A DNA stretch of 64,000 bases from Oryzias latipes. Lineage: Eukaryota; Chordata; Actinopteri; Beloniformes; Adrianichthyidae. The DNA lies in contig NC_019876.2 of NCBI RefSeq assembly GCF_002234675.1, forward strand, positions 21,937,161 to 22,001,160, given 5' to 3'. Of this stretch, positions 1-64,000 are shown piece after piece; the stretch's first letter is position 1; each line of letters begins with the position of its first letter. The notes under the pieces are model-generated. The model ran no database searches. It was not told the origin of the DNA and saw nothing but the letters and a program-made list of their open reading frames with translations. The position numbers and the translations under genes were made by a program.

Positions 1-150
1 CTGCGGGGGGAGCAGCTCGGAGCGCCTGTGCGTTAGGAGCGTTTTCTCACCGCGGACGCTCTTTAGAGCAATGCGCGTGCACGGCAGCGCGCGCCCGGCC
101 GGACTTTCAAAATCAAAGCTGCTTCCCAAACCATTTTAACTCACCTGTTC
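1..150 (-). other. CpG-rich left edge with minus-strand donor-like sites
   Basis: The first 150 bases are much richer in G+C and CpG than the following kilobases. On the minus strand there is a strong donor-like junction (CAG|GTGAGT, around 145) and another at about 50 (GCG|GTGAGA). This would fit an untranslated first exon of a gene running leftwards out of the window. No coding sequence is recognisable and no gene is assigned. Confidence 0.2.
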
Positions 151-1255
151 AGGTGTGTCTCCCTGTGCGCGTGACCAAGCCTGTTATAACTGACCTCTTG
201 GATAAACGTGCGTGCGTGCGCCCACGCACAAATCTCTCCATATTTTAGAGTAACTGCCATTTTCAGAACAGTTTTGACAACCATGCTTTTACTGCGAAGA
301 CACGCACGCGCATCTAACGGGGAGCGCCTTCACGCGGCGCAACAGTCTGTTTCTTCTGCGCGGGGGAGAGGGGAGTGGGCTTTCTTGCGCGCGTGCATGC
401 TGGTTGCCATGGACTTTATTTATATATTTTTGCTGTTGAGCAACTTATTCAAACCAATGATTTTTATATTTGTATTATTTATGGTGTTTTTTCCATTTTA
501 AGTTATTTTAATGCCCCTCCCACACATACATTCACCCGTGGGTGCGCACACTCACACATGCACACACATTTAGGTTACTATCAAAGATGCGTTCATCCAA
601 GCACATTTAAAGGACATAAGCCAACTTAAACCTGGAATAATAAACTGATTTCTCTTAATACCTGTCCCCCACCCCCTTTCCCCCTGTTCTCTCTGTATCA
701 GGGAGGGGATCAGTCATGCAGATGTGTGAGGGCTGCCTTTACCATCACCTGCATGTGATAAAGCTGATGGGAACTCAGGCTGATAAAGAGAAGGAGCTCC
801 TCTGGTTCCTTACGCTGTGACCAAATCCAACAACACATTTGAGTTGTGTTAGATTGTATAAAGCGGTTTTCAGACCAGGGTGAGCAGCACTTTGCTCCAA
901 AACAATTAAGAAATATCTGTTTTGATCCTAATAACTGCAACATGTCTGTAGCTGAGACATAAAACTGCAGATTTTAAGACTCAGAACATACAGAACATTA
1001 ACTCCAGTGTGCCGCTCGGCTTCAAATAAAGCAGAGGAGCTGTTGCTAAATCATGTCTACAGCTACGGCATACAGCAGGGATGCAGTAAACCACATTCTA
1101 CCCAGTTCAAGAAGGATTTGGGGCAAAATTAATGGTTGTTTAGAAAGTGAAAGAAATATTATTTAGCTATCATAATCTCCTTAACTGTATTGATATATAT
1201 ATATATCCATCCATTCCACATTATCTGCATGTATGTTTATATGTATGTATGTATG

Positions 1256-1315
<60 letters not shown>

Positions 1316-1387
1316 AAATAAACTGAAAATATGTCTTTTTGTAGGTTCTTCATAGTAGCCACCTTATGATTTGATTACTGCTTTGCA

Positions 1388-1438
<51 letters not shown>

Positions 1439-1911
1439 ACGTGTTAATTCACCGTTTTGATACATTCAGTGTGACTACAATTTTCATAGTCATGAAAATA
1501 AAGAAAACTCTTTGAATGAGAAGGTGTATCCAAACTTTTGGTCTGTACTGTTTATTGAATACATGCATTATAGCTATTTTACCATTTAGAAACAACTTCC
1601 TTACATCCTGTTTTCTGGTGTGTGCAGGACTGCAGACACAGGGCGCCCACGGGCCTCTGGAACCCAAGACGACCACCTCAATCAAACTTGCATCACACAT
1701 TTGGATCAAACTGAAGTCAAACTGCGATCAAATTTAAAAGGATACTTGATTCAAACTTACATTTAACTTGGCTAAGACTAAGATTAAATTTGAATTAAAC
1801 TAAGAATAGAAAGAGACTAAAATCAAACTCAGATTAAAATATGTTTAAATTGGGATCAAGGTATGATTAAACATGGACCAGACTTGAATCAATTGTCATT
1901 CAAGCTAAGAT
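151..1911. other. non-coding stretch with two microsatellites
   Basis: No conserved reading frame is seen. Positions 1231-1310 hold a (GTAT)n run passing into a (TA)n run. Positions 1387-1440 hold a (CA)n run. A plus-strand AATAAA-like motif lies near 640. From about 1680 to 1910 there is loosely repetitive, AT-rich sequence built from short degenerate 'gattaaa/gatcaaa' units. Confidence 0.5.
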
Positions 1912-2165
1912 TAAGGCAGCTATGCTGCAGACGTAGAGAGATCAACCTCTGTTTGGAAGACAAAGGTTCAATTCTTTCTTTGCACACCCGTGTGTTGAGG
2001 TGTCCTTCGGCAAGATACTGAACCCCACGTTGGTTACAGGTGCCATGCATGGCAGTAGAGTCGCCATCACTGTGTGACTGTGTGTGAGCTAACTGGACCA
2101 CAACGGCAAAGCAGGTTGGGCCTTGATCAAGGTAGAAAGGCACTTGAAAGTATATGACATTCAAG
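1912..2165 (+). repeat. tRNA-derived SINE (diverged copy)
   Basis: The head is a degraded tRNA-like sequence ('agagagatcaacctctg', then 'aaaggttcaattc' as a box B relic). The body has the motif 'gtgtccttcggcaagatact' followed by 'gaacccca'. The same head and body recur at 35747-35965 (plus) and 25160-25312 (minus), so this is a dispersed family and not a tRNA gene. Confidence 0.65.
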
Positions 2166-2518
2166 ATTTAACTTGAATTAGACTAAGAATAAATGTCTTC
2201 CTATAATCTTTAACCTCATCAATAGTTTTTGTAAGCATGCTTTGACTTTTGGTGGGTGCAGAGCAGCCGGGGCGGGGTTCCCCACCCCACAGAAATCATA
2301 AGCTCCACATTAAACCCCTGTTTTTCTTCATGCAACTGAATTTACAGTGTTTGGTTAACCAGCATTAACCGACTTAAAGTAATAGCGAAAGCACAGCAGC
2401 AGATTAACACCACGCTGAAGGTGTCTTTGTCTCACACATACCTTGTTCTCCTGACACTTTCTGATCAAAACAATCCATTTCTCCTCAAATGCAAATATTT
2501 GACCTTCAGACACGTTAA

Positions 2519-3025
2519 GTCTCACTCTAATCATCTTTTGATCTGTTGTAAAAGTCTTCCTAGTGATCTTTTAATCATATTTATGCCGTTTTTAGCCTAA
2601 GTAAAAAAAACAAAAAAACAGTCATTTTCCAGAACATGGTTTCCGCAGAGCAGCAGTATCAGAAATTCACCTCTGATTTGTGGGTGAGACTGCTGGGGCA
2701 CAGCAACCCCACCCCTCCATGATGCTGTTTACACGCTCTCCCGCTAGCTTACAGCCCCCCACACCCCCAAACTAACATTACCGGTGCAACCAAATTGGAG
2801 CTACAGTTTGAATCCAGATGCCAGTTCAGACAAGGAAAATGAGGACATACGTGGATCTACTTGGAGCAGGGAGCTTACGTTATAGCTTCAAGCAACAAGC
2901 TCCTGATTCCCAACAATTTGAATAAAGAACCATTCAGAAATGCAATTTTAAGCTTAATTTTATTTAAATATGTCATCCATCGGGAGAAAAATGCCGCGAG
3001 AACATCTTATAAAAACATCAAAATG
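2519..3025 (+). mobile_element. TTAA-flanked MITE, copy A
   Basis: First of eight copies of a roughly 500-630 bp family. It follows a TTAA at 2515-2518 and opens with a diverged form of the terminal repeat, then 'atcatcttttgatc'. It shares the internal blocks 'gcagagcagcagta', 'tgtttacacgctctc' and 'caacaatttgaataaag' with the other copies. The right end is eroded. Confidence 0.7.
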
Positions 3026-3424
3026 CCTTGAAAGGTGGAATGTCAGCAGAAAACAAGCATCTCTTTGATTTCTGCTCTGCAGAGAGTGTCATTATCACAC
3101 TCAGTGCATTGGAAGGGTCATTGGTGTGCACAACATCCATGTTATGTCGCCAGCGTGCAGAGTTTCATCAGTTGTCCCTGCTTCGTTCTTCATCATTTTC
3201 TTCATGGGCTTCCTCCCTCTTTTTCAGAGGAAAGTCATGCTCCTACCCTGGCTTCATCCCCCACCCCCCAAAACAACCACATCTGGTCTTTAGAGCGCCC
3301 CCCAGGCCTCCCGAAGGAACCCCTCCCAGACATGAACTTGGCCTACCTACATGTTTTTGTTCATATGGTCTTTGGGGGAGGGGCCACAGACGGAGCGAGA
3401 AAAGAATTTCAACATAAACCGTTT

Positions 3425-5095
3425 TTTATTGACACAATTGCAAATGTCAACAGGAGAAACTTGAGGGAGGAGGAGGAAGAGGCAGGAGGAGGTGTCTCCA
3501 CAGCATCATCTGGAACTCCTCAGCATCCCAGCAGACATCAGCAGGCTTCACTAACTAGTTAGTTCTTTAGATTTTTGCTAGGTCAGTTAACCAGCACAGT
3601 AAAGCAGTCCTCATAAGTCCATCTTCCTCTTAGCTGTCAGCCAAAAGTCCGACTGATTGGAAACATCTGTCCTCACCCACGCCTCCTCCTCTTCCTCCTC
3701 CACGACTCCCCAGATGACTGAGCTCATTGTTTCAGCATCCCCGCCCACTTTCTTTACTCTTGCACACGCATGAGGCGCACGCCCACACACACAGCTAACC
3801 TCCGTAACCGTCTTCTCCTCGTCCTCGCTCTCATGTTTTCTAAAAGAACAAAAGTCTGGTAACATCCACAGAAAGGATGGATGGATGGATGGATGGATGG
3901 ATGGATGGATGATTTACTTCAGCATTCATGTTCTCAGAGAAAGGCTGAAACAAAGATGAACTGATGGATCCCTCCAAACCACGAGAACCTCCCCATGGAG
4001 AAAGGTTTCTGGTCCTTCACACCTGTTCTTTGGTAGCTGAGGGTTGGAACTCACCTGTTGGACCTTCAGAGGCTTCTACTTCCTCTGAAACTGCGGGAAC
4101 GCTTAAATGATTGAAGCGCCTATGTCCTTGTCATGTCCTTCTGAACGGCTTTAAAACTGCTATGAGGAACTGGGCCCCAGGATGCTTCATCTTGGATGGG
4201 GGGGGGGGGGGGGCAGAGATGGTGTTTAGTTTGTTCACTGCGCAAGTGTGTTCTGATGTGAGCCAGTCACTGAGACACCACTGAGGTTTGCAGGATTTTC
4301 CCCAAACACTTCCTGCTGCAGCGTGAGTCCAGAACACCTGGAGAAAACACGCTTGTGCACGCTCGCGCATGCTTGTGCACGCTCGTGCACAATCATGCGC
4401 ACACTGTATTTGTGTATCTGATATAAAATAAATGGTTTAGTTTGGGGCACAAACAGATTCAGGTAATTATCATTCGTGAACATGCGCAGGTGCAGTCCGA
4501 ACATCAAGCGTGCAAAGACTGTTCAGTGCACACATGCGCACACACACACATACACACACACACGTAAACACACAGACCCCCACTGAGGTAGATTTTCCAT
4601 GCCAGGTCTGTGCAGCTTCAGCAGCCGGTGTCCCAGCAGCCACCATATGGTCGGACACTAAAGTCAGGACACAGAGACATGGGGAGGAGGGGGAGGCACA
4701 AGATACAGAAAAATCATAAATATATATGGGGGACTCACAGGGCTGCTTTTTTGGGGGGGCGGGGGGGGGGGTAACAGGAGGGAGAAGGGAGGGGGAGCAG
4801 ACAGAAAAGGAAGGGTGAGGTTAAAAAAAGGATGGTAGCTGGTAAAGAACAAAACAAACAACCAGGTAAACAGAACCCGACCCAGTCCTCATTTTCACCA
4901 AAACCACCAGCTTCTTTAGCCATGGCCAACTGCCAGAGTGTCCACCCTATGACTAACCGTGGGTTTGAATTCACTTCAATAATAAGAGATCTAAAAAATT
5001 GAAAATAAAGAAAGCTTTGTCAGTGATAAAAAAGACGTGCATACCATACATCCATAGTCTTTGGCAGATAGGCTCTGAGGTCTTGCATGCTGGTG
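3425..5095 (-). other. unassigned exon-like signals, minus strand
   Basis: Several short open segments are bounded by good splice signals on the minus strand. One at about 5044-5093 follows TATCCCACCAG and encodes MQDLRAYLPKTMDV. One at about 4057-4092 encodes SEEVEASEGPT between CCCGCAG and G|GTGAGT. One at about 3807-3850 follows TTTTGTTCTTTTAG and encodes KHESEDEEKTVTE. A further frame ends at 3611 with an acidic run and MDL-stop, and a minus-strand AATAAA lies near 3426. Together this resembles the 3' part of a gene lying downstream of rps4x on the same strand. I cannot join the phases convincingly or recognise the product, and chance is a real alternative. Confidence 0.25.
3875..3911. 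repeat. (GGAT)n microsatellite
   Basis: Nine perfect tetranucleotide units. (ATGG)n tracts in fish often mark the 3' tail of a non-LTR element, but no element body is visible here. Confidence 0.9.
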
Positions 5096-5526
5096 GGATA
5101 AAGTCAGACCATAGAGGAATAAAGCCTAGAGCCTAAATGCTGATGGTGGTTAAGGACCAGTCCATGACAAAGCATTGGTCCAGGTGAAGAACGGGGGGAG
5201 AAAACGGTCTAGAATGTACAGTAGAAAGAATAACATCCATGAATTAAAAAAAAACAAATGTATGTTTGTAATTGGCTGAGAAAAAAAGGGGGAAATGTAG
5301 CTATTGGTTCGAGTAAAATGCACCTTTACTTCCAGATACAAACGTAAACTAGTCCCAGGGATTATTATTGCTCGTCTCGTAACTAGCATCAATGGCAAGC
5401 TAGTGTAGAAAAAAATATTCTAATTAGAAGTGGTAGATTTTAAATGGTGTCCGTTGCTGATCCAGGTAATCAGCAGCAAGTAGGTCAGGGAGAGCTGGAG
5501 GTGGTAGATCTCAACTAAGACTTTAA

Positions 5527-6098
5527 ATGTCCACTCTGATGAAGAAACTGGTGTTTTTAACATGTTCTTGTGACATTTTTCTGGTGAAGGCGGACATATA
5601 TGAAGTTTAAATTGAATATATAGAATTACTTCATTGTGAGTAAAGAGCATCTGAAAAAATGTCGTTTGAAAAAGATTGTGGTTGTTTTGTTGTAAAAACG
5701 GTGGGTGGGCCACACGTTCCTTGCTCTGCTCCATTCTGATGATCCACTTGCAGACGACCACATCCATGAGCGCCTTTGTTTTCCTCATCTGAGGTGGGAT
5801 CTGGATCTAAACTTTACTGGATATCTCTGATGTTACTCCATTTTTGCTGCACCCCTCATGTTAGGTTGGGGCCGTGAGGGACTGTAAGCTAGCAGAAGAA
5901 TAAATGTAATCAGAGCTCTCAGCAACTAAGAAGAGTTATTAGTGTTGCTGCACCAAACCAATGGTCCCATCCACAACTGAGGTGAATTTCTGATGTACTG
6001 CCACCCTGCAGAACCGGTCCTAGAAAGCGACAGGCTTGGCTAAAATCTGCATATTAAAAGAACACCTTAATAGATCAAAAGATGATCAGCATGGGAGT
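5527..6098 (-). mobile_element. TTAA-flanked MITE, copy B
   Basis: Full-length copy in minus orientation, bounded by TTAA on both sides (5523-5526 and 6099-6102). It contains 'tgttttt aacatgttcttg', 'ctgctccattctgatg' and 'gaatttctgatg', which match the other family members. It lies downstream of the rps4x poly(A) signal. Confidence 0.8.
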
Positions 6099-6457
6099 TT
6101 AACTTGTTGCTATAGTGAATTTTTGATTCATAGTGACCATCTTATCCTGTCTGATTCATAAATTAGTTATTTTAATTCTGATAATTTGATCATCCTTTTT
6201 GGAAGTCAGGCTCAGGTCAGTCTAGTTTTTGTGATCTCTGGTTATCTCCAGTCTTCTTGAAGCTGACATGGGTCCACAGAATGATGCACGGGGTTGAAGC
6301 CTTCAGAACCAGATGGGTTCTGGCTTGAAGAACAGCAGAGGTCAGCTTTTGTGATTGTTGTAAAGTTCTTCTGAAAGTTTTCAGGGTAACAAACCACAAA
6401 AAAAATGTTTAGTAAATATGTTTATTTGGAAAGAACTGCTCAGGCTCCGCCCACACT

Positions 6458-10204
<3,747 letters not shown>

Positions 10205-10245
10205 GTTGGAGTCTGCGCAGAAAGGACCGCCCACTTCCGGAAACC
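10205..10245 (-). promoter_or_regulatory. rps4x 5' UTR with TOP-like start and ETS site
   Basis: Upstream of the ATG on the minus strand the sequence reads CCGGAAGT (10240-10233, an ETS/GABP-type site), a GC-rich spacer, then a CCTTTCTG pyrimidine tract at 10225-10218. Terminal oligopyrimidine starts of this kind put ribosomal protein mRNAs under mTOR-dependent translational control. The 5' UTR would be only about 21 nt. The exact start site is inferred. Confidence 0.6.
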
Positions 10246-10959
10246 CGTTTTCTAAAATCTCTACGGAAGACAGCGGTGGACAAAATCATGAAATCCTGAA
10301 ACATTTATCACTCGTCTAAAAAAGGAAAGAAAGCCACCAATCTTAAGCTGCTACTTTATTGAACTCCAAGTTAACTTGATTGATTCTTGCGCTTTTCTAA
10401 ATCTGCTTTTTGCTCCATTTATTTTTCTGTATTGACTGCCACTTTAAAGAGAAATGTTTCTGAATTTTGCTATACCATGTCTAATGACAATTAATGGTTC
10501 TTTTTATTCTATTCTATTCTTTTCTATTCTATACAGACGAGCATGTGGCAAAAGCCTCAAGAAAAAGAATACAAGACTGAATAAAATCTGCTTATAAAAG
10601 TGAAACTTGATGATAGAAGGCATGGCTATATGGCGATCACATCCTAACAAAAATCAAAGTTAATCGATATTTTTTAGAACAAAAACCAAAAGGAACAACA
10701 AAAACCTTAATATGTGACTTTACCCGCTTTAGTTTGAATGCTATTTCAGTCAATTAGTTTTTAACACTTTACCCCACCAACGTTGCAGTCTTTTACCCTG
10801 CTTTCTTTCTGTATTAAATTTTCATTCTCTGAATATAATGAATTTTCCTCAATTGGTTTGTAGGTTTTGTTGCCACCCATTCGCTTTAGAATTCCTTTCT
10901 TTAACTCTGCTCTCTAAATGGTTTATTTGAGAGTTTGTTTGTTTGATCCATAAAAAAGG
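10246..10959. other. intergenic, no gene seen
   Basis: AT-rich spacer between the rps4x promoter and the LTR element, with a short (ATTCT)n run near 10505-10535. The five bases AAAGG at 10955-10959 form the left target-site duplication of the retrotransposon. Confidence 0.6.
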
Positions 10960-11302
10960 TGTGTAGGCGCCATTATCATGTTTGTATATAATTCCCTTTT
11001 TTGGTCACGTGACTAGTTAAGATCTCATTTAGGCGCACCTGTCACCTGTGTTAGTTTGGTTTGTTGGTTTGACACAGAGAGGGTGCACAGGGCCCAGTAT
11101 TTTTTGTTGATCGCTTTTACACTTGATTAAGTACAATACTTCAAAAGGATCGTACCACATGTGTCATCTGATGCAATAATGAAGTGGAATAAATCACGAC
11201 ACACAAGAAAAGTGGATTTCATGGTCATAGTTTTTGTGGAGCGCGTCGCAAACAGGACCTGTCGCAGCCTCTCTAGCGGCTCATAAGCCCGCAGCCGCTA
11301 CA
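10960..11302 (+). repeat. 5' LTR of BEL/Pao element
   Basis: A 343-bp repeat starting TGTGTAGG and ending GCTACA, flanked on the left by AAAGG. It is identical to the 3' LTR except for one base (an A at about 11130, a T at the matching position near 15224). No obvious TATA box was confirmed. Confidence 0.95.
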
Positions 11303-11643
11303 ACTTTGTCAACAAAAAAATATAAAAAGACAACGACAGAAAGAAAAGGACACTCCACACAGCGCAACAACTCCGGACGCCACAAAGACAGCGCGACAGC
11401 GGGATGGATTGCAATCAAAGCGCCTCTGTCAGTGTCATCCAACAAGCGGAGGTAAGCACCCGGAAGCGACGGGCGCTCGGTCAGGAATCCAGCTTAGTGA
11501 AACTCTGAACCGCTATCTGGTGAAAATGAAGAATCAAACGGTGTATGTTTAACTAAGTCAAGATTGTATGGCAATCCCCGCACGAATGTTGCGCTGAGCA
11601 AGTCATTGCAGAATCTGTAAAGCTGCTCAAACAACGGAGTCGA

Positions 11644-13149
11644 ATGAATGAAAGTATTGCGCAACACCACGCAAGTGACGAAGGGAGAATGAGTGAACCA
11701 GAGAATGAGTGCTCTGCGACGGAAACGAATGAAAAAAGACAAATTAAACTGACTGTGAAAGCTCTCAGTAATAAAATTGAAAGGCTTCAAAAGGAACGCA
11801 AATTTGCTGTGAATAAAATAAAGGGCCTTATTCCAGAAATAAAGAAACTTATGACAAACGAAAAGAATGCTGAACATGTTCAGTCTCTCATGGTGGACTT
11901 GACAGAACTGTGCGCAAACGCTGGTGAATCACATGCAACGTTACTCCCTCTTTTGCCACAGGATGAACAAAATAGTCAAGATGAGTGGTTTTCTAATATT
12001 CGGGATCACAGCAATGCTTTCTTAGGAGGTGTGACACAATGGCTTGGTGACGTTAAGGAACAAAAGGATGTTTCTGCTGCAACATATAATTTGCTCTCAA
12101 ACATAAACATACATCAAATCACGAATCAAGAAATGGAGGAAAATGATGACATAAAACCCAGTGACAGTGTGTCAAATGTGGAGCAAAAATCAACAAGATC
12201 ACATTCTGGAAAGTCAATAACGTCCTCTACAACTTCATCATGCATTAAAACAGAAGCAGATCTGGCTGCTTTAATGGCAAAACAAGAGGTTTTAAAACAA
12301 AGACATCAACTGGAAGAGGAGGAAGAACGACTTCGTCAAAGAAAAGAACAACTTAAATTGGAAGAGGAAATCTGTGCACACAAGGCCAAACTGAAAGTGC
12401 TGAAATCACAAAGTATTGCAAGTCAAAGGCTTTCTAAAGCATCAGATGGAATGAACTCCTATTTGGACAGACAAACAACAAGACAAAAATCTCTGGATTG
12501 GAAAGCTGACTCATTTGTACCATTTTCACATCAAACAGCTCAACAGGATCACCAGGCTACAGGGACAAAGCCTAAAGAGAAAGCTGTGGGGGCTGAAACT
12601 ACAATGATTAAAGACCAAAGACATGGAAAAGAAACAGTTCCCTCAGTCCATCCAAGTTTCCACATCCAAGACACCAGAAACACAAACACTGTGATGGACA
12701 ATCAACAATCAATGTTGGACATAATGAGAAATCAAAATGAAATAACAATGCTTCTGATGGATCAGCAATGTGTTTCATCTTTGCCGAAGCGAGATGTACC
12801 TGTGTTTGACGGAGATCTACTACAGTACCACATGTTCATGAGAGCATTTGAGAACAACGTAGAGAAAAGGACTGATGATAACAGTGATCGACTTTATTTC
12901 TTGGAACAGTATACCAAAGGTTTGGAAATGAACACAAGGTGGCAGCAGCTTACATGGACAAGGTTCTTTCATGGCCTTCAATTAAAACAGAAGATGCTAA
13001 GGCTCTTCAAGAATATAGTCTTTTTCTCAGAAGCTGTTGCAATGTTATGGAGGATTTGCATTACCTGCATGATCTTAATGTGCCTGCTAACATGCTCAGT
13101 GTTATCAAAAAACTTCCCTACAAGTTTAGAGACAAATGGAGGACAGTAG
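11644..13149 (+). pseudogene. BEL/Pao gag, N-terminal part (frame-broken)
   Basis: A 501-codon frame. Residues about 200-265 form a strongly charged coiled coil (EEEEERLRQRKEQLKLEEEI). Residues about 380-425 resemble the start of the DUF1759 gag region (VPVFDGDLLQYHMFMRAF, then RLYFLEQYTKG). At about 12930 the frame leaves the expected protein: roughly 80-100 bp of the DUF1759 region appear to be missing and the rest of gag continues in another frame. The C-terminal 70 or so residues are therefore out-of-frame sequence. Confidence 0.75.
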
Positions 13150-14834
13150 CTTGTGAACTACAGGAAAGAACTGGACAAAGGTGCAAGATATATGACATCA
13201 CAGAGTTCATAGAAAAACAAGTAAGAGTCTTAACGGATCCAGTGTTTGGAAACATACAGGATGTTCCACCTGCAACTAGGAGTTTGACCAAACCAGAGTC
13301 ACATATCCGTTTTGGAAGGAAAGAAAGCAGTTTTGCTACAACAGTTACACCAGTGAATAAAATATTAAAAGCTGAAACCCAGGAAAAGAAATTTACCCAA
13401 ACGTTGAGAAAGAAATGTCTCTTTTGTGGAAAAGAACATACTTTGGATTCATGTGAACAGTTGGAAAAGAAATCCAGAAAGGAGAAGATTGGCTTCTTGA
13501 GAGAAAAGGGTGTTTGCTTTGGCTGTCTGTGTATTGGACACATCAGTAAAGATTGCAAAAGGCGCATCTCGTGTGCTAAATGTGGCTTTAAACATCCAAC
13601 TCTGCTTCACATTACTTCACATAGGAAAGAGGAGACTCAAGACGTTACAGAAACTGAAAAGAAACCAGAGGTTCAGCAAATGAGAACTTTGGTGTCCAAT
13701 GGTCTTACTGGGGCTGGTGATCAAGACTGCAAATTACCAATAGTTCCAGTTCAAGTGAAACTCAACAAAGGAAGCAAGATTGTCACAACATATGCTTTTT
13801 TGGATCAAGGAAGTACTGCGGTGTTCTGTACCGACAGTTTAATGCACAGACTCAATGTGGAAGGACGGAAAACACACATTCTTCTCAGGACAATGGGTCA
13901 AGAGAAAATTGTGGACCGTCATGTTGTCAATGGACTAGAGGTAGCAGCCATTCAAGGAAATGATTTTGTTGCTATTCCTAAAACATACACACAACCAAGC
14001 ATTGCAGTGCAGAAATGTAATATACCGCTGCAAAAGGATGTGCAAAATTGGCCTTATCTAAAGGACATTTACTTACCACAAATAAATGAAGAGATTGAAC
14101 TTCTAATAGGCGTCAATGTTCCCAAAGCTTTGGAACCACTGCAAGTGATCCAAAGTGAACATGATGGACCTTTTGCTATAAGAACAATGCTCGGTTGGAC
14201 AATAAATGGACCGCTGGGAAGTAACTGTGGAAATACAATGGATCAACGACAACCAGAACTGTCAGTAAACAGAGTGTCTGTTGTACAGATGGATGAACTT
14301 TGGCAAAAGCAATTCCAAATTGATTTTCCTGAATGCAGTATGGATGAACAGTCTGGATTGTCACAAGAAGACCAACAATTTATGGAGACAGTTTCAAATT
14401 CAGTAAACATCATAAATGGACACTATCAGATTGGTTTACCACTGCGAAACAAAAACGTCTGCATGCCTAACAACAAAGATTTAGCTCTGCAGCGTGTAGT
14501 TCATTTAAAGAAAAGACTCCAAAGAGACTGTGTTTTCTATACCACCAAAGGTTACGCTGAACAGGTACCAGAGCTGAAGCGTTCTGATGGGAAAATGTGG
14601 TATATCCCACATCATGGGGTTTACCACCCAGTTAAGAAAAAGTTGAAGGTTGTTTTTGACTGTGCTGCAACTTTTCAAGGCAGATCTCTTAGCACCCAGA
14701 AATTAATGGGTTCTGGGAAAAGTACTACAGACTTTCCCAGACAGAAGAGGATTAGTACGTCAAGTTCGAGTCAAGACAAAGACCAGCTGCTTGGAACGAC
14801 CAATTACAAAGATGGTTTTACTGCTGGAGGCTGA
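12939..14834 (+). pseudogene. BEL/Pao gag C-terminus, zinc knuckles, protease, truncated RT/IN
   Basis: In order, this frame encodes the rest of the gag region (ALQEYSLFLRSCCNVMED), a cysteine-rich nucleocapsid-like segment (CLFCGKEHTLDSC, then CFGCLCIGHISKDC), an aspartic protease motif (AFLDQGSTAVFC), and the post-protease motif MLGWTINGPLG. The N-terminal part of reverse transcriptase follows, up to VVFDCAATFQGRSL. The sequence then jumps, and the last 40 or so codons are read in the wrong frame over what is recognisably the end of the integrase region in the +1 frame (ERPITKMVLLLEAENKKE, stop near 14850). The deletion breakpoint is near 14690-14710. Confidence 0.8.
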
Positions 14835-15053
14835 AAACAAAAAGGAATAGCTTCATGAAGAAGTGAAGATTTCATGGATTTAAGGACTTGTGATCTTTTG
14901 AAAGACAGATACGGCTCTTGGAGGCCAATTGACTAACAAACAAAAAAAAAATGTGAAAAAAAAGAACTGAATGAATTTGTATTGTTTATGCTGATTTAAG
15001 GTTTCTTTTGTGTGTGTAATTATTTGTCTATTTGCCAAATAATTAGGGGCTGG

Positions 15054-15396
15054 TGTGTAGGCGCCATTATCATGTTTGTATATAATTCCCTTTTTTGGTC
15101 ACGTGACTAGTTAAGATCTCATTTAGGCGCACCTGTCACCTGTGTTAGTTTGGTTTGTTGGTTTGACACAGAGAGGGTGCACAGGGCCCAGTATTTTTTG
15201 TTGATCGCTTTTACACTTGATTATGTACAATACTTCAAAAGGATCGTACCACATGTGTCATCTGATGCAATAATGAAGTGGAATAAATCACGACACACAA
15301 GAAAAGTGGATTTCATGGTCATAGTTTTTGTGGAGCGCGTCGCAAACAGGACCTGTCGCAGCCTCTCTAGCGGCTCATAAGCCCGCAGCCGCTACA
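15054..15396 (+). repeat. 3' LTR of BEL/Pao element
   Basis: 343 bp, one substitution from the 5' LTR, followed directly by the AAAGG duplication. The short open frame inside it is not a gene. Confidence 0.95.
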
Positions 15397-15401
15397 AAAG
15401 G

Positions 15402-16079
15402 ACAGTACCCAAACATTTCATCTCAGCCTCATAGGGGTAAAATATGAAGAAGACAACGATCAGCAAGAGAAACACATGATCAAAATTTAACCAGATTAAA
15501 GATCATTTCTGGAACGTGTGCTACCATCAGGTTTGATCCATAAAGTCTGTCCAACATTTACATGTTTCCTCCTCCAGATATCAACTACAGAATGCGAGTG
15601 GGGTAAAACATGAAAGCCATCTTCATCTCCAACAGCTGCATCCACCCTGGACACCAACTGAGACAGACTGATCAAGTCCTAAAAACAATTTCTTGCTATC
15701 AAACATGAGACAATGGTGCTCCCTCCATCTTGCACCCTTTGTACCTGCTTTTTTCTTATTTCTAATTTTTTGTTATTTTCATCCTCTACTTGTTTTTATA
15801 AATGTTTTTTTTTACCTAACTGTTTTTCACTAAACCTTTATTGCTGATGCAAGGCTGAGCTGTTAGATGGCATTTCGTTCTTGTAGTAAAAGAGAAAACG
15901 GATTTATATTCAGAAAATGAAGACCATCATCATCATCACTTTGAGACCGCCCTTCTTCATATTTGCGCATGTGCTACTTCACACACGTTTCCAAGTCCAA
16001 CCTGCAACATAACCATAAAAAGAGCTTGTTAGTGATGAAAGTCTATGAATTTTGAAAAATGTAGGGTTTAGGAGTAACA
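15402..16079. other. intergenic, possible LINE tail
   Basis: No gene is seen. Around 15840-15900 the sequence 'gagctgttagatggcatttcg' resembles the 3' end of a fish non-LTR element. An ATC trinucleotide run lies near 15925. Confidence 0.35.
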
Positions 16080-17361
16080 CAGAAAAAAAAAGGTTGAGGT
16101 GGAGTGTTGAGCTTTCCAGGAAAATGGACAGAGTTTTATTTGTTCATGGAGCTGAATGCAAAACTCGCATGCTTGATGTGTCATCAGCAGGTTGCAGTGC
16201 TCAAAGAATACAACATTCAGCATCACTATGAGACTCACTATATAGAAAAGCTTCACCATTTGGAGTTTAGAAAAGAGAAGATTTAGCAACTATTAGCTGG
16301 ACTGAAAAAACAACCGTCTGTATTTACTGCAGCTGTGACGTCACTGATGGAGCAGTGACAGCTGTCTTATTGCAGACAAGTTGGAGCAAACATCCAAACC
16401 ATTTACGGATGGTGAACTTATGTAAAAATGCTAAAGGCTGCAGAAGTCTTGTGCCTAAAAAGCAGTCTACCTTTGCCAACATAAGTCTGTCAAGGATTAC
16501 AACTGCAGATCCAACATTTCTGAGGAGACTTGGACGCCAAATGAAGGAATCCAGTCATTTATTGCATTTTTGGTCGCTGTTGATGAAAGTACCAACATTA
16601 CAGATAAATACAACTTTGCATATTTATAAGAAGTGTTATACAGTACAGACCATCACAGCAGAGTTTCTTGAGATGATGGACACAACAACAGCTGATGACA
16701 GAGTCAGCTCTCTATTTACAGCGCCAGACTATGTTAGAGTGAACTGGTCACGTGATGTCAGTCTGGTCACTGATGGCGCCCATTAAAGGTCAGAAAGAAG
16801 GCAGGTGATGCTACAAAATTCAGGCAACCACCCAGGAAAAGATTCTTGGACATTTTTTTGTGTTTTGCACACTTGAATGACAGTAAATATGTTTCTGCAC
16901 AGGATCTGAATCCTGATATTGATGGACGGGTGAAGTTTCAGGAGAGAAAGGGAGGTTATCTCCAAATTTTTAAGTTCACAAATGTTTGCAAGTTTAATTT
17001 AGTGTAATTTTTAATGTTTTGGACATTTACATTTTAGGCAGGATGTTTCATTTTTTCTTCGTAGCCCCTCTTTAGTTTTTATCGGGATAGCTTCAGTGTC
17101 AGATGTAAAATATTCAATCTGTATAAAATTGAAGACAACAATTTTTTTAAAGTGAAATGCATTTTATTTTAAATCCATTGGCTTCTGTGAATAATTGTGT
17201 AATAAGTGATTAGGTTACTATCTTGATTAGGGCATTTTTTCCAACTGAGAAAAACAAAACAAAAACAAAGCTGTTATTTTGCTTTTATGTTAATAGTCCG
17301 GACCACTTGAGATCAGATGGGTTGAATGTGGCCCCCGAACCAAAATGAGTTTGACACCCCG
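16080..17361 (+). pseudogene. decayed hAT (Charlie/GTF2IRD2-like) transposase
   Basis: Fragments in changing frames match the conserved layout of hAT transposases related to those captured in GTF2IRD2 and FAM200 genes. There is a BED-finger-like start (VFQEKWTEFYLFMELN, CLMCHQQVAVLKEYNI, HYETHY), then 'TFANISLSRITTADP', a degraded 'VDESTDIT' block, 'EFLEMMDTTTADD' and 'VNWSRDVSLVTDGA'. The sequence becomes unrecognisable after about 16800. The right boundary ends 'aaaatgagtttgacacccc', the inverted form of the usual hAT terminus. The left terminus was not found. It is inactive because of multiple stops and frameshifts. Confidence 0.7.
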
Positions 17362-18659
17362 GCTATATCATGTCTCAAACCAACACAACAAAACACATTC
17401 TGGCAATGTACTTACCCGTTTCATCCAGCAGAGAGCAGCATAATTACAAAAGCTGACTCAGCATTTGAACTGCTGACATTGAACACTGAAGCAAACATGA
17501 GCAGCAGGACAAACCAGGCGGTTACAGCTTTCCCTTTATTACTTCTGAAGAGAAGAAAGAGAAGACTTTCTTCTACTAAGAGGTTATTTCCAAATAAGTT
17601 CCAAAGAATTGAACATTATGTGTGGGAAAAAAGTGAGAAGTTCAGTTACAGCATCTTCAGGACAGTGCAAATTTGTTCATCTTGGCAGGGGGGGCATTTT
17701 TCCAGGAATCCGATGGGACACCCTGAAGCTGCTTCATGCACTCGTCTGTAAGACAGCCGCTGAGATGAATGGTGAGGCTACTCTGGGCAGTGGGCCAACC
17801 ACTGGTTTACACAGTGAGATTTTTATCACAAAAAATCACATTTACACAGACAGAGGAAGCATCTTTATCTTTCCTTCAGAAGGAGGATCTGTCCTTCACT
17901 GGGTATTCATGGAGTTCTGGCTCTCCGGCTTAACATGAGAGAACAAGTTCATGCACCAACATGCATGAGTGTGCACGACAGCATGCACTGAGCTGAAACT
18001 GAGCTGTCGGTGTCTGACCCAGAAGCAGGTCTGCAGACAGCCTTCATCCTTAAGGGAGCTTCACCTGAGTATGCAGGTAGTTGACAGGTGCTTGTTCCAT
18101 AGCACCTCTGGCCTTCTTGTCGTAAAACCATCTGTATTTGTGTGTGTGTGTGTGTGTGTGAGGGGGGGTGTCCATCAATGACGGACAAATCAAAAGTCTT
18201 CACTGATGAAACAAACTGGCAGTGTGTGCTGTCATCTGTTTTGTCTCAAGCCATTCCCTCTCACTGATCTATGGATGGTTCAGCGAGTTGAGGGGGGGGG
18301 GCACTCTGTGACTCCTCAGCAAATATGCCAGTTCAGAGTTTGGCTAATATTTGTCAAGTGAAGTGGAGCTTGGTTCCACTTGAACTGAGACCCTGAGGCC
18401 AGGAGACTCGACCAGCCTGTGTCCCCCCCCCTCAGGACCTCTCCACCAGTCACCAGTCTGGGTGGTGTCTCCCCCCTGACCTTCACCCCTCCTGATCCTG
18501 GTTCTTGATCTGATCCAACCAAAGGAAACTTCCAAACAAAGCTAGAACCATTTTACACACATACAACCATGTTTCTGCCTGCTGATGCTTCTGCAGCTTC
18601 TTCAAAGTGGAAAGCATCAGCTCCCAGTTTTCACTTCAAAAGGTTGAACCTTCAAACAT
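17362..18659. other. intergenic, no gene seen
   Basis: No conserved coding signal. A (GT)n run lies at about 18136-18160. Runs of seven to nine G or C occur near 18165, 18290 and 18425. Confidence 0.5.
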
Positions 18660-18900
18660 CACAACGTTCTCCTCTCTACCTACCTCCTCTCTATCATGCT
18701 CTGCCCTCATTGGTGTGGGTCTGACCCTTACCTCTCTCAGCTGGTGTTCCACAGGGTTCTGTTTCTAACCCCTTCTCTTCTCTGTCTATACCACATCTTT
18801 AAATGCTAGAAGACACAACTCTTCTCATCTTTTCCTCCAAATGACAGAAACAGTCATCTTTATCTCTGCTAGATGAAAGAAAATATCTTCCTCCTGCAGA
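18660..18900 (+). repeat. L2-type LINE reverse-transcriptase fragment
   Basis: The stretch 'agctggtgttccacagggtt' followed by 'ctgtttctaac' is a degraded copy of the GVPQGSVLGP motif of LINE reverse transcriptase. Shortly after, 'gaagacacaactcttctcat' corresponds to the ADDTQLF catalytic block. Both are broken and the element is truncated on both sides. Confidence 0.6.
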
Positions 18901-19129
18901 AGTTTGAGGATCATCATTATTGTAGACCAAATTAACTTTACGTTTGGGATTCTTGCATTGATCTTCTATCTGGACCACCAGCGGAAGAGTCAGTTTTCTG
19001 TCGATGATCCAGAATGATGTCTGTGTCCAATGTGGATACAGTTTTCTGAAGACGCTTTACTGTAAATCATCACTTCTATTTTCATGTTCCAACAGAGAAC
19101 AGAATTCAACAGGGTTTTTGGTGCTTTAA

Positions 19130-19336
19130 CCCTTGTGCTATCTTAGATGACCCCACCCTTACATTGACGTGTTCTCCCTACCATGACAAAGGTGGATAAA
19201 GGTGGAAAGATTTCATGTAATCCATGGACACCAGTGAGGATCACAAATCATTGAAGAAAAAAGGTTCAACACACTGTCTAGTGGGTCTAGATGACCCAAC
19301 TCCCATTGTTCCCAAGTGCCTAGGATAGCACAAGGG
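19130..19336. mobile_element. piggyBac-type MITE
   Basis: A 207-bp element whose ends are inverted copies of CCCTTGTGCTATCYTAG. The left flank is TTAA (19126-19129) and the right flank TTAC (19337-19340), one base from TTAA. It lies just downstream of the cited1 stop codon and may fall inside the cited1 3' UTR. Confidence 0.8.
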
Positions 19337-19479
19337 TTACAAGCGGTATCCCTGTGTCTCCATGAGCTATTTTTAACATCTTTCCAGGGTTTTTTGGAAG
19401 TGATGACTCAGCAAACTCAGGGTGGGGGGTTCCCCATGTCTTTTTTCAGTCCCTTCATCCGTGTTTTCTCTTTTGCAGG

Positions 19480-19995
19480 TCAGCATCCAGCCGGCACATC
19501 GCACATGAAATCAAACTCGTTCTGTCCCAGCCAGAGTTCAGGGAGCTCGTTGGCTCGGTCCAGACCCAGTTCCACCACCAGGGACATGAGGACCTCCTCG
19601 TCCACCAAGTCAAAGTCAATCATGCTTCCTGCTCCAGAGTCTTGGCCCCCAATGCCTGCAGACAGTCCCAGGAGCTGGTTCCCTGTGCCAGACTGTGGGC
19701 CCTCAAAGGCCTTCTGAGCTCCAGGAAGCCCGGGCAGGTTCTGGTAGTGGGAGTTGAGCTTCTGCAGCTGCATGGTGGCGATGAGATGTGGACCTGTCTG
19801 CAAGGAGATGGGCTGCAGTTTGGAGAATGGTGCAGACAACAGGGATGCCCCAGGTGTTGAGGTGGGGCCAGCTGATGGGGAGAGGGGCACGGTGGAGGCT
19901 TTGGAGGAAGGATAGTGCAGGAAGGAGGTCAAAGGGCAGGAGCGGAGGTCTTTCATTTCAATGGGGACCTTTCCAGTGACCAGGAGGAATGTCAT
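19480..19995 (-). CDS. cited1: Cbp/p300-interacting transactivator with ED-rich tail, CITED1-like
   Basis: Transcriptional co-regulator that binds the CH1 domain of CBP/p300. The C-terminus carries the CITED conserved region 2 ([20 protein letters not shown], then [13 protein letters not shown]), ending PAGC. '[19 protein letters not shown]' and the PxxC end fit CITED1 better than CITED2. A second conserved motif, [11 protein letters not shown], lies mid-protein. The coding part is in one exon whose acceptor (TTCTGCTTGCAG) lies at 20014. Two in-frame starts are possible: 19995 (171 aa, MTFLLVTGK) or 19956 (158 aa, MKDLRSCP). The first gives an odd hydrophobic N-terminus, so the shorter start is a real alternative. 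The neighbours rps4x and hdac8 match the human CITED1 setting. Confidence 0.9.
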
Positions 19996-20013
19996 CACCA
20001 GTAAAACCAGAAC

Positions 20014-20653
<640 letters not shown>

Positions 20654-20879
20654 ATCAAGAGGAATAGAGCTGGAGATGCCTGGCCTAAACAATCTCTCCA
20701 TAAAAACTATGAAGGATTGAAGACAGAGAGCATTCCCGTAGAATTCCAAAATACTCTGGGAAAAATGTTTCATATTTAGGTTCCTAATACATTTGTTTGG
20801 TCCTATTTTCAACAGACTGATCTTTAATCTGCTTTGATTCATAAACAACAATAATAGTCATTATTAAACCTTTAACGGA

Positions 20880-21895
20880 ATGTATACAACTTTAGTTTAT
20901 TTGTCTCTTTTATTACTTTGTTTATTTAACAGGGACAGTGCACATTAAAAGCATCACTGCAATGCGCCAGAATTAGCCCAAAGGCTATTTTTCATCCGTA
21001 GTCCCCGGACAGGTGTTAAAAATTTTCAACCTAAAAACCTAAAAACATCAATACATTAATTAAAAATATACATTTACAATTAAATTATCATCTAAAATAC
21101 ATATACTAATAAAAACATGCACATAGAGAAAAACATAGAAAACAAGTATAAAAAACACAAAGGTGAAAGAGGGGAGGAGGAAGGGCAGGTGTTAATCCAG
21201 TTCAATGTGAACATGTTTGCTGTGATATGAGCCAGTGTTTTAGGTTCTTTTTAAACAGAGTGTATGTGGTGATGTGTCTTATGATGTGAGGGACGGAGTT
21301 CCATTCTTGTGCTGCTGTTACAGAGAAGGCGCTTTGGCTGAAGGCACTTCTCCTCAGAGGAACTATACAGTCTTGTTGACCCGACCCTCGAGTCACTCTT
21401 TGGGATGATCTTATTTTAACAAACTGACTGAGTGGAGGGGATGATAGACCGTAAATGATTTTATAGAATAGGCATAGTTTTGTATACTTAATGAAATTCT
21501 CCCAGCTTAACAGTTTGTGTTTTTGTAAAATGTCACAGTGATGATGTCTTATTGGTTTTCTATCCAGTACTTTAATTGTTTGTTTGTAAAGTGACTCCAG
21601 AGGTTTTAATGCTGATTTGTTTGCCTGTGACCATGTAGTGAGACAGTATGTCATGTGGGATAAAATCATTGCATGCATGAACATTGTGGCAGCTTGCAGT
21701 GACAAATTTGCCCTAATAAATCTAAAATTGGACAGGTTATACCTCACACGGTTACAAACTTTTTGAATTTGTGATTTAAAATTGAATGTTGTATCAATTA
21801 AAATCCCAAGGTATTCAAACTTTTCAACAATGTCTATTTTCTTTCCTGCCACAAAAACATCAGCCAGAATATTTTTTAGTTTATATTCTACCGAT
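20880..21895 (-). pseudogene. 5'-truncated LINE, C-terminal part of ORF2
   Basis: A 216-codon minus-strand frame (21852-21202) corresponds to the region after the catalytic core of a fish LINE reverse transcriptase: FEYLGILIDTTFNFKSQI, RANLSLQAATMFMHAMILSH, then WNSVPHIIRHITTYTLFKKN. The frame stays open up to about 21890. Its 3' UTR runs to about 20880 with AATAAA-like motifs. The 5' truncation is typical of target-primed reverse transcription. The intact 216 codons suggest a fairly recent insertion into the cited1 intron. Confidence 0.8.
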
Positions 21896-22029
21896 AAAAG
21901 AAGAATGTAAGTAACTTAAGGGTAATACAGAAGTCATGTAACACATTACAACTCTGAGATATCTTAATGTTAACGATTACTTTGGACTAACAAACACTAG
22001 CCTGCAATGCATTCTATTCGGTGCAATGC

Positions 22030-22610
22030 ATGCTTGATAATAAAGCGATTATATTGATCTTAGAAAATTTTATTTGGATTGAGGTACAGTAGGTTTGTTT
22101 TACAACAACATAAAAATGACCAAGTCCATCACAGCGATCAACACACATGTGATGCAGCAAAAAAGGATCAGTCCATCATTCCAGTCCAATGTGTGGAAAT
22201 ACTTTGAATTTTGCAAAGACATGTGACCACACAGTGTGGTAGAATGTTCTGATAATGTTCTGTTTGTATTATTTTCATGTGGAAAAACAACAGTGGGCTG
22301 AACGGAAACTAAAATGTGAATGGCTTTGACATTAATTCTTGTTTACCTGTTTGTACACATTTATTTTACACTGAAATAATAATAATAATAAAATGATGGA
22401 TGGATTTATCTGCGCTTTTCCAGACTTGATTATCTTGCAAGAAATCCAAGGAATCTATAGAAAACTTCACCTGCACTGTTCAGTACCCAGGTAACCTCTG
22501 AGTCACACTGGTTGAGGTTTTGGATAAAGGTTGATTTAGGTCAGTGAAATCAGATCGTTCAGTTTGAACGATCCGGTTATGAATGGTATCGCCAACAACA
22601 AATTATTATA
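22030..22610 (+). mobile_element. hAT MITE, truncated relative of the 30.7-kb copy
   Basis: Shares 'tttggattgaggtac', 'gtgtggtagaatgttct', 'ctaaaatgtgaat' and 'ggaaaacttcacctg' blocks, in order and orientation, with the element at 30739-31515. Terminal repeats are not intact. An AAT trinucleotide run and a short extra segment interrupt it near 22378. Confidence 0.65.
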
Positions 22611-23672
22611 CAGGATGAATCCAATCCTTGTTAAAATGAATCCATATTGAAGTGTGTTCTTACATTCGAAAACTGTGCTCTTGATAAAGACAGGCAACTC
22701 GTCTTACATAAATTAACACTCTTTTACGCACAGTAGAATATACTTGGTAAAAACTATTTTCCACCTGATTAAAAAGCTGCTCAATAGAGCAACGGTGAAA
22801 GGAAATCTAATATCTGTTTTATTGAAGACTAAAATATTTTATTAATCATTCACGAATCCACAGAATTATCCGGGAGCAGCTCAGTTGCCATGCGTAATGG
22901 CGCATTCTGGTGGCTCCGCTTTTCCCTTTACATAATGCTGAAAACAAACACGCAGTTAAGGACTTTTGTTGGTTCGGTCTTGCGTTGCTGAGGGAGAGGG
23001 TGCAGTCTTAATGTTTGATGACAAAAACGTTCAGCTCCATCAGCTTTCCCCCTCACTCACTCAGAACTGGAAACGCACGCCGCACTGCGCGCCTGCAATG
23101 TAGTTATGAGGGATCTGTTCACCGATTTTGTTCAAAGGCGAAACGGAAATCAAATATCAGACTGAAATCAGAAATGTAACTGTGTTCAAAATGACTCTTT
23201 ACATAGAAGTGTGACGAAACAATGTACAGTCCTCCCCGCTCACCGACCGTGAGGGTCAGTAGAGTTAGTTACGCAGTGATGTTTTTTCCTGTTTTCAGAT
23301 AACCTGATGTCCGTGTTCCCCCCACCTCATTACTCTGGAAATATTTAGTAATGTCCGCACGGGGGCTTCACTGCCCTCCAGGAGTTTTTTTTTAAACCAT
23401 TGTAAAAAAAAATCCCTAAAGGTTCGAAAGCTTGAACAGCCAGTCTCCACAGAAGTCTTGGACCAGATTCTTCTATTTGTCCCACAGTTCTCTAGTTTAA
23501 ATCCCTCAGAAGGTCACAGCAGAACCTCCTGACAGCTGATGAAAGTTCACTTTAGAAAACTCTTGGATTCCCGCGCGCACATGCACACATTTAAGTCTTT
23601 AAACGTTACAAGCCGGCTTTTCCTAAACTCGTCTTGAAATTAAGCGGCTCACTCACGCGCAGGAAGACTCAC
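22611..23672 (-). other. cited1 intron, distal part
   Basis: No coding sequence seen. Base composition becomes richer in G+C towards the first exon (from about 23550). Confidence 0.45.
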
Positions 23673-23860
23673 CTGTCGGCGCAGTCAGAGTCCGGAGCGC
23701 TTGCGCGCACAAACAAACGCAAACGACTTTTGAGGTGACTGAAGAAACGCGGAGCTCTCACTTCAACTAAAACCGCTGTGAGTCTGCAAACCGTGAAGCG
23801 GATTTCACTGGATCTGGAATTCTGACGTGACCACGCCCCCCCGGTCTGAGTGGAGATGCT
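23673..23860 (-). promoter_or_regulatory. probable cited1 non-coding exon 1 and promoter
   Basis: On the minus strand a strong donor (CCGACAG|GTGAGTC) sits at 23673/23672. Upstream sequence is GC- and CpG-rich and includes GGGGGGCGTGG (SP/KLF/EGR-type) and CACGTCA (CRE-like) around 23825-23845. A spliced untranslated first exon is normal for CITED genes. Linking this exon to the acceptor at 20014 is an inference from position, strand and signal strength. Confidence 0.5.
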
Positions 23861-24727
23861 GCAGCTGGATGTGTTTTGGGTTCTGACAGCCTATATGATC
23901 CAGAACCCCTCTTCAGTTGCACTGAAGCTGACTTAGGAGGTCTCATCATAAACAGCAGATCATCCCTCCTTTGGTGTTATCAGCCCCGGTGTGGATCTTG
24001 GCTGCAACATCCATCCCCAGCTTGCTTTTTTCTGCTCAGTTCTGAAACAGAAGCATAATTAAGATCCTGTGGATGTGTGGTGCACATGTAGAGCAGGGAT
24101 TAACAACAAGTAGAGCCCCCACCACAACAGCTGGTCCAGAAGCACCATGCTCTCTCAAGCAGACATCGGGTCGGGTTCTGAAAAGTCCTGTTCCAGAGAA
24201 GGTCTGTAATGATTCAAGTCCTTTAGGAGCTTCAACGATGATGTTCATTCTTGGGGAGTAAAATCAGGAATTACGTACAGTGTTGATCCCCAGGATTATT
24301 GGCATGATGAGATCGCAACAAAGAAACAAACAATGCTGGGTTGACACCAAAATTCCGATCAGAGTCTTTGTTAAAGTAATAAGGTGATGGGTCCAGCAGA
24401 CTGATCAGATGGATTGTTTAGTGAAGTCAATCCAGTTGGCTTTGTGGAAGATCCATAGATTAATGGGCAACTTTTTCCCAACGTTAGCTATTTTCAAAAA
24501 CACTATTGTATTTGGGGATGGTGTCTGTAAATAATGTGGTGATGTTTGTTTTGTGTAGGAGCATAAAACGTAGATTTTTACTCTTTAATTCCTCCAGAGA
24601 AGTCCGTGTGGGGGCTGTCTTTAATTTCCCCGTTGGGAACACCAGTAATCAGCGTTAGTGGGAACCAATCTTGAATTCATGTAGGGACCCCAGTCCTTGA
24701 GGACTTGCATTGGCCACACAAAACCTA
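23861..24727. other. intergenic, no gene seen
   Basis: No conserved frame, repeat family or RNA structure recognised. Confidence 0.5.
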
Positions 24728-25159
24728 AAGCTACATTCACACCGCCCTTGGCAACCAATTTCAAGGGCCTACTTCCAATGAAAAGTCTATGTAAACGTGC
24801 ATGAATACATGTTCTGGGCTTCAGTGTTCAAAACTCTCATGTTCACAAGAAGCTAAGGAAGTTTTTGAGTCTGTTTTCAGGTTCTAAATACAAAACATGT
24901 GGCCATTTAATGTCTGTTAAAATTTAAAACAGTTGACCAATCACGGACTCGGATTTGGTAGTGACGTGTGGGTAGCGTCTGTTTTAATTCAAGGAAGTGC
25001 CAATGGTTTGAAAATTGATAATGGTGGAAAAATGATTAATTGTGCTTTGTGCCCGGCCAAAATTCAATGACACCAAGTCTTTCAATTATTGGAATAGAGC
25101 TGTAAAAGAAAAAGCCTGGAGAAAGATTTGCACACTTTGACATTTCGCACCAAGCCTCT
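24728..25159. mobile_element. TTCACACTGG-terminal MITE family, copy 1
   Basis: Opens with 'ttcacaccgcccttggcaa' and shares the blocks 'acttccaatgaaaa', 'ttggtagtgacgt', 'attcaatgac' and 'ttggaatagagctgt' with copies at 35412-36050 and 55128-55603. The right end is replaced by a SINE. Three copies share a terminal motif close to GTTCACACTGGNC. Confidence 0.65.
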
Positions 25160-25312
25160 TCCAACTGTGCAAACACTGGCGCCAAGCTATAACCCCCATG
25201 AGCAAAGCGGGGTTCAGGGCCCTGCCCAAGGACACTTTGAAAGGAACTAAACCTGCAATCTTCCAAATTAAGAAGAGGTTGACTGCTCTACCTCTGCACC
25301 ATGGGCATTCTC
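25160..25312 (-). repeat. tRNA-derived SINE
   Basis: On the minus strand it begins with a tRNA-like head ('tgcagaggtagagcagtcaa', then 'gattgcaggtttagttcc' as box B) followed by 'gtgtccttgggcagggccct' and 'gaaccccgc'. Same family as the copies at 1912 and 35747. Confidence 0.75.
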
Positions 25313-26344
25313 GAAAGTAAAGACAACAGCTGTGTTGAATTATAAGTTTGTTAGCTAATTGACTAAATTGTCAGATTAGCGGAGGCATGTTCGCTTTGCT
25401 AGCAAATACAGACGTAGCGTTGCCAGTCTAATAATATCTGCTTCTCAGCAACAGTCAGACCAGCTTTATAGGTGAGGATAGTGAGATCTTTCACTTGCAC
25501 TGAAGAGGCCCCACGCCTATGTTAAGGTGCATTTCAATCTTAGTCAGGCTGCCTGGCATTTTCAGCCGGTCTGATTGTCTCATAGAAAAAATTTGCTTTG
25601 GTAGAAGTAATGTTCAGCAGTCTCTTTGGTCCATTGAGTTTTTTCATGCTGTATAGAGACCACAAACATCCACAAGTCTCATGTTTACAGCCTCTGGCCA
25701 GTACCGGGTGACCCCCCCCCCCATACCCCCTTTATGAGGTAGAATTTCAATCGCTTCTCCTCTTCTGGGCTCATAAACGATGTAATGACTTTCATTTGTT
25801 TCGGCTGTGTGGAGCCTAAATCGCCACGGCGACCGCTGCCGTGTTCATAAAGATCACAGGGACTCTGATGTGCACACGCACATGCACACCTGTTCAGCAC
25901 ATGCCAGGTTTGACTGGTGACGCCGACATTTGGCATTCATTTGGAAAAAAAACACTGATAAACGATGCAGCCGAAGTTTGTGGCTCCTCTGTCATAAATC
26001 ACAGCCGACGCTGAGAACAGGGATGTGGTTTCCACCATGTCTAACCCGACAAACGCACCCAGTGAAGCTTCAGTGCTTTGGTTTGTTTGGCTGTTGAGGT
26101 CCGCTGCGATGAGAACAGAATCCTGTCTGTAATGTTTGTTAATGTTATTTTGTTGTGACGTCAGGTCAGATCTCTGACCAAACGATGTCTTTCTTTCATA
26201 GTCTGAAGCTTTGAGTGTATGAAGAATAAACAAAAGGAGGGGAGAAGACCGGATCTATGCACTTTGGTTCGGGTCAAAATATGGATTTTTATCCTATAGA
26301 AAATTAGCATTCGTTCATCTTCTTCTGTTTTGTCCCTTTCGGGG
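25313..26344. other. intergenic, no gene seen
   Basis: No gene or clear repeat unit recognised. A run of nine C lies near 25715. Confidence 0.45.
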
Positions 26345-26665
26345 TCACGGGGCTGCGGGAACCTATCCCGGCCACTTGTGGGCGAAGCCAGGAGACGCCC
26401 TGGACAGGTCACCAGTCTGTTGCAGGGCCACATATCACACATACTGTATATTCACCCATGGATAATTTAGAGTTGCCAATTAACGTTTGAAGCATGTTTT
26501 TGGACAGTGGGAGGAAGCAGGAGACCCCAGAGAGAACCCACGCATGAAAATCCACACAGAAAGGTCCCCATTGATGTTCTGTTTCAAGTCCCCCAGCCAG
26601 GACTTGAACCAGTGGCCTTCTGAAGCAAGAGTGCTAACCACTGTGCCACCGTGCAGCCAAAATTT
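26345..26665 (-). repeat. common teleost tRNA-headed repeat
   Basis: The minus strand reads 'gctgcacggtggcacagtgg', 'ttagcac', then 'tttctgtgtggattttcatg', 'cttcctcccactgtcc' and 'ccaaaaacatgc'. This is the very common fish repeat starting gcacggtggcrcagtggttagcac. The copy is diverged but nearly full length. Confidence 0.85.
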
Positions 26666-27262
26666 GCAAGTGGACATAAATTCTGTGAAAAGAGAATGCT
26701 GCAGTTGGTTACCCATCCCTCTGCATCTGCAAAAATAAATTCTTCCAAACCAAATGAAGATTTTTTTTTTTAAACAAAAGTATCAGTGTTGTCATAGCCA
26801 CCACCAACAACTAGCAGAAGGTCATATAGGTCACAGGTCTGTGATGGAGGGTCCAGGACAGGTTCATCACTGTCAACATTTAAATGATACAGTTGGACCC
26901 AGGGCCGACTCTGGACGTAACTGCAGCTTCCTCTGTACCACACACTACAGCAGAGACTTTTTTCTCTCAGTGCTGAACTTAAAATGTTCGTCTTTGCACA
27001 TGTTCTTGGTTTGTTAAAGACACCCCCCGCAATGTTTTTTTTAACATGTTCTTGTTGCAATTTTAGTCAAAATTACATTTCTGAGTATTTTTTTGATTCA
27101 AATCATGGTGAATCGGGAGCAAACAGAAAAAAATGCATTTGGAAAAAGTTTTTTAGCGGCAGGTTGGAAGCTCTTTATGCATCATAACGGAGCGGCTAGA
27201 TCCTCGTATTCCTCGTCTGTGCTGGCATTTGGCTCAAAACTCTACAGCTGGATAGCTCCGAT

Positions 27263-28435
27263 CAATGAGTTCTATCGCTAGAGGAGACATCACGTGATTC
27301 CTCATGTGAGGAGAGCACCGCCATCTTGGTGAGGTCAAGTCAATGCTGCAGTGCATGCATGTGAACACATTTTTTGACCAAATGCCAGTTCATTGTGCGT
27401 GTTTCAACTGCCAAAGTCGAAGAAATTAGTCCACGAAGGAGGAACGCATAACATTTCACAGGTAGGTACTATAGTTTTTTTTCTTTTAAAGCTGCAGATA
27501 TGTGTACTATTTATTAATAGTACACATGTTGACATGCATGATGCTGCAGGGCTATTATCAACATGCTGCATGACGGACGTATAATTTTCTGTTGGCATAA
27601 ATGTAAACTTCATTGTGTTAAACCTGTATACAGTATAATAATACTAGGCTATTATAGTAATATAGATTTATACATCTCTGACTCAGTGACTGAACTTTTC
27701 TTGGAGGTTTCCAATGGACTCAGACTTAAGGAAAAAGTGGGCCTTAGCAATAAAAAGAGCATTACTGTGGTACCAACTAGCAATGCAGTCTAGCTGTTCA
27801 AAACATTTTGTGGAACCAGATTTTGACAAGAATGTCCAGACTGTTCGCTTGAAACCCGACACCATAGCATCTGTGTTACACATGAATCAGTAGTGTAAAT
27901 CTATTGTTTTTCGTTGTTTTTTTTAGGGTAAATCTATTGTTAACTTTTGTACTTTTTGTTGACTCATTTTGATTGATTTATTTGTTATTATTAATTGATT
28001 TATTTATTTGTTATTATTAATTGACTTATTTATTTATTATTACTGACTTACTATTGATTTATTATTAATATTATTATAATTATTGACTTATTGGGCTTTT
28101 CTAAATAATAAAAATAACATGTGAAAGAGGTGTAAAACTTCTAAATGTTTAGAAATTATTTTTTAAAATTCTTTGTAATAATTTTTTATTTGTAAGAAGT
28201 CCTGCAACTATGAATTTTTTATTAAAGTTTGAGCTTTTAAGTCTGTTTAACAACAGCAAATGATGTGTGTGTGTGTATATATAAGTTATATAAAAGCTAT
28301 TGAGATGCCACTAAAGGCTATAGAAAGCATTGTCTGATGTGGGCGCCGCCGACCTCACCAAGATGGCGTCGCGCTCCGCCACCGTTGGCCAGGCTTCCCA
28401 AGCGGGCGTGTCTCCTCTAGCGATAGAACTTATTG
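27263..28435 (+). mobile_element. non-autonomous P-element-like (THAP) transposon
   Basis: A 1,173-bp insertion with inverted ends CAATRAGTTCTATCGCTAGA plus further matching bases (GGAGACA), and subterminal inverted blocks containing GCCATCTTGGTGAGGTC on both sides. The flanks are GCTCCGAT and GCTCCGGT, an 8-bp duplication with one mismatch. P-type transposons make 8-bp duplications and begin with CA. Inside are two exons of a THAP DNA-binding domain and nothing resembling the catalytic part of the transposase. The rest is AT-rich filler, including a 'ttattaattgatttattta' tract. Confidence 0.8.
27382..27893 (+). pseudogene. THAP zinc-finger remnant of P-like transposase
   Basis: Exon 1 (27382-27461) encodes MPVHCACFNCQ, with the first two cysteines five apart as in THAP1, then ERITFH before the donor AG|GTAGGT. 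Exon 2 (27707-27893) follows TTGGAG and reads [17 protein letters not shown], then CSKHF (the second C-x2-H pair), and [11 protein letters not shown] in place of the usual AVPTIF end. The conserved P, W, C2CH residues and intron position are all present. An in-frame TAG at codon 16 of exon 1 breaks it, and a stop closes exon 2 at 27891-27893. THAP domains bind transposon ends or promoters. Here only the DNA-binding module remains. Confidence 0.75.
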
Positions 28436-28637
28436 GCTCCGGTCTTGCTTGCCATTTTTGTTGCACTGGTAATGTTAGGTAGGGGTTCTGAGGGGCTGTA
28501 AGCTAGTGACAGAGAGTGTAGACAACGGGATGATAGGAAATGAGGGCAGGCTTCCTTCACGCCAAAACAACAGAATAATAAATAAAAGAGCACTGGAAAC
28601 ACGTTGAAAATAGATACAAAATGACCAGAGTGGGACT

Positions 28638-29733
28638 TCAATGTCTCTGAAGGAAAGCGGATGTACAGAACTTGATGTCAGACTTTAACCTCAGCTTCAG
28701 CATATAGGTGTGAATCACACTTTTCTTTATTTCCTATGCAGAAACAGCTCCGACCTTTGAACCTTCCTTTGACTGTTGTTGGGCTAACCTCCACGTCCAA
28801 ACTGCACCCAAATACCAACATGCTGCATTTAAGGGTCTGCGCTCCTCTTGTGTGCTCCCAATACTGCAGATGAAGAACATTTGTGTAAAAAATAAAATTA
28901 AAAATAAGGCAAAGCTACACTTCTACCCATCAGCAAAGGTAATGATGCATCATTGGGTAGAAATGTGCTGTGGTCCAACAGCATCAAAGACAAAACAGCC
29001 AAAAGTTCTGTTCCTTTTGATGCTGCGGTAGATCAGTTAAGACAGTAAAATCTAGATTGACTTTTATCTATAAGAACATGAACAGAACCCAGCCACGTCT
29101 GTTCCAACATGTGACGTGTGCTCATGGGTCTCACGCTCAGGTACAGGTGTTCCAGACCACACCGCCTCCATGCAAACATGAGCACCTGCTGTGAGGGACT
29201 GTGTGACTGAGCTGAGCCTCAGAACCTGCCGCTCTGCTGGGACCTTCTCTGCACAAAAAGGTCTCATGGAGGCAGACGTCGGAGAACAAGAACTTTCTCG
29301 GAACTTTAGAGCTGTAACTGTGCTGCTGCAGCTCAAACACACAAACCTCCTAAAACAACGTCGGGAAGTCGGAAGCAGAAGCTCATTTTCACTGTTGGTT
29401 CAGAAAAGACCAAAATATCTTCTTATACCTACATGTGATTGGTGGATGGACCCCCTCCCATTCCAACATTATAAACAAACATACACAACATAAAAAATAT
29501 ATTAAAAAAAAAAAAATTACAAACAGCAGCACTCCTGTTACATTTTCTCCCTTAAAGACTGGTAATATTTTGTAATGCCTCCTTGTTCTCTAGTCCCCCT
29601 CCCTCGCTCAGTGCTGTCCTCGGGGCAGGAGTGGTCCGCTCCACATTGTCCTCATTAGAGCAGCAGAGAGGGGATTGGTTCAGAACCGTCAGGCTTAAAT
29701 GGGCTGGAGTGTGAGGCCAGAGGCATCCGGGTC
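28638..29733 (-). other. hdac8 3' UTR and downstream sequence
   Basis: Region following the hdac8 stop codon on the minus strand. Candidate AATAAA signals include one near 28725. No other gene is visible. The exact transcript end cannot be fixed. Confidence 0.4.
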
Positions 29734-44460
<14,727 letters not shown>

Positions 44461-45264
44461 CCCCGCTCATTTACGAAGAAAGGACACATAAACTGCCTTA
44501 AGGATAAAGATGCAGCAGGGAGATGCTAGCAGTTTCCCGTCTGTCCACTCTTGAGTCACATCGTCAACAGTCCCCGGAGCAAAGCGTCCGGTTATCACAC
44601 ACATCCAGCTAAAATTACTGCGATAAAAGCAAAATTCAAAATGAAGAAAAACATTACATTTTTGGAAACGTAGAACTACTTAAGTAGAGTGTATTTATTT
44701 TGAATTTTTGTGAAGAGAGAAATGGGAACCATAACATCTAATTCAATCCTTTCACAGATAGACGGACTTTGAATAGCGACGGACAAGAAAGAATAGGCAC
44801 TATGGGAATAAATGTAGTTTATATCATACTCTTTTAAAAAACTTTTCCCCAATTTTCTCTATTATTACCCATAACATAAAATATCATCACTATCTCTGTA
44901 TTTGGAAATAAAAATAAAAAAAATACTTCAAAATGCCAATTTTTTTCCAAATCAGTCTTTTTGCTTCTATTCCAAGTTTTCAGTTTAGTGAATGCTCCTC
45001 CTCTCATTAGCTGATCATTTTTTCTGATGCTTTTAAAAAAAAATCTTTTTCTGTATCTAAGATTTATCTTCTTCTTTCTGAACAGGGTCCATTTGTCTCT
45101 TTTCTTCCATCATTTTTGAATCATTTGTGATTCAATGTCCATTCCAAAGAATAGCTGCTTCCTTCCACTGACTTGTGCCACACACATTATCACACGAGTG
45201 TTTGGATTCGCCCAAGAGAATGTCGTTTCAGAAATCTCACCAGTTGTTTTTTTTTTTACTTTAA
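44461..45264. other. hdac8 promoter side / sycp3 3' flank
   Basis: Roughly 800 bp separate the hdac8 start codon from the presumed sycp3 poly(A) site. Sequence just upstream of hdac8 is moderately GC-rich. No TATA box is apparent and no other gene is seen. Confidence 0.45.
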
Positions 45265-45667
45265 AAGCACAGAAACTTTATTGAACAAGATTCATTTCAG
45301 CATTACAGAAAAGAAGCCAAAACCATAAAAATACAGAAGAAATGTTTCAGAGTAATAAAAATAAATAACATATATTATTAATATAAGTACAAAAAAGAAT
45401 CAAATAGAAAACATACAAACTAAAACAGAGGACCATGAAAATAAACTCACATCTTTTAGCTTTCTTTTTCACCTGAACATTTCTGCATTTCTGCAGCTTA
45501 CATGGCCAAACTGAGCATGCTCAGCACAGCAGACACAATGTTTGAATAAGTTGATAAGATAAAAAGGTCTGCTGTGCAATGCCAGACAAAGACAAAAACA
45601 TGGGACAGCATTATGAACAGCTCAGACTGGAGCAACATTTATGTGCAGCTTGTCTGTCACCAGAAGT
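45265..45667 (-). terminator. sycp3 3' UTR with poly(A) signal
   Basis: Following the sycp3 stop on the minus strand, an AATAAA hexamer lies at about 45283-45278 (plus strand 'tttatt'). Cleavage would fall near 45265. It is the first clear signal downstream of the stop. Confidence 0.6.
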
Positions 45668-48600
45668 CTAGAAGAACATGGTCTGCAGGGACTTGCGGAC
45701 TGTTGCCATCTCCTGTTGTTGCTGCGGAAACAATTTCAAACGTTATGTCATGTCCCACAGATCTAAACAGGGTCAACGCAGCTTTTGGAGGCATCTGTTG
45801 CTTCTTTTGCTTTTATTTAAACGTTTCTCAATCTGTACCAGTTAAGAAATATTTTAATGCTCACTGTGACGACTAAATGATTCCATTAAAAGCAATATGA
45901 AGGTGTGAAAAAGAAGGGTAACAGAGAACCACAACAAGAACAAATACTGTCAGGTTATCAACTCAGACTGAAATATACTAAAATCCTAAGTAACATGTGA
46001 CAATCTGAAGTTTAGAGATTTAGTATAGTCTAGGTTCTAATGCAAAAGAGACAAAAAAAGATGATTGTTCTTCCCAGTCATTTACACCAAGGTGGTCAAA
46101 CTTATGAAAAAATGACTGTCATGATCTCTGGAAGCAGCAAGGACACTTTCAGGGTTTGCATCCCACTTCTTCTCGGAGCATAAATACTTATGCAGCTGTC
46201 TTTTAGGTGATGAAGCTCAGTGAAGCAGGAGTAGAACGGGACTTCACACCGACTGAACTTTCATAACACAATCTACTCACTGCTTCCATGAGTAGTTTCT
46301 TCTGCAGCGTGGCCATTTCTCGTTTCAGTTCTTCCTGTGCTGCTTGCAGGAACTCGTTCTGACTCTTCTCCATCTCCTCCATGTTCTACAGGGAACAGAA
46401 AGAATGTCCTTGACTAGACGTCATGCAGCAGCTACGTCTTTACAAACATCAATTAAAGGAATTTGTTTCTTTAGACAGTCTACCGCCAACTGGGTCATGA
46501 GACACAAACTCAACCAGAACAGAACCAAAACCGTCTGTGCTGTTTTCTTGGTGACACCCTTAAAGACCCACACACGGATGAAATCAGTGTTTTGGTTGTT
46601 TTTAACATGTTCTTATGGTATTTTTCTGATGCTGAAGGACATATATAAAGAAAATTAAGCTTAAAATGGCATTTCTGAAGATTTCTTGATTCAAATCATT
46701 GTGAATCAGGAGCAGACAAAAAAAAGCAGGTCGATACAGATTGTATTTATGATGTAGAAAATACTCTGAGCTGAACACAAGCTCCCTGCTCTGCTCCATT
46801 CTGATGTATCCACTTGTAGATAAATAGATTCATGTACGTCTTTCTTTCCTTTGTCTGAGCTGGAATCTGTCTCTAAACTCTCCAGCTGGATGGCTCCAAT
46901 GTTGCTTGACATGTTTGTTGCACCGCTAATGTTAGGTTGGGGTGTGAGGGGCTGTAAGCTAGCAGAAGAGAGTGTAAACAGATGATGGGAATTAGGGGCG
47001 GGCTTACTCCACGCGGACAGTCTCCCCCACCACAACTCAGAGGGGAATTTCTAATAAACTTCTGCCGCTCTGCAGAAACTATGTCTGAGAAAACTACAGG
47101 TTTTTGGATTTGGTCTAAAAACTGCATCTTCATAACTCAAAGACCTCTGGGAACAATTTTAAAATAGATCAAAAGATGATGGGAGTGGAACTTTAACACA
47201 AAAACAGCCTACCTTCACAAACTGATCATACAACTCTCGGACTACTTTCAGCTTCTGGTTCTGTGCAACTCTGGCCTGCTGCAGGACTTTCTGCTGCTGC
47301 CGGAACAAATTCTGTCAAATTAAGAAAAGTCAAGGACATTTCATCACAAAACCAGCTGTTGAGCTTGTGAAAGTACGTTTGTGTAGATAAAATATTAACA
47401 ACATCTAAAAGAAGATCAAACTTCAAGCTCAAACATCATAACCGAGTCAAATGTGATAAACCATAAGAGGAGACTGACGCTGAGCTTCTCCTCCTGCTCT
47501 TCGGTGCGATGTGCTTCAGCCTCCCACTGCTGAAAGGCAGTAGACACCCGCTGAGAGAACTGCTGCGTTGTCTTCTTCCTGCACACACACATCATCTGTC
47601 AGTGTGATGACAAACAACAGACACCGATCCATTCACACAATAAACATATGTTCGCTTGTATTTTTTCTTAATTCTGTGACTGAATATTTTAGATTGCATT
47701 GTTTTTTTTATAGCTCTTATAGGTTTTCCAAAAGGTTACAGAAGAAGGAAACCTCTGGCCATGGTAGTTGCTCCACAGATGCTCCAGTTTGTGCTGACTT
47801 CCTGTCATGTGGTTCTTAGTCAGACACTCCAGGTGCTTTTGCTTGACCTGCATCGCCTTGTTGATATCAGCTGTAGGAACAAGGAAAACAGCAGCATTTC
47901 TTATAGTTTCATGATAACTTCAGTTAAATGTTAAGCAGAATGTTAAGTAGATATTATTCAGAGCCTAATTTCCCATGTTTACTTGACTTATTATAATTCT
48001 AATAAACTTTAGTTTTCCCCACTGAAAGTTGAGACATCCAGATAAATCAGGTAAGTTTATAACCATGGTGCACGTCATTGAAACCCACTCCCATCATCTT
48101 TTGTCTGCATGATTGTTATGAAATTATCATATCCAAAATAAAAAAAAACTGTGACGTTTTCAAAGACAAAGTTTCTACAGAGCGGAGAAGAAATTTGCCT
48201 TTACGTTGTAGGCTGGACCGTTGCCGTGGAGCAACACCCCCACCTTTCCCGTCACCTAAAACTGAACTCTCTGTTTATACGCTCCCCCACTACCCAACAG
48301 CACCTCACAACCCTAACCTAACATTACCAGTGCATCCCAGCAAAATTGCTGGATCATGTTTTTTGTGTGGATCACAAAAAACTGGATCACAGTTTTGATC
48401 CAGATTCCAGCTCAGTCGAGGAAAACAAAGACGTTCATGAATCTATTTGTCTACAAGTGGATGCATCAGAATGGAGCAGAGCAGGGAGTTTGGGCTCATT
48501 TTCAGAGCTTTTTTTTCAAGCCAAATTTTTTTCATCTGCTCCTGACTCACAACAATTTGAATAAAGAAATACTCAAAAGTGGAATTTTGTGTCTAATTTT

Positions 48601-49395
48601 CTTTGTATATGTCCTCCATCATTAGAAAAATGGCTCAGGAACAAGTTACAACTCAAAAACCACCATTTTCATCTAAGTAGGTCTTTAATCCTTTAAATTG
48701 ACTTAATTATAATTTAGGTAGTAAACCTAAAAGAGGTTAGTCCTCCACTGTGAAATCCTATAAACATGTGTTGTAACCTGTTAACAATGTCATTATTCCA
48801 GCTAATCAATAATAAAGACTTTTGGACTTACCCCCAAACTTTTCCAACATAGACTGAACCTCATTCCTTAATGTTGTGAGAAACATGGCGTTACATGATG
48901 ACACATTTAACATGACATGTAACACTGGAACATACATAATTATCTTATCAAAATTAATACGTTACAACACTAGAAATTCTATCCTAGTAAAATAAGATGT
49001 AAAATATAGCTTTTTTGTCTAGGAAGCTGATCATTAAAGGTTTACCCAGCAGCACATTCATCCGCTCCTTCCTCGAAGACAGCAGCTGATCTCTTCTTTG
49101 CCACCTTCTCCACTTTTCTCACAGACTCCATTTTTTCAGCCAAAGCTAGCTTCGTTCTGCTGCCCAACCAGAAACAAACAAAAAGTGAAGGTGTAGCCGA
49201 CGACCAACAGACAGAAACACCCGTTAAAGAAGCTACTTTAAAACAAACAACATTCAAACAAACATCATTCAAACCACAGTTGCAGCGACACTTCATAAGA
49301 AATCAGGCGCAAAATCAAAAGAAAGTGTACCCGGTAGCAAGTTCAAACGCAGCGTCTTCCCGCCACTAAAGTACTAACTTCTGTCCTCGAGCCAT
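45668..49395 (-). CDS. sycp3: synaptonemal complex protein 3 (Cor1/XLR family)
   Basis: Lateral-element protein that forms fibres along meiotic chromosome axes. Coding exons: 49395-49379, 49159-49046, 48866-48832, 47870-47753, 47578-47479, 47311-47213, 46385-46281 and 45721-45668, 642 nt, 213 aa. Recognised segments in order: [94 protein letters not shown], and the diagnostic end [12 protein letters not shown]. The C-terminal two thirds is one long coiled coil. The N-terminal acidic segment present in other vertebrate SYCP3 (about 236 aa in human) is largely missing. The first 17-nt exon (MARGQ plus two bases) joins in phase with an acceptor at 49160. If it is not used, translation could start at 49131 (198 aa). 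The exon 3 donor (AG|GTTTCC in 47753-47752) is weak. Confidence 0.92.
46564..47192 (-). mobile_element. TTAA-flanked MITE, copy F
   Basis: Full-length copy in an intron of sycp3, bounded by TTAA on both sides (46560-46563 and 47193-47196). It begins AGACCCACACACGG and ends GATGGGAGTGGAACT. Its outer end lies only about 16-20 bp from the splice donor of the exon ending at 47213. Confidence 0.88.
48082..48684 (+). mobile_element. TTAA-flanked MITE, copy G
   Basis: Plus orientation in a sycp3 intron. Left end AACCCACTCCCATCATC after TTGA; right end GTAGGTCT followed by TTAA (48685-48688). It contains an apparent conserved frame ([20 protein letters not shown]) also visible in copies E and H, which reflects family similarity and not a gene. 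Confidence 0.85.
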
Positions 49396-49539
49396 TCTGT
49401 TTGCCGAGCACGCGCGCGCCGGAACCCCTTAGCCACCTCCACGCCCCCACCCCGACCCCCGCACACACAATGTACGCTATAAATAAACAGATATTCTGCG
49501 ATAAAATATGCTTTTGAAGCTAAATGTACTTTCATAAAG
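49396..49539 (-). promoter_or_regulatory. probable sycp3 promoter
   Basis: A CpG-rich block (GCACGCGCGCGCCGG, about 49408-49422) immediately upstream of the sycp3 start codon, followed by a C-rich tract. No TATA box was seen. Confidence 0.4.
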
Positions 49540-49930
49540 CCATTCAGAAATAGTCAAAAAAATCTGGGCGTTATTTTCAACTCTAAGCTAACTTTTATCC
49601 CTCATTTAAAACAATGTGGTCAATACTGTTTTTTAACATCTTAGAAATCTGGCCACGGTTCACCCACTACTCTCTCTTGCTAATATGGAGATGCTAATGC
49701 ATGCTTCCATCTTCAGTATAATTCATTATTGTAATGCCCTGCTTGCTGGTCTTCCCAAAACCAACATTAAGACCCTTCATCTTCCTTGGAGGAGGCCCAT
49801 AGCACTCCAATTTAAAATCCCTGCATTGTGCTCGTTTTATGTTATTTATTTTGTTTTGTCCTCATGTAAAGCACTTTGTGTTATATTTTACAGGAAAAGT
49901 GCTATTTAAATAAAGTTTGATTTGATATGA
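49540..49930 (+). repeat. internally deleted L2-type LINE, 3' part
   Basis: The translation HASIFSIIHYCNALLAGLPK matches the conserved 'SRLDYCNSLLSGLP' block of L2 LINEs. After a deletion it ends in the 3' tail 'gtgctatttaaataaagttt' and 'gatttgat'. It is degraded and lies upstream of phka1. Confidence 0.8.
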
Positions 49931-51289
49931 GATTGAGAGATAGGTGAAAGATAAATGTAAGATAAATTGGGGGCAGTAGTAAAAACATTTGTATCATAAA
50001 AATGTGTTATTACGTAAAAATGTAATACATTGCAGCAAATTATGTCAGAATCCCTGAATTTACTATCACAAAATGATGCCTCAAATAATGGCGCAAAACA
50101 GATATCTCTTTGTTTGTGAAAGGTGTTTCCCCCCCCATTCAGCACAACAATGCAGTGAATCTTTTGTGTTAGTCTGTTTATTGAACTATTTATGCACACA
50201 AACAGACTGATCTACAGCTTGATGTATTTCATCACTATTTAAGTTTGCAGTTTATTGGCCAAACTGGAGCCAGAGAACACAGAAACGGGTAATTCCCTTT
50301 TAGTGCAGCACAAAGGAATATGTTTATCACAAAACTGGCTATTTTGTCATCTATAAACAAAACTTTGTACTCAATTGTTGTCCACACATCCCTCCATAGG
50401 ATGCCACTGTGAATCTGCTTTCACCTGTGGTTTGGCAGAGATTTCTACGCTGGATGCCCTTCCTGACACAACCCTTTGTTTTATGTGGGCTGGGACTGGC
50501 ACAGTGAGACCAGACTTGGGCCTCCTTGAGGCTACATGGTTAGGCGGTAACATGAAGGGTCTTGCCCAAGGATCCACACTGGATGAATCTCATTGCACCT
50601 CCTGGGGAACACACCCTGGTATTTTTTCGAAAAAACGGCTGTTAATAATCTTTTTGAGTATTATGTTTAATTGATACTATATTTATACTTGTTACAAAAT
50701 AAGTTAAGTTGCTCAGACAGGAAAAAAATGACATGAACTTCTCTGTAAATGTGATAGACTATATCCAGTTGATACCTTGACATCACAGGATTTCCAGATC
50801 ACATTACAGTTAAATCTTCAATTATTTCCATCTTTGGAAGTGAAAACAAACAACTCCTCCAATAGATTCTGAACGGCAAAAATAAGGACAATCCTGTGAG
50901 CTTTCCTGCCATGTTTTGTGCTGTTTCCAAACCAAGTTGAGATACTTCCTGTCAGGACGCTCCAAATGGTGCTGGTGTAGAATGACTATGGCGAGTTTAA
51001 GGGCAATTGAAAATCCTTCAGCCGTTTGAGGTAATGGCAGGCTATTAAAATGGCAGGATCATGTCAGATTCTGTGTGATATGAACACCTGAAACTGTCCA
51101 CCTTCTCCACTGGGGTCCTGTTCATAGTAGGGGGCTGGTAGTTCCTCATCTGCTTTGTGCTAAAGTTCACTTTCAGCGCCTTAGTTTTGCTGATGTTAAA
51201 GAGATTGTTGACCTGGCACCATGTCTCCAGGTTTTTAATCTCCTCCATGTGGACCAGGTGCTGAAAAAATAAATGTTTCCAGAGCATGA
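49931..51289. other. intergenic upstream of phka1
   Basis: No gene seen. Positions about 50430-50600 hold a common teleost repeat ('gctggatgcccttcctgaca', 'gtcttgcccaaggatc'). The minus frame at 51045-51287 (MEEIKNLETWCQVNNLFNIS and SKTKALKVNFS) resembles LINE reverse-transcriptase sequence, probably another L2 or Rex-type remnant. Confidence 0.5.
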
Positions 51290-51359
51290 ATGGTTACCAA
51301 CATGTATTCATGGGTGGGGTTAAAAACGGATTTTCCCTTTTTAGGTAACTTTTATTTTG

Positions 51360-51584
51360 AAGGTTTCTTTACAGTACTTCCTCTGCATCCTTCACGGTTT
51401 CCGGTTCCCCCCGTCCCGCCTCTTGGCTCCAGGCTGGGGCGCTCGTTCCTCACCGCCGGCCTCAGTCCAGTTGCGGAGCCTCTTTCTGTGTTCCGGTCAG
51501 CTCCTGGGGGAAGAGCGGACAGAATGACCCCCTTCCCGGTGTAGTTTGGCTCTTCCTGTCGGAGCAGAGCGAGCACCTGTCGGA
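51360..51584 (+). promoter_or_regulatory. phka1 5' region, GC-rich
   Basis: A GC- and CpG-rich block directly upstream of the phka1 start codon at 51585, in contrast with the AT-rich sequence before it. It probably holds the promoter and 5' UTR. No start site can be fixed. Confidence 0.5.
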
Positions 51585-54500
51585 ATGAGGAGCCGAAGCA
51601 ACTCCGGCGTGAAGCTGGACAACTATGCCCGGATCGTCCAGCAGACCATCCTGCAGCACCAGGTCAGGGTCACGCCGTTTGCTCTTCTAGCGCTCAGGGA
51701 GGCGGACTGAAGCCGGACCAGAGCCGCTACTCCTGGCACTAGGGAAGGGGGTGTTTCACAAGGTTTTGAGTTTTTAAAACTTTTGCTGCGCGCTCATCGT
51801 GCACGCTAGTGCGTCGGGAACGCGCTCTCCGTTAAATTCTTGTGTTCCTCTGAAGAAGCTGGGACGCTTTTATGATTTGAATGAACCAAAATGTAAAATA
51901 AAAATGAGTCAAAGTAAAGAGGATTTATCTCTCTTTAAAGACACCATACCACAGTTTCCTTTTTTTTTTAAAGTTTTCACAGTGGGCTTTTATTTGGGGG
52001 TATGGCTTTTTTTTTTTTAGAAAAAAACAAACAAAAACAACCTGTGTTGGTTTTTAGGACATAGTTTCTGCAGAGCAGTAGTAGTTCATGAGAAATTCAC
52101 CTCTGACTTGTGGATGCTCCGCTGGTGCAGAGTAAGCCCGACCTCACTTCCCATCATCCATCTGTTTACACTCTCTTTCACTATCTTACATCCCAACCTA
52201 ACATTGGTGTTGTAACAAAAACGGTGAGCAATATCAGAGCCATACAGCTGTACAGTTTTAAGCCAGATTCCAGCTCAGTCGAGGAAAACAAAGACCTACA
52301 TGGATCTAGTCGTCTACAAGTGGATGCATCAGAATGGAGCGGAGCAGGAACATTTTTAGCCTGCCGTAGCTTTTTCAAATTGCATTTTTTTTTGCATCTG
52401 ATCCTGATTCTCAATGATTTGAATAAAAAATACTCTAAAATTCAATTTTAAGATAAAAAAAATGCACAGAACATGTTAGAAACATTTTCATTGGAGTGGG
52501 TCTTTCAGAGTAAATAGTCTCTCAGTAAAACCTCACAGTGGAGGGGCTTTTCTGCTGCTTCTGAAGGACATTTTTCTCCTGAGGGGAGCGTGTTCCCATA
52601 GGATCCACTTTCCACCCCCCCCTCCCCTGCTAGTGTTCTCACTAGGGGTCATTTGATGCCACCCTGAAGCTGCTGAACGTTGTTTCCCTCTGCCAGGCTG
52701 CAGATTTGCTTTCTTTCATTGTTTGCTGCTCGATTTTGTTATTCTGCAGAGATCTAAAGGATGGAAGAATCCACTCATCACTTTAACCCCCCCCCCCCCC
52801 CCCCCCTTCAGATTTAATGCTGGACGGAACTCTTCTGTTCCACCATCAAATATTTGGGGGTGGGGGGAACCATGTAGAAAAAAGAAGGACCAGCAAAATG
52901 ATAACATAACAAGCTTTACATTAAAAAATCTGTTATGTAATTAGAAAGTAAAGTTTCAATTCATCATCATCATCAAGAAATGCTGGATGATGCTTTTTGG
53001 ATGTGGAAAATATTTCCTGTCAACATTAACTCACACAGGTTGGTAATTCTGCACACCTGAAGTGAATCGTGTCACAGAAACTTATGATGTAAAATCCCTT
53101 TTATATATAAAAAAAAATGTTCTCATGTTTCCTGGTCGACTTTTTATATTTAAACTTAGGCCTGCGATATCAAGCTGTGCAATAAACTTACCTTAAATGT
53201 GCTAAAACAATCTTATAGCAGCTTAAAGTATTTAGAGGAATCAAACAAATCCCTTTATGCATTTGACCAATCAGATGGAGCCCTTCACATTGTTGACCAA
53301 TCGGATGCAGCTCTTATATGTTACAACAGTTAGATGTTCGTCTCCTATGTAAAAAAGGCTCATTTGGTGTATAATTTAAGGTAAGTTGACTCATTTTTAA
53401 ATTAAGCTGTTGCAGTGGAATGGAAACTATGTTTTTGGTTGTTTTGCCATTTTTTCAAGTTATATCGTCATCGAAATATTGATCATTAGTATCGCTAATC
53501 GCCAGTTTTCCGCATATAGTGCAGCCCTACTTAGACATAAAGGTTGTGTCAGAGCAAGAGCAGCAATGCTCCCCGACTGAAGCTCCTGCCTATGGTTTTA
53601 CTTCACAAAGTAGAGTTTTTTTCTCCCAGAGCTTCATCATTGAGGCTAACCAGGTCTCTGTTGGAGACACAGAGCTCCTCAGTTCAACTTTCTGATTGTT
53701 TCAGGAACATCTGGGCAGGACAAACCTGCTGGATCCACCTATAATAAGATAAGTGAGGACCTGAAATCTGTGCAAATTTGAGCTACATTAAAATCTAAAC
53801 AAAACATTTAAAAATGCACCCCCACCCACAGTTGCTATGAGGATGAAGTATCTGCCAAAATCCTACAGAAAATATACATCCATCACTCAGTCATTCTAAT
53901 GGTCAGAATAACCATTATTACTCTGACACCTTTTTTTTAAAACATGTTTTTACCAATTCTAATTTTTTTTATGATATTTTGTCTGTAGTGCAAGTTATTC
54001 AAGTTCTAAACTGACCAATCAGATTATTCAATAAAAGTAAGTGGTGCTTGCTGACCCCGTTGACTGTAAGAGAACTGGAGCGAGTGAGTGAGATTCATTC
54101 ACATTATGCTGCTTTCTGTAATGTAATGGTATATAATGACGAGCAGGAAGATGACATCTTTAAATATTCAAATCAAGTTAAATCAGGTCTGACCTCTGTA
54201 CAGTAACCTATTCATCGAGTTTTTCATGACATTATGAGCAATAAATAATGAATCCTATATCCCACTTATTTCAATAATTACAACTATGTTTAGTGAAAGC
54301 AGTCGATCTAATCATCTATAGACCTCAAAGCCATAAATGAGATTTGGATGGACACTAATCGAATGTCAGAGCCTTAAACCACACAGTTGCATCAACAAAT
54401 CGTTGCATTGACTCAATGATACTTCTGTTTGAGCTGTCTGCAGCAGCTGGAAGAATTGCTGCCTGCTTTCCATAAATCCGGATGAATCTGCACGTAAATA

Positions 54501-57500
54501 CAATAAAGCAGAGGTTTTGTGACTGGAGCTGCAGGAACGTGGCTGTGTTCAGTCAGAATTTGGAACATTGACAGGACCAGCATGATGCGGCTCGTCTCAT
54601 CTGTCCATGTCCGACAGGATCCAGTAACGGGTCTCCTTCCGGGCAGCTTGGAGCAGCCAGATGCATGGGTGAGGGACAACGTCTACAGCATCGTCTCAGT
54701 GTGGGCCCTCAGCCTGGCCTACAGGAAAAATGCCGACCGGGACGAGGACAAGGCCAAGGCCTACGAGCTGGAGCAGGTGTGTGTGTATTAGTGTGTGCAT
54801 GGATGGTTTGGTCCCATGTTCCTTGAACCGTCTTTCCATGTCCTGCAGAGTGTGGTGAAGCTCATGAGAGGTGTCCTCCAGTGCATTATGAGACAGGTAA
54901 GGAGCTTTTTTTCCCCACGCCAAATATTCAGTGTTTGCATAAAATTCACCGTTTTTCTATTGATGTTCATTCATAAGCACATATTATGGGATGCGGAATG
55001 AAAAACTCTCAGGGGAATCTCATGCAGAAACATTTCAAGTGTCGTCTACTTTAATTTCCATATCTGATTCTATTATCCTTGTGCAAAAATCAGAAATCTG
55101 CAGAAGCATCAAAATAATTTTTATCTATGTTCACTCCCCCCTCGGCAACACACGCTATAGCAACCACTTCCAATGTGAATGTGTGTAAATGCGCATTATG
55201 GGATTCCGTGTTTGAAACTCACGTTCATCCTTAGCTACGCTAGTTTCTACAACCGTCTGAGGCTCTACGTGCAAAACGCACAGCCATTAAACGCGTGCTA
55301 TAACTTAAACCAGGTCAGACTTTTGACCAATGAGGACTTAATTTGGTAGTGAGGTATGGATGGCGTCCCTTTCTCATTAATGGAAGTGCTTCCTGTTTGA
55401 AAACTTATCATGAAGGAGAAATTAGTAATTGTGGTTTGTGCCGTGCTTGAATTCAATGACTTGACAATGTCTTTCATATATTGGAATAGAGCTGTGAAAG
55501 AAAAAGCCTGGAGCATTTCACACCAAACCTCCTCCAACTGTAGGTGGTGGACATGAGCTAATATTGGGTATTGACAGTCCAGTGTGAACACCATGGGCTT
55601 AATCAGGGGACATTTTTTGATTCATGGGCCACAAAGGGTTCTAAAATTTGACAGAAGGGCTGGACCAGGAACTGATACATGGAATGTTTTGGTAATCCAC
55701 CGCATAAGAGAAAGATATAACATAGAATCAGGACAAAAACATGCTTTAACTTTGAAACTTAATATGCAGTTGAAACCAGAAGTTTACATACACCACATAA
55801 AAACACACATATGCTCTTTTTTCTCACTGTCAGACATGAAACAAAAGTAAACTTTTCCTGTTGTAGGTCAGTTACAATTAACAAAATTATTTCTATTTGC
55901 CAAATGCCAGAATAAAGAAAGAGAGGAGGGTTTTTTTAGACAAGTTTTTACTACTTTTGTCAAAGTCAAAAGTTTACATTCATTTCCTTAGTATTTGCTA
56001 CAATTGCCTTTAAACTACAGTATTTAGGTCAAACGTCTTAGATATCCTTTCACAAGCTTCTCACAGGATTTGGTAGGAATTCTGGCCCATTCCTTCTGAC
56101 AGAACTGGTGTAACTGAGCCGAGTTTGTAGGTCTCTTTGCAGGTACCCACCTTTTCAGCTCTGACCATGAATGTTCAATAGGATTTAGATCAGAGCTCTG
56201 TGATGGCCACTCCAAAACATTGACTTTGCTATCCTCCAGCCACTTAGTAACCGGTTTGGCAGTACGCTTCGGGTCATTGTCCTTTTGGAAGAACCAAGCT
56301 TCAACTTTCTGGCTGATGTTTTCGGTGCAGCAGACCCTCCAGCAGCAAAGCAATCCCACAACATGATGCTACCACCCCCATGTTTTACAGTTGGGATGGC
56401 GTTCCGAGGCCTGCAGACTTTCCCCTTTTTCCTCCAAACATAAAGATGGTCATTGTGGCCAAACAGTTCAATTTTAATTTTGTCTGACACAAGGACATGT
56501 CTCCAAAAATTAAAGTCTTTATCCTTGTGCTCATTAGCAAACTTTAATCTGGCTTTTTTATGTTTCCTATTGAGAAATGGCTTCTTCCTGACAGAGAAGC
56601 CTTTCAGCCCATGTCTGTAAAGTTCTCGTTTCACTATTGATAATGACACATTCGTACCATCTTCAGCCAGCATCTTCACAACATCTTTTTCCTTCAACCT
56701 TGGGTTGTCCTAGACGTATCGGACCAAAGTACGTTCATCTCTGGGACACAGAACCCGTCTCCTTCCTAATGGCTGGACATTCCCATGATGTTTATACTTG
56801 CATACAGTTCTCTGAACAGATGAACGTGGCACGTTCAGGCATCTGGAAATTGTACCCAAGAATGAACCAGAGTTGTGCAAATCCATGATGTCTTTCTAAT
56901 ATCTTGACTGATTTTGACTTCTGCCATGATGTGCTTCAAATGTGCCCTAATAAATATCCACAGGTGTGTTTCTAATGAACTCAAATGCTGTCAATAAACT
57001 TATCAGAAGCTTCCAAAGAGATGACATCATCATCAGATTGTTTAAAGGCATAGTGATCTTTGCGTATGTAAACTTTTGACTTTGATAAAAGTAGTAAAAA
57101 CTTGTCTAAAAAAACCCTAGTCTCTTTATTCTGGCATTTAGCAAATAGAAATTTTGTTAATTGTAACTGACCTACAACAGGAAAAGTTAACTATTGTTTT
57201 ATGTCTGATGGTGAGAAAAAAGAGCATATGTATGTTTTTATGTGGTGTATGTAAACTTCTGGTTTCAACTTTATATACCTAAAAACAGAACTTTTTGGAG
57301 TTTTTATTTCAAAACTGTGGCTCTTGTTCTCATTTTAGTGCCAATTGCACCAATAGGTTGGTGTCCCTCACGTAAATCAGGAAACTTAAGAGAAATGCTG
57401 CGTTAACGCGGTTGTTGGAATGATCGGAAAAATGACTTGCTGACTTGAAATGTGAGAAAAACAACAAATCTCCCAACGCCACATGAAAACAGAATAACTT

Positions 57501-60500
57501 TATGTTTTTAACAAAGGTTAATGTATTTATAATGCACCATCTATAAACGGAGATAAAAAACAGTTATAAGGACATCAATGAATTACCTTAGATTCTATCC
57601 ATCCATCCATCCATCCATCCATCCATCCATCCATCCATCCATCCATCCATCCATCCATCCATCCATCCATCTTCCTCCATTGGCCCAGTGGGACATGCCC
57701 AGAACATCTCCCCAGAGAGGCGTCCAGTGGTCATCCGGACTTGATGCTCGAGCCACCTTGACTAACCCCTTTCGATGGGGAGGAGAAGCGGTTCTACCCC
57801 GAGCTCTCCCCGGGTGACAGAACTTCTCCCCCTAAAGCTAGGGGAGCGCCCAGCCACCCAATGGAGGAAGGTCATTTCAACCGCTTGTATTCGGGACCTT
57901 GTTCGTTTGGTCATGAAAAATATTATAAAAAAGATAACAATATAATTAATTCCTTTGGCGGGTCAGATTAAATGTTTTTTTAGGGTAAAGGCACGTTTAG
58001 CCCGTTCTGTTCCACTTCATGTGCCTGGTTTGTCTGTAGCTTTAGACCTATTTTTTCTAGAAACAGAAACATAAATCTAAAGCTCCAACTCTGCAGTTTT
58101 ATCCTAGTTTTACTCTGGTACATAATTTCCAGGCGCGTGCCCCTTCAGTTTGGTTTAGTTGGTGTCAAAAAATGTGGGAGGGGCTAAAATCTACATGTCT
58201 CCTTTCAAGTCTCCCTGCAGTGTTTGAAAATGTTTTGATCAAATCCTGTTCAGTGTTTTTGTCAATAAAGTTTGTCTCATTTGAGCTTTTTTGTTTATGG
58301 GTTGTCCCACCAGTGTCAGGAAAACGTTCTTTTGTCGCGGCGTCACCTGGGGCGACTCCCAGATTTCTGGATGGGGTTACTTAATAATGAATTAATCACT
58401 TCTGCTGTCAACCCAATGAAAATGCTTCTTCTGGATCTGCAGCTAGACAAAGTGGAGAAGTTCAAATACAGCCGAAGTACCAAGGACTCACTTCACGCCA
58501 AGTACAACCCACGCACCTGTGCTACAGTGGTCGGGGACCACCAGTGGGGTCACCTGCAGGTGGACGCAACCTCGCTCTTCCTGCTCTTCCTCGCTCAGAT
58601 GACGGCATCCGGTAGGATGCAGATATTTGCAGAGGCTGCTTCACTCAGCGTTTGTGTGTTTCTTCAGAGTCGATGTTCTCATCCGTGTTCATGTGTTTTT
58701 GCAGGTCTGCACATCATCTACACGCAGGATGAGGTGGACGTCGTTCAGAACCTCATGTTCTACATCGAGGCAGCTTACAAAGTGGCTGTGAGTCTGCATT
58801 CCTCTGCTGTGCAGACGGCAAACACACAAAGCCCGCTCAGTTAATATGTCTCCTGCTTGTGCCCAGGATTATGGGATGTGGGAGAGGGGGGACAAAACCA
58901 ACCAGGGCATCACAGAGATCAATGCCAGCTCCATCGGCATGGCCAAGGTTAGTGTGCACACACACAAACACACACACACAGAGCGCGTCAGCGGCTCAGG
59001 CTGAGTGAAGGCTGGACAGCTGCAGCCGTAAAAATATCAGGCACAGCTTCTGCTGCTGCGTCACTGCAGCGTCTGACATTTAAATGACCTTTGACATCAG
59101 GTATTCTGCAGAACCCGACAAGGCAAATGGAAACTGTACAGAACATGGAGATGATCACGGTGCAGGTTATTATTCCTAAGGGGGCCTGCCCGTTAGAGTT
59201 TTCGGGTTGGGGTGCATCTCACATCCGTTATTCAGAAGTTATGGTCACATTTGTGTTTGTGAGGCTCCACTTGGTCTTTGGTTCTCTCATGGGGGTGTCG
59301 GGTTCTCAGGTCTGCTCACAAATAAGGCAGAACTCCAAGTGCTCAACACAGGAAGCACAGACACGCAAAGTGTTCAGCTTTGTTAATGACAAAAGCTTTT
59401 TTAGGATTCACAAGTCCACTGTCACCTTCTGCAACACCAAGATGATATCAAACACTGCGCTGCCTTTATCACTCATATCAAATCAAACTTTATAAAATAT
59501 TTATAAAAAAAAACTCTTCTCATACATTGCAGAATCAAAAACAAAAACAGACACAAAATTAAACCCGAAAACCCAACCCAACCTTTACCCCCCTCCTCTC
59601 AATTAACAAATTCTTAGAAAAGTAACTTCTAAAAGATATAGTCTATATGTGGGATTTTCCTCTCTTTTTTAACTGCAACGTTCCCTCGCTATATCACGTT
59701 TCACCTTTCATAAACTTGCTGTTTCCTGAATTTTTTTGCAGTGCAATTTTGCAGGTTTTTTTTCCCGTTCTGCGTCCTGATTGGCTGGAGACTTTGTCAA
59801 TCAATCTCTTCTGTCCTGTGTCTTTTGTACAGATTCGGGCAACCCTCCAGACCTACATCAATCTTTAAATGCTATCAGATCTTTGTTTTCTTACTCTATA
59901 GTACCTGACTTATGTTTAAACTTTGAGAGTTTAAAGAAAAATGTGAAATGTGAAAATGTCTGCCAAACCACCTCAACTAATCAGTAAAAGCTGATTCGCT
60001 GCAGCAACCCTTAACGGGATAATCCAAAAGATGAGCAACATCCTATCTAAAGGACATTTGTATCTTTAAAAAAACGTTAGTTAGTGCAGAATAATTTAGA
60101 GCTTTTGAAATAACATTCAGGCCTTGTGTACACACTTTGAAAATCATTGTTTTGATGTCAAATATTTTTAGCGACCTCATTAGAGTTTAAACAGAAACAA
60201 GTGTTTTTTTCTACGAGTGAACATACATACACAGACACACACACACACACACACACACACTGTTCTGTCCTTTGTGCCACTGATAGAAATCAATTCAGCT
60301 TCCACCTTTAGTTCTCAAGAAATCCCAAACAGCATTTATTTAATTCCATGTTATGGTTTTTACTAACGGTACTTAATTGCATCATAGTAATAATCGACAT
60401 TATTGTAGCTATTGGGGATCTCCTGCTGATTTTCTCAGTATTTTTTGCTTTATTTATCTTACTTTGACATTTCAGCCTCATATGCAGACATTTATTTACT

Positions 60501-63500
60501 GTTTTATATTTATGAGTTGTTTAAGATTAGTCTGATTGGGAACAAACCAAGACCACCTCTAAAGAGCGGTTCCTGTTCTCGGGTCCGGGTCCGCTTGGCT
60601 GTATTCAGACTGAAAGTTTGTTCTGGATTATTGGGGTAAACGAACTATGGTTCACTTTAAGCGAACCAAATGTGTCCTGTCTGAATACACCCTAAGACAT
60701 TTTGTGGACATGAAAGCAGGATTTTCTAGAAACGTGATTTATGTGAGAGTTGACTGTCCATCCTCATTCAGGACAAGCTTATGAGGAAACACAAACTGAG
60801 TTTCTGTGTACGAGGAGGTCTGTACATTTAAGAGAAAATCCAGTTCTGTCTAAACATCATCACATCTACAGAAAAAAACATTTTAGCCTTTCGAAGGCCA
60901 TTAGATCTGTTTGACACTAAAACCGAATAATTCACACAGACAGTTGGAATGGGAGCCAGGAGGGAGAAACACCTCAACAAGCACGACAGAAAGTGCATGT
61001 CGGCCGTAGGACACCACCACAAACTACCCTCTGATTGACCAAATTCTAACAGTCAGGCTGTGCACAAGGAATGAACATAGTTCTGCATGTCACCTACTTA
61101 CCCTTACATATTGTTTAAGTGTGTAGCGATGACATGTTACCTGCAGCATTCCCGTAGAAAAATGTGGATGAACTTTTTCGCTCCAAGGGTTCACCAATTG
61201 GCCTATGACTTTGATATTTCATGTGGGCCACCTGTGTGCCCTATACAGGTGTGCCCATTTTTCCCCTGCAGCATCCCCCCATATAAGTGAAGTCGTGACC
61301 AAAGCCTAAGATAACTGTTTTCTTATTCTCCACAGTTGAGTCTCTTCAGTTTTTTGAGACCTTATGTGGTTCTCTGTCCTCCAGGCGGCTCTGGAGGCCC
61401 TGGACGAACTCAACCTGTTTGGAGCTAAGGGAGGACCGGGATCTGTGGTCCACGCTCTGGCTGATGACATCCAGCACTGCCAGGTCAGCAAACGCCTGAA
61501 ACACAGAACCCTGCATCTTAGAATTACCAACACTCATCTTTATTTCCTCCTCCCAGTCCATCCTCACATCCATGTTACCCAAAGCTTCCATCTCTAAAGA
61601 GGTGGATGCCGGAGTTTTGGCTATTCTTACCTACCCCGCCTTCGCCGTGGAGGACATGAGCATCGTCACCATGACCAAGGAGGAGATCATCTCCAAGCTG
61701 CAGGTCTGTCAAAACTTCCTGGAGCTTCTCTGCTGTATTGTTTTTTCGGTGTGGTGTGTGTTCAGACTCTAAAATCAATTCTGTGATCCGTTAATTAATT
61801 TAAACAAAATACATAATATTACGTTTTCGAGAATTTTAAGCTTTGGGACTGTAAGTAAAGCTAAGTTGAATCAAACATGAAGGTATGGTTGGGTTTTTAT
61901 CCCGACAAAGTGCTGCTTTGCCTCTTTGCTGATGTTCAGACTGACTGGTCTTTTTGGTTTAGGGTCGGTACGGCTGTTGCAGGTTTCTCAGGGACGGACA
62001 TAAAACACCCAAAGAGGTAAATGTACTGCAGAAAAGCCTTTGTGTTTTACCCCAAAACAATTTATTCAGAGCAGATTACAAGACAGCATAGGCAGGAGGC
62101 TGTTTTGATTATATTGACTGTTGGACTAAAACCATGTTCCAAATAGATCTGAATTAAGGAAGTCCAATAAATTACATCAAATTGGTCTTAAAAAAAAGTC
62201 TGACGATTCATCTAATCTGCTTTTCTTTGAAGTAAATTTTAGATTTTAACATACAGCTTATGCCTGCTAGCATTCCCAGTCAAAGTCGTGCTCGTCTTAG
62301 GTGAAGTCAGGTGAAAATGTGCAGCTGGGATGAAGAATCTCCTCCCTGTGTTTTTGTCTGAAGGATCCCAACCGCCTGTACTACGAGTCTGCAGAGCTGA
62401 AGCTGTTCGAGAACATCGAGTGTGAGTGGCCTCTCTTCTGGACGTACCTCATTCTGGACGGCATATTCAGCAACAGTCATGAACAGGTCAGTCACACCTG
62501 CAGGTGCGTTTCCATGGCAGCAGGAACACCTGTGCTTGTCCCGATGCCTCTGACCTGAGCTCTTCCTGGCTGGGATGCAGGTGCAGGAGTACCAGGAGGC
62601 GCTGGAGGGCATCCTCATCAAGCAGAAGGATGGCATACGACTGTTTCCAGAGCTCTACAGCGTTCCTCCAGATAAGGTCGCCCTCCTCCTCCGGAGAACC
62701 CCCCACAGACCACAAGAGGCTGGTTTTCATTGAAGCTCTGTGTGTTTGAACAGGTGGAAGAGGAATACATGAACCCCCACACAGTGGAGAGGATCCCGAT
62801 GGGGAAATGTCCCCTGAAATGGGGCCAGTCCCTTTATGTTCTGGGGAGACTCTTATCCGAGGTAAGCAGTCACCAAATGACACCAGAAACCCAAGTCCAG
62901 TCGCCGAGGACGACTCCCCAGGAGAGATCACTCCTTTTTCTGAAGATCTTGTTTGTCAGGAGATTGTTGAAAAGCTGTGCTGGAAGTTTTCTTTAGAGCA
63001 GGGGTCGGCAACCGGCGGCTCCGGAGCTGCATGCGGCTTTTTCCTCCCTGTGCTGGGGCTCTTTGTGTTTTTGTAAAACAACTATCATGTTCTCAGATTG
63101 TCGTGGTGTCTTTAACACCAGCAGGTAGAGTGAGCAGGCAGGAGGAAGAGAGCAGCGTGAACGCGGGCCATAGTCTGTTATGGGATGGAAAGTTGTTCTG
63201 GAAAGACAGTCAGTGGTGATCTCATGAGCGCCAAAAAAAGCCTTTTTTCCCCCCTAGACTAAGACCACTCATTTCCGCGTAAAATGAATTAAATTTGCGT
63301 TAAGGCGCCCCTGCTATCCTGTCAACTTGCTGCTATGATGACCGTATGTTGCGCCATCTTTGTAGAACACGCTGGAGGGGGGGGTTGCACACGGGGGGAA
63401 ACAACTAGGAGCTGCAGAGGATGTGAACAGGTAGAGAGGGGGGGGGCGGGGCTTAGACTCAGTCCAGAAAATCCACAAATGTCCATAAACTGCTGCTGTT

Positions 63501-63921
63501 GAGCACGCACAGGGTTAACACCTGTTGGTTTTTTCTGCAACATTTCTTTCCTAATGCATGTCTGTTTTCCAATAGTTTCAGAGGGTTTTTAGTGTTTTTC
63601 ATTTTGGTTTTGATTTTGTTCAATTTCAGGGGTTTCTTGCTCCTGGTGAGATTGACCCTCTTAACCGCCGTTTCTCCACCGTGCCCAAGCCGGACGTGGT
63701 CGTTCAGGGTGAGTCTGCTGCAGATTCGCAGCATTGACCAGAGCTTCAGCCTAAATAGGATTTGTTTTTGTCTCCTTTCTCCTCAGTTTCCATTTTGGCT
63801 GAAACAGATGAGATTAAGGAGCTTTTGCTGAAGAACGGCTTCGAGGTGGAAACCATCGCAGACATCCACCCCTTTCATGTGCAGCCCTCCAGAGTCCTCA
63901 GCCACATCTATGCTAGGCTCG
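51585..63921 (+). CDS. phka1: phosphorylase b kinase regulatory subunit alpha, 5' part
   Basis: Regulatory subunit of the (alpha beta gamma delta)4 kinase that activates glycogen phosphorylase. Fourteen exons are visible: 51585-51662, 54618-54776, 54849-54896, 58443-58611, 58705-58787, 58867-58947, 61385-61483, 61557-61703, 61963-62016, 62364-62486, 62581-62676, 62754-62861, 63630-63708 and 63787-63921. They give 1,459 nt, about 486 codons of roughly 1,230 in the family. All junctions are GT-AG and in phase. The protein starts [20 protein letters not shown] and follows the N-terminal glucoamylase-like (GH15-type) domain: [91 protein letters not shown]. Residues alone do not fully separate PHKA1 from PHKA2; the rps4x-cited1-hdac8 neighbourhood points to phka1. 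One oddity: [11 protein letters not shown] has His where mammalian proteins have Asp. The gene runs off the right edge. Confidence 0.95.
51939..52503 (+). mobile_element. TTAA-flanked MITE, copy H
   Basis: In phka1 intron 1. Left TTAA at 51935-51938 with a diverged terminus AGACACCATACC; right end TTGGAGTGGGTCT followed by TTCA. Internal family blocks are well kept ('agtttctgcagagcagtag', 'tggatgcatcagaatgg'). Confidence 0.82.
52787..52806. repeat. 20-base poly(C) run
   Basis: Homopolymer in phka1 intron 1. Confidence 0.9.
53158..53531. repeat. hAT-like MITE remnant
   Basis: Left edge TAGGCCTGCGATATC and right edge GTGCAGCCCTA are roughly inverted (TAGGGCTGCAC type). Internally there are two 'accaatcngatg..gc' repeats and 'tcgctaatcg' motifs. 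No matching target duplication was found. Confidence 0.45.
53532..54617 (+). other. phka1 intron 1, distal part
   Basis: Intron sequence up to the acceptor of exon 2. No further features recognised. Confidence 0.5.
55128..55603. mobile_element. TTCACACTGG-terminal MITE family, copy 3
   Basis: Runs from 'cactcccccctcggcaacac' to 'cagtgtgaacacc' without a SINE insertion, so it shows the undisturbed length of about 475 bp. Internal blocks match copies 1 and 2. It lies in phka1 intron 3. Confidence 0.7.
55765..57273 (-). mobile_element. Tc1/mariner element, Sleeping-Beauty-like
   Basis: A 1,509-bp element flanked by TA. Its terminal repeats are about 230 bp and each holds two copies of an 'agaagtttacata' or 'aaaagtttacatt' type direct repeat, the IR/DR layout of the Sleeping Beauty group. 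The outer end reads CAGTTGAAACCAGAAGTTTA. It lies in phka1 intron 3. Confidence 0.92.
56024..56927 (-). pseudogene. Tc1 transposase, disrupted
   Basis: Starts [12 protein letters not shown] and shows the usual Tc1 order: paired helix-turn-helix region, [83 protein letters not shown]. The three DDE positions still carry acidic residues (D in VSDK, D in DNDP, E in WSELKR). It is inactivated by a one-base frameshift soon after codon 12, a further break near 56700, and a deletion of about 70 bp with frameshift between FAAGG and the second catalytic block (near 56330). Confidence 0.88.
57597..57860 (-). repeat. non-LTR element 3' tail with (ATGG)n
   Basis: A (CATC)n run of about 75 bp (57597-57671) followed by 'gggacatgcccagaacatct' and 'ccccagagaggcgtccagtgg'. 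Read on the minus strand this is the end of a common fish LINE whose 3' terminus is an (ATGG)n tail. The body is rearranged and truncated. It lies in phka1 intron 3. Confidence 0.7.
58948..61384 (+). other. phka1 intron 6
   Basis: Contains (AC)n at 58958-58980 and 60236-60262, and at about 59470-59540 a minus-oriented L2 tail ('tcaaatcaaactttat'). No coding signal. Confidence 0.5.
62862..63629 (+). other. phka1 intron 12
   Basis: Around 62995-63060 it holds 'agcaggggtcggcaaccggc', 'ggctccggagctgcatgcgg' and 'ctttttc', the start of a common fish hAT repeat (CAGGGGTCGGCAACC). G-rich runs lie at 63375-63450. No other gene. Confidence 0.5.
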
Positions 63922-64000
63922 GTACTCCCCATCGATTTGTTGTCCATGCTAACTGTTTACAAAAATGGAAGAATCCCATGGTGGAAATATCCAATACTTT

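Follow-up and report, generated by a model that had tools for sequence, protein, structure and literature searches.

Izanagi, described by Herpin et al. (2010; PMC2820524), is a non-autonomous P element of medaka that was found in the promoter of dmrt1bY, the male-determining gene of this fish, where it supplied a Dmrt1-responsive silencer (PMC2820524, PMC5789577). The original description gives it three putative exons (PMC2820524). Two other P-type systems invite comparison. Pdre of zebrafish resembles Izanagi in its 8-bp target-site duplications, its subterminal inverted repeats, and the presence of internally deleted copies beside a full-length element of the THAP9 type, but has 13-bp ends of other sequence and 12-bp subterminal repeats (PMC10983969, PMC7776569). 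Drosophila P and its derivative KP likewise belong to the P superfamily, with 8-bp duplications and internal deletion derivatives, whereas the 31-bp ends, 11-bp subterminal repeats, and 2.9-kb full length of Drosophila P differ from those of the element described here (PMC7776569).

The element analysed here lies on contig C18 in a 64,000-nucleotide stretch of the medaka genome, referred to as the window. A sequence-only reading of the window had described it as a P-type deletion derivative that keeps a THAP domain and is nested in a MITE. Judged by its sequence, the element is a copy of the already described Izanagi and does not constitute a new discovery; its novelty falls away because Izanagi has been in print since 2010 (PMC2820524).

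Genome search and copies compared

The genome searched comprises 734 Mb in 25 contigs. A search with the window element yielded 961 first-look candidates, 40 of which were scored; these 40, among them the window copy, contained 66 aligned stretches. The copies compared are these best 40 of 961 candidates (39 fetched plus the window copy); they match the window copy best and do not form a random sample. L023 and L025 have the same flanks and are one duplicated locus; they are merged (n = 39) for divergence rates, window-rank conservation, the tree, and the exact-string count of exon 2, and are both counted (n = 40) for duplications, breakpoints, exon status, the Dmrt1 site, and ligand-complete frames.

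Results and Discussion

The coordinates of the element, its parts, and its insertion site are collected in Table 1.

Table 1. Features of the Izanagi copy and of its insertion site, in window coordinates.
Feature	Coordinates	Strand	Remarks
Izanagi copy, non-autonomous P-type transposon	27263..28435	+	1,173 bp; ends, duplication, genome matches
5' terminal inverted repeat	27263..27289	+	27 bp; 25/27 identical to published Izanagi end
3' terminal inverted repeat	28409..28435	-	27 bp; 24/27 identical to published Izanagi end
5' subterminal inverted repeat, putative transposase-binding region	27310..27336	+	27 bp; function inferred
3' subterminal inverted repeat	28351..28377	-	27 bp
Left target-site duplication GCTCCGAT	27255..27262	.	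adjoins element 5' end
Right target-site duplication GCTCCGGT	28436..28443	.	7/8 bases equal to left one
THAP exon 1 remnant	27382..27461	+	retains two Cys ligands; codon 16 is an in-frame stop; followed by GT donor
THAP exon 2 remnant	27707..27893	+	Cys-x2-His kept; AG acceptor before
Internal deletion junction	27877..27879	+	approximate; element position 615 = L012 position 627
Position of Izanagi Dmrt1 site	28202..28216	+	2 mismatches to published 15-mer CTGCAACAATGCATT
Left half of interrupted dispersed repeat	27038..27262	.	approximate limit
Right half of interrupted dispersed repeat	28444..28653	.	approximate limit

The window element has in common with Izanagi the 27-bp ends, the 8-bp target-site duplication, the THAP exons, the position of the Dmrt1 site, and the length class, and it shows the Izanagi trait of a THAP domain in putative exons without a transposase. 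It differs from the published element in being shorter than 1,316 bp, in two or three bases of the ends, in two positions of the Dmrt1 site, and in lacking the Rex1 insert of the dmrt1bY copy; two exons are resolved in it. At their best positions in the window copy, the four published Izanagi primers have 3 to 10 mismatches. The shorter length, the altered Dmrt1 site, and the primer mismatches together argue that this is a diverged Izanagi copy. A new transposon family is ruled out by the match to Izanagi.

The limits proposed in the sequence-only reading are exact, and both its near-perfect 8-bp duplication and its subterminal inverted blocks are borne out. The inverted termini are present as well, but are longer than had been stated. 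The terminal repeats are 96% complementary and the subterminal repeats 89%. The 5' subterminal repeat has accumulated 0.022 substitutions per site compared with 0.055 in intron 1 (39 copies), a modest conservation, 24th among 573 windows, which the splice-acceptor region around 425–441 equals. Chance inverted repeats are ruled out, the element being multi-copy and having target-site duplications.

When the flanks of the element are joined, the resulting sequence can be aligned through the insertion point with further copies of the interrupted repeat in the window, at 46853–47014 (80.8% over 167 bp) and at 52131–52482 (67.7% over 372 bp), and therefore reveals an empty site. A simple self-comparison of the 719 joined host bases found no inverted ends of this repeat, the limits of which are approximate; nesting within a dispersed repeat thus stands, but the MITE label is not supported. 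The repeat sits between CITED-like and phosphorylase-kinase-like frames. The former is a CITED-family open frame at 19480–20079 (−; Pfam PF04487, 3.6e-30), and the latter, at 58269–58844 (+), matches PF00723 (glycosyl hydrolase 15) at 1.8e-18 and is presumably a phosphorylase kinase alpha exon. At 11557–14834 (+), the window also contains long frames that resemble those of a retroelement and lie in two overlapping phases; we take them to be BEL/Pao-like, and they include an aspartyl protease match below cut-off. A Tc1/mariner-like transposase remnant is present at 56185–56709 (−; PF01498, 1.9e-16).

Copies and target-site duplications

Both ends are recognisable (at most 8 mismatches) in 27 of the best 40 of 961 candidates, so the possibility, allowed for in the sequence-only reading, that other copies would lack these termini did not materialise. 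That reading had also looked to other copies for confirmation of the 8-bp duplication. Agreement of at least 6 of 8 bases is found in 18 of the 27 two-ended copies among the best 40 of 961, ten of them with 8/8, compared with only 16 of 702 mispaired flank pairs in the control; the remaining copies have no such duplication, or have one end lost or misplaced. The count is 18 of 23 under a stricter limit of 3 mismatches per end and 17 of 26 without the duplicated locus L025. At bases 1–8 the flanks agree in 18 to 22 of 27 copies, at base 9 in only 7 of 27. The 5' flank exhibits a preference of the form G(T)....(A)C (G1 in 26, T2 in 21, A7 in 20, and C8 in 28 of 40 copies). In a tree of 39 copies and the full-length relative L012 the inner branches are short and the outer branches long, as expected for an old burst.

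A full-length relative

A profile search of the genome for the P-element HTH family PF12017 yielded three matches, on C21, C9, and C2. The match on C21, L012, is an element of 5,387 bp whose two ends are of the Izanagi type, each having 1 mismatch to the degenerate end, and is flanked on both sides by GTTTGACA, a perfect 8-bp duplication. Its domain pieces occur in transposase order (PF05485, PF12017, PF21787, PF21788, PF21789), with E-values of 2.6e-10 for THAP, 1.3e-28 for the RNase H N-terminal piece, and 6.4e-10 for the C-terminal piece; the best piece of the GTP-binding insertion scores 3.9e-16. All of these pieces pass their Pfam cut-offs except the last one of the GTP-binding insertion; a THAP9 C-terminal match also falls short of its cut-off. 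L012 thus contains the transposase type of the P superfamily (THAP, HTH, and RNase H with a GTP-binding insertion), though in broken form: a TAG stop interrupts the HTH piece, and the RNase H region has about 200 bp extra relative to the second copy, L013 on C9, which keeps its 3' end and has lost its 5' end. The full-length copy that the sequence-only reading had hoped for therefore exists, with the same ends but with a broken transposase, and no working transposase source was found in L012 or L013 as their sequences stand. The C2 match (L009, L014) was rejected as an Izanagi relative because it has no Izanagi end (best 9/27 mismatches). A phmmer search of the PDB with the RNase H piece of L010 gave no match at E up to 0.1. 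In the 3' part of L040, L046, and L050, local tandem duplications of the segment at approximately 5171–5246 of L012 are present.

Aligned to L012, the first matching block ends at 615–627 in all 40 of the best 40 of 961 candidates (exactly at 627 in 34), and every copy matches L012 again farther on, in the 3' part. The next block starts directly after the first at exactly L012 position 4689 in 22 of 40 copies and at 4690–4696 in 3 more, counts that take in short blocks and become smaller if only blocks longer than 50 bases are admitted. The other 15 copies do not restart at 4689–4696, an AT-rich stretch blurring the alignment; the window copy restarts at 4707. L022 has a 48-base match within the deleted part of L012. 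Because the break at 615–627 is common to all 40 copies and 22 restart at exactly 4689, a single founder deletion of about 4.06 kb would be the simplest origin of the short family. The description of the window element as a P-type deletion derivative keeping THAP exons is thus supported and is now tied to L012 through the same ends.

The ends, the duplications, the shared break point, the full-length relative, and the damage can be accommodated in one history. A P element of autonomous type, about 5.4 kb long and equipped with THAP, HTH, and RNase H with its GTP-binding insertion, would have lost about 4 kb between 627 and 4689, giving rise to one founder that retained both termini and the pair of THAP exons. 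The founder would have spread by cut-and-paste with transposase made elsewhere (in trans), each insertion producing an 8-bp target duplication, and the window copy would have inserted into a dispersed repeat and decayed afterwards. The whole account, that of an Izanagi copy derived by founder deletion from a P element, amplified in trans, and later decayed, is assigned a probability of roughly 0.96.

State of the THAP exons and the repressor question

Exon 2 of the window copy alone matches the Pfam THAP family (5.8e-07; 30.6 bits, cut-off 23.9), and its frame matches THAP2 (1.9e-05) and, weakly, THAP1 (0.08, 0.15); the short exon 1 alone gave no Pfam match. The claim of two THAP exons without a catalytic region accordingly holds for the exons themselves, but exon 1 is broken. 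Among the best 40 of 961 candidates, exon 1 is stop-free at normal length in 28, 20 of which have an ATG; exon 1 is followed by a GT donor in 35, and 39 have an AG acceptor ahead of exon 2. The codon-16 stop, TAG, occurs in 8 of 39 copies scattered over the tree rather than in one clade, for which recurrent change, gene conversion, or an old polymorphism among mobile copies are alternative explanations. Exact string comparison finds an exon 2 form one base shorter in 22 of 39 copies, and alignment finds it in 23; since this form occurs with different flanks, either copies with a broken THAP frame were mobile or the change recurred.

The Drosophila KP derivative keeps the THAP end. In Drosophila, short P elements with internal deletions frequently code for repressors, one being the 207-aa KP protein (PMC7776569); in making a known repressor, KP differs from the window element. 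The sequence-only reading had suggested that active copies of the deletion derivative could supply such a protein, and the corresponding proposal is that the Izanagi family or its founder encodes, or encoded, a THAP-only protein that binds the ends of full-length copies and represses them. Only 5 of the best 40 of 961 copies (L024, L031, L041, L042, and L043) preserve the GT donor, the AG acceptor, and a joined frame that is open and has the four zinc ligands; L012 also has such a frame. The open THAP frame of L041 closes at a stop just past the junction. In the first 60 bases of exon 2, third codon positions evolve faster (0.082 compared with 0.043 and 0.033), which runs contrary to a weak view of the repressor and may come from shared ancestry. 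Against the proposal, the joined frame extends to at least 80 residues before a stop in 12 copies but reaches a stop before residue 80 in 28 of the best 40 of 961; exon 1, at 0.063 substitutions per site, evolves as fast as intron 1, at 0.055, and changes least at third codon positions (0.043 compared with 0.076 and 0.068). The stops, the unprotected exon 1, and the shortened exon 2 therefore make the repressor idea weak. For the window copy, a repressor role is excluded as the sequence stands, and for the family or its founder it is very improbable. Equally improbable is the more elaborate version, in which the founder deletion would have made a THAP-only repressor in one step by way of the stop past the junction, its product would have influenced how the full-length family rose and fell, and a few intact copies may produce it even now.

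The Dmrt1 site and other readings

It is very unlikely that the window copy acts as a present-day Dmrt1-responsive silencer like the dmrt1bY copy. Of the best 40 of 961 copies, 28 contain the Dmrt1 15-mer with no more than 2 mismatches and 4 contain it exactly, two of these four (L023 and L025) being one duplicated locus; by ChIP, Dmrt1bY binds Izanagi sites in testis (PMC2820524). The window copy, however, has 2 mismatches in this site, a match equalled by 3 of 500 mononucleotide shuffles, and no link to a nearby promoter emerged.

That the THAP exons are parts of a host gene with coincidental repeats around them, as the splice signals beside both exons might suggest and as the sequence-only reading had considered, is rejected as next to impossible, since the exons recur at the same place inside the inverted repeats in all 40 of the best 40 of 961 copies and in L012.

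Conclusions

By itself, the window copy is an ordinary member of Izanagi. What the analysis adds to the known element is the full-length relative L012 and the shared break point, neither of which was encountered in searches of open-licence PMC papers, which showed no report of a full-length Izanagi. The full-length relative and the likely single founder deletion give the origin of Izanagi a testable history.
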